A stretch of DNA of 64,000 nucleotides from Neoroseomonas oryzicola (GTDB taxonomy: Bacteria; Pseudomonadota; Alphaproteobacteria; Acetobacterales; Acetobacteraceae). Positions within the stretch are counted from its first letter, which is position 1. The number at the start of each line of letters is the position of its first letter. Below, piece by piece: positions 1-64,000 of this stretch. The stretch spans positions 682,001-746,000 of the forward strand of contig NZ_JAAVUP010000001.1 of the NCBI RefSeq assembly GCF_012163135.1, written 5' to 3'. Below the pieces are notes generated by a model. It saw only the letters and a program-made list of their open reading frames with translations. It was not told where the DNA came from and did not search any database. The position numbers were made by a program, and so were the translations under genes.

Positions 1-27
1 GAGGGCGAAGGCCTGCCGCGCGCGGTG

Positions 28-906
28 TCAGCGTGCTTCCCAATGGTCCCCGTCGCGCGCCGCGGCGCCCTCGGCGCCCAGCTTGATGAGGTGGGCGAGC
101 AGGCTGCGCGCCGCCGCCGGCACCAGGCGCGGATCGAGCGCGGGGCCGTAGACCGGCGGGACGAGGTCCGTGGCCGTCGCACGCCCCGCAGCCCGCAGCG
201 CGTCGAGCACCTTCGCCTCCCGCTCCAGCCGATGCGCCGCGAGCGCCGCGACGAAGGGCGCCGGTTCGGGCAGCGGCGCGCCGTGGCCCGGCAGGTAGAG
301 CCGGTCGTCCCGCGCGGCGAGCCGCCCGAGCGAGCGCATGTAGGCCGCCATGTCGCCATCCGGCGGGCTGACCACGCTGGTCGACCAGGACATGACATGG
401 TCGGCGCTGAACAGCACGCCCGTGCCCTCGAGCGCGAAGCACAGGTGGTTCGCGCAATGGCCCGGCGTGTGGATCGCGGTCAGGCGCCAGTCGTCGCCCT
501 CGACGCCGGCGCCGTCCGCGAGCGTCACGTCGGGGTGGAAGGAATGGTCGCCGCCTTCCCCGCCCTGGTCCGGCGGTGTCATGTGCGGGCCGAAGCCGTA
601 GGAACGCGCGCCGGTTGCGGCCTGCAGCGCCGCGACGCCGGGCGAGTGGTCGCGATGAGTGTGGGAGACGAGGATATGGGTGATCCGCTCGCCTTCCGTG
701 GCGCGCAGGATCGCCGCGAGGTGGTCGGCATCCTCGGGTCCCGGGTCGAGCACGGCGACCGAACCGCCGGCACCGATGATCCAGGTGTTGGTGCCGCGCC
801 AGGTGAAGGGGCCGGGATTGCCGCAGAGGAGGCGGCGGACGCCGGGCGCGACCTCGGCCGCGATGCCGACGGGCAGCGGGTCGTCCTTGAGGAAGGGGAT
901 GCTCAC
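28..906 (-). CDS. MBL-fold metallo-hydrolase (LACTB2-like)
   Basis: Predicted 292-residue cytoplasmic metallo-beta-lactamase-fold hydrolase. The zinc motif HTHRDH lies at residues 82-87, followed by the later metal ligands in GHCANH and SADHVM. The C-terminal 60-70 residues look like the winged-helix tail of LACTB2-type enzymes, some of which are nucleases; the substrate here is unknown. I chose the GTG at 906 because it overlaps the stop of the upstream EamA gene by 4 nt (GTGA), indicating translational coupling. A longer in-frame extension upstream only shadows that gene. It is the last gene of a minus-strand run of four. Confidence 0.85.
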   Translation of the reverse strand: MSIPFLKDDPLPVGIAAEVAPGVRRLLCGNPGPFTWRGTNTWIIGAGGSVAVLDPGPEDADHLAAILRATEGERITHILVSHTHRDHSPGVAALQAATGARSYGFGPHMTPPDQGGEGGDHSFHPDVTLADGAGVEGDDWRLTAIHTPGHCANHLCFALEGTGVLFSADHVMSWSTSVVSPPDGDMAAYMRSLGRLAARDDRLYLPGHGAPLPEPAPFVAALAAHRLEREAKVLDALRAAGRATATDLVPPVYGPALDPRLVPAAARSLLAHLIKLGAEGAAARDGDHWEAR

Positions 907-1811
907 TGGTTCCTCCGCTGCCGCGACCGCACCAGTTCCCGGTGCAGGATGTACAACCCCGACACGACGATGAGGGCCGCGCCGGTGAGCGTGCTCCAGC
1001 CCGGCGCATCCGAGAAGACCACCCAGCCGATCGCGACCGACCACAGGATCGAGGTGTAGGAATAGGGCCCGAGCGCCGAGACCTGCGCCGAGGCATAGGC
1101 CTCGGTCAGCATCACCTGCGCCACGCCGCCGATCAGGCCCACCAGGACCAGCAGGCAGAACTGCCACAGGCTCGGCGTGGTCCAGATGAAGGGCAGCGCG
1201 ACCAGGCTGAAGGCGGTCATCAGCAAGGACTGCCACAGCACGATCGTCGCCGATGACTCCGTGGCCGACAGGCTGCGGACCAGCAGCGTCGTCATCGCCG
1301 ACCAGACCCCCTGCACGACCGCGACCACCATGCCGATCGCCATGGTCCGGTCGGGCATGGCGCCGGCCTGGAAGGCGCCCTCCCCCAGCGCGATCACCAG
1401 GATGCCGCCGAAGCCGACCAGCACGGCCGACCAGCGATGGATGCCGACCTTCTCCCCCAGGAAGGGGATCGACAGCAGGGTGACAAAAAGGGGCGTGGTG
1501 TAGGTCAGCGCCGTCTGCTCGGCGAGCGGCAGCACCGTCAGGGCATAGAAGGAACAGCCCTGGGCCATGGTGCCGGTGAAGGCGCGGACGACGTGCTGGG
1601 GGAAGCGCTTCGTCCGCAGCAGCCCCCAGTCCCGCCCCCGCGCCGCGATCACCACCATCACCGGCAGGGCGAAGGCGGAGCGGAAGAACATCGTCTCGAT
1701 GAAATGGATCTCGGGGGAGACCCCCTTGATGATCGCCGACATCACGGTGAACAGCGCCGTGGCGCCAAGCATCAGCAGGGCGCCGCGGCGGATGTCGTGT
1801 CGGAGCGGCAC
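903..1811 (-). CDS. EamA-family (DMT) transporter, copy 2
   Basis: Predicted 302-residue inner-membrane protein with about ten hydrophobic segments in two EamA repeats, typical of the drug/metabolite transporter superfamily. Substrate cannot be read from sequence. The GTG start at 1811 shares one base with the TAG stop of the preceding EamA gene (TAGTG), and the stop overlaps the MBL-fold gene by 4 nt, so the three are probably co-translated. It resembles its upstream neighbour over its length, including a shared tail (LYILHRE versus LYNLHRE), so the pair looks like an old tandem duplication. Confidence 0.87.
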   Translation of the reverse strand: MPLRHDIRRGALLMLGATALFTVMSAIIKGVSPEIHFIETMFFRSAFALPVMVVIAARGRDWGLLRTKRFPQHVVRAFTGTMAQGCSFYALTVLPLAEQTALTYTTPLFVTLLSIPFLGEKVGIHRWSAVLVGFGGILVIALGEGAFQAGAMPDRTMAIGMVVAVVQGVWSAMTTLLVRSLSATESSATIVLWQSLLMTAFSLVALPFIWTTPSLWQFCLLVLVGLIGGVAQVMLTEAYASAQVSALGPYSYTSILWSVAIGWVVFSDAPGWSTLTGAALIVVSGLYILHRELVRSRQRRNQ

Positions 1812-2758
1812 TAGCCTGTTCCCGTCTCGCGGCGTTCCTGGGCGCGGCGCACCCTTTCGCGGTGCAGATTGTAGAGCCCCGCGGCGATCACGACGAGGGC
1901 GCCGGCAACGGTGGTCCAGGCGGGAAGCTCGCTCCAGATCAGGAAGCCCGCGACGCCGCCGATCAGCAGCGGGGAATACTCGTAGGGTGCGAGCGCCGAG
2001 ACGGGAGCGAGCGCGAAGGCCCTGGCGAACAGCATGTGCGCGACCGCGTTGGCGATGCCGAAGAAGATCAGGGCCAGGATGATCGCGGTTCCGGGGATGC
2101 CGCCAGGCGGTGGGAACATCGGCAGGAACAGCAGGCCCATCGGGATATGGGCCATCATCAACCAGAACGCGACAGCCGCGGGCCCGTCGGTCACGGAGAG
2201 CAGGCGCGTCCAGATCCGCGTGACGGCCATCAGGATGACGGCGGCCAGCAGGAAGGGTGTCTGGAGCACCCACAGGTCGCCCGAGGGCTGCAGCATGATC
2301 AGCACGCCCGCGAAGCCGACCGCGGTCGAGGTCCAACGCCGCCAGCCGACGCGCTCCCCCAGGATCGGGATGGCGAGCATCGTCATCATCAGCGGCGCGA
2401 CCGCGGCGATGGCATAGGAATTGACCAGTGCCATCCCCGACAGCCAGGCCCAGTACCAGGTGGCCGAGACGACGCAGTGCATCGTCCCGCGCAGGGCGAG
2501 CAGCCGCCGGTTGACCGGCCCCAGCCCGTGCCCGCGCGTCATGATGAGGATGGCGATGGCCCCCACCACGCCGCGGGCGAGCATCGACACGGCGACGCCG
2601 ACTTCCGGCAGAGCCCATTTCACCGCGACGTCGGCACTGGTGACGACGGCATAGGCGGCGAGGATCAGCAGGATCCCGCGCACGGATTCCGCCGCGGTCG
2701 GGATCTTCAGGCCATGGGCATCCGACTCGCGCACGGGTCCGCCGGCGTCGTTCGCCAT
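1811..2758 (-). CDS. EamA-family (DMT) transporter, copy 1
   Basis: Predicted 315-residue polytopic membrane protein of the EamA/DMT superfamily, with two five-helix halves and an arginine-rich cytoplasmic tail. Such proteins export or exchange small metabolites; the substrate is not predictable. I chose the ATG at 2758 (MANDAGG) because it starts one base after the stop of the upstream glycosyltransferase gene; an ATG at 2776 would overlap that gene by 17 nt and is also possible. It is coupled downstream to a second EamA gene. Confidence 0.85.
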   Translation of the reverse strand: MANDAGGPVRESDAHGLKIPTAAESVRGILLILAAYAVVTSADVAVKWALPEVGVAVSMLARGVVGAIAILIMTRGHGLGPVNRRLLALRGTMHCVVSATWYWAWLSGMALVNSYAIAAVAPLMMTMLAIPILGERVGWRRWTSTAVGFAGVLIMLQPSGDLWVLQTPFLLAAVILMAVTRIWTRLLSVTDGPAAVAFWLMMAHIPMGLLFLPMFPPPGGIPGTAIILALIFFGIANAVAHMLFARAFALAPVSALAPYEYSPLLIGGVAGFLIWSELPAWTTVAGALVVIAAGLYNLHRERVRRAQERRETGTG

Positions 2759-2759
2759 G

Positions 2760-4409
2760 TCAGTGGCGCCGGACAAAGAGGCGGTAGCCGTCGATCTCGC
2801 CGGCCGGCGCGTAGCGCTCGAGTGTTTCCCCGAACAGCGGGTGACGCGCGAAGTAGGCCAGCAGGTCGAACCGCCCGCCGCAGGCGGGGATGTTGGCGTG
2901 ACGCGCGACGACGAGGGCCGCGGGCGGATGCAGCGCGAAGGATTCCGCCACCGTGTGGAAGACCGCGTATTCCGACCGCCGCATCGTCGAGGGGTCTCGA
3001 TAGGGTTCCTCGCCGGCCGGGCAGGACCGGTAGAAGCCCTGCAGCGTCCAGGTGCTCATCGTATGGAGCATCTGCCGGGCATCCGCGTAGGTCAGCGCCG
3101 GGTAGACCGGGAAGATGTCAGGGCTGAGCACCAGCACGGGCTGCCCGTGCGCGTTGCGGTCGAGCCATTCGGCGAGGCGCCCCGGCGTCTCGCCGTAATA
3201 GGCGGCCTCGCGCCAGGGCGTCTCGCCGCCGCGCAGCTGGTAGACCAGGATCGCGCTTGCCGCGACGAGGGCGAGCGCCGGCGCCGAGGCGCGCGCGCGG
3301 CCCTCGGGCAAGGCGCGGTCGGCCCAGCGTGCCGCCGCGACCGCCAACGCGCCCAGGCCGAGCAGGGTGATCGGCAGGACGTGGTAGGTCCACCCCTTGT
3401 GCTGCGCCCAGGCCGCGAGGAAGGCGCCGAGGGCCGCCATCGCCAGCGCTTGGCCGAAGGCGCCGGACTCGCGCCGGAAGGCGAGCGGCACCGTGAACAG
3501 CAGCAGCACCTCGGCCGCGCCCATCACGTCGGTGACCAGCACGCGCCAGGGGCCGGGCCCGTGGATGTCGCCGTAGAACTCCCAGGCCAGCGGCAGGATC
3601 TGCCAGGCATAGGCGGGGAAGAAGAGCGGGATGGAGGCGAGGTAGGCGACCCAAAGGCCCAGCATCACCCAGGGCACCGGGTCCCGCTTCGCCTTGGCCG
3701 CGCCCCGGCGGAGCAGCACGAGGCCTTCGACCAGCAGCGGGACGGCGAGGAAATAGGGCTTCAGCGCGAAGCCGAGCGCCGCGACGACGGCGACCGCAAT
3801 GGCGAGGCGCCGGTCCGTCGGCAGGCCCTCGATCCGGCGGGCGGCGAGCAGGCAATAGGGAATCGCCGCCATGGCCATCATCACGTCGCGCTGGCCGAAA
3901 TCCGACCCGGCGGCGAGGAGGAGAAGCGGCAGCACCGCGGTCAGCACGGCGGCTTCGACCGGCCCCTCGGCGCGGCCGCGCCGCAGCGCCTCGGTCATGC
4001 GCCAGAGCATGAACGTGAAGCCGAGAAGGCAGACGAGGATCGCTTGGCCCTGCGACAGGATCGTCCATCGCGCGAGCGCCGCGGGCACCAGGTTCAGGAT
4101 GAAGACGAGCGGCGGGTTGACGTCGATCAGGTCAGTGTAGAGCGCCTCGCCGGCGAGCCAGCGGCGCGAGAAATCCATCACCGCCGCGACGTCGTGGTTC
4201 AACGGCGGCAGCAGGATCGCGACCAGGAAGAACGCCGCCGGTGCGAAGGCGGCGAGACGCAGCCAGCGCGCCCGCGCGCCGCGGTCCCTGGAGGTGACGA
4301 GGGTGGCGTCCGCGTCCCGGTAGGTGGAGGCCGGGGCGGATTCTGCGTTGCGGCGGAGGAAGATCATGGAGGCGGGCCGCATCCTCGGGGCGCGCGGCGC
4401 TGTATGCAA
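2760..4409 (-). CDS. GT-C-type polytopic membrane glycosyltransferase-like protein
   Basis: Predicted 549-residue membrane protein with a cytoplasmic N-terminus of about 45 residues, about ten membrane segments, and a soluble C-terminal domain of about 150 residues. The first large loop (LNHDVAAVMDFSRRWLAG, then DVNPP) resembles the acidic catalytic loop of GT-C enzymes (GT39/ArnT/GT87-like), which move sugars from polyprenyl-phosphate carriers. It stands divergent to a methyltransferase/GT2/ArnE-like operon whose products could supply such a carrier-linked sugar. No close named family was recognised. An internal ATG about 14 codons in is an alternative start. Confidence 0.6.
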   Translation of the reverse strand: MHTAPRAPRMRPASMIFLRRNAESAPASTYRDADATLVTSRDRGARARWLRLAAFAPAAFFLVAILLPPLNHDVAAVMDFSRRWLAGEALYTDLIDVNPPLVFILNLVPAALARWTILSQGQAILVCLLGFTFMLWRMTEALRRGRAEGPVEAAVLTAVLPLLLLAAGSDFGQRDVMMAMAAIPYCLLAARRIEGLPTDRRLAIAVAVVAALGFALKPYFLAVPLLVEGLVLLRRGAAKAKRDPVPWVMLGLWVAYLASIPLFFPAYAWQILPLAWEFYGDIHGPGPWRVLVTDVMGAAEVLLLFTVPLAFRRESGAFGQALAMAALGAFLAAWAQHKGWTYHVLPITLLGLGALAVAAARWADRALPEGRARASAPALALVAASAILVYQLRGGETPWREAAYYGETPGRLAEWLDRNAHGQPVLVLSPDIFPVYPALTYADARQMLHTMSTWTLQGFYRSCPAGEEPYRDPSTMRRSEYAVFHTVAESFALHPPAALVVARHANIPACGGRFDLLAYFARHPLFGETLERYAPAGEIDGYRLFVRRH

Positions 4410-4462
4410 CCATAAAGCGATTCATCCGGTCCGCATTGCTGCCATGTTCCGGCCTTGCTGCG

Positions 4463-5209
4463 ATGCGATGTAACGATGCCGTGGAACCCGCCGAATACGA
4501 CCTCATGGATGCGGCGGAGGAGCGCATGTGGTGGTACCGCGCCCTCCATGCCCGCGTATTGGATGCGCTTGCCCGCCGGCCCGGTCCGCCGGGCAGCGTG
4601 CTCGATGCCGGCTGCGGCACGGGCGGGCTGCTGCGGCGGCTCGCGACGCTGGGCCGGCCGCTGGCGGGCCTCGACTACAACCCGGCCGCGGCGGCGCGGG
4701 CGGCGGCCAAGTCCGGCGCGGTCGCGACGGCGGGAGACGCGAACCGTCTGCCCTTCGCCGATCGCGCCTTCGCCGCGTTGACCTCCTGCGACGTGCTCTG
4801 CCACCGCGCGGTGGATCCGGCGGCGGCGCTGGCGGAGTTCCATCGCGTGCTGATGCCGGGCGGGACGCTGGTGCTGAACCTGCCGGCCTATGACTGGCTG
4901 CATTCCGCGCATGACGAACGTGTCCACAATGCACGTCGCTTCACGGCGGCCTCGGCCCGCGCGCTGGTCGCGGCGGCCGGCTTCGGCGGCGTTGAGACGC
5001 GCTACTGGAACGCCCTGCTGCTGCCGCTGATGGCGCTGCAGCGCAAGGTGCTGCGCTCGGATGCGGATGCGAAGAGCGATGTCGAACCCTTCCCGCCCTG
5101 GCTCGATGCGAGCCTGCATGCGGTGACCGCCGCGGAACGCTTCCTCGGCAGGCTCGGCCTGCGCTATCCCGCCGGCGGATCGATCCTCCTGGTCGCGACG
5201 CGGCCGTGA
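4463..5209 (+). CDS. Class I SAM-dependent methyltransferase
   Basis: Predicted 248-residue soluble methyltransferase. The SAM-binding motif VLDAGCGTGG is near residue 45, followed by the acidic motif II region (LDYNP) and the motif IV region (SCDVLCH). The family is Methyltransf_11-like; the acceptor is unknown. The stop overlaps the ATG of the following GT2 gene by one base (TGATG), which suggests that it modifies a lipid-linked sugar or the glycolipid made by this operon. I chose ATG 4463; a TTG at 4436 would add nine residues. Confidence 0.8.
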   Translation: MRCNDAVEPAEYDLMDAAEERMWWYRALHARVLDALARRPGPPGSVLDAGCGTGGLLRRLATLGRPLAGLDYNPAAAARAAAKSGAVATAGDANRLPFADRAFAALTSCDVLCHRAVDPAAALAEFHRVLMPGGTLVLNLPAYDWLHSAHDERVHNARRFTAASARALVAAAGFGGVETRYWNALLLPLMALQRKVLRSDADAKSDVEPFPPWLDASLHAVTAAERFLGRLGLRYPAGGSILLVATRP

Positions 5210-6192
5210 TGTCGGAGACACCTTCCATGTCCACACTTGCGACCGGGGCGACGCACCCGGTCGGCCTTTCCATCGTCGTGCCGGTGTACCGGGGCGCGGC
5301 CACCGTCGGGACGCTGGTCGCCGAGCTCTCGAAGCTCCGGCCCGAGGGCGGCATCGAGATCGTCCTGGTCAATGACGGCAGCCCCGACAATTCGGGCGAC
5401 GTCTGCCGGGAGCTCGCACGGACGGCCACCGTGCCGCTGACCTACATCGAGCACGCGCGGAACTTCGGCGAGCACAACGCGGTCATGACCGGCCTGCGCC
5501 ATGCGCGCGGGGCCTATGTCATCACCATGGACGACGACCTGCAGAACCCGCCGGAGGAGGTCATCAAGCTCTATGACCACTGCCGGCTGGGCAACTTCGA
5601 CGTGGTCTACACCCGCTACGCGGTGAAGGAGCACGAGGGGTGGCGCAACCTCGGGTCGCGCTTCGCGAACTGGGTGGCGGACCAGCTGATGGACAAGCCG
5701 AAGGGGCTCTATCTGTCCTCCTTCCGCTGCATGTCGGCCCTCGCGGTCGGCGAGGTGATCAAGTATCGCGGCCCCTACCCCTATGTGGACGGTCTGCTGA
5801 TGCAGGTGACGCAGCGGCTCGACAGCATCGAGGTGAAGCACTTCGCCCGCGTCGAGGGGCGGTCGAACTACACGGTGCGGCGCCTGGTGCGGCTGTGGCT
5901 GAACCTCGCGACCAATTTCTCGGTGCTGCCGCTGCGCCTCGCGATCTTCGCCGGCGTCGCGATGGGCATCCTGGGGCTCGTGGCCGCGGCCTGGGTCATC
6001 GTCGAGGCGATGTTCGGGGAGACGCCTTCCGGCTGGGCCTCGCTGATGACGGTGGTGCTGCTGGTCGCGGGCGTGCAGTTCCTGGTGATGGGCGTGATGG
6101 GCGAATATGTCGGCCGCGCCTTCATGTCGGCCAACGGCAAGCCGCAGGGCGTCGTCCGCCAGGTCATCCCGCCGAAGGAGAGCGCGTCGTGA
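5209..6192 (+). CDS. Family 2 glycosyltransferase, DPM1/ArnC-type
   Basis: Predicted 327-residue membrane-anchored glycosyltransferase. The GT-A domain starts at LSIVVPVYRG, with VNDGSPD and the metal-binding triad in TMDDDLQNP. Two C-terminal hydrophobic segments lie around residues 240-310. This architecture matches enzymes that load a sugar from a nucleotide donor onto undecaprenyl phosphate, such as ArnC or GtrB. ATG 5209 overlaps the preceding stop by one base; an internal ATG at 5227 is also plausible. Its stop overlaps the next start by 4 nt (GTGA). The ArnE-like protein that follows supports a sugar-carrier synthesis and flipping role. Confidence 0.85.
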   Translation: MSETPSMSTLATGATHPVGLSIVVPVYRGAATVGTLVAELSKLRPEGGIEIVLVNDGSPDNSGDVCRELARTATVPLTYIEHARNFGEHNAVMTGLRHARGAYVITMDDDLQNPPEEVIKLYDHCRLGNFDVVYTRYAVKEHEGWRNLGSRFANWVADQLMDKPKGLYLSSFRCMSALAVGEVIKYRGPYPYVDGLLMQVTQRLDSIEVKHFARVEGRSNYTVRRLVRLWLNLATNFSVLPLRLAIFAGVAMGILGLVAAAWVIVEAMFGETPSGWASLMTVVLLVAGVQFLVMGVMGEYVGRAFMSANGKPQGVVRQVIPPKESAS

Positions 6193-6539
6193 CGGCACAT
6201 TGGCTGGCGCTGGCCGCGGCGATCAGCACCTCCCTGGTGGGGCAGGTGCTGCTGAAGTCCGGCGCCTCCGACGCGGTGGAGGCGCAGGGCGGCTTCATCG
6301 ACCAGCTGTTCCGCCTGCACACCATGGTCGGGCTGGTCTGCTACGGCGGCGCGGCGCTGCTCTACATCGTCGCGCTGCGGAAGATCCCGATGAGCGTCGC
6401 GCTGCCGTGCACCGCGGCCTCCTACGTCGTCATCGCCGTCATCGGCTGGGCGGTGTTCGGGGAATCGCTCGGCCCGGCGAAGATCGCGGCCATCGGGCTG
6501 ATCTCGGCCGGGGTCGCGCTGCTGGCGACGACGGCGTGA
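6189..6539 (+). CDS. Small four-helix EamA/ArnE-like membrane protein
   Basis: Predicted 116-residue protein made almost entirely of four membrane helices, the size and pattern of SMR/EamA half-transporters such as ArnE, ArnF and EmrE. The motif QVLLKSGA in helix 1 and the terminal helix pair fit this group. ArnE/ArnF flip undecaprenyl-phosphate sugars across the inner membrane. Coupling to an ArnC-type GT2 by a GTGA overlap at both ends favours that role over drug efflux. The GTG start at 6189 is fixed by the overlap. Confidence 0.75.
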   Translation: MTAHWLALAAAISTSLVGQVLLKSGASDAVEAQGGFIDQLFRLHTMVGLVCYGGAALLYIVALRKIPMSVALPCTAASYVVIAVIGWAVFGESLGPAKIAAIGLISAGVALLATTA

Positions 6540-6940
6540 GGGCGGCGGCGCTGCTGCTGGCGGGGCTTGCCGCCGGTTGCGCCGGCGCCGAACCGCCCTG
6601 CCCCGCCGGCACGCAGCGCGCGACGGTGGCCGAGGCCTATTTCGGCCGCGCCGTCCGTGGCGGCGCGCCCGTCAGCGACGCGCAGTGGCAGGATTTCCTG
6701 GACGGCGTCGTCACGCCGGCCTTCCCGGACGGGCTGACGGTGGTCGACGGCGCGGGACAGTGGCGCGGCCCGGATGCGCGTATCGTGCGGGAGGCCAGCA
6801 AGGTGCTGACGCTCGTCATGCCCGGCGCGACGGCCGGCGAGGCGCGGGCCCGCATCCTGCCGCTCGAACAGGCCTGGACCGCGCGGCACCAGCAGGATTC
6901 GGTGCTGACCGTCTATCGCAGCGCCTGCGTGGGCTTCTGA
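6536..6940 (+). CDS. DUF3574-like lipoprotein
   Basis: Predicted 134-residue lipoprotein. An N-terminal hydrophobic stretch ends in a lipobox (LAAGC at about residues 13-17). The mature part contains AYFGR, FLDGVVTPAFPDGLTV and SKVLTLV, which I recognise as the pattern of the DUF3574 family of unknown function. The GTG start overlaps the ArnE-like stop by 4 nt, so it is translated with the glycosylation genes although its role is unknown. Its TGA is followed directly by the stop of the convergent gene, forming TGATCA. Confidence 0.7.
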   Translation: MRAAALLLAGLAAGCAGAEPPCPAGTQRATVAEAYFGRAVRGGAPVSDAQWQDFLDGVVTPAFPDGLTVVDGAGQWRGPDARIVREASKVLTLVMPGATAGEARARILPLEQAWTARHQQDSVLTVYRSACVGF

Positions 6941-7621
6941 TCAGCGGACATCGCCGATCCGGAAGAACAGGCCGGACAGGCTGCCCGCCGCGCCGCAGAA
7001 GCCATTGGCCTGCGGCAGGTTCATCCGGACGCGCAGCATCACCCCTTCCCGCCGGAGTTCCAACGCGCCGTCGCGGGTTTCCAGCCATTCGACGCGGGTG
7101 CTCTCGCCTTCGCCCTCATAGCCGCAGGTCCAGGCCAGGTTGTTGATGTCGGCGGTGCCGGCGGAGATCCGGTAGCTGCCGGCGCCGAGGATCTCGACCG
7201 TCACCTCCCCCTGAACGCCGGCCCAGATGCCGTCGATGCTGGCCGAGGGGTCGTGCTCGATGCGGATCAGCTGCATCAGCCGGTATTCCATCGCGGCGCG
7301 CAGCACGGCCCGCGGATCGGGCGCGTCCAGGGTGCCGTCCGGATGGAAGAACAGGTTGCGCGACAGGCTGCGCCGCCAGGCCGCCTGCTGGGCGGCGAGT
7401 TCCGCGGCACTCTCGGCCCCCAGAAGCGGCGCCAGTTCATCGAGCCGCATGCGCTGTGCCCGGTCCATGATGGCGAGCCAGGGGTCGGCTGCGATGGCCG
7501 CGTCGATGGCGCGCGCCGCGCCGGCGCAGTCGACGTTGCGCCGCGCCGGGCAGGGTTCCTGCGCCGCCGCCGGCAGGCTCGCGAGGAGGGTCAGCAGCAG
7601 GCAGAGCAGGCGCGCGGTCAT
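6941..7621 (-). CDS. Secreted hypothetical protein
   Basis: Predicted 226-residue exported protein with a clear Sec signal peptide (about 20 residues, ending SLPAAA-QE). Cysteines at CPARRNVDC and in the C-terminal half (WTCGY, GFCGA) could form disulfides. The region around residues 20-75 (DCAGAARAIDAAIAADPWL, then an LGAESAAELAAQQAAWRRSL helix) faintly resembles the lysozyme-inhibitor LprI N-terminal pattern, but I cannot assign it. It lies tail to tail with the DUF3574-like gene with no spacer. It may be followed by the PEPC-like gene's stop region upstream, 57 nt away. Confidence 0.6.
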   Translation of the reverse strand: MTARLLCLLLTLLASLPAAAQEPCPARRNVDCAGAARAIDAAIAADPWLAIMDRAQRMRLDELAPLLGAESAAELAAQQAAWRRSLSRNLFFHPDGTLDAPDPRAVLRAAMEYRLMQLIRIEHDPSASIDGIWAGVQGEVTVEILGAGSYRISAGTADINNLAWTCGYEGEGESTRVEWLETRDGALELRREGVMLRVRMNLPQANGFCGAAGSLSGLFFRIGDVR

Positions 7622-7678
7622 GGCCTCAGTGGTGATCGACGCACGCCGCCAACGCGACGAAGCGCTTCACCGGCGCCG

Positions 7679-10474
7679 TCAGCCGAAGGCCCCGACCTCA
7701 TGGGAGATCACCGCCGAGCATTCGCGCACCAGCGCGAAATAGGCGGCCATCGGGCCGAAGATGGCGGCATGCTCGGCGGCATAGGACGCCCCTTCCCGCG
7801 GCGCGGTCGGTTCACCGAAGTCGAGTCCGCTCGACGGGTCGGGGGCGGCAGGGAAGATCTGGCCCAGCAGGTCGAGCACCGGCGGCACGTCCAGTTGCAG
7901 AAGCCGCGCGATCAGGGTCTCGCGCGTCTGCCCGTGGCGGGGGCTGAATTCCGGCAGCGCGGCGGCGAGCAGCCAGAGCCGCTGCACCAGGCACAGCCGC
8001 AGCGCATGGGCCAGCACCAGCCGGTCGGGCATCACCGGCAGGTCCGGCCAGGCGGCGCGGAGCGCCTGGTGGTCGGCCTGCAGCCGGCGGAACATCCGCC
8101 GCGTGGCGGGCGACAGATCGAGGCGTTCGAGCGCCATGGCGACCGAGGTCAGCGTCTCTCGCCGCCCAGGCCGCTTCGTGAAGCCGGCACGGTCGAGCCA
8201 GGGCGACGGGTCGAGCATGTCGACCGCCGCGCGCAGCACGCCGATGTCCGAACAGGCCGCGGCGCGGCGCGCCATGGCCAGCGCCCGCGCGAAACGTGGC
8301 GAGCGTGCGGCGAGGTCGGCGAAGACCTCCGGGTTCGCCGCCGCCGCCGTGCCGATGCCGTGCAGCGTGTTCGCCAGGAACCCCATTTGGTGAAGGATGG
8401 CGTTGTTCGGGATGGCGCGCAGCTGGGAGGGGTGGGTGATCCGCACCGGCCCGCCGCCGCCATCGGCCTGCCGCGCCGCGGGGCGCGACCCGGTCTTGTC
8501 CAGCAGCCCGGGGCCGAAGGCGCCGAGCAGCGCGGCATAGCCAGGGTCCTCGACCAGCGTCGCCATCTCGCGCCGGATGGTGGCGAAGAAATCGGCACCC
8601 CAGTCGGCCTCGGTATAGATCGGGTCCTCGGCCTCGGCCGGCGGGGCGAAGGCATGTTCGGCGATGCGCGCGACGGTCGCGAGGGCGAGGCGCTCGGTGC
8701 CGAACAGAAGGTAACCGTCGCCGCCCTGGAAGGCGGCTTCCTCGCGTAGCGGCAGGCCGGCGGCGGCAAGCGCGGCGCGCGCGGCCGGCGGGGAGAGATA
8801 GGCGAAGCGGTCGGCGAGGCTCGACGGGTGTCCGCCGCGGCCGATGCTCTCGCCATGGGTGTCGAAAAGCACGAGCTCGACGCCCTCGAGGCCGTGGCGG
8901 CGCAACTGCTCGGCAAGGCGGATCTTGAGCCGCTCGGCCAGGTAGGAGGCGGCGAGCTGGCCGACATAGCGGCCGGAATCCGAATAGCCAAACTGCAGGC
9001 AGAGCCGCCCATGCATGCGCAGGTAGTCGCGGAAATGCGGGCTGCGCAGCGCTTCCTCGAGCACCCGTTCGCCGCGTTCCAGGGCGTCGGCGGTCTCGAA
9101 CAGGGGCGAGATCTCGACCTTGTCGGCGATGCCGAAGCGGCGCGCGAGCCAGAGCGCGGAGAGCAGGGTGTAGCCGGTCTCGGTCTCGGCGATCAGGAAG
9201 CGGACGGGATGGCTGCCGTCGATGTGCTTGACCATCTGCGCGACGGTCATCACCAGCTTCACCGCCGAGGCCTGTTCGGCCAGCAGGGCGCCGAAGTCGA
9301 GCGGCAACGGCACGACCTCCGCCAGCGCCGCGTTGATCTGCGCGAGCAGGCCGCGCCGCGCGGCGCGGTCCTCGGGCGAGGCGGCGATGCCGAGGCGCTG
9401 GCGCAGCGCGTTGTGCACCTGGGTCGAGTTCAGCCGGACATGGGTGTGGGCGAGCGCAAGCCCATGCGCGACGAGGCCGGCGCGCTGCACGGCGAGCGCC
9501 TGGCGCGTCGCGGCGTCGGGCGCGGCCTCCATCGCCGTGGCGAACAGGGCGAGCAGCGGGCCGGGGGTGGTGAGCGCGGTGTCGTGGCCCTCCACCATGG
9601 CAAGGGCGAAGGCGCGGGTGCTCTGCGCGTCCGGCTTGGCCGGGGCGGCGGCCTCCTGGGCGGCGACGGCCGCCTCGGCGGCGCGGGCCCGGGCGACGAT
9701 CGGCGCGGCGCAATCCCCAAGCGGTTCGAGGCGGTCGGCGAGGCGCGCCAGCTGCAGCCGCTTCATCCGCAGCCGCAGGCGCAGCGTGTCCTGCCAGCCG
9801 ATGTCGGTGCGCCCGTCGGTGTCGTAGCCGACCCAGGAGGACAGGATCACCGGCCGCGGCAGCAGCGCGAGGGCGCGGTCGCCCCAGACCGCGCGCCCGG
9901 CTTCGAACAGCGAGTCCGACAGCACGTCGAGCGCATCGCGTCCGCGGGCGATGGCGGCGGCGGCCTGGGCGAACTCGTCCTCGAGCGTCACCGGCGCAGG
10001 GCGATGCGCCAGGCCATCGGGCAGGATCGCGCCGCATGCCGCCTCGGCGAGCGCCATCTCGGTGGGCAGCGGCAGGGAGAAGGTCGGGTGCGCCGTGAAC
10101 ACGGCGGCGAAGCGGATGCGCTCCACAGCGTCGCGATAGGCGGCGAAGGGGACCGGGCTGTCCTCGGGGTCCGGGCGCACCAGGCGCGCCGCGAGCCGGG
10201 CGAGGACGGCGCGGTCCTCCCCCATGCCGGTATAGGCAGCGATGCGGGCGGCGCGTTCGCTCGCGGCCTCCCGCGCCATGCGGGCGATCAGGGCGGTCAG
10301 CGCCTCGGCGCTCAGGCGGCCTTCGTCCAGGGCGCGGCTGATGTCGAGGGCGACGAGGAGAACCGGGTCGCCGAAGGGGTCGGCCGCCGCGGCCTCCCGG
10401 GCCGCGCGCAGCCGGGCGAGCAGATCGGCGAGCAGGTCGGGCGGGGCGGCATCATCCATGGGCCCATGCTGCAC
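7679..10474 (-). CDS. Divergent phosphoenolpyruvate carboxylase homologue
   Basis: Predicted 931-residue protein, the usual PEPC length. Conserved landmarks are FTAHPT (127-131), ISPLFETADAL (455-465), GYSDS (496-500), IGRGG (544-548), GSRPA and LRAIP (685-689). PEPC turns PEP and bicarbonate into oxaloacetate. Several catalytic positions differ from E. coli PEPC: the HGRGG loop reads THGES (539-543), so the His579 and Arg581 equivalents become Asp and His; Lys546 becomes Arg; GGDRDG becomes GYDTDG; and the C-terminal NTG is absent. It could be an unusual PEPC or a paralogue with another activity. An ATG five codons in is an alternative start. Confidence 0.75.
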   Translation of the reverse strand: MQHGPMDDAAPPDLLADLLARLRAAREAAAADPFGDPVLLVALDISRALDEGRLSAEALTALIARMAREAASERAARIAAYTGMGEDRAVLARLAARLVRPDPEDSPVPFAAYRDAVERIRFAAVFTAHPTFSLPLPTEMALAEAACGAILPDGLAHRPAPVTLEDEFAQAAAAIARGRDALDVLSDSLFEAGRAVWGDRALALLPRPVILSSWVGYDTDGRTDIGWQDTLRLRLRMKRLQLARLADRLEPLGDCAAPIVARARAAEAAVAAQEAAAPAKPDAQSTRAFALAMVEGHDTALTTPGPLLALFATAMEAAPDAATRQALAVQRAGLVAHGLALAHTHVRLNSTQVHNALRQRLGIAASPEDRAARRGLLAQINAALAEVVPLPLDFGALLAEQASAVKLVMTVAQMVKHIDGSHPVRFLIAETETGYTLLSALWLARRFGIADKVEISPLFETADALERGERVLEEALRSPHFRDYLRMHGRLCLQFGYSDSGRYVGQLAASYLAERLKIRLAEQLRRHGLEGVELVLFDTHGESIGRGGHPSSLADRFAYLSPPAARAALAAAGLPLREEAAFQGGDGYLLFGTERLALATVARIAEHAFAPPAEAEDPIYTEADWGADFFATIRREMATLVEDPGYAALLGAFGPGLLDKTGSRPAARQADGGGGPVRITHPSQLRAIPNNAILHQMGFLANTLHGIGTAAAANPEVFADLAARSPRFARALAMARRAAACSDIGVLRAAVDMLDPSPWLDRAGFTKRPGRRETLTSVAMALERLDLSPATRRMFRRLQADHQALRAAWPDLPVMPDRLVLAHALRLCLVQRLWLLAAALPEFSPRHGQTRETLIARLLQLDVPPVLDLLGQIFPAAPDPSSGLDFGEPTAPREGASYAAEHAAIFGPMAAYFALVRECSAVISHEVGAFG

Positions 10475-10584
10475 CCGCGAAGAACCGGAAAGCGAGTCCG
10501 AAACATCGGCGCCGGCCCCCTCCCCCTCGACAATCCAGGCGGGTCCGGCGAGCCTCGCGCCAAGCGAAACCGGAGGATCCCGCC

Positions 10585-11583
10585 ATGAACCTGATCGAGA
10601 GCCTGAAGGGACGGTTGCGGCTGCCGCTGATCGGCTCGCCGCTCTTCATCATCTCGGTGCCGGACCTGGTGGTGGCGCAATGCACCTCGGGCGTGATCGG
10701 GTCGATGCCCTCGCTCAATGCGCGGCCGGTGGAGCAACTCGACGCATGGCTGGCCGAGATCAAGGAGCGGCTGGCGGCGCATGACACGGCCCATCCCGAC
10801 CGGCCCTCCGCACCCTTTGCCATCAACCTGATCGTCCACCGGTCCAACGACCGGCTGGATCAGGACCTCGCTTTGTGCGTGAAGCACAAGGTGCCGCTGA
10901 TCATCACCAGCCTCGGCGCGCGGCCGGAGGTGAACCAGGCCATCCATTCCTACGGCGGGCACGTCATCCACGACGTGATCAACCAGCGCTTCGCGCACAG
11001 CGCCATCGACAAGGGCGCGGACGGGCTGGTGCTGGTCGCGGCCGGTGCCGGCGGGCATGCCGGGGCGCAATCCCCCTTCGCGCTGCTGCAGGAAACCCGC
11101 GCCTGGTTCGATGGGCCGATCGCGCTGTCGGGCGCCATCGCGCACGGCCGATCCATCCTGGCGGCCGAGGCGATGGGCGCCGACTTCGCCTATATGGGCA
11201 GCGCCTTCATCGCGACGCAGGAAGCCCGCGCGGTCGAGGACTACAAGGCCATGATCGTCGCCAGCGCGGCAGACGACATCGTCTACACGAACCTCATCAC
11301 CGGGGTGCACGGCAACTACCTCAAGCCCTCCCTGCGGGCGGCGGGGATCGACCCCGACAACCTCGCGGGCCATGAGGCGTCGCAGATGAACTTCGGCACC
11401 GACCGCAAGCGGAAGTGGAAGGACATCTGGGGCGCGGGCCAGTCGGTCGGCGGGGTGCAGGCGGTGGTGCCCGCGGCGACGCTGGTGGATCGGCTGGCCG
11501 CGGAGTATGCGGCGGCGCGGCAGCGGCTCGGGGCGGGGTCGCCGCTGGTCAACGCGAACTGGGGGCGGCGGGCGGCGGCCTGA
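10585..11583 (+). CDS. Nitronate monooxygenase-family flavin oxidoreductase
   Basis: Predicted 332-residue FMN-dependent TIM-barrel enzyme of the nitronate monooxygenase / 2-nitropropane dioxygenase family. The substrate region GAGGHAGAQSP near residues 155-165 carries the family histidine, and ALSGAIAHG followed by MGADFAYMGSAFIAT is the FMN-phosphate-binding region. It oxidises alkyl nitronates or related compounds; the physiological substrate is unknown. A GGAGG lies about 8 nt before the ATG. It is divergent from the PEPC-like gene over a 110 nt spacer. Confidence 0.88.
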   Translation: MNLIESLKGRLRLPLIGSPLFIISVPDLVVAQCTSGVIGSMPSLNARPVEQLDAWLAEIKERLAAHDTAHPDRPSAPFAINLIVHRSNDRLDQDLALCVKHKVPLIITSLGARPEVNQAIHSYGGHVIHDVINQRFAHSAIDKGADGLVLVAAGAGGHAGAQSPFALLQETRAWFDGPIALSGAIAHGRSILAAEAMGADFAYMGSAFIATQEARAVEDYKAMIVASAADDIVYTNLITGVHGNYLKPSLRAAGIDPDNLAGHEASQMNFGTDRKRKWKDIWGAGQSVGGVQAVVPAATLVDRLAAEYAAARQRLGAGSPLVNANWGRRAAA

Positions 11584-11602
11584 CCGGGGCCGCGGCCTTT
11601 TT
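11575..11602 (+). terminator. Possible intrinsic terminator of the nitronate monooxygenase gene
   Basis: GCGGCC (11575-11580) and GGCCGC (11588-11593) can form a six-pair stem with a seven-base loop, and a run of five T follows at 11598-11602. It sits between two convergent genes, where a terminator is expected. The four-base gap before the T run weakens the call. Confidence 0.4.
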
Positions 11603-12504
11603 CACATGTAGCCCGGGTTCATGGGCACGTAGCGGTCCCATTCGCCGAAAGGCCGGGCGGCGAGGATGACCATCGGCTCGGCGAGCCTCAGCCCGGCCTC
11701 GGTGATCATGGCAAGCAGCGCTGCGGCGCGGCCTGGGGCAAGGATCGAGACGTATTCGGCCGCCGTGGCCTTTGCCTCGTGCAGCGCCAACACGCCCGCA
11801 GCCGCAGGGTCCGTGCCTGGTGCGACGGCCATCGGGCCAACATGCCCCGCACCCGAGACATAAGCATAGCCGACCGGCCGGCCGGCCCGAATGAAGCCCA
11901 GCGCACGCAGGCCGGTGCCGAGGAGCATCTGGTGGTGAGCGTCGCGCCGGAAGCCCAGGACGAGCTCGTCGATTTCGCCCAGCCAAGCCGGCGCCGGACC
12001 CCCGGATTGCATCGGCACGACCTCCAGGCTTGGCGGCACCGATGGAAGCCGGACGGTCTGTGCCGGGGCCTCGAAACGATAGAGAGGCTCTCGGGGGTAG
12101 ATGCCATGGCGGATGTAGAGCCCCGTCGAGGCGCGATTGTAGGCGAAGGTGATGAGCGCATGGTTGTCCGCACCTCGCCTCGCCGCCTGTTCGAGCGTGC
12201 GCGACAATAGCGCCTGTCCAATGCCGCGTGCCTGCACGCCGGGGTCGATGAAGAGCTGGGCCAGGAACCAGAAGCGCCCGATCATCCAGCTGAAGGCAAA
12301 GCCCTGGAGCACGCCGTCGGCCTCGGCGACCCATACGCCGCTCGGGTCCTCCTGCAAGCACAGCCGTTGGAAGTGCGGCGGCGAAGCAGGCGAGGACACC
12401 CCGATGCCGTTCCGAGCCCTGAGATCGAGCACGGCGCGTTGAACGATGCGGAGCGCCGGCACGAGGTCCTCCTCAGTCGCAGGGCGACAGGATACCTCCG
12501 TCAT
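11602..12504 (-). CDS. GNAT-family N-acetyltransferase-like protein
   Basis: Predicted 300-residue protein with an N-terminal GNAT domain. The acetyl-CoA pyrophosphate loop appears as GVQARGIGQALLSR near residue 95, after the beta-4 strand FWFLAQLFIDP. The second half (from about residue 165) looks like a degenerate second GNAT-like domain, giving a tandem-GNAT length. The acceptor is unknown. It lies 119 nt downstream of a DegT aminotransferase on the same strand, so acetylation of an amino sugar is possible but speculative. ATG 12504 is chosen; an upstream in-frame ATG at 12546 would add 14 atypical residues. Confidence 0.75.
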   Translation of the reverse strand: MTEVSCRPATEEDLVPALRIVQRAVLDLRARNGIGVSSPASPPHFQRLCLQEDPSGVWVAEADGVLQGFAFSWMIGRFWFLAQLFIDPGVQARGIGQALLSRTLEQAARRGADNHALITFAYNRASTGLYIRHGIYPREPLYRFEAPAQTVRLPSVPPSLEVVPMQSGGPAPAWLGEIDELVLGFRRDAHHQMLLGTGLRALGFIRAGRPVGYAYVSGAGHVGPMAVAPGTDPAAAGVLALHEAKATAAEYVSILAPGRAAALLAMITEAGLRLAEPMVILAARPFGEWDRYVPMNPGYM

Positions 12505-12623
12505 GGCCTTCCCCCCGCGGCGAGGGTGCCGCGTCGGCGCGAACATCGCGCCAGCGCGAGCAAATATTCAAGCCCGAACGGAGGTCCTCCGCCCGCGCTT
12601 GCGCCCGGCCCCGCGGATCGAGT

Positions 12624-13766
12624 TCAGCGAGCCAGGTCGCGCAGCGCCGCGCAGATCCGCTCCACCTGCGCATCCGTCAGTTCCGGATACATCGGCAGGC
12701 TGAGCACTTCCTGCGACGCCTTCGCCGTCTCGGCGCAGCCGGCGGGGCCGAGCGGCGTGCGGTCCTTGTAGGCGGACTGCAGGTGCACCGGCACCGGGTA
12801 GTGGACGCCCGTGCCGATGCCCTGGGCCTTGAGCTTCGCCTGCACGGCGGCGCGGTCCTCGGTGCGGAGGACATACTGGTGGAAGACGTGCTCGGCCCCG
12901 GCGCGACGGGCGGGGGGCGCGATCGGGCCGCCGGCGAGTGCCCCGTCATAGGCCGCGGCGATGGCGCGGCGGCGGGCATTGCCAGCATCGAGCGCCGTGA
13001 GCTTCACCCGCAGGATGGCGGCCTGCACCTCGTCGAGGCGGGAATTCACCCCGACCATGCTGCTGATGTAGCGCTCGCGCCAGCCATACTGGCGGATGGC
13101 GGCGATCCGCTCGGCGAGTTCGGCATCCGCGGTCGACAGCACGCCGCCATCGCCGAGCGCGCCGAGGTTCTTGGTCGGGTAGAGGCTGTAGGCGGCGGCG
13201 GTGCCGATGGTGCCGAGCTTCCGCCCGCCCAGCGTCGCGCCGTGGCACTGGGCGCAATCCTCGATCAGCGGGATGCCGGCGGCCATCGTCGCCTCGAGCA
13301 TCGGGCCGAGGTCGCAGGCCTGGCCATAGATGTGCACCGGGATCACCGCCTTGATCGGCGGCAGGCCGGGCGGCGGGTCCTCGAGCACCGAAACCAGTTC
13401 ATCCGCGTCCATGGTGTAGGTGTCGGGGTCGATGTCGAGCAGCAGCGGGGTCGCGCCGACCATCTCGACCGCCGCCACGGTGGCGACCGCGGTGTGGGAG
13501 ACGGTGGCGACCGTCATGCCCGGCCCGATGCCGAGGCCGCGCAGGATCAGCGCGATCGCATCCGTGCCGTTGGCGCAGCCAACCGCGTGCTGGCCGGCGC
13601 CGAGCCAGGCGGCGTATTCCTGTTCAAAGGCCGCGCCTTCCTTGCCGAGGATGTACCAGCCGCTGTCGAGCGCGCGGGCGACGGCGGCGTCGATCTCGGC
13701 CTTCTGGGCGCGGTAGCCGGCGCCGGGGTCGGCCTGGGGGATCATCGTCATGGTGGGCGCGTTCAT
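12624..13766 (-). CDS. DegT/DnrJ/EryC1-family aminotransferase
   Basis: Predicted 380-residue PLP-dependent sugar aminotransferase. The PLP lysine is K199 in SLYPTKNLGALGDGG, the pocket aspartate is in LIEDCAQ (about 168-173), and ANGTDA (65-70) binds the cofactor phosphate. The family transaminates NDP-keto-sugars, giving amino sugars for surface polysaccharides. It starts 13 nt after the stop of the adjacent epimerase gene, so the two likely form one pathway unit. Upstream in-frame codons run back into that gene and are not used. Confidence 0.85.
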   Translation of the reverse strand: MNAPTMTMIPQADPGAGYRAQKAEIDAAVARALDSGWYILGKEGAAFEQEYAAWLGAGQHAVGCANGTDAIALILRGLGIGPGMTVATVSHTAVATVAAVEMVGATPLLLDIDPDTYTMDADELVSVLEDPPPGLPPIKAVIPVHIYGQACDLGPMLEATMAAGIPLIEDCAQCHGATLGGRKLGTIGTAAAYSLYPTKNLGALGDGGVLSTADAELAERIAAIRQYGWRERYISSMVGVNSRLDEVQAAILRVKLTALDAGNARRRAIAAAYDGALAGGPIAPPARRAGAEHVFHQYVLRTEDRAAVQAKLKAQGIGTGVHYPVPVHLQSAYKDRTPLGPAGCAETAKASQEVLSLPMYPELTDAQVERICAALRDLAR

Positions 13767-13779
13767 CGGGGCTGATCCA

Positions 13780-14772
13780 TCAGAGGTAGTCGGCAAGGCG
13801 GGGACGATACCATGCGAGCGAGCGGCGCAACCCCTCGTCCAGGTCGACCTTCGGCGCCCAGCCTGAAGCGTTTCGGAAGGCGCGGTCGTCGGCGGCATAG
13901 GATCCGATGTCGATCGGCGCGCGGTCAGCGGGGAAGTCCTTGGTGACGAACTCCCCCTGCCCGCCATTGGCGGCGATGAGGCGCCGCGCGAGGTCGAGCA
14001 GCGAGGTCGGTGGGCTGCCGCCGATGTTGAAGACCTGGCCGGAAAGCCCTGGTTCTGCAGCTTTTTCCGCAGCAATGAGAAAGGCCTCGGTGACGTCCTC
14101 GGCATAGGTCAGGTCGCGCAGTTGGTCGCCGCCCCACACCTCGAAGGGCTCGCCTTCAAGGACGCGGCGGATCCAGATGCCGAGGAAGGTCTGCCGCGCA
14201 TCCCGGATGCGCAGGCGCGGCCCGTAGCAGTTGGTGAGGCGGAGCGAGACCACCGGGCGGTGGTGCACGCGGTTCTCCAGCAGCCAGTACTGCTCGCCCG
14301 CCCATTTCGACACGCCGTTGGCATCGGGCGGGTTGACCGGATGCAGCTCGTCGACCGGCAGGCTGCGAGGGCGGCCGTAGAACTGGCGGGTCGAGGCGTG
14401 GACGACGGTCGCCTTGGGCGCGACCTCCCGCATCACGCCGATCAGGCGGACCTGGGCGACGGCATTGATCGCAATGTCGGCGACCGGGTCCTTCTGCCCG
14501 CCCATGTGGCTGGTCTGGGCGGCCATGTTGAACAGGACGTCCACGCCCTCGCACAGCGAGTGCAGTTCGGTATCGCGGATGTCCCCGCGCACCAGCAGCA
14601 CGCCGGCACCTTCGAGGTTGCGCGCCGTCGCCCCGCCATCGGGCATCATCGCGTCGAGCGCCGTGACGCGCGCGCCATGGGCGGCGAGCGCGTGGCAGAG
14701 GTTCGAGCCGAGGAACCCCGCCCCGCCGGTGACGAGCACCCGACGGCCACGCCAGAAACCCGCATCGCTCAT
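13780..14772 (-). CDS. NAD-dependent epimerase/dehydratase (extended SDR)
   Basis: Predicted 330-residue nucleotide-sugar epimerase/dehydratase. The Rossmann motif GGAGFLG is at residues 16-22, and ASTRQFYG (126-133) is the usual Ser/Thr active-site strand. The position of the catalytic Tyr in YxxxK is Asn152 (NGVSK, Lys156 kept), a variant that I believe marks a subgroup of nucleotide-sugar enzymes rather than random loss. It probably supplies a keto sugar to the DegT aminotransferase 13 nt downstream. Confidence 0.82.
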   Translation of the reverse strand: MSDAGFWRGRRVLVTGGAGFLGSNLCHALAAHGARVTALDAMMPDGGATARNLEGAGVLLVRGDIRDTELHSLCEGVDVLFNMAAQTSHMGGQKDPVADIAINAVAQVRLIGVMREVAPKATVVHASTRQFYGRPRSLPVDELHPVNPPDANGVSKWAGEQYWLLENRVHHRPVVSLRLTNCYGPRLRIRDARQTFLGIWIRRVLEGEPFEVWGGDQLRDLTYAEDVTEAFLIAAEKAAEPGLSGQVFNIGGSPPTSLLDLARRLIAANGGQGEFVTKDFPADRAPIDIGSYAADDRAFRNASGWAPKVDLDEGLRRSLAWYRPRLADYL

Positions 14773-14860
14773 GCTTCAGCCTTCCAGGAGACGCAGCCGC
14801 ATTCTGCCCCGGATTGCGGCGGAATGAGGCCGCCGCCGCGGCAGCCTTGGGCGCGCGGCG

Positions 14861-15166
14861 TCACGAACAGGACCGGTCGGTCGCGCGGACCTCGAACTGC
14901 CGCGGGCCGACCAGGCCGGGGCTGCCGGGCGTCGTCACGATGGCGAGGTCGAGCCGGCAGCGCGTGCCGGAGACGCGGTAGAGATCCTCGCGCACATATT
15001 CGATGCGCGTGATCAGGTCCGCGCCGAGGGCCGAGGCGATCTCAGGGTGGCTGATGACGGCGCGGAACTCGGCGAGGCGCTGGTAGGGTGGCGGCAGCGC
15101 GGCCGAAGCCGGCAGCGCCAGGACGGCCGCGGTCGCCAGGATCGTCAGGGGGCGTGGCAGGGGCAT
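14861..15166 (-). CDS. Small secreted hypothetical protein
   Basis: Predicted 101-residue exported protein with a Sec signal peptide (about residues 1-22, ending ALPASA-AL). The mature part has two cysteines (GTRCRLD and the terminal DRSCS) that could pair. The family is not recognised. It follows the potassium channel gene by 17 nt on the same strand and may be cotranscribed with it. Confidence 0.6.
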   Translation of the reverse strand: MPLPRPLTILATAAVLALPASAALPPPYQRLAEFRAVISHPEIASALGADLITRIEYVREDLYRVSGTRCRLDLAIVTTPGSPGLVGPRQFEVRATDRSCS

Positions 15167-15183
15167 GGCGGTCTCCTTGGCGA

Positions 15184-16146
15184 TCAGTCGTCGGCGGGCG
15201 CGACGGGGCGGCGAGGCTGGGCCTCGCCGGCCAGCACGCGCCGGCTGCGCATGATCTCGGCGAAGCCGAAGAGCAGCAGCACCTGGCCCAGGATGACCTG
15301 GAGCGAGGCGAGCAGGCGGATGCCGTCGTCATGCGGGGTGACGTCGCCGTAGCCGACCGTCGCCTGGGTGACGAGGCTGAAATAGAGCGCATCCGGGAAG
15401 GGCAGCGGCACCGGACCCTGGGGCCCGTGAAAGAGCGAGTGCATCGAGAGCCCCTGGGCGATCCGGTAGAGGCAGGCGAAGACGATCACCAGCATGGCGT
15501 ACATCGCGAGGAAGGCGACCACCGGGACCAGGATGCGGGAGGCGCGGCCGGCGAGTTCCTCGGTGATCAGCGCCATGTCGGTCAGCAGCAGCACGACGCC
15601 GCGCACCGAGGCCGCGACCACGATCGCGATCACCGCCATGGCCAGGATCAGGGCGGCACCCTGCTCCAGGACCGGCAGGCGGTTCACCGGCAGGGCCAGC
15701 GAGAAGGCGCCGACGGACCAGACCGGGATCAGCCAGCGCGCCATGCGCGGCAGGTGGCCGAGGTCGAAGGGATGCTCGGCCTCGGCGACCAGGCGCAGGG
15801 AGCGTCGGCGCCGCCAGACCGCGACCAGGAAAGTGACGACCGGCAGAAGGAAGGCCACGGCCCGCGCGGGGGCGGGCGCATCCGGAAAGGCCGCCCGCCC
15901 CATCACGGCGAACAGGCACGCATAGACGGCGAGCCCCGCGCTGGTCCCGAAGGCGAAATGCAGGCCGTGCGGGAACAACAGATAGAGCGTGCCGAGCCCG
16001 AGGGCCGCGACGCCGATGACGAGGAAGGGAAAGAGCGTCCCCTGGTCCGCCACGCCGCCGGCGACGAGCAGGCCGAAGCCCAGCGTCATGATGACCGAGC
16101 GGAACCACCCCTCGGGCAGCCGGCGGCCGAGGCCGGACGGCGTCAC
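15184..16146 (-). CDS. Potassium-channel-type membrane protein (pore domain with extra helices)
   Basis: Predicted 320-residue inner-membrane protein. The C-terminal part is a classic two-helix pore module: a pore helix leading into the selectivity filter TVGYGD (263-268), then a final membrane helix. Before it lie about six further hydrophobic segments without an obvious S4 voltage-sensor arginine ladder. No cytoplasmic RCK/TrkA domain is attached. The GTG at 16146 overlaps the RidA-family stop by 4 nt (GTGA), so the two are translationally coupled. Confidence 0.78.
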   Translation of the reverse strand: MTPSGLGRRLPEGWFRSVIMTLGFGLLVAGGVADQGTLFPFLVIGVAALGLGTLYLLFPHGLHFAFGTSAGLAVYACLFAVMGRAAFPDAPAPARAVAFLLPVVTFLVAVWRRRRSLRLVAEAEHPFDLGHLPRMARWLIPVWSVGAFSLALPVNRLPVLEQGAALILAMAVIAIVVAASVRGVVLLLTDMALITEELAGRASRILVPVVAFLAMYAMLVIVFACLYRIAQGLSMHSLFHGPQGPVPLPFPDALYFSLVTQATVGYGDVTPHDDGIRLLASLQVILGQVLLLFGFAEIMRSRRVLAGEAQPRRPVAPADD

Positions 16147-16499
16147 GCCGCCGGGGCCAGCGCCACGCCGGTGATCTCGACCTTCCAGGCCGGATCGACC
16201 AGCGGCGCCTGGATCGTCATGCGCGCCGGCTTGTGGGCCGGATCGAGCCAGGCATCCCAGGCGCGGTTCATCGCCGGGGCGTCGCGGATATCGGCCAGGA
16301 CGATCTGGATGCTGACCAGGGCGCGCTTGTCGGTGCCGGCCTCGGCCAGCAGGGCATCGATCTGGCGCAGGATGTCCGCGGTCTGTCCCTCGGCGTCGAG
16401 GGTCGCGTCGTCGGCGACCTGGCCGGCGAGCCAGACCATGCCGCCCGCCACCACCGCGCCCGAGAGACGCTGTTCCTCCGCGATGCGCCGGATCGCCAT
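16143..16499 (-). CDS. RidA-family protein
   Basis: Predicted 118-residue member of the RidA/YjgF/Rid family, small trimeric proteins that hydrolyse reactive enamine/imine intermediates. The family arginine is probably in KPARMTIQA, and the terminal strand reads WKVEITGVA. ATG 16499 (MAIRR) is preferred over one at 16541. Coupling to a potassium channel gene is unusual; any functional link is unknown. Confidence 0.8.
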   Translation of the reverse strand: MAIRRIAEEQRLSGAVVAGGMVWLAGQVADDATLDAEGQTADILRQIDALLAEAGTDKRALVSIQIVLADIRDAPAMNRAWDAWLDPAHKPARMTIQAPLVDPAWKVEITGVALAPAA

Positions 16500-16555
16500 G
16501 CGATTGTTCCTCCTGCCATATGGATGCGTCATAAGCCGCATCGGAGGTTCTCCCG

Positions 16556-17068
16556 ATGCGGCCGATTCTTGCCAACCTCATTCTCGCCAGCCGGTGGATC
16601 GCGGCGGTCTTCCTGCTCGGCCTCGCGGCGGCGCTGGCGCTGTTCGCGATCCGCTACCTCGGCAAGGTGGTGAAGTTCGGCATGACCGTCTTCACCTCGC
16701 CGCAGGATCAGGCGCTGCTCGACCTGCTGCACATCCTGGACTGGACGCTGGTCTCGGCGCTGGTGGTGATGGTGATCCTGGCGTCCTGGGACAGCCTGGT
16801 CTCCCCCTTCGACCCCGAGAGCAAGGCGTCGGGCATCGCATGGGTGCGCAAGCTGGACCCAGGCAACCTCAAGGTGAAGCTGGCGGGGTCGATCGTCGCC
16901 ATCTCCTCCATCCAGCTGCTGCAGATGTTCCTCCGCGCGGATGTCTACACGGACCGGACACTGGCCTGGGCGGTCGGGCTGCACGGGGTGTTCCTGGCGG
17001 GGGCGCTGATCCTTGCGATCACCGACCGGGTGTCGGCGGGCTCCGGCGGGCGCGCCGGGAAGGAATGA
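16556..17068 (+). CDS. YqhA/UPF0114-family membrane protein
   Basis: Predicted 170-residue inner-membrane protein with about four membrane segments. Positions such as ASRW near the N-terminus, LVVMVI in the second helix pair, and VAISSIQLLQMF near residue 125 match E. coli YqhA, whose function is unknown. It is divergent from the RidA gene over 56 nt. An AT-richer spacer of about 250 nt follows the gene. Confidence 0.82.
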   Translation: MRPILANLILASRWIAAVFLLGLAAALALFAIRYLGKVVKFGMTVFTSPQDQALLDLLHILDWTLVSALVVMVILASWDSLVSPFDPESKASGIAWVRKLDPGNLKVKLAGSIVAISSIQLLQMFLRADVYTDRTLAWAVGLHGVFLAGALILAITDRVSAGSGGRAGKE

Positions 17069-17279
17069 CGTGCGTCATGCCAGCGTGAAGGCTGCGCGAG
17101 AGATCCGGCCGTGAATTCCGGACTCAATTGAGCGCGTTACAATCTCGATCTGAGAAATTACTTTAAGAAAAGGTCCGAATAGGGCCGGATGATTCGCGTT
17201 TTTCCTCCGTCAAAAAACCATTGGTTGGCCCGTGAAGGGGCTGTTTCCACTTGCCGTGAGGGTATCGACCCAAGTTAAT

Positions 17280-17305
17280 TCACCCATAAGTTGATTAACG
17301 GGTGA
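17280..17305. promoter_or_regulatory. Inverted repeat just upstream of an orphan gene
   Basis: TCACCC (17280-17285) and GGGTGA (17300-17305) are perfect inverted arms with a 14-base AT-rich loop, ending 12 nt before the ATG at 17318. The element lies in the AT-richest spacer of the window (17069-17317). It could be an operator or an mRNA hairpin that affects ribosome access. The same spacer holds no other gene that I can support. Confidence 0.35.
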
Positions 17306-17317
17306 TGAATTCCTGCC

Positions 17318-17968
17318 ATGAGCGAGATCCGCCGTTTCGAGCGACGCCCCGCACGGCTCGACAACATTGTCCGCGACCGCCTGAAGGCTTGGCCGCAGCG
17401 GCCGCCGGGGGCGCCGACCCTCGGCAGCGGCGGGGCCTGGCTGCGCGGGCGGCCCTGCGACGGGGAACCGGTCGCGCAGCCTTACCTGAAGATCCCTGGC
17501 TCCGACCGGATGCGCACGATACCCGACGGGCTGTGGCTGCATTTCGGCGGCACGCCCGAGGATCCTTATGCGGACATCCTCTGCATCGAGGCCTGCTCGA
17601 CCTTCCAGAACCTGCTCGACAAGCGGTCGCGCTTCGCGCCCTCGACCATCGCGATGCTGGCGCATTGCCCGCTCGCATGGTTGCTCGCGCCGCTGCAGGC
17701 GGGGGATGCGACGCCGCGATGGCACATCATCCCCTTCGTCGCGAGCGAGCCCTCGGCGCCGATCACCGTGCCGGTGCGCGACCTGCGGGTGCTCTATGGC
17801 CTGCAGAGGGATCAGTATGACGGCTTCGCCCGCCACCAGGTGCCGCATCCGCACGAGTATTTCTGCCCGATGGAGGCACTGACCGCCCATGAGGGGCATC
17901 GGAACCCGGCCATGCAGTCGCTGCTCGCCCGGGCCTCGGCGGCGTCGGCCTTCATGGATCCGCCGTGA
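17318..17968 (+). CDS. Hypothetical protein
   Basis: Predicted 216-residue soluble protein with no signal peptide or membrane segment. The N-terminus is basic (RRFERRPARLDNIVRDRLKA). The central part reads LWLHFGGTPEDPYADILCIE and CSTFQNLLDKRSRF, and the C-terminal part has a histidine-rich patch (HQVPHPHEYF). I do not recognise the family. It stands alone after a 249 nt spacer and converges with the AfuC-like ATPase gene, leaving 3 nt between the stops. The inverted repeat at its 5' end suggests individual control. Confidence 0.6.
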   Translation: MSEIRRFERRPARLDNIVRDRLKAWPQRPPGAPTLGSGGAWLRGRPCDGEPVAQPYLKIPGSDRMRTIPDGLWLHFGGTPEDPYADILCIEACSTFQNLLDKRSRFAPSTIAMLAHCPLAWLLAPLQAGDATPRWHIIPFVASEPSAPITVPVRDLRVLYGLQRDQYDGFARHQVPHPHEYFCPMEALTAHEGHRNPAMQSLLARASAASAFMDPP

Positions 17969-17971
17969 GGG

Positions 17972-19018
17972 TCAGGCGCGAAGTGGGATGATCCGCTCGA
18001 GCCGGCAGGCGACGGACGTACCCTCCGCCCAGGCCTCGGCCGAGGCGGGGGTGACGACGAACAAGGCGCCGGCGTCGGTGTCGACCTCGTATTCACGCGT
18101 CTGGCCGAGGAAGGCGGCGCGGCGGATGCGGCCGGGCAGACCTGATTCCTCCGGCGGAGCGAGGCGGATCGCCTCGGGCCGCACGGCGAGCGCCGCGGCG
18201 CCCGGCGGGTGGTCGCGCATCGCGGCGTCGAGGACGGCGCCGCCGATGGCCACGCGGCCCCGGCCGTCCGCGGCGGAGAGCACCTCGCCCTGAAGGACGT
18301 TCGCCTCCCCCATGAAGTCGGCGACGAAGGCATCGGCGGGCGCGTCGTAGAGTTCGGTCGGCGTTCCCTTCTGGGCGATGCGGCCGTCCTTCATCACCAC
18401 CACCAGGTCGGAGACGGCGAGCGCCTCCTGCTGGTCATGGGTGACGTAGACGACCGAGAGGCCGAGGCGCTTCTGCAGGTCGCGGATGTCCTCCCGCACC
18501 CGGCGGCGCAGGCGCGCGTCGAGGTTCGAGAGGGGTTCGTCGAACAGCAGCACCTTGGGGCGCAGCACCAGGGCGCGGGCGACGGCGACACGCTGCTGCT
18601 GGCCGCCGGAGAGTTCCGCCGGAATCCGGGCACCAAGGCCCTCGAGGCCGAGGGTCTTCAGCATGGCGGTGGCATCGGCCTCGGCTGCCTGGCGCCGGGC
18701 GCCGCCGACCACGAGGCCGTAGGCGACGTTCTCCAGCACGTTCATGTGCGGGAACAGCGCGTAGGACTGGAACACCATCGCGATGCGGCGTTCCGCCGCG
18801 GCGAGGCGGGAGACGTCCCTGCCCTCGATCTCGATCCGCCCGGAGGTCGGCAGTTCGAGGCCCGCGACCAGGCGCAGCGTGGTGGTCTTGCCGCAGCCGG
18901 AGGGACCCAGAAGCGTCACCAGCGCGCCCTGCGGCAGGTCGAAGGAGACGTCGTCAACCGCGCGCACCAGGCCGAAGGCCTTGGTCACGCGTTCGAAGCG
19001 GATGGCGGCGTCCGTCAT
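17972..19018 (-). CDS. ABC transporter ATP-binding protein (AfuC/FbpC/PotA-like)
   Basis: Predicted 348-residue cytoplasmic ATPase. Walker A is GPSGCGKTT (about 39-47), the Q-loop is FQSYALFPHM, the signature is LSGGQQQR, Walker B is VLLFDEP and the switch is THD. The C-terminal about 110 residues are a TOBE regulatory domain. It energises the permease encoded directly upstream; ATG 19018 overlaps that gene's stop by 4 nt. The family covers ferric, putrescine and sugar-phosphate importers, so the substrate must come from the binding protein. Confidence 0.9.
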   Translation of the reverse strand: MTDAAIRFERVTKAFGLVRAVDDVSFDLPQGALVTLLGPSGCGKTTTLRLVAGLELPTSGRIEIEGRDVSRLAAAERRIAMVFQSYALFPHMNVLENVAYGLVVGGARRQAAEADATAMLKTLGLEGLGARIPAELSGGQQQRVAVARALVLRPKVLLFDEPLSNLDARLRRRVREDIRDLQKRLGLSVVYVTHDQQEALAVSDLVVVMKDGRIAQKGTPTELYDAPADAFVADFMGEANVLQGEVLSAADGRGRVAIGGAVLDAAMRDHPPGAAALAVRPEAIRLAPPEESGLPGRIRRAAFLGQTREYEVDTDAGALFVVTPASAEAWAEGTSVACRLERIIPLRA

Positions 19019-21186
19019 GCGACGAGGTTCCCGGCAGGGGCGGCGCGGCGGCCGATCTGGGCGCGGCCGACCAGGCGCTCGATGCCGAGCACGACGGCGA
19101 GCATCACCACGATCAGCACCGTGGAATAGGCGATGGCGAGGGCCATCTCGCCGGCTTCCACCCGCCCGACGATGTAGACGGTGGCGAGGTTGTGCCGCGC
19201 CGAGACGAGGAAGATCACTGCCGAGACCGCTGTCATGGCATGGACGAAGGAATAGGCGAGGGCCGCGACGATCGCCGGGCGCAGGAGCGGCAGCACGACG
19301 CGGCGCAGCGTCTGCAACGCCCCGGCACCCATGGTGGCCGAGGCCTCGTCGAGCGACTTGTCGATCTGCGCGAGGGCGGCGATGCCGCCGCGCACGCCGA
19401 CCGGGAGGTTCCGGAACACGAAGCAGAGGATGAGGATCAGCGCCGTGCCGGTCAGTTCGATCGGCGGTTCGTTGAAGGCCATGATGTAGGAGACGCCGAC
19501 GACCGTGCCCGGAATGGCGAAGGACAGCATGGTCAGGAATTCGAGCGTCCCGCGCCCGGGGAAGGATTGCCGCGCCAGCAGCCAGGCCAGCAGGATTCCG
19601 AGCCCGGCGGTGATCGGGGCGGAGATCGCCGCGACCTCGATTGTGGTGAAGAGGCTGTCCCAGGCGGAACCGCGGAAGGCCATGCCGTCCTGCCATTCGA
19701 CGGCGAAGCCGGTCAGGATGTGGCGCCAGGTGAATGCCATGTCGCCGCGGCCGATGTCATGGACGAAGCCGCCGATGAGGATGATGCCGTAGACCGCGGC
19801 GGTGAAGGCCATCCATGGCCAGGCGACGCTGCCGCAGGCGATCCGCAGCCCGCGCGGCAGCGGCGCCGGCGCACCGGAATCCCCCTTCCCGGTCACCGTC
19901 GTGTAGCGCCGGCGCCCGAGCCACAGGGTTTGCAGCGCGAAGGCGCCGAAGGTCAGCGCGAGCAGCAGGATCGCGAGCGCGGCCGCCCGCCCCGGTTCGT
20001 GGCGCGCACCGGCGATGGCGAAGAAGATGCGCGTCGAGAGCACGTCGAAATCGCCCCCCAGGACGAGGGGGTTGCCGAAATCCGCGAGGCTCTCGACGAA
20101 GCCGAGCAGCAGGCAGGCGGCGACCGCGGGACGCAGCAGCGGCCAGGTGACGGTGCGGAAGACGGTGAAGCGGCGCGCACCCATGGTCGAGGCTGCTTCC
20201 TCGAGCGACGGACCGATGGCGCGGACGGCACCTTCCAGCAGCACGAAGGCGATCGGCGCCTGGGAGAGCGCCTGGGCCAGCAGCACCCCCGGCAGGCCGT
20301 AGATCCACCGGCTGCGGGGTATGTCGAACCATTCCCACAACGCGGTCGTGACCAGCCCGGTGCGTCCGAAGAGCACGATCAGCGCGAGCGAGACGACGAA
20401 GGGCGGCGTGATCAGCGGCAGCATCGTCATCGCGCGGAAGGCCGGCTGCGCGCGCACTCCGCCGCGTGCCGAGAGCAGCGCGAAGGCGAGGCCGATCAGG
20501 GTCGAGGAGACGGCCGCGAGGATGGCCAGAAGCAGCGTGTTCCACACCACGCCACAGCCCTGGTGGCTGGTGACGCAGGCAAGGCTCCAGGCCTCGGGGG
20601 CAGCCAGCCGCGCGGCGAGCGCGCCCGGCGCGACATGGCCGTCCTCCACCGCCGCGGCGGAGAGGATGACGATCAGCGGCACGAAGACGAAGAGCAGCAG
20701 CAGCGCCCCGCTGCCCACGACCAGGAAGGCGATGAAGGCATCGCCGCCGAAGCGGCCGCGCTGGGCGAGCCCCGCGGAGATCAGCCCGATCGCCGCCGCC
20801 AGGACCAGCGCCCCGCCCCAGCCCAGCGCCTGCTGGGCGGGCGGGGCGCCGAGCAGCGGCGCGAGCCATTCCCAGCGCAGGCCGCGCAGCCCGATTGCCT
20901 GGCCCTGGACCAGGACGAAGGCGAGAAGCGCGAGGCCCGTCGAGGCGACGAGGCCGCCAGAGCTGCGACCCGCAACGATCGGAATCGTCGCGAGGCCGAG
21001 CAACCCGACCACCGGCCAGAGCCACCAGCGCGACCCGTCGAGCAGCAGGGCGAGCAGCGGCGCCGCGTCACCGCCCGGCCATGCGGACAGCGCGTCCACC
21101 CCGCCTTCCAGGCCATGCCAGGGCGCCAGCAGCAGGCCGAGAAGGCCTGCGGCCAGCGCCAGGCGCCCGAGCGTCAGCGCCCCCAC
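19015..21186 (-). CDS. Fused ABC importer permease (AfuB-type, two membrane modules)
   Basis: Predicted 723-residue inner-membrane permease. It carries two complete permease modules, shown by two EAA coupling loops: LEEAASTMGARRFTVF in the first half and LDEASATMGAGALQTL in the second. An N-terminal extension of about 150 residues adds four or so helices. Fused permeases like this serve COG1840-type binding proteins (AfuA/FbpA). GTG 21186 starts 6 nt after the stop of the binding-protein gene, and its stop overlaps the ATPase gene by 4 nt. Confidence 0.88.
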   Translation of the reverse strand: MGALTLGRLALAAGLLGLLLAPWHGLEGGVDALSAWPGGDAAPLLALLLDGSRWWLWPVVGLLGLATIPIVAGRSSGGLVASTGLALLAFVLVQGQAIGLRGLRWEWLAPLLGAPPAQQALGWGGALVLAAAIGLISAGLAQRGRFGGDAFIAFLVVGSGALLLLFVFVPLIVILSAAAVEDGHVAPGALAARLAAPEAWSLACVTSHQGCGVVWNTLLLAILAAVSSTLIGLAFALLSARGGVRAQPAFRAMTMLPLITPPFVVSLALIVLFGRTGLVTTALWEWFDIPRSRWIYGLPGVLLAQALSQAPIAFVLLEGAVRAIGPSLEEAASTMGARRFTVFRTVTWPLLRPAVAACLLLGFVESLADFGNPLVLGGDFDVLSTRIFFAIAGARHEPGRAAALAILLLALTFGAFALQTLWLGRRRYTTVTGKGDSGAPAPLPRGLRIACGSVAWPWMAFTAAVYGIILIGGFVHDIGRGDMAFTWRHILTGFAVEWQDGMAFRGSAWDSLFTTIEVAAISAPITAGLGILLAWLLARQSFPGRGTLEFLTMLSFAIPGTVVGVSYIMAFNEPPIELTGTALILILCFVFRNLPVGVRGGIAALAQIDKSLDEASATMGAGALQTLRRVVLPLLRPAIVAALAYSFVHAMTAVSAVIFLVSARHNLATVYIVGRVEAGEMALAIAYSTVLIVVMLAVVLGIERLVGRAQIGRRAAPAGNLVA

Positions 21187-21192
21187 GCGGGG

Positions 21193-22227
21193 TCAGCGCG
21201 CGCCGGCGCGGACCTCGCGTTCCCAACGTGTCAGCAGGCGGGTGCGTTCCTCCGCGCTGCCCCAGCGGGCAAAGTCGTAGTCGATCAGGCGGACATCCTC
21301 GAAGCGCGGGGCCTGAGGGGGGATGGGCGAGGCGCGGTTCGAGGGCAGCTGGAAGGAATTGGCGGTGCCGGCGATGGCCTGGGCCTCGGGGCTCAGCGCC
21401 CAGTCGTAGAAGCGGCGGGCGTTCTCCATGTTCCGCGCGCCGCGGATGATCGACATGGAGCCGATCTCGTAGCCCGTGCCCTCGCAGGGGGCGACGATGT
21501 TCACCGGCGCCCCGGCGATCTTCTGCGTCACGGCGTCATGGAGGAAGGTGATGCCGACCAGCGTCTCCCCTGTCGCCGCGGCGCGCGCGGGCGCCGCACC
21601 CGAACGGGTGTACTGGTTCACGTTGCGATGGAGCGCCCGGAGATAGGTGAAGGCCGGTTCCTCCCCCATCACCTGCACCAGCGTCGCCAACATCGTATAG
21701 GCGGTGCCGGAGGTGTTGGGGTCGGCCACCTGGACCTCCCCGCGGAATTCGGGCTTGGCGAGGTCGGACCAGCAGCGCGGCGCGGTGATACGGCGGCGTT
21801 CCAGTTCCCGCGTGTTGTAGGAATAGCCGAGCGCGCCGGCATAGATGCCGACGGTGCGGAAATTGGCCTGCTCGGCCTGGCGCACCGCCCAAGGCTGGAG
21901 CTCGGGCAGGCGCGGGGAACGGTATTCCTCGGTCAGGTTCTCCTGCCCCGCCTGCATGTGCGGATCGCCGGTGCCGCCCCACCAGACGTCGCCGCGGGGG
22001 TTCGACGCCTCAGCGCGGATCTGGGTCAGGGTCTCGCCGGAGGATTTGCGCGTCATGGCGACACGGACGCCGGTCGCGCGCTCGAAGGCGGCCATCATCG
22101 GGCGGCACCATTCCTCCTGCACCGAGCAATAGACCGTCAGGTTGCCCTGGGCCCGCGCGGCACCCGGCAGGACGGCGGCCAGGATGCCGGCGGCGAAGGC
22201 GAAGACGGCGGAACGGCGTGACGCCAT
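21193..22227 (-). CDS. AfuA-like periplasmic substrate-binding protein
   Basis: Predicted 344-residue periplasmic binding protein with a signal peptide of about 26 residues. It belongs to the FbpA/AfuA family (COG1840). I see no adjacent Tyr-Tyr pair of the kind used by FbpA for ferric iron. SSGET (62-66) and NTSGTAYT (171-178) look like phosphate-binding loops. His230, Asp231 and Glu254 have the same spacing as residues that I recall contacting the sugar in the hexose-phosphate binder AfuA of Actinobacillus. I therefore favour a phosphorylated sugar or cyclitol as ligand; iron remains possible. The downstream permease and ATPase complete the importer. Confidence 0.8.
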   Translation of the reverse strand: MASRRSAVFAFAAGILAAVLPGAARAQGNLTVYCSVQEEWCRPMMAAFERATGVRVAMTRKSSGETLTQIRAEASNPRGDVWWGGTGDPHMQAGQENLTEEYRSPRLPELQPWAVRQAEQANFRTVGIYAGALGYSYNTRELERRRITAPRCWSDLAKPEFRGEVQVADPNTSGTAYTMLATLVQVMGEEPAFTYLRALHRNVNQYTRSGAAPARAAATGETLVGITFLHDAVTQKIAGAPVNIVAPCEGTGYEIGSMSIIRGARNMENARRFYDWALSPEAQAIAGTANSFQLPSNRASPIPPQAPRFEDVRLIDYDFARWGSAEERTRLLTRWEREVRAGAR

Positions 22228-22307
22228 GATGTTGGATCCTCCCATCCGGCGGCCTGTTCCGGCCGCTCGGCGTGTCGTGTCGAGTAACGCGCGACTTCGC
22301 GCCGCGT

Positions 22308-23084
22308 TCAAGCCTCCATCAGCGCCGCGAGCGTCGCGCCGAGCGCCGGCGCACCGACGCCGACCGGATTGCCCGAGGCAAGCCAGTCGCCGCTGTCGAA
22401 GCCGTTGGTCCAGCAGCCGGCCTCGCGCGCGATGGCCATTGCGGCCGCGGCGTCCCAGGCATTGATGTGGAGTTCGAGATAGGCATCGATCCGCCCGGCC
22501 GCGGCCTCGACCAGGCCGAGCGCGCCGGAGCCGCCCGAGCGCAGCCCGGCGCCAAGATCCGTGACGCCGCGCGCCATGGCGTGGAAGCGCGCCATGGGCA
22601 CGCGCAGCGACCAGCCGCATTCGATGATGGCGCGGCCGATGTCGGTGGTCGGCGCAGCGCGGATCGGGGCGCCGTTGAGCGTGGCGCCGAGGCCCTCGGC
22701 GGCGGCGAAGACCTCGGCCGGCGCGTGGCGGGCGATGGCGCCGGCGACGGCCCGGCCGTCCATGACCAGGCCGATCGAGACGCACCAGCGGTCGCTGCCG
22801 CGGGCGAAGTTCGAGGTGCCGTCGATCGGGTCGAGCACCCAGAGCGGGCCGGTGCCGTTCGCCGCGCCGCCCATCTCCTCGCCGAGGATGGCCTCGCCGG
22901 GGAAGTCCTGCGCCAGGCGTTCGCGGATGAAGCGCTCGGTGGCGCCGTCGGCCTCGGTGACGAAGTCCTGGGCGCCCTTGAGGCTGGCGACGCCGCCGCC
23001 CTCGGCCCGCATGCGCGACGCCAGAGCGGCCGCCTCCACGGCGATGGCGGCGGCCGCGTCGCGGCGGCGGGCGAGGTCACTCAT
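22308..23084 (-). CDS. Inositol-monophosphatase-family phosphatase
   Basis: Predicted 258-residue Mg-dependent phosphatase. Family metal ligands are visible in GEE (68-70), WVLDPIDGTSNF (82-93; Asp85 and Asp88) and AWDAAAA near residue 213. The family hydrolyses inositol phosphates, histidinol phosphate or PAPS-type nucleotides. Here ATG 23084 overlaps the SDR stop by 4 nt and it is linked to IolG, while an AfuABC-type importer follows 80 nt downstream. Dephosphorylation of an imported phosphorylated cyclitol is the attractive reading, by context only. Confidence 0.87.
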   Translation of the reverse strand: MSDLARRRDAAAAIAVEAAALASRMRAEGGGVASLKGAQDFVTEADGATERFIRERLAQDFPGEAILGEEMGGAANGTGPLWVLDPIDGTSNFARGSDRWCVSIGLVMDGRAVAGAIARHAPAEVFAAAEGLGATLNGAPIRAAPTTDIGRAIIECGWSLRVPMARFHAMARGVTDLGAGLRSGGSGALGLVEAAAGRIDAYLELHINAWDAAAAMAIAREAGCWTNGFDSGDWLASGNPVGVGAPALGATLAALMEA

Positions 23085-23863
23085 CCATAGGCTCCCATCA
23101 CGTTCTGGTCGAAGTCGATCAAGGCGCCGGTCATCATCGCGGCGGCGTCGGAGAGCAGGTAGACGGCAAGGCCCGCGACGTCGCGCGGTTCGATCAGCCG
23201 GCCGAAGGGCTGGGCCGGAGCAGCGCGATCCAGCCAATCCGGAGGATTGCCGTCGCGCGCCTGGATGGCGTGCTCGCCCGGCGTGTCGGCCCAGCCGAGA
23301 TTGATGCCGTTGACCCGGATGCAGTCGGCGCGGAGCGCATGCGCCGTGTTCTTCGTCAGCGTGGCGAGCGCACCCTTCGAGGCCGCATAGGCGGTGAGGA
23401 AGGGCTGGCCGCCATGGCTCGACATGGTGATGACGTTGACGATCGCGCCGGGGCGCTTCAGCGCCTTCAGCCGCCGCACCACCGCCTGGGTCAGGATGAA
23501 GGGCGCGCGGGCGTTCACCGCGAACAGGCGGTCCCAGAGCTCGACGCTGGTGTCGGTGATGGTGCCGCGGTCGGTCAGCCCCGCCGCGTTGACCAAGGCA
23601 TCGACCGGGCCGAGGGCGGCTTCGGCCTGGTCCACGATGCGCGCGGTGGCCTCGGCGTCGGCGAGGTCGGCCGGGATGAAGGCCGCGGGCACGCCCAGCG
23701 AGTCGGCCACGGCCCGTCCGCGCGCCACGTCGCGGCCGGTGATGGCGATACGCGACGCGCCCGCTTCCGCGGCGGCGCGGGCAACACCCTCCCCGATGCC
23801 CTGGGTGCCGCCGGTGACGAGGACGACGCGGCCCTGCAGCGAGACCTTCGGCAGGGCGTTCAT
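23081..23863 (-). CDS. SDR-family oxidoreductase
   Basis: Predicted 260-residue short-chain dehydrogenase. The NAD(P) motif TGGTQGIG is near residues 17-24, NAAG near residue 90, and the catalytic Ser/Tyr/Lys set is in SSHGGQPFLTAYAASK (about 140-155). It probably oxidises or reduces a hydroxyl of a sugar or cyclitol. The 4 nt overlaps at both ends with iolG and the phosphatase gene place it in one translational unit. The exact substrate is unknown. Confidence 0.85.
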   Translation of the reverse strand: MNALPKVSLQGRVVLVTGGTQGIGEGVARAAAEAGASRIAITGRDVARGRAVADSLGVPAAFIPADLADAEATARIVDQAEAALGPVDALVNAAGLTDRGTITDTSVELWDRLFAVNARAPFILTQAVVRRLKALKRPGAIVNVITMSSHGGQPFLTAYAASKGALATLTKNTAHALRADCIRVNGINLGWADTPGEHAIQARDGNPPDWLDRAAPAQPFGRLIEPRDVAGLAVYLLSDAAAMMTGALIDFDQNVMGAYG

Positions 23864-24858
23864 CCGATCTCGCTCACCTTCACGGGGCGGTTCTCGCGCA
23901 GGGAGCGCAGCGCGGCCTCGGCCAGGACCAGGGCCTGGCGGCCATCCTCGGCGCCGACAGGCATCGGCGTCCGCTGCATCACGGCCGCGATGAAGGCGGC
24001 AAGCTCGATTCGGTAGGCATCGGCATAGCGCTCGAGGAAGAAATGCAGTGGCTTCTCGGTGGTCACGGCATCGGCGTCGGCCTGCTCCACCGTGGTCGGC
24101 ACGCGGTTGCCGGCGATCAGGCGGCCCTTGCTGCCATGGACCTCGACGCGCTGGTCGTAGCCATAGGAAGCGCGGCGGGAATTGTTGATGTGCGCCATGC
24201 GGCCCGAAGCGGTGCGCAGCAGGACCATGCAGGAATCGATGTCGCCGACGGCGGCGACCGCGGGGTCCACAAGGGCGGCGCCGTAGGCGAAGACCTCGGT
24301 CGGCTCCTCGCCCAGCATCCAGCGCGCCATGTCGAAGTCGTGGATCGTCATGTCGCGGAACTGGCCGCCGGAGACCTTCAGGTATTCGACCGGCGGCAGG
24401 CCGGGGTCGCGGCTGGTGACGATGACCTGCTCGACCGCGCCAATCGCGCCAGCGCCGACGCGGCGATGCAGTTCGGCGAAGGAGGGGTCGAAGCGGCGGT
24501 TGAAGCCGACCAGCATCGGCACGGCGGCGGCGCGGACGGCGGCCAGGGCCTCGTCCACGCGCCCGAGCGACAGGTCGATCGGCTTCTCGCAGAAGATCGC
24601 CTTGCCGGCGCGCGCCGCGCCGATGACCAGGTCCGCATGGGTGTCGGTCGAGGAGGCGACGATGACCGCGCCGACCTCCGGATCCGCCAGCGCGGTCGCT
24701 GTGTCGGTCACCGTGGCGCCGTGCTTCGCGGCGAGGGAAGCGGCGGCGGGCGCGTGCACGTCGACGACGTATTTCAGCCGGGCGGCACCGCTCGCCGCCA
24801 GGTTGGCGGCGTGGATGGCACCGATCCGGCCGGCCCCGAACTGCGCGAAGACGAGCAT
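23860..24858 (-). CDS. iolG: Inositol 2-dehydrogenase-like (Gfo/Idh/MocA)
   Basis: Predicted 332-residue NAD-dependent dehydrogenase. The Rossmann motif is FGAGRIG (6-12), the family dinucleotide/substrate motif is EKPIDL (95-100), and HDFDMARWMLG (about 174-184) supplies the catalytic His and Asp typical of IolG. The enzyme oxidises myo-inositol (or scyllo-inositol or a related sugar) to the 2-keto form. It is the first gene of a minus-strand operon divergent from iolD, which acts two steps later in the same pathway, and this supports the call. GGGGG precedes the ATG. Confidence 0.82.
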   Translation of the reverse strand: MLVFAQFGAGRIGAIHAANLAASGAARLKYVVDVHAPAAASLAAKHGATVTDTATALADPEVGAVIVASSTDTHADLVIGAARAGKAIFCEKPIDLSLGRVDEALAAVRAAAVPMLVGFNRRFDPSFAELHRRVGAGAIGAVEQVIVTSRDPGLPPVEYLKVSGGQFRDMTIHDFDMARWMLGEEPTEVFAYGAALVDPAVAAVGDIDSCMVLLRTASGRMAHINNSRRASYGYDQRVEVHGSKGRLIAGNRVPTTVEQADADAVTTEKPLHFFLERYADAYRIELAAFIAAVMQRTPMPVGAEDGRQALVLAEAALRSLRENRPVKVSEIG

Positions 24859-24940
24859 GGCGTTCCCCCGAGGCCCCGCTTGTGGCCGTCGTCATCCATC
24901 CGTAACACTGCCCGCCCGTCAACTCGCAGGGGGAAACGCC
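24859..24940. promoter_or_regulatory. Divergent iolG/iolD control region with mirrored leaders
   Basis: This 82 nt spacer must hold both promoters. It is bounded by near-identical inverted leaders: GGCGTTCCCCC (24859-24869) before iolG, and GGGGGAAACGCC (24929-24940) before iolD, differing by one base. Each provides a G-rich ribosome-binding site directly before its ATG. Shared regulation of the two operons is likely; no regulator gene is adjacent. Confidence 0.5.
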
Positions 24941-26773
24941 ATGGCCACCATCCGCCTCACCGCGGCCGAGGCCGTCATGCGTTTCCTCGCGGCGCAGGAA
25001 GCCGAGATCGGCGGGAAGCGTGTGCCGCTGTTCGGTGGCGTCTTCGCTATCTTCGGGCATGGCAACGTGGCGGGACTCGGGCCGGCGCTGCAGTCGGCAG
25101 GCAAGCGGCTGCCGACCTTCCGCGCGCACAACGAGCAGGCCATGGCCCATGCGGCCATCGCCTATGCCAAGGCCCATGCGCGGCGGCGGATGATGGCGTG
25201 CACGACCTCGATCGGGCCGGGGGCGACGAACATGGTCACCGCCGCGGCGGTCGCGCATGTGAACCGCCTGCCGGTGCTGCTGCTGCCCGGCGATATCTTC
25301 GCCGACCGGCGGCCCGATCCCGTGCTGCAGCAGATCGAGCATTTCGGCGACCCGACGATCTCGGCCAACGATTGCTTCCGGCCGGTGTCGCGCTTCTTCG
25401 ACCGCATCATGCGGCCGGAGCAGTTGCTTGTGAGCCTGCCCGCGGCGCTGCGCGTACTGACCGATCCCGTCGAGTGCGGCCCGGCGACGATCGCCTTCCC
25501 GCAGGACGTGCAGACGGAAGCCTTCGACTGGCCGGCGGAGTTCTTCCGGCCACGGTTGCATCGTCCCCGCGCGCCGGAAGCGGACGCTCGGGAACTCGCG
25601 GATGCCGCCGCGGCGCTGCGCGGGGCGAAGCGGCCGCTGATCATCGCCGGCGGCGGGGTGAAGTATGCGGGGGCGGAGCAGACGCTCGCGCAATTCGCCG
25701 CGGCGCATGGCGTGCCGGTGGCCGAGACCCAGGCCGGCAAGGGGAGCCTCGCCTGGGATCATCCGCGCAATGCCGGCGCGATCGGGGTGACCGGATCGGC
25801 GGCGGCGAACGAACTCGCGGCGAAGGCGGATCTGGTGCTGGCCATCGGCACGCGGCTGCAGGATTTCACCAGCGGATCGCGGGCGCTGTTCGCGCAGGCG
25901 CGGCTGATCGGGCTGAATGTCGGCGCTTTCGATGCGGCGAAGCATGCCGCGCTGGCTCTGGTGGCCGATGCGGCGCGGGGGCTGGCAGCGCTGGATGCGG
26001 CGCTGGCGGGCTGGGCGGCGCCGGCGGCCTGGACGCAGAAGGGTGCGACCGCGACGGCGCGCTGGCAGAAGGCGGTCGACCGCATCACCGCAGCGCCGAA
26101 GGCGGGCACCCTGCCGACCGATGCGCAGGTGCTCGGCGCGGTGAACCGGGCGATGCCTAAGGACGGCATCGTGGTCTGCGCGGCAGGCGGGTTGCCGGGC
26201 GAGTTGCACAAGCTGTGGCGGGCGACAGATGCGGCGTCCTACCACCTCGAATATGGCTATTCCTGCATGGGGTACGAGATCGCCGGCGGGCTCGGGGCGA
26301 AGCTCGCCATGCCGCAGCGGGAGGTGGTCGTGCTGGTCGGCGACGGCTCCTACCTGATGATGAACAGCGAGATCGCGACATCGGTTGCCATGGGCGCGAA
26401 GCTAACGATCGTGCTGCTCGACAATCGCGGCTTCGGCTGCATCAACCGGCTGCAGCGCGGCACCGGCGGAGTGCCCTTCAACAACCTTCTCGCCGAGGCC
26501 GCACCGCCAGTCGACTTCGCTGCCCATGCCACGAGCCTCGGCGCGGAGGCCATCGCCGTCGACGGCATCGCGGGGCTCGAAGACGCCCTGCCCCGCGCCT
26601 TCCGGTCGAAGCGCACCACGGTGCTGGTCGTCGCGACCGACCCCCAGGTCTCGACGCAGGAGGGCGGGGCCTGGTGGGACGTGCCGGTCACCGCCCTGCC
26701 CCGCGACGCCGCGCAGGAACGCGCCCGCGCCGACTACGAGACCAACCGCGCGCGCCAGCGCCTCGGAGCCTGA
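24941..26773 (+). CDS. iolD: 3D-(3,5/4)-trihydroxycyclohexane-1,2-dione hydrolase
   Basis: Predicted 610-residue thiamine-diphosphate enzyme. The activating glutamate is Glu65 in HNEQA, and the ThDP-Mg motif runs from GDGS (467-470) to the Asn in DNRGFGCIN. These features and the IolG/IolE neighbours identify the ring-opening hydrolase of myo-inositol catabolism, which gives 5-deoxy-glucuronate. The ATG follows a strong GGGGGAA leader. IolE starts 1 nt after its stop. Confidence 0.88.
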   Translation: MATIRLTAAEAVMRFLAAQEAEIGGKRVPLFGGVFAIFGHGNVAGLGPALQSAGKRLPTFRAHNEQAMAHAAIAYAKAHARRRMMACTTSIGPGATNMVTAAAVAHVNRLPVLLLPGDIFADRRPDPVLQQIEHFGDPTISANDCFRPVSRFFDRIMRPEQLLVSLPAALRVLTDPVECGPATIAFPQDVQTEAFDWPAEFFRPRLHRPRAPEADARELADAAAALRGAKRPLIIAGGGVKYAGAEQTLAQFAAAHGVPVAETQAGKGSLAWDHPRNAGAIGVTGSAAANELAAKADLVLAIGTRLQDFTSGSRALFAQARLIGLNVGAFDAAKHAALALVADAARGLAALDAALAGWAAPAAWTQKGATATARWQKAVDRITAAPKAGTLPTDAQVLGAVNRAMPKDGIVVCAAGGLPGELHKLWRATDAASYHLEYGYSCMGYEIAGGLGAKLAMPQREVVVLVGDGSYLMMNSEIATSVAMGAKLTIVLLDNRGFGCINRLQRGTGGVPFNNLLAEAAPPVDFAAHATSLGAEAIAVDGIAGLEDALPRAFRSKRTTVLVVATDPQVSTQEGGAWWDVPVTALPRDAAQERARADYETNRARQRLGA

Positions 26774-26774
26774 G

Positions 26775-27683
26775 ATGATCCGCCTCGCCATCAACCCGCT
26801 GACCTGGACCAATGACGACATGCCCGAGCTCGGCGCGGAGACGCCGCTCGAGACCTGCCTCGCGGAGGCACGACAGGCGGGCTTCGCGGGGGTGGAACTG
26901 GGCAACAAGTTCCCGCGCGAGGCCGCCGTCCTGAAACCGATCCTGGAGCGGCACGGCCTGGCGCTGGCTTCAGGCTGGTATGGCTCGCGCCTGCTGGAGC
27001 GGGACGTGGACGCCGAGATGGCGGCGGCCGAACCACACATCGCCCTGCTGACCGCCATGGGCTGCACGGCCTGCGTCTTCGCGGAGGTGTCGCGCGCCGT
27101 GCATGGGGAACGCGGCACGCCGCTGTCGCGCCGGCCGGTGCTGTCGGATGCCGATTGGGCCGTACTGGCGCCGCGCATGGCGGAGATGGGCCGACGCCTT
27201 GCCGCGCGCGGGCTGCAGCTGGCCTATCACCACCACATGGGGACGGTGATCGAGACCGAGGCCGAGATCGACCGGCTGATGGCGAGCACGGGGCCGGAGG
27301 TCGGGCTGTTGCTGGACACCGGGCACCTGACCTTCGCCGGTGGGGATCCGGTCGCGGCCGGGCGACGGCATGCGGCGCGCATCGCGCATGTGCATTGCAA
27401 GGACGTCCGTGCGCCGGTGATGGCGGATGTGAAGGCGCGCGACCTGCCCTTCCTCGCCGCGGTGCTGGAGGGCGTCTTCACCGTGCCGGGCGACGGCAGC
27501 GTCGATTTCGCCGCGGTCTTCGCCATGCTGGCCGAGGCTGGCTACGACGGCTGGCTGGTCGTCGAGGCCGAGCAGGACCCGGCCAAGGCGCATCCCCTGA
27601 CTTATGCGCGGCTGGGGCACGACACGGCGGCGCGCCTCGCGACCGCGGCCTTCGGTGCCCGCTTCAGCCCCGCCGCGGCCTGA
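26775..27683 (+). CDS. iolE: Inosose (2-keto-myo-inositol) dehydratase
   Basis: Predicted 302-residue TIM-barrel enzyme of the AP-endonuclease-2/xylose-isomerase-like family. The start INPLTWTNDDMPELG is the IolE signature. Metal-binding positions are seen in YHHHMGT, LLDTGHLTF and HVHCKDVR, and in VVEAEQDP near the end. It converts scyllo-inosose to the dione used by IolD. It forms an operon with iolD. Its last 20 bases overlap the convergent Pot permease gene tail to tail. Confidence 0.9.
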   Translation: MIRLAINPLTWTNDDMPELGAETPLETCLAEARQAGFAGVELGNKFPREAAVLKPILERHGLALASGWYGSRLLERDVDAEMAAAEPHIALLTAMGCTACVFAEVSRAVHGERGTPLSRRPVLSDADWAVLAPRMAEMGRRLAARGLQLAYHHHMGTVIETEAEIDRLMASTGPEVGLLLDTGHLTFAGGDPVAAGRRHAARIAHVHCKDVRAPVMADVKARDLPFLAAVLEGVFTVPGDGSVDFAAVFAMLAEAGYDGWLVVEAEQDPAKAHPLTYARLGHDTAARLATAAFGARFSPAAA

Positions 27684-28458
27684 GCAGCAGCGCCGCGACG
27701 GCAAGCATCGCTCCGACGCCAAGCACGATCACCGCGCCCAGCGCATTGACCTCCGGCGTCAGGCCGAGCCGCAGCATGGCAAACAGCGCCATGGGCAGCG
27801 TCGTCCCGGCCGGTCCCGAGACGAAGGAGGCGATGACCACGTCGTCGAGCGATAGGGTGAAGGCGAGCAGCCAGCCCGCCGTCAGCGCCGGGGCGATCAA
27901 CGGCAAGGTCACGGTGCGGAACGCGGTGAAGGGCGTCGCGCCAAGGTCCATCGCCGCTTCCTCGAGGCTGCGGTCCGTCTCGGCCAGGCGCGCCTGGATC
28001 ACGACCGCGACGAAGGCGGCGCCGAGCGTGGCGTGCGCGAAAAGCACCGTGAGCGCGCCGCGCCCCTGCGGCCAGCCGGTCGCGGTTTCCAGCGCGACGA
28101 ACAGCAGCAGCAAGGACAGGCCGGTCACGACCTCGGGCAGCACCAATGGTGCGCCGATCAGCGCACCGAAGACCGCGCGGCCGCGAAAGGGCCCGAAGCG
28201 CGCCAACGCCCAGCCCGCCGCGCCGCCGATCAGCACGGCAAGCGTCGCCGCCCCCGCCGCGATGCGCAGCGACAGCAGCGCGGCCTCGACAAGACGCTCA
28301 TTCGCGGCCAGCGCGCTGAACCAGCGCAGCGAGAAGCCCCCCCACTGGAAGGGTATGCGGTCGGCGCTGAAGGCGTAGACGACCAGCAGCAGGATCGGCA
28401 GCCAGAGGAAGAGCAGCCCCGCCGCCAACGCGGCACGCACGAAGCGCCCGCGGGTCAC
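27664..28458 (-). CDS. potC: Polyamine-type ABC permease, PotC-like
   Basis: Predicted 264-residue inner-membrane permease with about six helices and an EAA loop, LEEAAMDLGATPFTAF. The final part (LSLDDVVIASFVSGP) is characteristic of PotC/PotI, the second membrane subunit of spermidine/putrescine importers. GTG 28458 overlaps the PotB stop by 4 nt. The gene ends inside the 3' end of iolE. Confidence 0.87.
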   Translation of the reverse strand: MTRGRFVRAALAAGLLFLWLPILLLVVYAFSADRIPFQWGGFSLRWFSALAANERLVEAALLSLRIAAGAATLAVLIGGAAGWALARFGPFRGRAVFGALIGAPLVLPEVVTGLSLLLLFVALETATGWPQGRGALTVLFAHATLGAAFVAVVIQARLAETDRSLEEAAMDLGATPFTAFRTVTLPLIAPALTAGWLLAFTLSLDDVVIASFVSGPAGTTLPMALFAMLRLGLTPEVNALGAVIVLGVGAMLAVAALLLRPRRG

Positions 28459-29285
28459 GGCCGCGCCTCGAGACGCTGGAACAGGCGGATCGGCACCAGC
28501 AGCAGCACCAGCAGCGCGACCGCCAGCGCCGCGGCGACGGGCCAGTCGCGGTTCTGGAAGAATTCCTGCCAGAGGACGCGGCCGACGAGGTTCGCCTCGG
28601 ATGGCCCCATCAATTCCGGGATGACGAACTCGCCCGCCGCCGGGATGAAGACGAGCAGGAAGGCGGCCGCGGCGGCCGGTGCGGTGGCCGGCAGGGTGAC
28701 GGTGAGGAAGGCGATCGCGGGGCGCGCGCCGAGATCGGCTGCGGCTTCCAGTAGCGTCGGATCGAGCCGCAGCAGCGCCGCGAACAGCGGCAACACCGCG
28801 AAGGGCAGGTAGGCGTGCACCATGCCCACCAGCATCGCCCCTTCGGTGTAGAGCATCGGCAGAGGCGCATCGGTGATGCCAAGGCCCTGCAGCAGGCCGT
28901 TGATCCAGCCCTCGTCGCGCAGCAGGCCGATCCAGGCGCCGACGCGCAGCAGGAAGCCGGTCCAGAAGGGCAGCATCAGCAGCGCGAGCAGCAGCACACG
29001 GCGGTCCGGCCGGGCCCGCGCGATGCCCATCGCCATCGGATAGGCGATCGCCAGGCACAGCCCGGCCGTGGTCGCCGCGACGCGCAGCGCGGTGAGGAAA
29101 GCGCCGAGGTAGTAGTCGTCCGCCACCAGCATCGCGAAGCCGGCGGTGGACCAGGCGAGGCGGAAGGGCGGCACGCCGGGATCGGCCTCGGCCAGCGCGA
29201 TGGCGCCGAGGATGCCGGCCGGCGCGGCGACGAAGATCAGCAGCCAGGCCCAGGCCGGCAGCAGGACGGCGAGGCGGTTCCTCAC
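28455..29285 (-). CDS. potB: Polyamine-type ABC permease, PotB-like
   Basis: Predicted 276-residue inner-membrane permease with about six helices, an LPFWTGFLLR segment and an EAA loop (LLEAAADLGARPAIAF). FIPAAGEFVIPELMG is typical of PotB/PotH. It pairs with PotC as the heterodimeric channel. The ATG overlaps the PotA stop by 4 nt. Confidence 0.87.
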   Translation of the reverse strand: MRNRLAVLLPAWAWLLIFVAAPAGILGAIALAEADPGVPPFRLAWSTAGFAMLVADDYYLGAFLTALRVAATTAGLCLAIAYPMAMGIARARPDRRVLLLALLMLPFWTGFLLRVGAWIGLLRDEGWINGLLQGLGITDAPLPMLYTEGAMLVGMVHAYLPFAVLPLFAALLRLDPTLLEAAADLGARPAIAFLTVTLPATAPAAAAAFLLVFIPAAGEFVIPELMGPSEANLVGRVLWQEFFQNRDWPVAAALAVALLVLLLVPIRLFQRLEARP

Positions 29286-30325
29286 GACGCGAGCGGCACC
29301 ACGTCGGCTGCCTCCCAGGCGAGGGTCACGGCGGCGCCGCGCGCCGGCGGCGGTCCGCCTTCTTCGGGGTGCGCCACGCGCAGCGTCGTGCCGCCGCCGA
29401 GGTCCACAAGCACGAGGGAATCATCGCCGCGGAAGGCGACGTCCTGGACGATGCCACGGGCGGTATTGGGTCCCTCCCCGGCCGCTGCGATGCGGATGCG
29501 CTCGGGACGCAACGCGATCGCGACGGTATCGGCCGGGATGGCGCCGGCGCAGGTGATCCCGGCGTCGGGGCAGTCGAAGCGGTCCTGCGCGGCGCGTCCT
29601 TCCAGCACGTTCGCGGCGCCGAGGAAGCGCGCGACGAAGCGGGAGGCGGGGCGTTCGTAGATCTCGCGCGGGGGGCCGACCTGGGCGATGCGGCCGCCGT
29701 CGAGCAGTGCGACGCGGTCGGCGAGTGCGAGCGCTTCCTCCTGGTCGTGGGTGACCATGACGAAGGCCGCGCCGGTCTCGCGCTGCAGGGCGCGGAGTTC
29801 GAAGCCGGTGCGTTCGCGCAGGCCCGCGTCCAGCGCGCCAAGCGGTTCGTCCAGCAGCAGCAGGCGCGGGCGCATCACCAGGCTGCGGGCCAGGGCGACG
29901 CGCTGCTTCTGCCCGCCCGAGAGTTCGTGCGGACGGCGGCGCTCGAAGCCCGACAGGCCTACCATGGCGAGCGCGGTGGCGATGCGCGACGCCGCCTCGG
30001 CCTTCGGCGCGCCGGCACGCCGCAGGCCATAGGCGACGTTGTCCGCCACGCTCATGTGCGGGAACAGCGCGTAGGACTGGAACATCATGTTCACCGGCCG
30101 CGCCCAGGGCGGCGTCGCGGCGATGTCCGTCCCGTCCAGCAGCAGGCGGCCCGAATCCGGTGTCTCGAAGCCCGCGATGATGCGCAGGAGCGTCGACTTC
30201 CCCGATCCGGACCCGCCCAGCAGGGCGAAGAACTCGCCCTGCCCGATCTCGAGGTCCAGCGCGTCGAGCGCGAGGGTCGGGCCGAAGCGCTTGGTGATCG
30301 CCTCGGCGCGCAGCAGCGCGGTCAA
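29282..30325 (-). CDS. potA: Polyamine-type ABC ATPase, PotA-like
   Basis: Predicted 347-residue ATPase. Walker A is GGSGSGKST (37-45), the Q-loop FQSYALFPHM, the signature LSGGQKQR and Walker B LLLLDEP, followed by a TOBE domain. It drives the PotBC permease. Its ATG overlaps the stop of the binding-protein gene by 4 nt, so all four Pot genes form one overlapping operon. Confidence 0.88.
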   Translation of the reverse strand: MTALLRAEAITKRFGPTLALDALDLEIGQGEFFALLGGSGSGKSTLLRIIAGFETPDSGRLLLDGTDIAATPPWARPVNMMFQSYALFPHMSVADNVAYGLRRAGAPKAEAASRIATALAMVGLSGFERRRPHELSGGQKQRVALARSLVMRPRLLLLDEPLGALDAGLRERTGFELRALQRETGAAFVMVTHDQEEALALADRVALLDGGRIAQVGPPREIYERPASRFVARFLGAANVLEGRAAQDRFDCPDAGITCAGAIPADTVAIALRPERIRIAAAGEGPNTARGIVQDVAFRGDDSLVLVDLGGGTTLRVAHPEEGGPPPARGAAVTLAWEAADVVPLAS

Positions 30326-31413
30326 CGCCCCGCCTTGAAGCGGGACCAGAGGCGGGTGCGCAGGCGCTCGACGTCGCGCGTGGGCGTGCCGGCGACGAAG
30401 GTCGCGGCCAGCGTCTCGGCCGGGGGGAACACGCTCGGGTCGTTACGGACGGCTTCCTCCACCAGCGGGCGGCTGGCCGGCACGGCGTTGGGATAGCGGA
30501 CCTGGTTGGTGATGCCGGCCATGACGTCCGGCTGCAGCAGGAAGTTGATGAAGGCGTGCGCGGCCTCGGGGTTCGGGGCGTCGGCGGGGATCGCCATCAT
30601 GTCGAACCAGAGTTGCGCGCCCTGGCGCGGCATGACGTAGCCGATCTCGACGCCGCGGTTCGCTTCGCGGGCGCGGGCCGCGGCCTGGATGACGTCGCCG
30701 GAATAGGTCATCGCGGCGCAGACCTCCCCGGTCGCCAGCGCGTCGAGGATCGCGCTGGAGGGGATGATGGCGCGGACATGGCGGCGGATACCCATCAGCG
30801 CCTGTTCGGCGGCGCGGAGGTCCTCGGCCGAGCTCCCGTTGGGATCGCGCCCGAGCCAGCGCAGCACGGAAGGCAGCACGTCGGTCGGGCTGTCCATGAC
30901 CATGATGCCGCAGCGGGCGAGGCGCTGCGCGTTCTCGGGCTTCAGCAGCACGTCCAGGCCATCGAGCGGCACGTCCGGCAGCGCGGCGCGCACGCGGTCG
31001 AGCCGCAGCCCGAGCCCGACCGTGCCCCAGAGGTAGATCGCGCCGTGCCGGTTCCCCGGGTCGATCGCCGCGACGCGGTCCATCAGCACGGGGTCGAGGT
31101 TGCGCCAGTTGGGAATACGTTCCCGATCGATCTCCCGCAACGCGCCGGCGCGCAGCAGCCGCGCGAAGGTCGGCTCGCTGGTCGGCACGATGATGTCGTA
31201 GCCCGAACGCCCGGCCGCGAGGCGGCCTTCGAGCGTCTCGAGGCTGTCATAGACGTCGTAGCGGACGCGGATGCCGGTCTCCCGCGTGAAGCGGGCCACC
31301 GCGTAGGGATCGATGTAGTCCGACCAATTGTAGACGTTCAGCACCCGTTCCTGCGCCGCGGCCGGCAGGGCGGCGAGCAGCAGGGCGAGCACGGGCAGCA
31401 GGCGTCGGAGCAT
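30322..31413 (-). CDS. potF: Polyamine-type periplasmic binding protein, PotF-like
   Basis: Predicted 363-residue periplasmic protein with a signal peptide ending ALPAAA-QE. The mature start LNVYNWSDYIDP is the hallmark of PotD/PotF putrescine/spermidine binders. ATG 31413 (MLRRLL) is preferred over 31437, because it directly precedes the signal sequence. It is the first gene of the potFABC-like operon and lies divergent to the phage-derived cassette, with 237 nt between them. Confidence 0.87.
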   Translation of the reverse strand: MLRRLLPVLALLLAALPAAAQERVLNVYNWSDYIDPYAVARFTRETGIRVRYDVYDSLETLEGRLAAGRSGYDIIVPTSEPTFARLLRAGALREIDRERIPNWRNLDPVLMDRVAAIDPGNRHGAIYLWGTVGLGLRLDRVRAALPDVPLDGLDVLLKPENAQRLARCGIMVMDSPTDVLPSVLRWLGRDPNGSSAEDLRAAEQALMGIRRHVRAIIPSSAILDALATGEVCAAMTYSGDVIQAAARAREANRGVEIGYVMPRQGAQLWFDMMAIPADAPNPEAAHAFINFLLQPDVMAGITNQVRYPNAVPASRPLVEEAVRNDPSVFPPAETLAATFVAGTPTRDVERLRTRLWSRFKAGR

Positions 31414-31515
31414 CGGCGCGGGTCCTCGGGGCGACAACGGCGGATGGGGCAGACTACCACGCGTGGCGGCGGCGCAAGCCCCGGGGCGCCGCTTCGCGAT
31501 CTAGGAATTTTTTGC

Positions 31516-31545
31516 TTGACCAATCGGCATCGGTTCCTGTAATTC
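31516..31545 (+). promoter_or_regulatory. Possible sigma-70-type promoter for the phage-derived cassette
   Basis: TTGACC (31516-31521) and TAATTC (31540-31545) with an 18-base spacer lie about 105 nt before the first cassette gene, in the AT-richer part of the spacer. GGAATT (31504-31509) and AATTCC (31541-31546) form inverted arms around it that could be an operator. The rest of the 31414-31650 spacer holds nothing else that I can support. Confidence 0.4.
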
Positions 31546-31650
31546 CGCCGCACCAACGGGCGAACTGCGTCCGCAGCGCCCCGCGTCCTCCCCGACAGCC
31601 CGATCCCCCGCAGCCCCGCCCGGCCCCGCCGCGCGGGCGAGGAGCCATGC

Positions 31651-32301
31651 ATGCCCTTCAATGCCAGCGACCTCACGGCCCTGACGGCCGCGAACGGCTT
31701 CACGCTCTGGCACTACCGCACGCCCGACGCCCGCGCCGCGGTGGTGGCGCCGGGGTATTTCGCCGGAGCGGAACCGCCACTGCTGCCGGGCGACATCATC
31801 ATCGTCCAGGCGGCGGACGCGACCGCGCTGGTGCCGATCCGCGGCAGCGCGCTGGCCGGCGGCGGCGTCACGGTCGACCTGGCAGGGCTGACGCCGAATC
31901 TGCTGCGGTCCGCGACGCTGCTGGTCGACGTCATGGTCTCCGCCGCGGCCACGGCGCGGTCGGTGCTGCTCGACGCCATCCCCGGCGTGCTGGTCGAAGC
32001 GTCGAGCCAGACGGTCGCCGCCACCATCACCGGCCCGATCGCACAGGCGACCTTCGCGCTGCGCGACGCCGGCGGCGCCGATGTGCGCCCGCCGCAGACG
32101 GTGCCGGTCAGCGCGGGGCGCGCCAGCGCGACCTTCGTCATCCCCGGCGCGGGCAGCGGCTATCGCTTCTCCGTCGCCGACGCGTCGGACCCGACGCTGT
32201 TCAACCTCTCGGCGCCCTTCGTCGTCTCGCCGCTGCCGCGCCTGCTGACGGAAGGCGGCGGCCGGCTCCTGCTCGAGACCGGCGACACGATGATCCTGTA
32301 G
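31651..32301 (+). CDS. Phage-type structural/tail-associated protein
   Basis: Predicted 216-residue protein with no signal or membrane segment. The N-terminus (NASDLTALTAANGFTLWHYRT) resembles proteins found beside tail-fibre genes in alphaproteobacterial prophages, and the rest is beta-rich and alanine/glycine-rich. A GAGGAG lies before the ATG. It is the first gene of a cassette with a tail fibre, a muralytic-like protein and spanin-like genes, and this context is the main basis for the call. The biochemical role is unknown. Confidence 0.5.
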   Translation: MPFNASDLTALTAANGFTLWHYRTPDARAAVVAPGYFAGAEPPLLPGDIIIVQAADATALVPIRGSALAGGGVTVDLAGLTPNLLRSATLLVDVMVSAAATARSVLLDAIPGVLVEASSQTVAATITGPIAQATFALRDAGGADVRPPQTVPVSAGRASATFVIPGAGSGYRFSVADASDPTLFNLSAPFVVSPLPRLLTEGGGRLLLETGDTMIL

Positions 32302-32350
32302 CGCGCCGCCCGCTCCGCTCCCCCCGCCCCTTCGCCACAGAGAGACCCCG

Positions 32351-34456
32351 ATGTCCGACACCAAGATCAGCGCCCTGCCCGCCATCGCCTCCGCCGCCGA
32401 CGCCGACCTGCTGCCGGTGGTGCAGGGCAGCGGGCCCTCGGCCACCACGCGCCGCGCCAGCATCGCGCAGCTGCGCGCCGGGCTGCTCGCCGACCGCCCC
32501 GTCCATGTGCGCGAATACGGCGCGGTCGGCGACGGCGTGGCCAACGACGCGCCGGCCATCCAGGCCGCCGTCGACGCCATGGCCGCGAGCGGCGGCGGCG
32601 TTCTGCAGTTCGGCCCGCGGCGCTATCGCCTGGCGAGCCCCGTCACGGTGAACGGCGTATCCATCATCTTCCAGGGCGCGGGCTTCACCGAGGGCCCGGC
32701 GCCGCGCGACGGCACCTGGTTCACCATCGACACCACGGGCTTCACGCCCTTCACCTTCACCGGCGTCAACACCCGCGGCTGCGCCGTGCGCGACATCGCG
32801 GTGCACCAGACCCATGGGGCGGCGCAGGTGCCGGGCTGGACGCCGACGGCCTACGACTTCGTATTCCGCGTGCAGGACTGCCTCGGTTCGATCGACTTCG
32901 AGAACGTCTTCCTCTGCGCGGTGAACCGCGGCATCTGGATCGACAATTCCGGCCGCTTCAACATCCAGCGCCTGCGCGGCCAGGTCTTCACCGGCGGCAT
33001 CGAGATCGACCGGTCCTACGACATCGGCCGCATCGATCACGTCCATTTCTGGACCTTCGCGACCTCGGACGACGACGTGCTGGCCTATCAGCAGCAGAAC
33101 CTCGACGCGATCCTGCTGCGGCGCAACGACGGCATCTTCCTCGACGACATCTTCGCCCTCGGCGCGCGGTCGGTGCTGCGCTTCTCCGCCTCGGCCTCGG
33201 GCGTCACGACCAAGTTCTACGTCGGCAACCTCTATACCGACTTCGCCAAGTACGGCGTCTGGATCGACGGCAGCGGCGTCGACGGGCAGATCGCCAATGC
33301 GACGACGCAGGGCGAGGCCATCACGCCCGTCGGCGCCGTCCTGCCCGGCAGCAACGGCATCCGCATCGACGGCAGCAACACCCGACTGCATGTCGGCAAC
33401 CTTCGCGTCGACGCCGTCGAGAGCAACGCGATCGTGGTGGCGGGCAGCGGCAACCGGTTCGACGTCTTCTCCTTCCGTGCCGAGCGGTTCAACACGCTGA
33501 ATGACGGCTCGGCGGCCATCCAGGTGGCCAACGTCGCCTCGGGCACGCCGAACGCGGTCTATGTCGGCACGCCGCCGCTGCTGTCGAACGGCAATGGCGG
33601 GCCGCTGGCGAACACCGGCACCAACGGCTTCGTCGCCTCGGGCGGGCCGGCGGGCCGCATCGACCGTCCGGGCGTGATGGTGGGCGGCGAGAACAACGGG
33701 CTCTACCTGCCCGCGAGCGGCGAGATCGCGACCGTGGCCGGCGGGACCGAGGTGCTCCGCGCCACCTCGGCCGGTACTGTCACGGTCGGCGGGCCGACCT
33801 CGGCACCCGGCTTCCGCGTCGTCACGCCGGCGAGCTCGGTGAACGTCGTCGAGGCACGGTCCGCCATCACCGCGCAGGCCCCGAGCCTGTCCGCCGCAGG
33901 GTCCGACGCCAACGTCAACCTGACGGTCGCGGCCAAGGGTACGGGCACGGTGGTGGCGCAGACGCGCGGCGCCACGGCGCTCGAGGTGGGCGCGGCGGCG
34001 ACGCCGGTGAACTCGGTGCGCGTGAACGGATCGGCCACCGGCACCGCGGTCGGCGTGGTGGCGCAGGGGTCGGATGCCAACATCGCCCTCGCGCTCGCGG
34101 CCAAGGGCACCAACCCGGTGCAACTGCAGACCCGCGGTGCGACGGCGCTCGAGGTCAATGCCACCGGCACGCCGGGCAACTTCCTGCGCGTCAACGCCAC
34201 GGCCGCGGGCAGCGCGCCGCAACTGATCGCGCAGGGGTCGGACACCAATGTCGGGCTGCAGCTCTCGGGCAAGGGCACCGGGATGGTCAGCGTCGTGGGT
34301 CCGTTGCAGCTCGCGACCTACACGGTCGCCACGCTGCCGGCGGCGGCGAGCTACCCGCGCGGCATCGTCTACGTCTCGGACGGCACGACGAACAAGCGCT
34401 TCGCGGTGAGCGACGGCACGTCCTGGCGCTGGCCGGACGGGGCGGTGGTGTCCTGA
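32351..34456 (+). CDS. Phage-type tail fibre/spike with pectate-lyase-like beta helix
   Basis: Predicted 701-residue fibre-like protein. Residues 1-45 form a short capping segment (TKISALPAIASAADADLLPVV) seen in phage fibres. At about 50-75, VREYGAVGDGVANDAPAIQAA is the start of a pectate-lyase-superfamily right-handed beta helix that runs to about residue 440. Residues 518-650 hold 56-residue tandem repeats, and the tail (TVATLPAAASYPRGIVYVSD) is a common fibre end. Such proteins recognise or cut cell-surface glycans. No signal peptide is present, which fits a virion-like or released particle rather than secretion. Confidence 0.7.
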   Translation: MSDTKISALPAIASAADADLLPVVQGSGPSATTRRASIAQLRAGLLADRPVHVREYGAVGDGVANDAPAIQAAVDAMAASGGGVLQFGPRRYRLASPVTVNGVSIIFQGAGFTEGPAPRDGTWFTIDTTGFTPFTFTGVNTRGCAVRDIAVHQTHGAAQVPGWTPTAYDFVFRVQDCLGSIDFENVFLCAVNRGIWIDNSGRFNIQRLRGQVFTGGIEIDRSYDIGRIDHVHFWTFATSDDDVLAYQQQNLDAILLRRNDGIFLDDIFALGARSVLRFSASASGVTTKFYVGNLYTDFAKYGVWIDGSGVDGQIANATTQGEAITPVGAVLPGSNGIRIDGSNTRLHVGNLRVDAVESNAIVVAGSGNRFDVFSFRAERFNTLNDGSAAIQVANVASGTPNAVYVGTPPLLSNGNGGPLANTGTNGFVASGGPAGRIDRPGVMVGGENNGLYLPASGEIATVAGGTEVLRATSAGTVTVGGPTSAPGFRVVTPASSVNVVEARSAITAQAPSLSAAGSDANVNLTVAAKGTGTVVAQTRGATALEVGAAATPVNSVRVNGSATGTAVGVVAQGSDANIALALAAKGTNPVQLQTRGATALEVNATGTPGNFLRVNATAAGSAPQLIAQGSDTNVGLQLSGKGTGMVSVVGPLQLATYTVATLPAAASYPRGIVYVSDGTTNKRFAVSDGTSWRWPDGAVVS
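33902..34294 (+). repeat. 168-bp in-frame tandem repeats in the tail-fibre gene
   Basis: Two full 168-bp units (33902-34069 and 34070-34237) and a partial third unit encode 56-residue repeats. They begin SDANVNLTVAAKGTG, SDANIALALAAKGTN and SDTNVGLQLSGKGTG, and the first two share QTRGATALEV. Exact length spacing shows internal duplication in the fibre shaft. Confidence 0.85.
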
Positions 34457-34487
34457 GCGCAGCACGAGAGCCGAGGAGACACGCCCC

Positions 34488-34865
34488 ATGACCGCCCTCA
34501 CCGACTACGCAAAGAACGTCCTTGCCCGCGCCCTGGTCGGGCGGCAGCCGAGCCTGCCGGTCGCCGTCTGGGTCGGCCTCGGCACCGGCGGCACGGATGC
34601 CGCCGGGCTGACCGGGGAACCGGCCGCCGCGACGGGCTATGCCCGCCAGCCGGCGTCCTTCACCGGCACCGGCACGCAGACCAATGCCGCGCAGGTGCGC
34701 TTCAGCTTCAACCAGGCCACCGGCACGCTGACCCATGTCGGGCTGTATGACGCCGTGTCGGGCGGGAACGCGCTCGCCTGGGCGACGCTCGGCTCGCCGG
34801 CGACGCTGACCTCGGCCGGGACCATCACCATCCCGGCGGCGAGCCTGGCCGTCGTGGCGGACTGA
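34488..34865 (+). CDS. Small phage tail-fibre-like protein
   Basis: Predicted 125-residue protein. The start (ALTDYAKNVLARALVGR), the middle VAVWVGLGTGG and the C-terminal beta pattern HVGLYDAVSGGNALAWATLG resemble short phage proteins encoded after tail fibres. GAGGAG lies before the ATG, and it follows the fibre gene by 31 nt. Function unproven; an attachment or capping role in the particle is likely. Confidence 0.55.
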   Translation: MTALTDYAKNVLARALVGRQPSLPVAVWVGLGTGGTDAAGLTGEPAAATGYARQPASFTGTGTQTNAAQVRFSFNQATGTLTHVGLYDAVSGGNALAWATLGSPATLTSAGTITIPAASLAVVAD

Positions 34866-34870
34866 CCGTC

Positions 34871-35254
34871 CTATTGCTGGGCGCCGGCGAGGATGACGCC
34901 CCCCGCCGAGCGCCCGGCATCGATCAGCGCCTGGGTCCGGTCTCGGCCCCAGGTGGCGCCCATGCGGGGGCGGAAATCGCCCTCGCGTTCGTCGACCACG
35001 GCATAGGTCACGAGGAAGCCCTGCCCGGACCGGCCGGCGATCACGGCGAGCTCGACGACCATGAAGGAGACCAGCAGCTCCGGCGTGCAGGATCCGCCGC
35101 GGTCGATCGGCATCCGCACCGTGCGCTGCAGACCGGCGGCGAAGGCATTGGCGTCGTCCCGCGCATCCTGGTGGCGGACGACGTGCACGCAGGACGCCTG
35201 CGCCGCGCCCGCCGCCATCGTCATCGCCAGCGCCGCCGCGATGGCTCGCCTCAC
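34871..35254 (-). CDS. Secreted hypothetical protein, inverted within the phage cassette
   Basis: Predicted 127-residue exported protein with a signal peptide of about 20 residues (ending AAQA-SC) and two mature cysteines (SCVHVV, GSCTPE) likely to form a disulfide. I chose GTG 35254, which follows a GGAGG at good spacing. The gene runs against the surrounding phage genes, with its 3' end 5 nt from the fibre-like gene's stop. The family is not recognised. Orientation and secretion suggest a host-benefit 'moron' carried by the phage cassette. Confidence 0.55.
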   Translation of the reverse strand: MRRAIAAALAMTMAAGAAQASCVHVVRHQDARDDANAFAAGLQRTVRMPIDRGGSCTPELLVSFMVVELAVIAGRSGQGFLVTYAVVDEREGDFRPRMGATWGRDRTQALIDAGRSAGGVILAGAQQ

Positions 35255-35349
35255 CGCCGCCTCCCTCCCTACTCCAGGGGCGAAGGATGCCCCGGAAGGC
35301 GCCCGCGCGGCCAGCACCACCCATTCCCCCCGCAGCCCCGAGGACCCGC

Positions 35350-36021
35350 ATGGACCCCCGCCAGACCCGCGGCTACCGCAACCGCAACCCGGGCAACATC
35401 GAGCACCAGCCGGCCAATCGCTGGCAGGGCCTGGCCGATCCGCCGATCGAGCCCCCACCCGCCGGCGGCGGCGCGCCCCGCTTCGCGCGCTTCATCAGCC
35501 ATGAATACGGCATCCGCGCACTCGCGATGCTGCTGACGACCTACCAGGACCGCCACGGCCTCCGGACCATCCGTGGCATCATTACCCGCTGGGCGCCGGG
35601 GCGGGAGAACGACACCGAGGCCTATATCGCCGCCGTCGCGCGGCGGATGGACCGCCACCCGCGGGCGGGACTGGACCTCCATGCCTATGCGGACCTGCGG
35701 CCGCTCGTGGAAGCGGTGATCCAGCACGAGCTCGGCGGCATGCCGTATGACCGCGCGACCATCGATGCGGGTCTGCGGCTGGCGGGCGTCGTGCCCGAAG
35801 GCCGCGCCGCCGTCGCGCGCAGCGGCACGGCGCGGGCGGCGGCGGGCACGGCCGCGGCGGGCGTCGGTTCGGTCGCGGCCGTCGAGGTGATCGGCCAGGT
35901 GGCGCCGCATCTCGGCGCGGCAGCCGAACTCGCCCGCGCACTTGGGCCGTGGCTGGCAGCGGCGGTGATCCTCGGCGTCGCGGGCTGGTTCGTCGCCCAG
36001 CGCATGCGGCGGCCGGCATGA
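35350..36021 (+). CDS. Phage-type muralytic-like protein with C-terminal anchor
   Basis: Predicted 223-residue protein. Residues 1-120 match the pattern of phage proteins with an NPGN motif (YRNRNPGNIEHQ), HEYGIRALAMLL, and RGIITRWAPGRENDTEAY, which are thought to have a lysozyme-like fold. An Ala/Gly-rich linker and one membrane helix (about 198-216) follow, so the protein may be membrane-held or act as a signal-anchor endolysin/holin fusion. GAGG precedes ATG 35350. The ATG of the next gene overlaps its stop (ATGA), forming a lysis-like module. Confidence 0.6.
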   Translation: MDPRQTRGYRNRNPGNIEHQPANRWQGLADPPIEPPPAGGGAPRFARFISHEYGIRALAMLLTTYQDRHGLRTIRGIITRWAPGRENDTEAYIAAVARRMDRHPRAGLDLHAYADLRPLVEAVIQHELGGMPYDRATIDAGLRLAGVVPEGRAAVARSGTARAAAGTAAAGVGSVAAVEVIGQVAPHLGAAAELARALGPWLAAAVILGVAGWFVAQRMRRPA

Positions 36022-36269
36022 GCGCGATCGCCGCCCTGCTGTCCGCGGCCTGGGGACGGGTCGCGGGGTGGACCGCGGCGTTGGGCGCGGCGCTCGTCGT
36101 GTTGCTGGCCGCCTATGCCGCCGGGCGGCGCGACGGGCGCGGCGCGGCGGAGTCCGAAACGCTGAGGCGCGCGGCGCGCGCGCGGGAGGTACGCGATGCG
36201 GTGGAGCGCGATCTGGATCGGTCTGGCGATGCTGCTGGCCGGCTGCGCCGGGACTGGCAGCGGCGCTGA
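36018..36269 (+). CDS. i-spanin (Rz)-like inner-membrane protein
   Basis: Predicted 83-residue protein with one N-terminal membrane helix (about 17-37) and a charged, helical, arginine-rich periplasmic tail. This is the architecture of phage i-spanins. The ATG overlaps the muralytic-like gene's stop, and the next lipoprotein gene begins inside it in another frame, as in Rz/Rz1 pairs. The tail is shorter than in classic Rz. The function is inferred from architecture. Confidence 0.6.
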   Translation: MSAIAALLSAAWGRVAGWTAALGAALVVLLAAYAAGRRDGRGAAESETLRRAARAREVRDAVERDLDRSGDAAGRLRRDWQRR

Positions 36270-36384
36270 GGCCTGCGGGCCGTGGCGGCCGATCCTGGTC
36301 TCGGTCGCGGATCGGCTGGAGGACGCCACGGCGCGGGCGATCCTCGCCCACAACATGACCGGGCGGCGCCTCTGCGGCTGGTGA
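36196..36384 (+). CDS. o-spanin (Rz1)-like lipoprotein
   Basis: Predicted 62-residue lipoprotein with signal and lipobox (LLAGC, residues 13-17). The short mature part (CGPWRPI, then RAILAHNMTGRRLCGW) resembles small proteins ending lysis cassettes of alphaproteobacterial prophages. It overlaps the i-spanin-like gene by 74 nt in a different frame. A near-perfect GGGAGGT lies 5 nt before ATG 36196, which argues that it is truly translated. Confidence 0.65.
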   Translation: MRWSAIWIGLAMLLAGCAGTGSGAEACGPWRPILVSVADRLEDATARAILAHNMTGRRLCGW

Positions 36385-36428
36385 AGCGGGTGGGATTCGG
36401 GAAGCATGGGGGCCGAGAGAGGAACGCC

Positions 36429-37208
36429 ATGACCGAAGACACCCGCCTGGATCCCCCGAGCCTCGAGATCGAGGGGGCGCGCGCGACGATCCGCCTGCAC
36501 CGGTCCCGCCACCGCAACCGGGTCGAGCCCGGCGATATCATCCGCCTGATGGAGCATTTCGACACCGTCGATGCGAACCCGTTGCTGCGGGTGCTGGTCA
36601 TCGCGGCGAGCGGGCCGGCCTTCAGCGCCGGCTTCCACCTTGGCGGCTTCGCCGAGGACCGGGCGGCCGCCGCCCGCGCCCCGGGCTTCGATGCCATGGT
36701 CGACCGCTTCGAGGCGATCCGCGTGCCGACCATCTGCCGGCTGCAGGGCGGGGTCTATGGCGGGTCGACCGACTTCGCGCTGACGGCGGATTTCCGCGTG
36801 GGCGTGACGGGGATGGAGATGTTCATGCCGGCCGCGCGGCTCGGTGTGCACTACTACCCGGGCGGGCTGCGGCGCTACGTCTCGCGCCTGGGGCTGAACA
36901 CGGCGAAGCGCCTGTTCCTGACGGCGGAGAAACTCGGCGCGGAGGAGCTGCTGCGGATCGGCTACCTGACGCATCTGGTGGCGCCGGAGGCGCTCGATGC
37001 GGCGGTGGACGGGCTGGCGGCGACGCTCGCGGCGATGGCGCCGATGGCGGTGCAGGGGATGAAGCAGGCGTTGAACGAGATCGGGCACGGGCGCCTCGAC
37101 GTCGCGGCCTGCGAGGCGCGGGCGAAGGCGTGCAAGGAGAGCGCGGATATCCAGGAAGGTCTCGCGGCATTCCGGGAGAAGCGGGCGCCGGTGTTCCGCG
37201 GTGCGTAA
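36429..37208 (+). CDS. Crotonase-fold protein (enoyl-CoA hydratase/isomerase family)
   Basis: Predicted 259-residue crotonase-superfamily protein. The oxyanion-hole region FSAGFHLGGF (65-74) and GGVYGGSTDFALTADF (107-122) are recognisable. Both catalytic glutamates of classical enoyl-CoA hydratase appear changed: the Glu144 equivalent is Asp115 and the Glu164 equivalent is Ala135. It may therefore be an isomerase, a hydrolase or another CoA enzyme rather than a hydratase. ATG 36429 follows a GAGAGG. It stands alone after the phage cassette. Confidence 0.8.
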   Translation: MTEDTRLDPPSLEIEGARATIRLHRSRHRNRVEPGDIIRLMEHFDTVDANPLLRVLVIAASGPAFSAGFHLGGFAEDRAAAARAPGFDAMVDRFEAIRVPTICRLQGGVYGGSTDFALTADFRVGVTGMEMFMPAARLGVHYYPGGLRRYVSRLGLNTAKRLFLTAEKLGAEELLRIGYLTHLVAPEALDAAVDGLAATLAAMAPMAVQGMKQALNEIGHGRLDVAACEARAKACKESADIQEGLAAFREKRAPVFRGA

Positions 37209-37293
37209 CGCAGCCCCGCCGGAGGGGATCACGGCACGCCTGGCCCCGCGCGAATCGGTCAGGATCCTGTCGGCCGTGCGGTGACGAAGCGAG

Positions 37294-37314
37294 GCGGGCC
37301 GGCGCTCCGCCCGC
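37294..37314 (+). terminator. GC-rich hairpin, possible terminator
   Basis: GCGGGC (37294-37299) and GCCCGC (37309-37314) form a six-pair stem with a nine-base loop, about 90 nt after the crotonase stop. There is no T run, so it would be a Rho-assisted or weak terminator at best. The remaining 37209-37410 spacer shows no gene. Confidence 0.25.
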
Positions 37315-37410
37315 ATTGCGGGCCGCGACCGGGTCCATCTTGCCGGGCCCCATTTGTCACGGATCTGGAATGGTCATAGGATCGACCCACGCTTTGGCAT
37401 GGGAATGGCT

Positions 37411-38106
37411 ATGACGGTTCAGCGCATCGTGTCTGGCAAGAACTCAATCGGCCTCGTGGGCGTTTCGAGCATGCGGGGCATCTACCACAACGTGCAGGGC
37501 GAAGGCGAAGGGGCGTCGATCTTCTCGAGGCTCGCCAGCACCTTCACCTTCATGGAACCCAAGGCGTGCATCGGCTACGCCTACAACGGCCATACCGCGA
37601 TGGTCGCGCGGGTGAACGGCGAGATCGCCGCCGTCATCGGGTGGAACCCGAGCAGCTACATGGCGGCGCAGGTCAAGACCATGCTGGCCAACGTCATGGG
37701 CCAGAAGAACAGGTTCACCTGCGAGGGCACCTGGTACAACGACGAGACGATGATCCACGACCCGACGGCGATCAGCCTCGAGGTCGACGTGTCATCGCGG
37801 CAGGCGCAGGATTTCGGCGCGGCGATCCGGCAATTGACCGGTTCCGGAGGGCTGGGGGGCGCTTCGGCCGAGTACACCTTCCTGCCGGCCGAGATGGAGA
37901 GCAACGATCACCCCTTCGTCGGCCAGTGCACCGAGATGGCGGTGGTGGTTCTCTGCGCCTGGCTTCACGAGTTCCGGGACCTGCCGCGCTGCGCCGAGCT
38001 GAAGAACGCGCTGTTCGTCATGGCGAACAGTCAGAGCATGACGGAGCGCAACCTGCTGCAGGGCAAGATGATGCAGTTCATCAACCAGTGGAACAGGTCG
38101 CACTGA
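37411..38106 (+). CDS. Hypothetical protein
   Basis: Predicted 231-residue soluble protein without signal peptide. Notable stretches are KNSIGLVGVSSMRGIYHN, ACIGYAYNGHTAMVARVNG, WNPSSYMAAQVKTML and NSQSMTERNLLQGKMMQFIN. Methionine, asparagine and serine are commoner than in neighbouring proteins, and the DNA is slightly less GC-rich, hinting at a different origin. I do not recognise the family. ATG 37411 has GGGA six bases before it; in-frame ATGs at 37399 and 37405 and a TTG at 37354 are alternatives. It ends 61 nt before the convergent tRNA-Thr gene. Confidence 0.6.
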   Translation: MTVQRIVSGKNSIGLVGVSSMRGIYHNVQGEGEGASIFSRLASTFTFMEPKACIGYAYNGHTAMVARVNGEIAAVIGWNPSSYMAAQVKTMLANVMGQKNRFTCEGTWYNDETMIHDPTAISLEVDVSSRQAQDFGAAIRQLTGSGGLGGASAEYTFLPAEMESNDHPFVGQCTEMAVVVLCAWLHEFRDLPRCAELKNALFVMANSQSMTERNLLQGKMMQFINQWNRSH

Positions 38107-38167
38107 GCGTGGGGCCGGGCGCCATCGCGATCGACCCTGAAACGCGAACCAGGGCGATAGGATGGGG

Positions 38168-38242
<75 letters not shown>

Positions 38243-38357
38243 GCCGGTGCCGCTGGGCGGCGCACTCTCTAAGCGGATGGCTTGCGCCGCGCAACCCCAT
38301 CGCGCGGGGGTTCCACCCCCTTGCCGCCCGGCGGCCCGCCCGCCACCTTCCCCGCCG

Positions 38358-38528
38358 ATGACCCGCCCGCCCGCGAAACCGCCCGCCGCCGAGGATCGCG
38401 CTGCCCGCCTGGCCGCCGCGCTGCGGGAGAACCTCAAGCGCCGCAAGGCCCAGGCCCGCGCCCGCGACTCCGCCGGGGCCGCCCCCGCTGCACCCGCGAA
38501 GGTTGCCCCGCCCAAGCCCATGGGCTAA
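38358..38528 (+). CDS. Small basic hypothetical protein
   Basis: Predicted 56-residue protein rich in Arg, Ala and Pro, with one likely helix ([23 protein letters not shown]) flanked by proline-rich ends. Short proteins of this look are often found near core genes in related bacteria, but no function is known. ATG 38358 gives the compact form. It precedes dcd by 83 nt. Confidence 0.5.
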
Positions 38529-38611
38529 TCCGGCCGCCCCGGGGCGCCCGGGGCCGCCATCGCGCCTGGCCCCGCCCGCCCGCCCGCAAGAAGCCGAGGC
38601 CGGCCACCACC

Positions 38612-39166
38612 ATGCCCATCATGCCCGACCACTGGATCCGCCGCATGGCGGCCGAACAGGGCATGATCGAGCCCTTCGTGGAGGCCCAGCGCCGCGAGGG
38701 CGTGATCTCCTACGGCCTGTCCTCCTACGGCTACGACGCGCGCGCGGCGGACGAGTTCAAGATCTTCACCAATGTCGACAACGCCGTGGTCGATCCCAAG
38801 GCCTTCAGCGAGGACGGCTTCGTAACCCGCAAGGGCCCGGTCTGCATCATTCCTCCCAATTCCTTCGTGCTGACCCACACGGTCGAGTACTTCCGCATCC
38901 CGCGCGACGTGCTGGTGATCTGCCTCGGCAAGTCGACCTATGCCCGCTGCGGCCTGATCGTGAACGTCACGCCGCTGGAACCGGAATGGGAAGGCCAGGT
39001 GACGATCGAGATCAGCAACACGACGCCCCTGCCCGCCAAGGTCTATGCGAATGAGGGCGTCTGCCAGTTCCTCTTCCTCAAGGGCGAAGGCGCACCCGAA
39101 GTGAGCTACGCCGACCGCAAGGGCAAATACATGGGCCAGCGCGGCGTCGCGCTGCCGAGGCTGTAG
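38612..39166 (+). CDS. dcd: dCTP deaminase
   Basis: Predicted 184-residue homotrimeric nucleotide deaminase that turns dCTP into dUTP, the dUMP precursor for thymidylate. Family signatures are [13 protein letters not shown] (37-49), [19 protein letters not shown] (106-124) and the catalytic Glu at about 133 in VTIEISNT. The length is close to the family norm. An ATG three codons downstream (38621) is an alternative. murA starts 4 nt after its stop. Confidence 0.93.
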
Positions 39167-39170
39167 GCGC

Positions 39171-40430
<1,260 letters not shown>

Positions 40431-40468
40431 ATGACACCGACTCCGGCGCCCCTGGTGTAGCCTCCCCC

Positions 40469-41176
40469 ATGGACCACCCGATCCCCACCCCGCTCTCCCC
40501 CGCGACGCCCGAGGATGCCGGCCCGATCGTGCTGGCCCTGCCCAAGGGTCGCATCCTGTCGGAACTCGGTCCCGTCCTCGCCCGCGCGGGCATCCATCCT
40601 GCGGCCGACTACGCCGACGAAAGCAGCCGGCGCCTGCGCTTCCCGACCGAGGACCCCGCCCTCGACGTCATCCGCGTGCGGTCCTTCGACGTCGCCACCT
40701 TCGTCGCGCATGGCGCGGCGCAGATCGGTGTCTGCGGTGCCGACGTGCTGATGGAATTCGACTATCCGGAGATCTACGCGCCGCTCGACCTCGGCATCGG
40801 GCGCTGCCGCGTCTCGGTAGCCGAACCCGTCGCGGCGACGGGCGAGGATCCGAGCCGCTGGTCGCGCATCACGGTCGCGACCAAGTATCCGAACATCGCC
40901 CAGCGCCACTACGCCGCCCGCGGCGTGCAGGCCGAGATCGTGCACCTGAACGGCGCGATGGAACTGGCCCCCTCGATGGGCCTCGCGAAGCTCATCGTCG
41001 ACCTGGTGCAGACCGGCTCGACGCTGAAGGCCAACGGCCTGCGCGAGACCGAGGTGATCGCCAACGTCACCTCCCGCCTCATCGTCAACCGCACGGCGCT
41101 CAAGACGCGGCCGGAGGCGATCGGGGCCTGGATCGCGCGCTTCCGCGCCGCGCTGGCCGAACGCGACGCGCGCTGA
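40469..41176 (+). CDS. hisG: ATP phosphoribosyltransferase, short form
   Basis: Predicted 235-residue first enzyme of histidine synthesis (ATP plus PRPP). LALPKGRILSELGPVL opens the fold, and LIVDLVQTGSTLKANGL (about 172-188) is the PRPP-binding signature. The length shows the short form that needs the HisZ regulatory subunit, which is not in this window. ATG 40469 gives an about 17-residue lead. hisD, normally close by, is 4.9 kb downstream beyond a Liv-type operon. Confidence 0.94.
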   Translation: MDHPIPTPLSPATPEDAGPIVLALPKGRILSELGPVLARAGIHPAADYADESSRRLRFPTEDPALDVIRVRSFDVATFVAHGAAQIGVCGADVLMEFDYPEIYAPLDLGIGRCRVSVAEPVAATGEDPSRWSRITVATKYPNIAQRHYAARGVQAEIVHLNGAMELAPSMGLAKLIVDLVQTGSTLKANGLRETEVIANVTSRLIVNRTALKTRPEAIGAWIARFRAALAERDAR

Positions 41177-41220
41177 CGCGCCGACCGGCCACGCGCGCCA
41201 GCGCGCGCAAACTTGCTCTT

Positions 41221-41234
41221 GACGCCCGGGCGTC
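41221..41234. promoter_or_regulatory. Perfect 14-bp palindrome upstream of the first Liv operon
   Basis: GACGCCCGGGCGTC is a perfect palindrome located 166 nt before the binding-protein ATG, directly after TT so that it overlaps a TTGACG -35-like hexamer. It could be an operator. No convincing -10 element follows, so the promoter itself is not called. The rest of the 41177-41399 spacer shows nothing further. Confidence 0.3.
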
Positions 41235-41399
41235 CGGCCTCTGAGGTTGCATCCAACAAACGACCAACAGGGGCGGCTCGGAGCCGGGTCCGGTTCCCGT
41301 CGTCGCTGAACATGGGCAGGGAGGATGCGTAGCCCCGTCACGGGCTTCGTTCCTCGATTCCTGGCCGGTCGGCAGGGCTGGAAACCGAGGGAGAGCGCC

Positions 41400-42695
41400 A
41401 TGTTGATGAATCGTCGGACGGTCATGGCAGGGGCGGCCGCGCTCGCGGCCGGCAGGGCCAGCGCGCAGGGATCGGGTGCGCCGATCCGCATCGGCCTGCT
41501 GCACGACCTGTCGGGGCCCTTCGCCGGCGCCGGCTCCGTGCCGCTGTTCCAGGGCGCCGAGATCGCCATCGAGCTGTTCAACGAACGCGGCGGCGTCGAC
41601 GGCCGCATGGTGCAGGCGGTCTCGGCCGACAGCCAGAGCCGCGCCGAGGTCGCGATCAACGAGGCCGAGCGCCTGATCGGCCAGGAAAGGGTCGACGTCG
41701 TCATCGGCGTCTACAGCTCGGCCCACGCGGTACCTCTCGCCCAGCGCATGCAGGCGGCGGGCAAGATCCTCTGGATCAACAGCGCCATCGCCACCGCGGT
41801 GCTGAAGGGCAAGAACTTCACCACCATCTTCCGCCCGACCGTCCATTCGGACCAGTACGGCGAAGGCAGCGTGATGTTCCTCTCGGAGCATTGCGAGCGG
41901 ACCACACGCATCGCCCCGCGCAACTTCAAGCTCGGCATCATCTACGAGGACGGCCCCTACGGCGTTGGCGTGGCCACCGCGCTCGAGGCGAACGCCAACC
42001 GCGTCGGCATGCCGATCGCGCTCAAGGAAGGATACTCGGCGACCGCGCCGGACCTCTCGACCCTCGTGACCAAGCTGCGGCGGGAACGGCCCGACGCCAT
42101 CCTGCAGGTCGGCTACAACCCGGACATCACGCTCTTCCTCCGCCAGGCCAAGTCCGGTGGCCTGCGCACCCGCATGGTGATCGGCCACGGCGCCGGCTAT
42201 TCGCAGATCGACCGTCTGACCGAGACCTTCGGCCGCGAGATCGACCATTTCTGCAACGTGGACCCCGCCGCGACTCAGATGCTCTCGCCCGAGCGCCTGA
42301 CGCCGCAGGCGCGCGAGTTGCAGCAGATCCTGCTCGACCGCTTCCGCGCGCGCACCCGGTCCAATGATCCGCCTACCCATGCCTCGATGGGCTTCAACAA
42401 CACCTGGGTGTTCCTCGAGCACGTGCTCAAGCCCGCGGTGCGCCAGGGCGGCGGCTCGGTCGAGGCGATGCGCACCGCGGCCCTTGCCGTCGACATCCCG
42501 GTCGGCGGGACCATCCAGGGCTATGGCGTGAAGTTCCGTCCGCCGGGCGACGAGATGGCCGGCCAGAACGAACGCAGCATCGCCGTCGTCATGCAGTTCG
42601 AGGACGCGAAGTCCATCGTGCGCTGGCCGACGCCGATCGCCGCCGGCCCGCCCGTCATGCCGCTGCCGGCCAGCAGCCCCTTCGCGCTGCGCTAG
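41400..42695 (+). CDS. Branched-chain amino-acid-type ABC binding protein
   Basis: Predicted 431-residue periplasmic binding protein of the LivJ/AmiC-like type I fold (IRIGLLHDLSGPFAGAG; GVYSSAHAVPLAQ; TVHSDQYGEGS). The N-terminus MNRRTVMAGAAALAAG has a twin-arginine-like motif, so Tat export is possible. A GAGGGAG precedes ATG 41400; an upstream in-frame GTG or ATG at 41325 would add residues before the signal. The ligand may be an amino acid, amide or urea-like compound. It heads the five-gene operon inserted between hisG and hisD. Confidence 0.85.
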   Translation: MLMNRRTVMAGAAALAAGRASAQGSGAPIRIGLLHDLSGPFAGAGSVPLFQGAEIAIELFNERGGVDGRMVQAVSADSQSRAEVAINEAERLIGQERVDVVIGVYSSAHAVPLAQRMQAAGKILWINSAIATAVLKGKNFTTIFRPTVHSDQYGEGSVMFLSEHCERTTRIAPRNFKLGIIYEDGPYGVGVATALEANANRVGMPIALKEGYSATAPDLSTLVTKLRRERPDAILQVGYNPDITLFLRQAKSGGLRTRMVIGHGAGYSQIDRLTETFGREIDHFCNVDPAATQMLSPERLTPQARELQQILLDRFRARTRSNDPPTHASMGFNNTWVFLEHVLKPAVRQGGGSVEAMRTAALAVDIPVGGTIQGYGVKFRPPGDEMAGQNERSIAVVMQFEDAKSIVRWPTPIAAGPPVMPLPASSPFALR

Positions 42696-42746
42696 GGGTC
42701 CGTTCGTGCTGGTGACGCATCGCCGCCCATCCATGGGCGGCGCGCC

Positions 42747-43487
42747 GTGAGCATGCTGACCGTCTCGGGGCTGACCAAGGCCTTCGGCGGCTTCATCGCC
42801 GTGAACAACGTCAGCTTCAGCGTCGCGAAGGGCGAGATCCTCGGCCTTCTCGGCCCGAACGGGTCGGGCAAGAGCACGACCTTCAACTGCATCGCCGGCA
42901 TGCTGAAGCCGACCGCGGGCAGCGTGAAGCTGGACGGCGACGAGATCGCCGGCCTGACCGCGGATGCGACCTGCCGGCGCGGCATCGGCCGCACCTTCCA
43001 GATCCCCCGCCCCTTCCGCGAGCTCTCGCTGCTCGAGAACGCGACGCTCGCCGCGCATTTCGGCAGCGACGGCCACCTCCGGCACGAGGAAGCCGAGGCC
43101 GTCGCGCGCGACGCGCTGGAGCTCGCGCAATTGCCGACCGATCCGGGCGCCCAGGTGCGCGGCCTCGGCGCGGCGGGGCTGAAGAAGCTCGAACTGGCCC
43201 GTGCCCTCGCGACGCGGCCGAAGCTGCTGCTCGCCGATGAATCGCTGGGCGGGCTCGATGCGGCGGAGATGCGCCAGGCCGCCGACATGCTGAAGCGCAT
43301 CCGCGACGAGCGCGGCATCACCATCGTCTGGGTCGAGCACATCATGGGCGTGCTGCTGTCCGTGGTGGACCGCGTGGTGGTCCTCGACCACGGCGCGGTG
43401 ATCTTCGAAGGCACCCCGCGCGAGGCGCAGGAGGACGAGAAGGTCGCCGAGGTCTATCTCGGCCCGCCCGAGACCCGCGCCGCATGA
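42747..43487 (+). CDS. livG: Liv-type ABC ATPase, LivG-like
   Basis: Predicted 246-residue ATPase. Walker A is GPNGSGKST, Walker B LLLADES. The usual LSGGQ signature is replaced by GAAGLKKLELARAL, a variant also seen in some LivG relatives. GTFQIPRPF-like Q-loop sequence (RTFQIPRPFREL) fits the Liv group. It works with LivF, LivH and LivM encoded next. GTG 42747 or ATG 42753 could start it. Confidence 0.85.
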   Translation: MSMLTVSGLTKAFGGFIAVNNVSFSVAKGEILGLLGPNGSGKSTTFNCIAGMLKPTAGSVKLDGDEIAGLTADATCRRGIGRTFQIPRPFRELSLLENATLAAHFGSDGHLRHEEAEAVARDALELAQLPTDPGAQVRGLGAAGLKKLELARALATRPKLLLADESLGGLDAAEMRQAADMLKRIRDERGITIVWVEHIMGVLLSVVDRVVVLDHGAVIFEGTPREAQEDEKVAEVYLGPPETRAA

Positions 43488-43518
43488 ACGTCGCTCCAGG
43501 GGAAGGAAAGCAGGTCTG

Positions 43519-44238
43519 ATGGAGGGGGCGACACTCAGCCTCGAGGGGATCCGCGCGGGCTACGGCGACTTCCAGGCCCTGTTCGACGTGGGCCTCAAGG
43601 TCTCGCCGGGCGAGGCGGTCGGCGTCGTCGGGCCAAACGGCGCGGGCAAGACGACGCTGCTGCGCGTGATCTCGGGCATGCTGCGACCCAAGGCGGGCAC
43701 GGCCCGCTTCGGGTCCACGGACATCGCCACGACGCCGGCCCACATGTTGCCCGCCATGGGCATCGCGCATGTGCCGGAGAACCGCCGCCTCTTTCCCCAC
43801 CTGACGGTGGAGGAGAACCTCAAGGTCGGCGCCTATATCCCGGCCGCGCGGCGCCGCTACGCCGAACGCCTCGCCTATGTGTTCGACATGTTCCCCCGCC
43901 TGAGGGAACGCCGACACCAGCTGGCCGGCACCATGAGTGGCGGCGAGCAGCAGATGTGCGCGATCGGCCGCGCCCTGATGTCGAGCCCGCGCATCCTGCT
44001 GCTTGACGAACCTTCCGCCGGCCTCGCGCCGCTCGTCGTCGCGCAGGTCTTCGCCCTGGTCCAGCGCATCCGCGCCGAGGGCCTCACCGTCCTGATCGTG
44101 GAGCAGAACGTGGCGCAGGTGCTGCGCGTGGTCGACCGCGCCTATGTCCTCGATGCCGGGCATGTGGTGGCCGAGGGATCCTCGGCCGCGCTCGCCTCGG
44201 ATCCCAAGATCCGCAGCGCTTTCCTCGGGGGGCACTGA
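43519..44238 (+). CDS. livF: Liv-type ABC ATPase, LivF-like
   Basis: Predicted 239-residue ATPase. Walker A is GPNGAGKTT, the Q-loop region VPENRRLFPHLTVEENL, the signature MSGGEQQM, Walker B LLLDEPSAGLAP and the switch VEQN. This is the LivF pattern. It starts 31 nt after livG and ends 1 nt before livH. Confidence 0.88.
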   Translation: MEGATLSLEGIRAGYGDFQALFDVGLKVSPGEAVGVVGPNGAGKTTLLRVISGMLRPKAGTARFGSTDIATTPAHMLPAMGIAHVPENRRLFPHLTVEENLKVGAYIPAARRRYAERLAYVFDMFPRLRERRHQLAGTMSGGEQQMCAIGRALMSSPRILLLDEPSAGLAPLVVAQVFALVQRIRAEGLTVLIVEQNVAQVLRVVDRAYVLDAGHVVAEGSSAALASDPKIRSAFLGGH

Positions 44239-44239
44239 G

Positions 44240-45094
44240 ATGGATCCGTTCCTGCTCGAAGCCATCGTCAACGGCATCCTGCTCGGCGGCGTCTTCGCGC
44301 TGCCGGTCCTCGGGCTGAACCTGGTCTTCGGCGTCGTCGACGTGGTCTGGCTCTGCTACGCCGAACTCGTGATGGTCGGCATGTACTGCGTGTGGTTCCT
44401 CCACACCCAGGCGGGATGGCCGCTGATCCTGGCCTTCGCCGCCTGCCTGCCGGTCGTCGCGATGCTCGGGCTGCTGCTGCACCTGCTGGTCGTGAAGCCG
44501 CTGCTCGGCAGCCCGCCCATCACGCAGGTGCTGGCCACGGGCGGCGTGCTGTTCATCCTCCAGGGCGGGGCGATGCTGACCTTCGGGACGGATTTCCGCT
44601 CCCTCGGCGTCGAGATGCCGCCGATGGAGGTGGGCGAGATCTTCGTCTCAGGCACCAAGCTCGTCGCCTTCGTGGCGGCACTGGTCAGCGCGGCCGGTCT
44701 CTGGGCCTTCCTGAAGTTCACCTATGTCGGCACCGCGATCCGCGCCATCGCCCGCGACCGGGAGGTGATGCCCCTGATGGGCGTCGACCCGCAGCGGATC
44801 TACCTGGTGGCCTCGGCGGTCGGCGGCGGGCTGGCGGGGCTCGCGGCCTGCCTGCTGGTCGTGCAGCTCGACGTGCATCCCTTCATCGGCCTGTCCTTCG
44901 GGCCGATCACCTTCATGATCTGCGTCATGGGCGGGCTGGGGAACATGCTGGGCGGCTTCCTCGCGGCCTTCCTCATGGGCGTCATCATCTCGACCGGCGG
45001 CTTCTGGTGGAACACCGAGATGAGCTACGTCGTCGCCTTCGTCTTCTTCATCGTGGTGATGTTCGCCCGGCCGCGGGGGCTCTTCGCCCGATGA
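44240..45094 (+). CDS. livH: Liv-type ABC permease, LivH-like
   Basis: Predicted 284-residue inner-membrane permease with about eight hydrophobic segments. VNGILLGGVFALPVLGLNLVFG resembles the usual LivH opening, and TAIRAIARDREVMPLMGVD is the cytoplasmic coupling loop. FARPRGLF is the common C-terminus. ATG 44240 follows livF by 1 nt, and its stop overlaps livM by 4 nt. Confidence 0.88.
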   Translation: MDPFLLEAIVNGILLGGVFALPVLGLNLVFGVVDVVWLCYAELVMVGMYCVWFLHTQAGWPLILAFAACLPVVAMLGLLLHLLVVKPLLGSPPITQVLATGGVLFILQGGAMLTFGTDFRSLGVEMPPMEVGEIFVSGTKLVAFVAALVSAAGLWAFLKFTYVGTAIRAIARDREVMPLMGVDPQRIYLVASAVGGGLAGLAACLLVVQLDVHPFIGLSFGPITFMICVMGGLGNMLGGFLAAFLMGVIISTGGFWWNTEMSYVVAFVFFIVVMFARPRGLFAR

Positions 45095-46026
45095 TCCGCG
45101 CCGCCATCGCGCTGCTGGCCGTCCTCGCGGCGTTGCCGCTGTTCGGCCTGCCCGAATACTTCCTCCATCTCGGCATCGCGACGATGCTCTCGGCCGTGGC
45201 CTGCACAGGCTGGGCGATGATGGGGCGCTTCGGCCTGGTCTCCTTTGGCCATGGCGCCTTCATCGGCATCGCCGCCTACACCATGGCGCTGCTGTGGAAC
45301 TACGCGGGGCTGACGCCCTGGATCGGCCTGCCGGCCGGCGTCGCGCTCGGCATGGCGGCGGCCGCGCTGCTCGCCTATCCCTGCTTCCGGCTGCGGGTGG
45401 TCGGGCATTACTTCGCGCTCGTCACCCTCGCGGCCGGCGAGATCGTCCGCATCCTGATCGTCGCGCTGCGCAACATCACCGGCGGCTCGCTCGGCATGAC
45501 CCCGCGGCTGTCGCCGGACAATGCCCTCGCGGCCATGCAGCTCGGCAAGCACGGCTTCTGGTGGCTGGCCGTGGCCGTCTGGGCCTTCGCCCTGCTCGCC
45601 TGGTGGTGGATCGACCGCAGCATGTCCGCCCGGGCCCTGACGGCGATCAGCGAGGACGAGGACGCCGCCGCCTCGATCGGCATCCGCGTGACGCGCGAGA
45701 AGATGATGATCACCCTCGTCTCCGCCGGCTTCGCAGCACTCGGCGGGGCGCTCGGGGCGCAGTACCGGCTCTACCTGAACCCGGAATCCCTCGCGGGCAT
45801 CGGCATCTCGCTGCAGATCGTCTTCGGGGCGCTGGCGGGCGGGATGTATTCCATGCTCGGCCCGACGGTGGGGGCGGCCTTCACCATCGCGCTCGAGGAA
45901 ACGCTGCGCGTGTCCTTCGGCACCGCCTTCATCGGGGCGGCGCCGCTGGTCTATGGCGTGCTGCTGGTGCTGTTCATCCTGTTCCTGCCGCGCGGCATCG
46001 TCGGCTGGTTCGAACGCAAGCGATGA
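45091..46026 (+). CDS. livM: Liv-type ABC permease, LivM-like
   Basis: Predicted 311-residue inner-membrane permease. GRFGLVSFGHGAFIGIAAY is the LivM hallmark, RALTAISEDEDAAASIGI the coupling loop, and LFLPRGIVGWFERKR the terminus. It completes a full JGFHM set. hisD follows 80 nt later on the same strand. Confidence 0.88.
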   Translation: MIRAAIALLAVLAALPLFGLPEYFLHLGIATMLSAVACTGWAMMGRFGLVSFGHGAFIGIAAYTMALLWNYAGLTPWIGLPAGVALGMAAAALLAYPCFRLRVVGHYFALVTLAAGEIVRILIVALRNITGGSLGMTPRLSPDNALAAMQLGKHGFWWLAVAVWAFALLAWWWIDRSMSARALTAISEDEDAAASIGIRVTREKMMITLVSAGFAALGGALGAQYRLYLNPESLAGIGISLQIVFGALAGGMYSMLGPTVGAAFTIALEETLRVSFGTAFIGAAPLVYGVLLVLFILFLPRGIVGWFERKR

Positions 46027-46106
46027 CGGCCGTCCGCACGGGACGGCTCGACGGGTCGGCGGAAGGAGTATAGGCGAGGCGGCATCCTGCGCAGACCGGC
46101 CCGCCC

Positions 46107-47399
46107 ATGAAACGCCTCAGCACCGCCTCGCCCGACTTCCCCGCCGCCTTCGCCGCCCTGCTGGACGAAGCGCGCGACACCACCGCGCGCGTCGACGGCG
46201 TGGTCGCCGGCATCATCGCCGATGTCCGCGCCCGCGGGGATGCGGCGCTGATCGACCTGACCACCCGCTTCGACGGCTGGGCGCCCGCGAACGCCACCGC
46301 GCTGCGCGTGACGCCCGAGGAGATCGAGGCCGCCGACGCCCGCATCGACGCCGAGCGCCGCGCCGCCCTCAACCTCGCCGCCGAGCGCATCGAAGCCTTC
46401 CACCGCGCGCAATTGCCTCGCGACCTCGAGATGAAGGATGCGGCCGGCCTGACGCTGGGGATGCGCTGGGGCGCGATCGACGCCGTCGGCATCTACGTCC
46501 CGGGCGGCAAGGCGGCCTATCCGTCCTCCGTCCTGATGAACGCCATCCCCGCCCGTGCGGCCGGCGTCGGGCGCATCGCCATGTGCGTCCCCACGCCCGA
46601 GGGCGAGATGAACCCCCTGGTCCTCGCCGCCGCGAAGCGCGCCGGCGTGACCGAGATCTTCCGCATCGGCGGCGCCCAGGCCGTCGCGGCGATGGCCTGG
46701 GGCACCGCCTCCATCGCCCCGGTGGATCGTATCTGCGGCCCTGGCAATGCCTATGTCGCCGAAGCCAAGCGCCAGGTCTTCGGCCGTGTCGGTATCGATT
46801 CCATCGCAGGCCCGTCCGAGGTCGTCGTCATCGCCGATGCCGCGAACGACCCGCGCCATGTCGCGGTGGACCTGCTCGCCCAGGCAGAGCACGACGAGAG
46901 CGCGCAGTCGATCCTGATCACCCCCGACGCGACCCTCGCCGAGGCCGTCGCGCGCGCGGTCGAGGAGGAGTTGCGGCACCTTCCCCGCGCCGCCATCGCC
47001 GGCGAATCCTGGCGGCGGCACGGCGCCGTCATCCTGGTGCGGGACCTGGCCGAGGCCGCCGAGCTGACCAACCGCCTGGCGCCGGAGCACCTCCAACTCA
47101 TGGTGGAAGATCCGCGCGAACTCCTCGCGTCGATCCGCCATGCCGGTGCCGCCTTCCTCGGCCGCTACTGCCCCGAGGCAGTGGGGGACTACGTCGCCGG
47201 GCCGAACCATGTGTTGCCGACCGGCCGGACGGCGCGCTTCGCCTCGGGGCTGTCGGTCTTCGACTTCCTCAAGCGCACCACCTGGGTCGAGGCCGATGCC
47301 GCGGCGCTGGCCGTGGTCGGCCCGGCCGCCGTGGCGCTGGGCGAGGCCGAGGGCCTGACCGCCCATGCGCGCAGCGTGGCCCTGCGCCTCGGCGGCTAA
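46107..47399 (+). CDS. hisD: Histidinol dehydrogenase
   Basis: Predicted 430-residue NAD- and zinc-dependent enzyme for the last two steps of histidine synthesis. VPGGKAAYPSSVLMNAIPA, GGAQAVAAMAWGT, GPGNAYVAEAKRQVFG and LAPEHLQLMV (with the catalytic Glu-His) are all present. The length is normal. It is separated from hisG by the Liv-type operon but remains in the same orientation and next to infA. Confidence 0.96.
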   Translation: MKRLSTASPDFPAAFAALLDEARDTTARVDGVVAGIIADVRARGDAALIDLTTRFDGWAPANATALRVTPEEIEAADARIDAERRAALNLAAERIEAFHRAQLPRDLEMKDAAGLTLGMRWGAIDAVGIYVPGGKAAYPSSVLMNAIPARAAGVGRIAMCVPTPEGEMNPLVLAAAKRAGVTEIFRIGGAQAVAAMAWGTASIAPVDRICGPGNAYVAEAKRQVFGRVGIDSIAGPSEVVVIADAANDPRHVAVDLLAQAEHDESAQSILITPDATLAEAVARAVEEELRHLPRAAIAGESWRRHGAVILVRDLAEAAELTNRLAPEHLQLMVEDPRELLASIRHAGAAFLGRYCPEAVGDYVAGPNHVLPTGRTARFASGLSVFDFLKRTTWVEADAAALAVVGPAAVALGEAEGLTAHARSVALRLGG

Positions 47400-47412
47400 C
47401 GCGACGCCGCGC

Positions 47413-47441
47413 TTGACCCGCGCGGCCCCGGGGACCATTTT
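47413..47441 (+). promoter_or_regulatory. Possible sigma-70-type promoter of infA
   Basis: TTGACC (47413-47418) and CATTTT (47436-47441) with a 17-base spacer lie about 70 nt before the infA start, in the 113 nt spacer after hisD. The -35 match is good and the -10 match is moderate. Confidence 0.4.
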
Positions 47442-47512
47442 CCGCCCGATTCCGCGCGGCGCGCCGTGCCGCGAACCTTTTCGCGCGCGCAGCGCCCCAG
47501 ATACGAGGCCCG

Positions 47513-47731
47513 ATGTCCAAGGAAGACATGATCGAGTTCAGCGGCCAGGTCGTTGAACTTCTCCCCAACGCCATGTTCCGCGTGAAGCTGGACAACGACC
47601 ACATCGTGCTCGCCCACACGAGCGGCAAGATGCGCAAGAACCGCATCCGCGTCCTCGCCGGCGACCGCGTGAACGTCGAGATGACGCCCTACGACCTGAC
47701 CAAGGGCCGCATCACCTTCCGGTTCAAGTAG
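47513..47731 (+). CDS. infA: Translation initiation factor IF-1
   Basis: Predicted 72-residue S1/OB-fold ribosome-binding initiation factor. The length and motifs ([48 protein letters not shown]) are those of bacterial IF-1. maf follows after 8 nt, continuing the core order infA-maf-RNase E/G-yacG. Confidence 0.97.
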
Positions 47732-47739
47732 ACTTCCCC

Positions 47740-48327
47740 GTGGCTGACACGCGCCCGCCGCTGGTGCTGGCGAGCGCCAGCCCGCGGCGCCTCGACCTGC
47801 TCGCCCGGCTCGGCATCGTGCCAGAGCGGGTGATCGCCACCGACATCGACGAGACGCCCTACAAGGGCGAGATCCCGCGCCCCCATGCGGCGCGGCTGGC
47901 GCTGGCCAAGGCCGAGGCCGCCGCCGCCCTGGCGCCGGCCGGCATCATGCTCGCGGCGGATACCGTGGTCGGCGTCGGCCGCCGCATCCTGCCCAAGGCG
48001 GAGACCGAGGCGCAGGCGCGCGACTGCCTGGCGCTGATCTCCGGCCGGAAGCATCGCGTCGTCACCGCCGTGGTCCTCGCCCTACCCGACGGGCGGCGGC
48101 TGAAGCGCGTGGTCGAAAGCGACGTCACCTTCCAGCGCATGACCGGCCAGCAGGTCGAGGACTACCTCGCCAGCGGCGAATGGCACGGCAAGGCCGGCGG
48201 CTACGCCATCCAGGGCCGGGCGGAGCAGTACATCCGCTTTATCTCCGGCAGCCATTCCAACGTGGTCGGCCTGCCGCTCTTCGAGACGGCGCAGCTGCTG
48301 CGCGGCATCGGATGGCTGCGGCCTTAG
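47740..48327 (+). CDS. maf: Maf-family nucleoside triphosphate pyrophosphatase
   Basis: Predicted 195-residue house-cleaning NTP pyrophosphatase acting on dTTP/UTP or modified nucleotides. LASASPRRLDLLARLG opens the fold, and AADTVVGVG holds the catalytic aspartate. GKAGGYAIQG and GSHSNVVGLPL are family signatures. The GTG start is 8 nt after infA, and its 3' end overlaps the RNase E/G gene by 16 nt. Confidence 0.93.
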   Translation: MADTRPPLVLASASPRRLDLLARLGIVPERVIATDIDETPYKGEIPRPHAARLALAKAEAAAALAPAGIMLAADTVVGVGRRILPKAETEAQARDCLALISGRKHRVVTAVVLALPDGRRLKRVVESDVTFQRMTGQQVEDYLASGEWHGKAGGYAIQGRAEQYIRFISGSHSNVVGLPLFETAQLLRGIGWLRP

Positions 48328-49496
48328 ACCCCCGCGCGCCTCGCGGCGCGACAATTCTCGTCAGCGCCTCGCCCGGCGAGGTGCGCACCGCGCTTGTCGA
48401 GGACGGCGTCCTCGCCGAGGCCTGGATCGAACGCCCCGCGCGCCCCGATGGTGTGGGCGACCTGCATCGCGGCCGCGTTTCCGCCGTCGCGCCGGCCATG
48501 GCCGGGGCCTTCGTCGCCCTGGCGGGCGGGGAGACCGGCTTCCTGCCCGAATCGGAAGCGAGCGACGACCGCCGCCCCATCGCCGCGGCGGTGAACGAGG
48601 GGATGATCCTGCCCCTGCGCGTCACCCGCGCCGCCCAGGGCGGTAAGGGCCCGCGCGTGAGCGCGCGCCTGTCGCCCGGCGACGCCGCCCGCATCGCCGC
48701 CGCGCCGCCCGGCGCGCCGATCCTGGTCGCGCGCGGCCCGACCGCGGCCGAGCGGCTCGCCGCGCGGTTCCGGCAGCCCGAGTTGCAGGTCGACGACGCC
48801 GCCCTCGCCGCCCGGCTGCGCGGCGCACTGGGCGATCGTGTGCGGCGGCTCGCCGCCCCCGCCTTCGACGATTCGCTCGAAGCGGAGTTCGACCTCCTCG
48901 CCGGCCCCGAGGTGCCGCTGCCCGGCGGCGGGCGCCTGCTGATCCATCCCACGCCGGCGCTCACCGCCATCGACATGGATGCGGGCGCGGCCGCCGGCGC
49001 GCGCGGGGCGAACGCCGTCGCCGCGCTGAACCGCGCCGCGCTGCCGGAACTCGCGCGGCAGATCCGGCTGCGGAACCTCGCCGGCGCCATCCTGGTCGAT
49101 TTCGCCGGGCTGTCGCCGAAGCGGCGCGCGGCCCTGGCGGACCCGCTGCGCGAGGCGCTCGCGCCGGACCGCCATGCCCGCCTGCTCGGCTTCACGCATC
49201 TCGGCCTGGCGGAGATCGTGCGCGACCGCATCCATCCGCCTCTGCACGAGGCGCTGGGTGTGCCGCCCTCGCCGCTCACCCGCGGCCTGGCCGCGCTGCG
49301 CGTCGCGGCGCGGGAGGCCGCGGCACGTCCGGGCCGGCGTTTCGTCCTGCGCGCCACCCCCGCCGTCCTGGCCGCGCTGCAGGACCTGCCCGGCGCGCTG
49401 GACGCGGCCGCCGAATCCTGCGGCGGGCCCCTGCGCCTGCTGGTCGATCCCGCGGCGCCCCTGCCCCAGGTCGAGGAGGATCACCATGGCCGCTGA
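48312..49496 (+). CDS. Ribonuclease E/G-family protein
   Basis: Predicted 394-residue relative of RNase G and the RNase E catalytic half. An S1-like part is near the N-terminus (DLHRGRVSAVAPAMAGAFVAL), followed by the RNase core with TAIDMDAG (metal-binding Asp) and AILVDFAGL (second Asp). It lacks the long C-terminal scaffold of RNase E and the zinc-link cysteines are not evident. ATG 48312 overlaps maf; its own end overlaps yacG by 11 nt. It probably functions in RNA processing. Confidence 0.82.
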   Translation: MAAALDPRAPRGATILVSASPGEVRTALVEDGVLAEAWIERPARPDGVGDLHRGRVSAVAPAMAGAFVALAGGETGFLPESEASDDRRPIAAAVNEGMILPLRVTRAAQGGKGPRVSARLSPGDAARIAAAPPGAPILVARGPTAAERLAARFRQPELQVDDAALAARLRGALGDRVRRLAAPAFDDSLEAEFDLLAGPEVPLPGGGRLLIHPTPALTAIDMDAGAAAGARGANAVAALNRAALPELARQIRLRNLAGAILVDFAGLSPKRRAALADPLREALAPDRHARLLGFTHLGLAEIVRDRIHPPLHEALGVPPSPLTRGLAALRVAAREAAARPGRRFVLRATPAVLAALQDLPGALDAAAESCGGPLRLLVDPAAPLPQVEEDHHGR

Positions 49497-49668
49497 TCCA
49501 AGGCCCCTGCCCCGCTGCCCGGTCTGCCGCCGTCGCGCATCCGAGGAGAGCCGCCCCTTCTGCTCCCCGCGCTGCGCGCAGGTCGATCTCGGCCGCTGGC
49601 TGACCGGCGGCTATGCGATTCCCGGCGAGCCGGAGGACGCGCACCGCATCGACGAGGATGATGCCTGA
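49486..49668 (+). CDS. yacG: DNA gyrase inhibitor YacG-like zinc protein
   Basis: Predicted 60-residue zinc protein. CPVC and the later CSPRC supply the four zinc-binding cysteines, and VDLGRWLTGGYAIPGEPED is the usual YacG helix and tail. E. coli YacG binds GyrB and inhibits gyrase. It overlaps the RNase gene by 11 nt and precedes tRNA-Phe, as in many alphaproteobacteria. Confidence 0.92.
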   Translation: MAADPRPLPRCPVCRRRASEESRPFCSPRCAQVDLGRWLTGGYAIPGEPEDAHRIDEDDA

Positions 49669-49674
49669 CCCGTC

Positions 49675-49703
49675 TGGACAGGCGCCGCGCCCTCCGCTAT
49701 TTC
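49675..49703 (+). promoter_or_regulatory. Possible promoter of tRNA-Phe
   Basis: TGGACA (49675-49680) and TATTTC (49698-49703) with a 17-base spacer lie 37 nt before the tRNA start, which predicts a short leader. Confidence 0.45.
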
Positions 49704-49739
49704 CCGCCGCCTCGCCGGGTTCCCACGGGAACCTCATGG

Positions 49740-49815
49740 GCCCAGGTAGCTCAGTTGGTAGAGCATGCGACTGAAAATCGCAGTGTCGGTGGTTCGATTC
49801 CGCCCCTGGGCACCA
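49740..49815 (+). tRNA. tRNA-Phe(GAA)
   Basis: A full cloverleaf is visible. The acceptor stem is GCCCAGG/CCTGGGC, the D-arm GCTC...GAGC, the anticodon stem TGCGA/TCGCA with loop CTGAAAA (anticodon GAA), and the T-arm contains TTCGATT. The 3' CCA is encoded. The position after yacG is conserved in related bacteria. Confidence 0.96.
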
Positions 49816-49927
49816 TCCTCCCTCGTTTGATCATCGCTCCCCCGGTTGGGTCGCATCTGCCGCGCGTGCTAACCACGCGGTAGAAGAAGGCGGCGCGACG
49901 TCCGCCAGGCCGAGGATCCCCCGACCG

Positions 49928-51034
49928 ATGTCCGATGCGCCGAGCGCCCGGCCGCCGCAGCGCCGTTTCCTGCCCGGCGATCCCGCACCGTCCTTCCACG
50001 CCGCGACCGATTCGAACCCCCGCTTCGCCTTCGACACCGTCGCCGGGCGCTACGTGCTGCTCGCCTTCCTAGGTTCCATGGGCCACGGCGCCAGCGCGGC
50101 CGCCTGGGACAGCCTGTGGCGCGCCCAGGCCGAGGGCCTGCTCGACGACGAGCGCGCCTGCGCCTTCGCCATCACCGCCTCCCGCGGCGATGCTGCGCCA
50201 CGGATCGCGGACACCATCCCCGGCCTGCGCGTCTTCCGCGACCACGACCGTGCGGTGAGCCGCCTCTACGGCGCCAGCGCCGAAGCGACGCCCGAGACCT
50301 ACCGCCCCTTCGCCCTGCTGCTCGACCCGATGCTGCGCGTGCTCGCCGTCGCGCCGATCGGCGCGGTCGATGGCCTGCTCGCACGGCTGCGCGGCGTGCC
50401 CGACCCCGCGCTGCACGCCGGCGCCGAAACCCCTGCCCCGGTGCTCGTGCTCCCTCGCATCCTGGAGCCCGAATTCTGCCGCCACCTGATCGGCCTGTAT
50501 GAAACGCATGGTGGCGGCGAGAGCGGCTTCATGCGCGAGGTGGACGGCCGCACCGTCGGCACGCTCGATCCCACCCGCAAGCGCCGCAGGGACCACGACA
50601 TCGAGGACGAGGCCGTTCGCGCAGGGCTGCGCGCCCGCCTCGGCCGCCGCCTGGTGCCCGAGATCCGCAAGGCCTTCCAGTTCAGCGCCACGCGCATCGA
50701 GCGCTACATCGTCGCCTGCTACGACGCCGCCGATGGCGGGCATTTCCGCGCCCATCGCGACAACACGACGAAGGGCACGGCGCATCGACGTTTCGCCGTC
50801 TCGATCAACCTCAACGAGGATTTCGACGGCGGCGACCTCTGGTTCCCCGAATTCGGCCCGCGCCGCTACCGCCCGCCCATGGGCGGCGCCGTCGTCTTCT
50901 CCTGCTCCCTGCTGCACGAGGCCACGCGCGTCACGCGCGGCCTGCGCTACGCCACCCTACCCTTCCTGTACGACGATGCGGCCGCGCGCATCCGGCGCGA
51001 GAATGAAGGATTCATCGCAACCGAAGGGACGTGA
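49928..51034 (+). CDS. Peroxiredoxin-like / 2-oxoglutarate-Fe(II) oxygenase fusion
   Basis: Predicted 368-residue two-domain protein. Residues 15-160 look like a thioredoxin-fold peroxiredoxin domain (PGDPAPSFHAATD, GRYVLLAFLGS), but no cysteine is present at the peroxidatic position. Residues 170-348 form a prolyl-4-hydroxylase-like oxygenase with His276-x-Asp278, distal His330 and the 2-oxoglutarate-binding Arg340. It should hydroxylate a protein or small molecule using O2, iron and 2-oxoglutarate. It stands alone after tRNA-Phe. Confidence 0.78.
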   Translation: MSDAPSARPPQRRFLPGDPAPSFHAATDSNPRFAFDTVAGRYVLLAFLGSMGHGASAAAWDSLWRAQAEGLLDDERACAFAITASRGDAAPRIADTIPGLRVFRDHDRAVSRLYGASAEATPETYRPFALLLDPMLRVLAVAPIGAVDGLLARLRGVPDPALHAGAETPAPVLVLPRILEPEFCRHLIGLYETHGGGESGFMREVDGRTVGTLDPTRKRRRDHDIEDEAVRAGLRARLGRRLVPEIRKAFQFSATRIERYIVACYDAADGGHFRAHRDNTTKGTAHRRFAVSINLNEDFDGGDLWFPEFGPRRYRPPMGGAVVFSCSLLHEATRVTRGLRYATLPFLYDDAAARIRRENEGFIATEGT

Positions 51035-51194
51035 CATCCACCGCAGGGCGCCGCATGGCGCAGGCGGCCACGCGCGGGTCGCGCGCCATCTTTTCCTGTC
51101 AAAGAATCGCGCGCGAAGTCGTCACGCTCGTGCCTTTGTGATTGATTCACGCCGGCCGCGATAACGCGCGGACACATCCTCCGACGGACGTCAC

Positions 51195-51425
51195 GTGACC
51201 GACATCGACTGGCCAGAGCGCGAGGCCGACATGGCCCTGATCCGCGAGGTCAACCTGCTCATGCAGGCCGTCGCCGACGGCCCGGAGAGCGAGGAAGCCG
51301 CCCGGGCGCTCGAGGACGCGAAGCGCCTGATGGCCGAGTACGCGGCCGCGACCAAGCGCTTCAACGCGGCGGTGCGCGCCTTCCTCGCGGTCCGCACGGC
51401 GGTGGGAAGCCAGGCCCTGCATTGA
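51195..51425 (+). CDS. Small helical hypothetical protein
   Basis: Predicted 76-residue acidic-then-basic helical protein with coiled-coil-like spacing (READMALIREVNLLMQAV, then ALEDAKRLMAEYAAATKRF). The family is not recognised. GTG 51195 starts it after a 160 nt spacer (51035-51194) that shows no clear element. The transglutaminase-like gene follows 49 nt later. Confidence 0.5.
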   Translation: MTDIDWPEREADMALIREVNLLMQAVADGPESEEAARALEDAKRLMAEYAAATKRFNAAVRAFLAVRTAVGSQALH

Positions 51426-51474
51426 CGGCGGGCGGCCGCGCCGTTGTATCTGCGCGCGCCGGAGGAGACCGCCC

Positions 51475-52470
51475 ATGGCCCGCATCCGCATCCGCCACGT
51501 CACGCGCTACGACTATCGCGCCCCGGTCGGGCTGACGCAGCACCGCCTGATGGTCCGCCCGCGGGACAGCCACGACCTGCGCCTGCATGAAGCCACGCTC
51601 GCCGTCTCCCCCACCCCGCGCGTCACCCGCTGGGCGCACGACGTCTTCGGCAATTCCGTCTGCCTGCTGGATTGGGAAGCTGGGGCGCTGACCGACCACC
51701 TCGAGATCGTTTCCGAGCTCGACCTCACGCACTACCCCGCCGGCGCGGAACTGCCGCGCGCGACCGTCGATCCGACCGTCGAGCTTTTCCCCTTCTCCTA
51801 CGCCGCCGAGGAAGCCCCCGACCTCGCCCGGCTGCGCGAACGCCATCTGCCCGACCCACAGCGGCGCGTCGATGCCTGGGCGCGGCGCTTCCTGGCGCAG
51901 GGCGGCGCCACGCGCACCCTGCCGATGCTCGAGGCGATGACGCGCGCCATCCGGGACGAATTCGCCTACGAGGCGCGCGATTCCGAAGGCACCAACAGCC
52001 CCGTCGCGACGCTCGAGAGCGGCAAGGGCGCCTGCCGAGACTTCACCCTGCTGATGATGGAGGCGGCGCGCAGCCTCGGCCTCGCGGCGCGCTTCGTCAG
52101 TGGCTATCTCTATGACTCGAAGGGCGTCGGCGTGGTGGGCGGCGGCGCGACCCATGCCTGGTGCGCGATCTACGTCCCCGGTGCCGGCTGGGTCGAATAC
52201 GACCCAACCAATGGCTTGGTCGCGGGCGAGAACCTGGTGCGCGTCGGCGCCACCCGCACGCCGGAACAGGCCGTTCCGGTCGGCGGGGGGTATTTCGGCA
52301 AGGCCGAGGACTTCGCCCGGCTGCATGTGGATGTCTCGGTGATGGTCGGCGCGGGCGACGAGCCGCTGCCGCCCTTCGACCCGCCGGCGCCGCCGCCGCC
52401 GATCGCCGCGGCGGACGCGGCCCCCGTGGCCCTGGAAGAAGCGCCGAAGGACGAGCCTGCCGGCGCCTGA
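51475..52470 (+). CDS. Transglutaminase-like cysteine protease-family protein
   Basis: Predicted 331-residue cytosolic protein. An N-terminal beta-rich domain (RIRHVTRYDYRAPVGLTQH) precedes a transglutaminase-like core with Cys187 (GACRDF), His227 (THAWC) and Asp243 (YDPTNG), a complete catalytic triad. It ends in a proline-rich low-complexity tail. The family contains proteases or amidases acting on isopeptide or peptide bonds, often near ATP-grasp or alpha-E genes, which are not seen here. GGAGGAG precedes the ATG. Confidence 0.86.
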   Translation: MARIRIRHVTRYDYRAPVGLTQHRLMVRPRDSHDLRLHEATLAVSPTPRVTRWAHDVFGNSVCLLDWEAGALTDHLEIVSELDLTHYPAGAELPRATVDPTVELFPFSYAAEEAPDLARLRERHLPDPQRRVDAWARRFLAQGGATRTLPMLEAMTRAIRDEFAYEARDSEGTNSPVATLESGKGACRDFTLLMMEAARSLGLAARFVSGYLYDSKGVGVVGGGATHAWCAIYVPGAGWVEYDPTNGLVAGENLVRVGATRTPEQAVPVGGGYFGKAEDFARLHVDVSVMVGAGDEPLPPFDPPAPPPPIAAADAAPVALEEAPKDEPAGA

Positions 52471-52476
52471 CGCCGA

Positions 52477-52869
52477 TCAGCGCAGCAGGGCCTGGTACCG
52501 ATCCCGGTAGGCGAAGACCAGCATCGCCGTCAGCACCGCGAGTGCCACGGCAATCGGAATGCCCCCCGGGTTCAGGACAAGGTGGAACAGCACGATCACC
52601 GTGATGATCGGCAGCAGCAGAAGCAGGCCGAGCGCGGGGGCGCGGTTCGTCAACAGCAGCACCGCGGCGATCAGGTCGATCGACTTCATCAGGGGCCACA
52701 GGAACCCGCTGTCCTTCAGCGCATCCTCGAAGCGCAGGCCGGCCACGGAGGTCGGCGGGTGGACCAGCCGATGCCCGGTCAGGATCCAGGCGAAGCCGTC
52801 CACGGCGGCGAACAGGAACAACAGCCCGAGCAGGATGCGGGGCACGTCGACGGTCAGGCGGCTGAACAT
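52477..52869 (-). CDS. Small four-helix membrane protein (DoxX-like)
   Basis: Predicted 130-residue inner-membrane protein with four helices (ILLGLLFLFAAVDGFAWIL, the LIAAVLLL segment, LLLLLPIITVIVLFHLVL and a final one). The GFLWPLMKSIDLIAAVLLL pattern is DoxX-like. ATG 52869 (MFSRL) fits the membrane topology better than 52959. The stop lies 6 nt from that of the convergent transglutaminase-like gene. Confidence 0.65.
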   Translation of the reverse strand: MFSRLTVDVPRILLGLLFLFAAVDGFAWILTGHRLVHPPTSVAGLRFEDALKDSGFLWPLMKSIDLIAAVLLLTNRAPALGLLLLLPIITVIVLFHLVLNPGGIPIAVALAVLTAMLVFAYRDRYQALLR

Positions 52870-53041
52870 GGGCAACTCCCGGAAGAAGGGGCGCTCTCGT
52901 GCCTCCGGTCGTCCTCCGGCGCAAGGATCGGGCGGCGCGGCATGTGATCCGGGTTCCACGGGCCGGAGAATCGGCCGGGCAATACCGCCGGCCCCGATAT
53001 TGCTCTAGCCTGACCGCCGGGAGACCAAGGTCGGGGGACAC

Positions 53042-53952
<911 letters not shown>

Positions 53953-53956
<4 letters not shown>

Positions 53957-55266
53957 GTGCGACGACGGCGGCCGAGGCCCGGCCGAACGCGATGGCCGGG
54001 GCGGTGAAGGATGCGGCGATCACCGCCCTCGTCGCCCTCGGCCTGTTCATCCCGATCGTCGGGCTGCGCACGGATGTCTCGCCCAGCGGCACGCTGATGC
54101 TGCGCCAGCGCTGGGGGGATGTCGCGATCCTGGTCGGCATCGCCTTCGCCGGGCGCCTCGCCATGCTGGCCTGGAGGGCCTTCCGCGGCGAGGCGAAGCC
54201 TGCCTCCGCCGCGCGCACCGAGGCGATCCGCAAGGCCGGCAAGTCCGTGGCACCCGTGCTGCTCGCCCTCGCGGTGGTGCTGCCCTTCATACCGGGCACC
54301 GGGCGCTACGAGCTCGACCTCGGCATCCTGGTGCTGACCTACGTGATGCTCGGCTGGGGGCTGAACATCGTGGTCGGCCTCGCGGGGCTGCTCGACCTCG
54401 GCTACGTCGCCTTCTACGCAGTCGGCGCCTATTCCTACGCGCTGCTGGCGACGACCTTCGGCCTGTCCTTCTGGGTCTGCCTGCCGCTCGCGGGCATCCT
54501 CGCGGCCTTCTGGGGCATCCTGCTCGGCTTCCCGGTGCTGCGGCTGCGCGGCGACTACCTGGCCATTGTCACCCTCGCCTTCGGCGAGATCATCCGGGTC
54601 GTGCTGATCAACTGGGCGAGCCTGACCGGCGGGCCGAACGGCATCACCGGCATCCCCCGCCCCTCCTTCTTCGGGCTGACCTTCTCGGCCGGCGGGGGCC
54701 CAGGCTCCTTCGCCGATTTCTTCGGCATCGAGCCCTCGCCGACGCATCGCGTCGTCTTCCTCTACTACCTGATCCTCGCCCTCGCCCTGCTGACCAACTG
54801 GATCAGCATCCGGCTGCGCCGCCAGCCCCTGGGGCGGGCCTGGGAAGCGCTGCGGGAGGATGAGATCGCCTGCCGGGCGCTCGGCATCAACGTGACCACG
54901 ACGAAGCTGACCGCCTTCGCGCTGGGCGCGATGTTCGCCGGCTTCGCGGGGTCCTTCTTCGCCACGCGGCAGGGCTTCATCAGCCCGGAATCCTTCACCT
55001 TCATCGAGAGCGCGATCATCCTGGCCATCGTCGTGCTGGGCGGCATGGGCAGCCAGATCGGCATCGCGCTCGCCGCCCTGGTGATGATCGGCGGCTTCGA
55101 GGTGTTCCGCGACCTCGACGAATGGCGGATGCTGGTCTTCGGCGGCGCGATGGTGCTGATCATGGTGGTCCGCCCGCGCGGCCTGGTCGGCCACCGCACG
55201 CCTTCGGTCGCATTGCGCGAAAAGCGAAGCATCGGGGCCGAGCACGTCGCCGAGGGCCACGGCTGA
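53953..55266 (+). CDS. livM: Liv-type ABC permease, LivM-like (second cluster)
   Basis: Predicted 437-residue inner-membrane permease, long for LivM because of an N-terminal extension of about 110 residues with extra hydrophobic segments, as in E. coli LivM. GLLDLGYVAFYAVGAYSYALL and EALREDEIACRALGIN are family landmarks. ATG 53953 overlaps livH by 4 nt, and its TGA shares one base with the next ATG. Confidence 0.9.
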
Positions 55267-56060
55267 TGGCTGCCCCGATCCTCGAGGCCGAGAACCTGTC
55301 CATGCGGTTCGGCGGCCTGACCGCCGTCGACACCGTCTCCTTCACCGCCATGCGGGGCGACATCACCGCCATCATCGGCCCGAACGGCGCCGGCAAGACG
55401 ACGATGTTCAACTGCATCACCGGCTTCTACCGGCCCACGGAAGGCACGCTGCGCCTGCACCGGGACGGGTCGCCGGTGGAACTGCAGCGCCTGGCGGGCT
55501 ACCGGATCGCGCGCGCCGGCGTCGCGCGCACCTTCCAGAACATCCGGCTGTTTCCCGGCATGACGGCGCTCGAGAACCTGCTCGTCGCCCAGCACAACAC
55601 GCTGATGGCCGCGAGCGGCTTCGGCATCGGCGGGCTGCTCGGCGCGCCGGGCTATCGCCGGGCGGAGAAGGCGGCGATCGCCAAGGCGGTCGAATGGCTC
55701 GAGAAGACGGGGCTTGTCGAGCGGGCCGACGACCCCGCCGCCGCCCTGCCTTACGGCCAGCAGCGGCGGCTGGAGATCGCGCGGGCCATGTGCACCGACC
55801 CGGTGCTGCTCTGCCTCGACGAGCCCGCCGCGGGCCTCAACCCGAAGGAATCCGAGGAACTCGCCGTGCTGCTCCGCGCCATCCGCGACGGCGGCTGTTC
55901 CCTGCTGCTGATCGAGCACGACATGGGCGTCGTGATGGGCATCTCCGACCGCGTCGTGGTGCTGGACCACGGCCAGAAGATCGCCGACGGCACCCCTGCC
56001 GAGGTGCGCGCAGACCCCAAGGTCATCGCCGCCTATCTCGGGGAGGGCGACGACGCATGA
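55266..56060 (+). CDS. livG: Liv-type ABC ATPase, LivG-like (second cluster)
   Basis: Predicted 264-residue ATPase. Walker A is GPNGAGKTT, RTFQNIRLFPGMTALENL is the LivG Q-loop region, LPYGQQRRLEIARAM the signature, and LLCLDEPAAGLNP Walker B. It belongs to one overlapping operon: ATG 55266 overlaps livM by 1 nt, and its stop overlaps livF by 4 nt. Confidence 0.92.
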   Translation: MAAPILEAENLSMRFGGLTAVDTVSFTAMRGDITAIIGPNGAGKTTMFNCITGFYRPTEGTLRLHRDGSPVELQRLAGYRIARAGVARTFQNIRLFPGMTALENLLVAQHNTLMAASGFGIGGLLGAPGYRRAEKAAIAKAVEWLEKTGLVERADDPAAALPYGQQRRLEIARAMCTDPVLLCLDEPAAGLNPKESEELAVLLRAIRDGGCSLLLIEHDMGVVMGISDRVVVLDHGQKIADGTPAEVRADPKVIAAYLGEGDDA

Positions 56061-56776
56061 GCGCGCCCATGCTCGCCATCGAAGGCGCCTGGACCCGCTA
56101 CGGCGCCGTCGAGGCCCTGCGCGACGTCTCCATCGAGGTCGGCCAGCGGGAGATCGTGACGCTGGTCGGCGCCAACGGCGCCGGCAAGTCCACCCTGCTG
56201 ATGACGATCTGCGGCGCCCCGCAGGCGCAGAAGGGCCGTGTCCTGTTCGAGGGCCGCGACATCACCCGGATGCCGACGCACGAGATCATGCGCCTCGGCC
56301 TCGCCCAGGTGCCGGAGGGCCGCCGCGTCTTCCCGCGCATGTCGGTGATGGAGAACCTGCTCATGGGCGCGCAGGTGGCCGGGCACGACCCGAAGCCGCT
56401 GCTCGACCAGGTCTTCGCGCTGTTCCCCCGGCTCGAGGAACGGCAGGCCCAGCGCGGGGGCACCCTGTCGGGCGGCGAGCAACAGATGCTCGCCATCGGC
56501 CGGGCGATGATGTCCAAGCCCCGGCTGCTGCTGCTGGACGAGCCCTCCCTCGGCCTCGCACCGCTGATCGTGCGGCAGATCTTCTCGGCCATCCGCGACC
56601 TGAACGAGAAGGAGGGCCTGACCGTCCTGCTGGTCGAGCAGAACGCGAACCAGGCGCTGCGCCTCGCCCACCGGGGCTATGTCCTGGTGAACGGGCGGAT
56701 CACCCTGCGCGGATCGGGCCAGGAATTGCTGGCCATGCCCGAGGTCCGGGACGCCTATCTCGGCGGGGGCCACTGA
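56057..56776 (+). CDS. livF: Liv-type ABC ATPase, LivF-like (second cluster)
   Basis: Predicted 239-residue ATPase. Walker A is GANGAGKST, VPEGRRVFPRMSVMENL is the Q-loop region, LSGGEQQM the signature, and LLLDEPSLGLAPL Walker B. It closes the HMGF cluster. A binding protein must be encoded elsewhere. Confidence 0.92.
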   Translation: MSAPMLAIEGAWTRYGAVEALRDVSIEVGQREIVTLVGANGAGKSTLLMTICGAPQAQKGRVLFEGRDITRMPTHEIMRLGLAQVPEGRRVFPRMSVMENLLMGAQVAGHDPKPLLDQVFALFPRLEERQAQRGGTLSGGEQQMLAIGRAMMSKPRLLLLDEPSLGLAPLIVRQIFSAIRDLNEKEGLTVLLVEQNANQALRLAHRGYVLVNGRITLRGSGQELLAMPEVRDAYLGGGH

Positions 56777-56803
56777 CCGGCGGGGCCGTGCTATAGGGCC
56801 CCC

Positions 56804-58447
56804 ATGCTGCGACTGACGGAACTGAAGCTGCCCCTCGACCATCCCGAAGGGGCGATCGAGGCGGCGGTGCGCGCGCGCCTGGCCCTGCGCGGGGACGAGC
56901 TGCGCGCGGTCCATGTCGCGCGCCGCGCCTGGGATGCGCGGAAGAAGTCGGACATCCACCTGGTCTATTCGGTCGACATCGAGGTCGCGGACGAGGCCGC
57001 CCTGCTGCGGCGCGCCGCGCGGGACAAGGTGCTGGCGCGGACCCTCGGCCCGACGCCCGACACGAGTTACCGCCACGTCGCCCATGCCCCGGCGGGCGGC
57101 TGGAAGCGCCCGGTCGTCATCGGCACCGGCCCCTGTGGCCTGTTCGCCGGGCTGATCCTGGCCGAGATGGGCTTCCGGCCGATCATCCTCGACCGCGGCA
57201 AGGTGGTGCGCGAACGCACCAAGGACACCTGGGCGCTGTGGCGCAAATCGGTCCTGACGCCGGAAAGCAACGTCCAGTTCGGCGAGGGCGGCGCGGGCAC
57301 CTTCTCCGACGGCAAGCTCTATTCGGGGATCAAGGCGCCGGAATCCGTCTCCCGCAAGGTGCTGACCGAATTCGTCGCGGCCGGCGCGCCGGAGGAGATC
57401 CTCTACGTCGCCAAGCCCCATATCGGCACCTTCCGCCTGGTGACGATGGTGGAATCCCTGCGCGAGAAGATCACGGCCCTCGGCGGCGAATACCGCTTCC
57501 AGACCAAGGTGACGGATTTCGTCATCGAGACCGGGCGCGACCGGCAGCGCCGCATCCGCGGCGTCGTCACCGAAGCGGGCGAGACGATCGAGACCGACCA
57601 CGTCGTGCTCGCCATCGGCCATTCCTCCCGCGACACCTTCCAGACGCTATTCGACCGCGGCGTCTTCGTCGAGGCGAAGCCCTTTTCCATCGGCGTGCGC
57701 ATCGAACACCCGCAGTCGATCATCGACCGCGCGCGGTTCGGGGATTTTGCGGGCAACAAGATCCTCGGCGCGGCGGACTACAAGCTGGTGCATCACTGCG
57801 GGAACGGGCGGTCGGTCTATTCCTTCTGCATGTGCCCCGGCGGCACAGTGGTCGCGGCGACGTCGGAACCCGGCCGCGTCGTCACCAACGGCATGAGCCA
57901 GTATTCGCGCGCCGAGCGGAACGCGAATTCCGGCATCGTCGTCGGCATCACGCCGGAGCAGGACTATCCGGGCCATCCCCTCGCGGGCATCGCTTTCCAG
58001 CGGCATTGGGAGGAACGCGCCTTCGTCGCCGGCGGCGGCGACTACCGCGCGCCCGCGCAACTGGTCGGCGACTTCCTCGCCGGGCGGCCTTCGACGGCGC
58101 TGGGCTCGGTCGTCCCGTCCTACAAGCCGGGCGTGACGCCGACCGACCTGTCGCTCTGCCTGCCCGACTTCGTCGTCGCCGCGATCCGCGAGGCGCTGCC
58201 CGCCTTCGGCCGCCAGATCCGCGGCTACGACATGGCCGATGCGGTGATGACGGGGGTGGAGACGCGCACCTCCTCCCCCATCCGGATCCGCCGCGGCGCG
58301 GACTGCCAGTCCATCAACACGCGCGGCCTGTTCCCCGCCGGCGAGGGCGCGGGCTATGCCGGCGGCATCTTCTCGGCCGGCGTGGACGGCATCCGCGTCG
58401 CCGAGGCGGTGGGCCGCGCCATGGCGGGGCTGGCGGCCGCGGCGTGA
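56804..58447 (+). CDS. FAD-dependent dehydrogenase (COG2509-like)
   Basis: Predicted 547-residue flavoprotein. Residues 1-95 form an N-terminal small domain (RARLALRGDELRAVHVARR). The FAD motif VVIGTGPCGLFAGLILAE is near 109-126, and GEGGAGTFSDGKL near 160. FPAGEGAGYAGGIFSAGVDG near 510-530 is the C-terminal FAD contact. This is the architecture of uncharacterised FAD-dependent dehydrogenases; the substrate is unknown. Its stop overlaps the next flavoprotein gene by 4 nt. Confidence 0.85.
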   Translation: MLRLTELKLPLDHPEGAIEAAVRARLALRGDELRAVHVARRAWDARKKSDIHLVYSVDIEVADEAALLRRAARDKVLARTLGPTPDTSYRHVAHAPAGGWKRPVVIGTGPCGLFAGLILAEMGFRPIILDRGKVVRERTKDTWALWRKSVLTPESNVQFGEGGAGTFSDGKLYSGIKAPESVSRKVLTEFVAAGAPEEILYVAKPHIGTFRLVTMVESLREKITALGGEYRFQTKVTDFVIETGRDRQRRIRGVVTEAGETIETDHVVLAIGHSSRDTFQTLFDRGVFVEAKPFSIGVRIEHPQSIIDRARFGDFAGNKILGAADYKLVHHCGNGRSVYSFCMCPGGTVVAATSEPGRVVTNGMSQYSRAERNANSGIVVGITPEQDYPGHPLAGIAFQRHWEERAFVAGGGDYRAPAQLVGDFLAGRPSTALGSVVPSYKPGVTPTDLSLCLPDFVVAAIREALPAFGRQIRGYDMADAVMTGVETRTSSPIRIRRGADCQSINTRGLFPAGEGAGYAGGIFSAGVDGIRVAEAVGRAMAGLAAAA

Positions 58448-59619
58448 CCCATTTCGATGTCGTCGTCCTCGGCGCCGGCGCGGCGGGGCTGTTCGCCGCC
58501 ATGCGCGCGGGCCAGCGCGGGCGGCGCGTGCTGCTGCTCGATCACGCCGACGAGCCCGGCAAGAAGATCCTGATCAGCGGCGGCGGGCGCTGCAACTTCA
58601 CCAATCTCGGCTGCGTGCCGGAACGCTTCCTCTCGGCCAATCGGCACTTCTCGCGCTCGGCGCTCGCCCGCTACACGCAGCACGACTTCATCGCGCTGGT
58701 GGGCAAGCACCGCATCGCCTTCCACGAGAAGACCCTCGGGCAACTGTTCTGCGACGGTTCGGCGCGGCAAATCGTGCAGATGCTGGTGGACGAGTGCCGC
58801 GCCGCGGGCGTCGACCTGCGGGTCGGCCATCGCATCACCGATGTCACGCGCAGCGATCGCTTCGCCGTCGCGACCGACCACGGCGCCTTCGCCGCGGACA
58901 GCCTGGTGCTCGCGACCGGCGGCCTGTCGATCCCGAAGATGGGCGCGACCGGCTTCGCGCATGACGTCGCGCGCCGCTTCGGCCTGCCCATCGTCGCGCC
59001 GCGCCCGGGCCTCGTGCCGCTGACCTTCGCGGGCGCGGACCTCGACCTGATGCGCCCGCTGTCCGGCGTCGCGCTGCCGGTTGTCGCGCGCTGCGGCAAG
59101 GCCGCCTTCCCGGAAGCGATGCTCTTCACCCATCGCGGTCTCTCCGGCCCGGCGATCCTGCAGGCGTCGTCCTACTGGAACGAGGGGGCTGCGATCACCA
59201 TCGACGCCCTGCCCGGCCGCGACGCGGCGGCAGAGTTGCTCAGCGCCAAGCGCGCGCGGCCGAAGGCGGAGGCGCGCACCATCCTGTCGGACCTGCTGCC
59301 GCAGCGCCTCGCCCAGGCGCTCGCCGCACTGCACCTGCCGCCGCGCGTGATGGGGGAGATGGGCGACGCGCCGCTCAAGGCGCTGGGCGCGCTGCTGAAC
59401 GCCTGGCGCCTGACGCCCGCCGGGACCGAGGGCTACGCCAAGGCCGAGGTCACGCTCGGCGGCGTCGATACCGCCGCGCTTTCCTCCAAGACCATGGCCG
59501 CGAAGGATGTCCCTGGCCTTTTCGTGATCGGGGAGGCGGTGGACGTGACCGGCTGGCTCGGCGGCTACAATTTCCAGTGGGCCTGGTCGAGCGGCTGGGC
59601 CGCGGGCGAGGCCGCCTAG
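58444..59619 (+). CDS. HI0933/YhiN-family flavoprotein
   Basis: Predicted 391-residue FAD-binding oxidoreductase. LGAGAAGLFAAMRAG near the N-terminus and SGGGRCNFTN (about 49-58) are hallmarks of the HI0933 family. SKTMAAKDVPGLFVIGEAVDV and GGYNFQWAW close the FAD site. The function is unknown; relatives include dihydro-rhodopsin-like or tRNA-linked flavoproteins. GTG 58444 is coupled by GTGA to the preceding flavoprotein gene. Confidence 0.87.
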   Translation: MTHFDVVVLGAGAAGLFAAMRAGQRGRRVLLLDHADEPGKKILISGGGRCNFTNLGCVPERFLSANRHFSRSALARYTQHDFIALVGKHRIAFHEKTLGQLFCDGSARQIVQMLVDECRAAGVDLRVGHRITDVTRSDRFAVATDHGAFAADSLVLATGGLSIPKMGATGFAHDVARRFGLPIVAPRPGLVPLTFAGADLDLMRPLSGVALPVVARCGKAAFPEAMLFTHRGLSGPAILQASSYWNEGAAITIDALPGRDAAAELLSAKRARPKAEARTILSDLLPQRLAQALAALHLPPRVMGEMGDAPLKALGALLNAWRLTPAGTEGYAKAEVTLGGVDTAALSSKTMAAKDVPGLFVIGEAVDVTGWLGGYNFQWAWSSGWAAGEAA

Positions 59620-59651
59620 AATCCGCCACCGCGCTTCCCCATCCTCAAGGG

Positions 59652-60050
59652 ATGCGAGCCCGGATCCTCATCCTTCTCCTCGCCCTCGCGGGCTGCGCCA
59701 CCCAGGCCGGGTTCGACCAGCGCATGCAGGCGCTGGTGGGCCTGCCGGTGGGCGACCTGGTGCAGTCCGTCGGCGTGCCGGACAGCGACTACACCACGCC
59801 CGACGGGCGCCGCTTCCTGCAATACGAGCGGCTCGGCACCGCGGCGCCGACGCCGGTCCCGGCCTTCGGCATCGGCTTCGGCGGGTTCGGCTGGCGCGGG
59901 GGGTATGGCGGGGGCCTCGGGCTCGGCACCGGCTACACCGCCTATGCGCCGCCGCCGCCCTGCCGCGTCACCTTCGAGATCCGCGCCGACCGCGTCATCG
60001 CCTTCACCCGCGCCGGCAATGGCTGCATCGCCCAGCCACCCGGCGATTGA
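59652..60050 (+). CDS. Small lipoprotein, copy 1 of a tandem pair
   Basis: Predicted 132-residue lipoprotein. The signal ends in a lipobox (LALAGC), and the mature start CATQAGFDQRMQALVGLP is shared almost unchanged with the next gene. A glycine-rich loop with GGFGWRGGYGGGLG and a C-terminal pair of cysteines (PPCRVTFEIRADR, GNGCIA) follow. Function unknown. It follows the flavoprotein gene by 32 nt. Confidence 0.65.
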   Translation: MRARILILLLALAGCATQAGFDQRMQALVGLPVGDLVQSVGVPDSDYTTPDGRRFLQYERLGTAAPTPVPAFGIGFGGFGWRGGYGGGLGLGTGYTAYAPPPPCRVTFEIRADRVIAFTRAGNGCIAQPPGD

Positions 60051-60112
60051 GCGCGAACCCCTCCGCCCGGTAACATTCCCGTGCCGGCATGTGGACCGGA
60101 GGGGGAAGGATC

Positions 60113-60520
60113 ATGGCCAGGCGGATCTTCGGCATCGCGACGTGGCTGGCGCTGGGCGCCGCGGGCTGCGCAACGCAGTCCGGCTTCGAGGCCCGCATGC
60201 AGGCGCTGGTGGGCCAGCCACCCACGGTGCTGGCCGAGCGGCTCGGTCCGCCCACCGCCGATTTCGTGGCCGATGGCCGTCGCTACCTGCTCTGGACTAA
60301 CCTCGGCACGCCGGCGCCGGCGACGATCGGGCCGGGCGCGGGCTTCGGTCTCGGTGGCGCGCCGTTGAGCGGCCAAGGCATCGCCTCGGGGCCGCTGATG
60401 CCGAACTGGACCGGCAGCCGGCCCATGTCCACCTGCTCGGTGCGGTTCGAGATCATGGACAACCGCGCCGTCGGCTTCCTGACCGAGGGCATGGGCTGCG
60501 ACGCGGTGCCGCCGCGCTGA
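60113..60520 (+). CDS. Small lipoprotein, copy 2 of a tandem pair
   Basis: Predicted 135-residue lipoprotein with lipobox AAGC and a mature start CATQSGFEARMQALVGQP that matches the preceding gene. The middle is Gly/Pro-rich, and the C-terminal half keeps the C-x-V-x-F-E-I strand and a final Gly-Cys. ATG 60113 follows GGAGGGGGAAGG; ATG 60089 is an alternative. Its stop lies 7 nt from that of the convergent caspase-fold gene. Confidence 0.65.
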   Translation: MARRIFGIATWLALGAAGCATQSGFEARMQALVGQPPTVLAERLGPPTADFVADGRRYLLWTNLGTPAPATIGPGAGFGLGGAPLSGQGIASGPLMPNWTGSRPMSTCSVRFEIMDNRAVGFLTEGMGCDAVPPR

Positions 60521-60527
60521 CCTGGCG

Positions 60528-63500
60528 TCAGCGCTGCACCACCCCGATGGGGAAGGACCGCAATTCGCGCTGCGCCGCGCGGAACACCGCGTTCTGCTGG
60601 TGCCCCTTCTCGCGCGCCAATTGCGGCACGCGCCGCGTGACCCATTCGCCGAGCGCGAGCGCCGTCACCCGACCTTCCGCATCGACGGCCGCGCGCCCGC
60701 GCAGCCCTTCCATCAGGGCGTAGGCGAAGACGCCGTTGCGGTCGTCGTAGGAATCAAGCGCTTCCTGCACGCTCGACGACGCCGCGAGCAGGAAGCGCCC
60801 GGTATCGTTGCCGATCGCAGCCAGCTGGTCGATGTCGATCTGACCCGCATAGCAGGTGTCGATCAGGATGAAGGCGTCCCGCGCCCGGATGCGCGCCAGC
60901 GCCGCGACCAGCGTCGTGTCGTCGATGGTCTGCGGCCGCAGCGCGGTCATCGACGATGTGTCGCGCACGTCGGACGGCAGGAACAGGAAACGGTTGCCCG
61001 GCTGGGAGACGATGCCGTGCCCCGCGAGATAGAGGATGAAGGTGTCCTCCGGCCGCACGTCCCGCGCGGCGGTGGCGAGCGCATCGAGCACGCCGCGCCG
61101 GGTCGCACGCGAATCCGGCACCACGCGCAGGTCGACATCGCTGAAGAGGCCGTTGCCGCTGGCGCGCAGCGCATCGGCGACCGATCGCGCATCGGGCGAG
61201 GCGAAGCGCAGGTTCAGGTCCGACTGCGCATACTGGTTCACGCCGATCGCGAGCACGATCAGGCGGCCCGCGCCTGGCGGCGCCTCGGGCTCGCCGGGCC
61301 GGCGCAGGGTCAGAACGGGTCCTTCGGCGAACAGCTCGCCATCGGCCGCATAGAGCCGCGTCGCGATGCGGTTGTTGCCGGGATCGAGCAGCACCTCGAC
61401 GCCCGTCTCCCCCGCCGCTGGCTCGGCGCGCGCGGCGATCCGGTCGTTCACCAGCACGTCGAACGGACCGAAGCCCATGCCGCGGTCCGTCGCGGAGAAG
61501 TTCATGCGCAGCGAGCGCGCGCCGTCGGGCAGCACGCGCGCATCCCAGGCGAGGGGCTGGCATTCCTCCCCCACCACGGCGCAGAGCGTCCCGGGGGTGA
61601 AGGTCGGCAGGCGGCCGATGCGGCTGCGCACCTCGCCCAGCTGCGCGAGGCGCTCCTGCGCCGGGGCGAAGTCGCCGGCGATGCGCCCGCGCACCGCGCG
61701 CGGCGCATAGAGCGCGCGATAGGCCTGCTGGAAGGACGCCCATTCCGGCGTCTGGGTCCGCCCGCCATTGAGGTGCACGCCGACCAGTTCCTGCCCGCCA
61801 TTGGCGGCGTGGTCGAACAGCCCCTCGGGCGTCCAGAGGACCCAGCGCAGCGTCTCGGCCTGCACGAACAGGGCCGCGACCTCGCGCAGCGCCCCGGCCT
61901 CGAAGCGATACCAGCGGATGGTGCCGTCGCCGAGGGCCGCGACGCCCATGTCGCCCGCAACCGTCACGCCCCACACCGCACCGGGGGTGGAGACGGAATC
62001 GACCAGCCGCCCCTGCGCGTCGAACAGCCGCAGATGGTTGTCGGTGCCGAGCAGGAACCCGTCGTCGCGCACCAGGATCGCGAGGCTGCGGGCGAACTCG
62101 CCCTCCCCCAGCCGCAACGGCGTGTTGCCGAGGCGCGGGCGGTTCGAGTTGCGCCAGTCGAGCACGCGGATGCGCGGCGTCTCGACCCGCGCCGCGGCGA
62201 AGCCCGCCTCGCCCTGCCAGGCAGACAGCGTCCCCGTCAGCGGATCGAAGACCAGCGGCTGGCCGCCCGCGCGCAGCGTGAACAGCACCTGCGTGCCGTC
62301 GGCCGACAGGGCCAGCGTCACGCCGGTGTTGCGGAAATCGCCCCCGGGCGGCCGCGGCGCGATGGCGACGGACCCGTCCGGCGCCAGCAGCCCCCAGCCC
62401 GGATCGGCCGCGGCATAGGCCAGCCCGCCCTGCGGCAGCGGCAGCAGGTGGGAGATGGCGTCACGCGATGCCGGGATGTCGACATAGGGCCCGAGCCCGA
62501 AATCCACCCAGCGACGGATGACGAATTCCCGCCGCACATCGGGCGCGGCGGCTGCCGGCGCGGGCGGCGCGACGGCCGCGCCGGGCGGCGGCGGTTGCTG
62601 TTCGCGCACCGCGAGCCCGCGCGAGCCCTGCGAGGAGGAGGACGACCCTGCCGCGGCTCGCCCGCCTCCGGCCGCTGCCGCCGGCGGCGCGGCTTGGCGC
62701 ACCGCGGGTGCCTGCGCCGCGCCGGGCGTCCGGTTCAGGCGCGCATAGCCCGCGGCATGGAACTGCACGCCACCCTTGCCGTCATGCGCCCAAGCCACCG
62801 CGGGCAGCCCCTCGCCCGCCAGGCCCGAGACATCGGGGGCAAAGACGCTGCGCAGGTCGGATGCGGCCAGGATCTCGACGCGCAGCCGGTCCTCGAAGCC
62901 GACGGCGAGCAGCGATCCGTCCGGCGAGAACGCGATGCCGTAGGGCCGCGCGCCCTGCACCGGCACGCGCTGCGCGATCCGCTGCCCCTGCGGGTCGTAC
63001 AGGCGTATGCCGCCATCGGCGGAACTCGCCGCGAGCCGCCCCGCCGCATCGAAGGCCACCATGCGGGTCGGTCCGGTGAAGGCCGTGTCCTCGAACAGCA
63101 GTCGCCCGTTGCGCGCGTCCCACACCTTGAGGCCCGCGCGCCCGCCAAGCGCGGCGGCCAGCCGCGTCCCGTCCGCCGAGAAGGCAAGGTGCTGGATCGG
63201 GGCGGCCAGCCCCGGAAGCCGTGCCGCGAGCCGCCCCGTCCGGGCATCGAAGATGTACAGCGCGAAGCCCGGGTCCCAGGACCGGGCCGTGAAGCCCGCG
63301 GCCGCAACGCGCGCCCCGTCGGGCGTCATCGCCACGGCATAGAGCTCGCCCTCGGCATCCGGCCCCATGGGCGGGCGGATGACCAGCCGCTGCGAGCCCT
63401 CGGGCAGGTTCCACAACCGCAGCGTCTTGTCGTCCGACACCGTCGCGAGCACCGACCCCTGCGCGTCGGTGGCAAGCCGCGCGATGGGCGCGATGTGCGC

Positions 63501-63629
63501 CTCCGCCTCGACGCGCAGGAAGGGCTGCTGCGGCGGGTCCTGCTGCGCCTGCTGCGCCAGCGCGGCGCCGGCGGAGACGAGAAGGGCCGCCGCGAGCCAC
63601 AGGCGCGCGAGCAGGCGGCGGCCGGTCAT
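60528..63629 (-). CDS. Exported caspase-fold protease with N-terminal beta-propeller repeats
   Basis: Predicted 1033-residue exported protein. A Sec signal peptide (about 1-26) is followed by WD40-like repeats (for example LATVSDDKTLRLWNLPEG at 61-78, and LAASSADGGIRLYDPQG). A Pro/Ala/Ser-rich linker near 325-395 and a second beta-propeller-like region come next. A C-terminal peptidase C14 domain spans about 788-1033, with the catalytic His871 (YLAGHG) and Cys926 (LIDTCYAG). The dyad is intact, so proteolysis is expected, in the periplasm or outside. It may be coupled to the upstream SH3-like gene, whose stop is 4 nt from its start. Confidence 0.85.
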   Translation of the reverse strand: MTGRRLLARLWLAAALLVSAGAALAQQAQQDPPQQPFLRVEAEAHIAPIARLATDAQGSVLATVSDDKTLRLWNLPEGSQRLVIRPPMGPDAEGELYAVAMTPDGARVAAAGFTARSWDPGFALYIFDARTGRLAARLPGLAAPIQHLAFSADGTRLAAALGGRAGLKVWDARNGRLLFEDTAFTGPTRMVAFDAAGRLAASSADGGIRLYDPQGQRIAQRVPVQGARPYGIAFSPDGSLLAVGFEDRLRVEILAASDLRSVFAPDVSGLAGEGLPAVAWAHDGKGGVQFHAAGYARLNRTPGAAQAPAVRQAAPPAAAAGGGRAAAGSSSSSQGSRGLAVREQQPPPPGAAVAPPAPAAAAPDVRREFVIRRWVDFGLGPYVDIPASRDAISHLLPLPQGGLAYAAADPGWGLLAPDGSVAIAPRPPGGDFRNTGVTLALSADGTQVLFTLRAGGQPLVFDPLTGTLSAWQGEAGFAAARVETPRIRVLDWRNSNRPRLGNTPLRLGEGEFARSLAILVRDDGFLLGTDNHLRLFDAQGRLVDSVSTPGAVWGVTVAGDMGVAALGDGTIRWYRFEAGALREVAALFVQAETLRWVLWTPEGLFDHAANGGQELVGVHLNGGRTQTPEWASFQQAYRALYAPRAVRGRIAGDFAPAQERLAQLGEVRSRIGRLPTFTPGTLCAVVGEECQPLAWDARVLPDGARSLRMNFSATDRGMGFGPFDVLVNDRIAARAEPAAGETGVEVLLDPGNNRIATRLYAADGELFAEGPVLTLRRPGEPEAPPGAGRLIVLAIGVNQYAQSDLNLRFASPDARSVADALRASGNGLFSDVDLRVVPDSRATRRGVLDALATAARDVRPEDTFILYLAGHGIVSQPGNRFLFLPSDVRDTSSMTALRPQTIDDTTLVAALARIRARDAFILIDTCYAGQIDIDQLAAIGNDTGRFLLAASSSVQEALDSYDDRNGVFAYALMEGLRGRAAVDAEGRVTALALGEWVTRRVPQLAREKGHQQNAVFRAAQRELRSFPIGVVQR

Positions 63630-63633
63630 CGGT

Positions 63634-64000
63634 TCAGCCGGCCAGCTCGAAGCCCTGGCCCTGCGCCAGGCGGTCGGCGTTCTGCACGCTCTCCGAGAAG
63701 TTGTCGCGCCGCGCGATGTTCGACGCGGCGAGCTGGCGGAACTCGCCATCCTGCCCGCGCCCGGCCGAGGGCTCGGTGCCGAGGCCGCGCACGCCGACGG
63801 CGCTCGCCGGCACGTAGCCGCGCAGGCCCGAGGAGGTCTCGACCATCGCGAAGTTGCCCTGGGCCGGCGTCACCGTGACCTGGTCGCGCGCGCTGAGCTG
63901 GCCAATCTCGGCCGCGCCGGCATCCGGGCGGATGCGGATCGGCGCGGAAACGCGCGCCGTCGTCGGCGTCGGCGCGCGGCGCGCGGTCGCGGCCTGCTTG
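63634..64000 (-). CDS. SH3-like-domain protein (partial, cut by window edge)
   Basis: The last 122 codons of a gene that continues beyond the right edge; no start is seen. Around 63800-63950 the product reads RIRPDAGAAEIGQLSARDQ then GNFAMVETSSGLRGYVPAS, the pattern of a bacterial SH3 domain. A Gln/Asn/Arg-rich tail follows. It ends 4 nt before the caspase-fold gene's start and is probably its operon partner. Export cannot be judged without the N-terminus. Confidence 0.65.
   Translation of the reverse strand, partial: KQAATARRAPTPTTARVSAPIRIRPDAGAAEIGQLSARDQVTVTPAQGNFAMVETSSGLRGYVPASAVGVRGLGTEPSAGRGQDGEFRQLAASNIARRDNFSESVQNADRLAQGQGFELAG

Follow-up and report, generated by a model that had tools for sequence, protein, structure and literature searches.

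Inositol phosphates form a large pool of organic phosphorus in soil and plant matter. An ABC importer specific for myo-inositol phosphate, InoEFGK of Thermotoga maritima, was reportedly described by Rodionova et al. in 2013. PMC3750489 cites that study and contains a regulon row for InoEFGK, and a separate genome paper names inoEFG an 'inositol-phosphate transport system'. The binding protein AfuA of the AfuABC importer, whose structures (4r72-4r75) were deposited as an Fe3+ component, has been shown to bind sugar phosphates despite that name: passages of PMC4546632 report binding of G6P, F6P, S7P and M6P but not of G1P, and assign ligand contacts to a ring motif (H205, D206 and E229) and to the phosphate ligands S37 and T150. 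The word 'inositol' is absent from the main texts of the papers on AfuA and on its relative P5PA (PMC4546632, PMC8427247), and no link of AfuABC to inositol phosphate appeared among the matches listed from the open-access literature.

Here we describe a locus of Neoroseomonas oryzicola in which genes of the AfuABC type adjoin genes of inositol catabolism. The window, that is, the whole stretch of DNA that was analysed, is 64,000 nucleotides long, and the block of eight genes within it is laid out as follows:

17972-19018, minus strand: afuC-type ABC ATPase (PF00005 plus TOBE_2)
19015-21186, minus strand: afuB-type double permease of 723 aa, with two BPD_transp_1 stretches
21193-22245, minus strand: afuA-type periplasmic binding protein, predicted inositol-phosphate binder (homology to AfuA 4r72)
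22308-23084, minus strand: inositol-monophosphatase-family enzyme (PF00459) with the signature ExHINxWD
23081-23863, minus strand: SDR oxidoreductase of the PRK06198 subfamily (351 bits, cut-off 240)
23860-24858, minus strand: iolG, inositol 2-dehydrogenase (TIGR04380, 434 bits, cut-off 355)
24859-24940: intergenic region between the divergent iolG and iolD, carrying TTGTGG-17-TAACAC, a promoter-like element, at 24880-24908 (plus strand)
24941-26773, plus strand: iolD, ring-opening hydrolase (TIGR04377, 911 bits, cut-off 715)
26775-27683, plus strand: iolE, inosose dehydratase (TIGR04379, 409 bits, cut-off 290)

The preliminary description, made from the sequence alone, had grouped AfuABC, an inositol-monophosphatase-family enzyme, an SDR, IolG, IolD and IolE at this place, and its coordinates are right to the base. 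Its enzyme families hold as well: IolG, IolD and IolE all score above the NCBIfam equivalog cut-offs by which the classical myo-inositol pathway is recognised, the phosphatase exceeds the cut-off of PF00459 and the SDR that of PRK06198. The 4-nt overlaps it saw at iolG/SDR and SDR/phosphatase are present, and an additional one joins afuB and afuC. A second, later ATG of afuA is found at 22227. A core similar to the promoter-like element can be seen in many of the aligned intergenic regions of block carriers, and has diverged in some. A polyamine-type ABC transporter (27664-31437, with a PotF-like gene at 30322-31437) abuts iolE, and its last gene shares 20 nt with the 3' end of that gene. We excluded it from the unit because its conservation at 97-99% is confined to a locus of the same genus (L047); beside iolE in L052 there are weaker permease matches (36-40%).

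We consider that these genes probably form a pair of divergent operons that serve the use of a phosphorylated inositol, with a myo-inositol monophosphate as the most likely predicted ligand. AfuA would take up the inositol phosphate ester in the periplasm, AfuBC would carry it into the cell, and the phosphatase would release inositol and phosphate in the cytoplasm. IolG would then oxidise inositol to inosose, with the SDR perhaps serving another isomer, IolE would dehydrate the inosose, and IolD would open the ring to give 5-deoxyglucuronate; the reactions of IolG, IolE and IolD are those known for their families. The proposal builds on gene content and order, conservation, co-occurrence across genomes, and kept pocket and active-site residues, all observed here, and from these we infer the inositol-phosphate ligand, the direction of use and the role of the SDR. 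If it is true, inositol phosphate would have a direct route into cells through a proteobacterial type of transporter that often carries an iron(III)-uptake label, and many genomes would need a changed annotation.

The nearest solved relative of the binding protein is 8x1a (E 5e-94), whose deposited name refers to iron(III), with AfuA 4r72 at E 1.6e-91 over 314 residues (about E 2e-91 for 4r72-4r75) and P5PA 6wce at E 3e-78. The iron name of this closest chain, and the iron(III) label used in passages of PMC12262181, PMC9927469 and PMC9611204, would favour an importer of ferric iron, in line with the common AfuA/FbpA annotation. However, AfuA is almost as close (E 2e-91) and yet is a sugar-phosphate binder in the passages of PMC4546632; 8x1a carries the AfuA pocket letters at the compared positions, except that 186 is V instead of I and 267 is S instead of A; the other iron-named chains (FbpA-type) come at E 5e-12 or weaker; and iron uptake leaves the phosphatase and the iol genes unexplained. 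With the homology divided between an iron-named chain and AfuA, we still regard iron as a very improbable substrate. The best NCBIfam matches of AfuA and AfuB, phnS2 and PhnU2, would instead suggest an importer of the PhnSTU2 type for 2-aminoethylphosphonate or another phosphonate, but both miss their cut-offs by far (206.5 of 392.75 bits and 241.9 of 593.25 bits, respectively), and no phosphonate gene occurs among the four recurrent non-block neighbour clusters scanned, in a scan that reached a minority of the rarer clusters. Phosphonate import thus deserves hardly any credence.

The pocket residues were mapped by sequence and are given in AfuA numbering. The binding protein has S37, G38, T60, S148, G149, T150 and G185 on the phosphate side and Y103, H205, D206, E229 and Q269 on the ring side, so that all of the ring and phosphate ligands of AfuA (H205, D206, E229, S37 and T150) are present, while three contacts are changed with respect to AfuA (T11Q, G36S and I186A). 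Among 80 named loci (see below), H205 is kept in 79, D206, E229 and T150 in all 80, and S37 in 71; the three changed letters are nearly constant too (Q11 and A186 in 77 loci each, S36 in 79), the exceptions being mostly gaps or one or two other letters. In more distant iol-linked copies of AfuA, position 11 is D or N, and position 37 is A in some of them. Since the pocket letters are almost identical between loci with and without iol genes, they give no pointer to inositol on their own.

These residues also bear on a reading in which the importer would serve hexose or heptose phosphates as Actinobacillus AfuABC does, the phosphatase would act on sugar phosphates in general, and free inositol would be the substrate of the iol genes, which share the same promoters. 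The kept ring and phosphate ligands agree with it, as do the G6P, F6P and S7P binding of AfuA (PMC4546632) and the existence of AfuA carriers without any iolD. It leaves unexplained, however, why phosphatase and AfuABC adjoin iol genes in various arrangements, complete sets included, and the Q11, S36 and A186 counted above differ from AfuA; we hold it to be unlikely. A phosphorylated cyclitol would fit both the pocket residues and the phosphatase. Because an inositol phosphate has its phosphate on the ring, like G1P, which Actinobacillus AfuA does not bind, the changed contacts at 11, 36 and 186 would have to matter, and our hypothesis is that T11Q, G36S and I186A would do so in the binding of a ring phosphate.

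The phosphatase scores 173 bits against PF00459 (Pfam cut-off 27) and reaches no NCBIfam equivalog (PRK10757, 116 of 332 bits; HisN, 129 of 275). It has the metal-site motifs GEE, DPIDGT and WD. These motifs together with ExHINxWD, which lies near the C-terminus, are found in the block copy and in 57 other AfuABC-linked copies, that is, in all of usable length, and ExHINxWD is in none of the five PF00459 proteins that were extracted out of seven others in the N. oryzicola genome. The glutamate of the motif is presumably the equivalent of the inositol-contacting Glu213 of human IMPase. The signature is also carried by the phosphatase copies at L074, L221, L224 and L244; in L221 and L244 the phosphatase is beside iol genes, and the AfuA type was not found in these two genomes. 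In L244 (2978-8799) it lies near iolD with a different ABC importer, with polyamine/phosphonate-type permeases, in between. The phosphatase of L074 may have been recruited independently, but the quick tree drawn for this question carries a warning that long branches come together.

The preliminary description had proposed searching related genomes for conserved co-occurrence of these genes. We used a family sample of 200 genomes searched with one AfuA protein, a fairer sample than the set of 80 loci, and counted carriers at E 1e-90 or better (the E-value limits, 1e-90 and 1e-150, were chosen by us). AfuA of the block kind occurs in 36 of these genomes, and 39 AfuA neighbourhoods from the sample were examined. 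The identical eight-gene order is found in seven other genomes of the family (L047-L053), which belong to five genera including Neoroseomonas, and 10 more of the 39 loci have AfuA with iolD plus iolG or iolE in a rearranged form. The remaining 22 loci have no nearby iolG, iolD or iolE, with matches of about 26% set aside and with several short contigs or second copies among them. The co-occurrence is clear in the family, and also in the class and in the named loci described below, but AfuABC occurs without iol genes as well. In N. oryzicola and the seven carriers, the recurring sense genes are the eight genes of the block; outside the same genus, no flanking gene occurs in three of these loci, except for weak ABC-ATPase matches. 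In one genome (G050) the block seems split across two contigs (L057 and L224). A second locus of N. oryzicola (L017, C12:462421-465516) carries three tandem AfuA-type binding proteins ahead of afuB and afuC; G104 and G152 likewise have three such proteins, while short contigs of G050 and of G120 carry two.

A wider view is given by 80 named loci around AfuA, the best 80 of 498, which are mostly from Alphaproteobacteria, plus Burkholderiales and one Rokubacteria bin. Because iol-linked proteins were abundant in the alignment used to find them, fractions taken from these loci are biased, and their gene maps come from a simple in-house caller that dropped some genes. Thirty of these loci contain the whole set of eight genes, and 48 contain iolG, iolD or iolE. 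The phosphatase lies directly upstream of afuA in 63, and the nearby locus tags of R. etli proteins labelled IMPA (RHE_RS10865) and AfuA (RHE_RS10880) in the literature would fit the same pairing. When the neighbours of the 80 AfuA genes were clustered, the eight block families ranked first. The next two were a family from 15 loci, represented in the scan by one copy that is an IolC of the kinase-aldolase fusion type, and a family from 10 loci, represented by one copy of IolB; beyond these ten, every neighbour family is limited to seven loci or fewer.

IolG, IolD, IolE, IolB and IolC are encoded together beside AfuA in nine of the 80 loci. In five mapped loci with a complete set (L173, L179, L183, L199 and L203), the phosphatase and afuABC adjoin iolG. 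The order in L173, L183 and L203 is iolB-iolE-iolD-iolC, SDR, iolG-phosphatase-afuA-afuB-afuC, and in L179 and L199, both from Burkholderiales, a second IolG-like protein (33-34% identity) takes the position of the SDR. This replacement suggests that the SDR may be a second cyclitol dehydrogenase. In L074 the phosphatase lies behind afuC and the complete iol set is divergent, and L077 has a single run afuABC-iolG-iolD-iolE. The IolC fusion scores 547 of 600 bits against NF047869 in L182 and 718 of 600 in L074, both copies being over the TIGR04382 cut-off; as the IolC-DUF2090 fusion acts as an aldolase, according to a passage of PMC9007349, it accounts for the missing IolJ in those loci. A thiamine-diphosphate enzyme behind afuC in L079 (4430-6064) was considered as an IolD and rejected, as it is PRK06154. 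Matches resembling iolD at about 26% are also seen behind afuC in L062, L063, L068 and L070.

A class sample of 385 genomes, including N. oryzicola, was searched for AfuA with the same iol-rich alignment and is likewise fairer than the 80 loci. Of its genomes, 29 have the AfuA type and 56 have iolD, with an overlap of 23 (Fisher p 1.5e-16, kinship ignored). The two genes lie within 8 kb of each other in 7 of the 23 genomes, or 6 of 22 without N. oryzicola, and the p value for this nearness, kinship again ignored, is 7e-10 (2.5e-8 without N. oryzicola). The link between AfuABC-phosphatase and the iol genes is not due to chance; it is a real, conserved functional unit. Absence of iolD was followed up in 34 of the 80 loci, 28 of which have no iol gene, with four further iol-free loci (L147, L165, L166 and L212) left out. 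Among the 28 genomes whose AfuA locus is iol-free in the stretch examined, 17 have iolD elsewhere and 11 do not have it. The phosphatase is present in five of these 11 and was not seen in the examined stretch of the other six, one of which (L195) is cut short upstream. This means that some carriers use the importer independently of inositol or that a number of the bins are incomplete. In three Elioraea bins (L163, L168 and L171), AfuA is 78-84% similar, the examined stretch has no phosphatase, and the genome has no iolD.

The preliminary description noted correctly that iolB and iolC are absent from the region. Its expectation that the pathway would be finished elsewhere fails for the usual enzymes: the N. 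oryzicola genome has no TIGR04378 match for IolB and no PF04962 protein, and its TIGR04382 matches for IolC reach at best 149.5 bits where the cut-off is 300, so N. oryzicola cannot finish the pathway with known enzymes. The same holds for the seven other block carriers, as no PF04962 (IolB-type) match occurs in any of the eight genomes and none has an IolC over the cut-off. This is the majority form in the family sample, where, among 67 genomes with iolD, 44 have no IolB and no IolC above the cut-off, which makes the missing step of inositol catabolism directly testable.

With no known lower pathway for carbon in N. oryzicola, and with a phosphatase that yields phosphate in any case, the ester might be mainly a source of phosphate, or it might be a larger one such as glycerophosphoinositol. 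In other genomes, however, the unit adjoins complete iol sets, which suggests use of the carbon, and a diester requires a diesterase, none of which was recognised in the clusters scanned, where the rarer clusters were covered in a minority of cases. We judge this reading to be quite improbable and retain a phosphorylated inositol used through the iol enzymes. The SDR is unlikely to be a stand-in for IolB or IolC, because seven of the nine loci encoding IolB and IolC contain relatives of it with 51-56% identity. Of 42 loci that lack iolB/iolC, 10 encode a 310-aa xylose-isomerase-like protein, which none of the 13 loci possessing iolB/iolC does. It occurs near the inositol genes (at L245:290-1222, and also in L226, L234, L235, L239 and L242; in these six mapped cases the neighbour is iolG or iolD), and is a candidate for the isomerase of the missing step in its own genomes. 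We rejected it as a stand-in in N. oryzicola, where its only match is weak and falls inside the organism's own iolE. We offer tentatively, as a possibility that may well prove wrong, that Roseomonas-type Acetobacteraceae have an AfuABC subfamily for ring-phosphorylated cyclitols with a dedicated phosphatase, IolG-IolE-IolD and then, in place of IolB and IolC, a lower pathway yet to be described.

Compared with described systems, the N. oryzicola importer resembles AfuABC of Actinobacillus pleuropneumoniae and Citrobacter rodentium, where binding protein, permease and ATPase are likewise together (PMC4546632). The binding protein keeps the equivalents of AfuA H205, D206, E229, S37, T150, Y103 and Q269, but has Q11, S36 and A186 in place of T, G and I, and its operon, unlike AfuABC, includes a phosphatase and iol genes. 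The pyridoxal-phosphate binder P5PA (PMC8427247) is of the same family and shares Q at position 11, whereas D206 and E229, kept in N. oryzicola, are both lacking in P5PA by the residue mapping. The Caulobacter system IbpA-IatA-IatP, with idhA and iolCDEBA, shares the chemistry of inositol dehydrogenase, iolD and iolE, but imports free inositol and has iolB, iolC and iolA, and the passages of PMC2597717 contain no phosphatase. Carriers of the IolC fusion described in PMC9007349 differ from N. oryzicola, whose genome has no IolC over the cut-off. InoEFGK resembles the role proposed for the block, in which ABC import of inositol phosphate would feed inositol catabolism. The Thermotoga system reportedly belongs to another transporter family and another pathway (IolM, IolN and IolO). 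ABC import of inositol phosphate would then have its precedent in Thermotoga, and what is probably new here is its association with another type of transporter, AfuABC.
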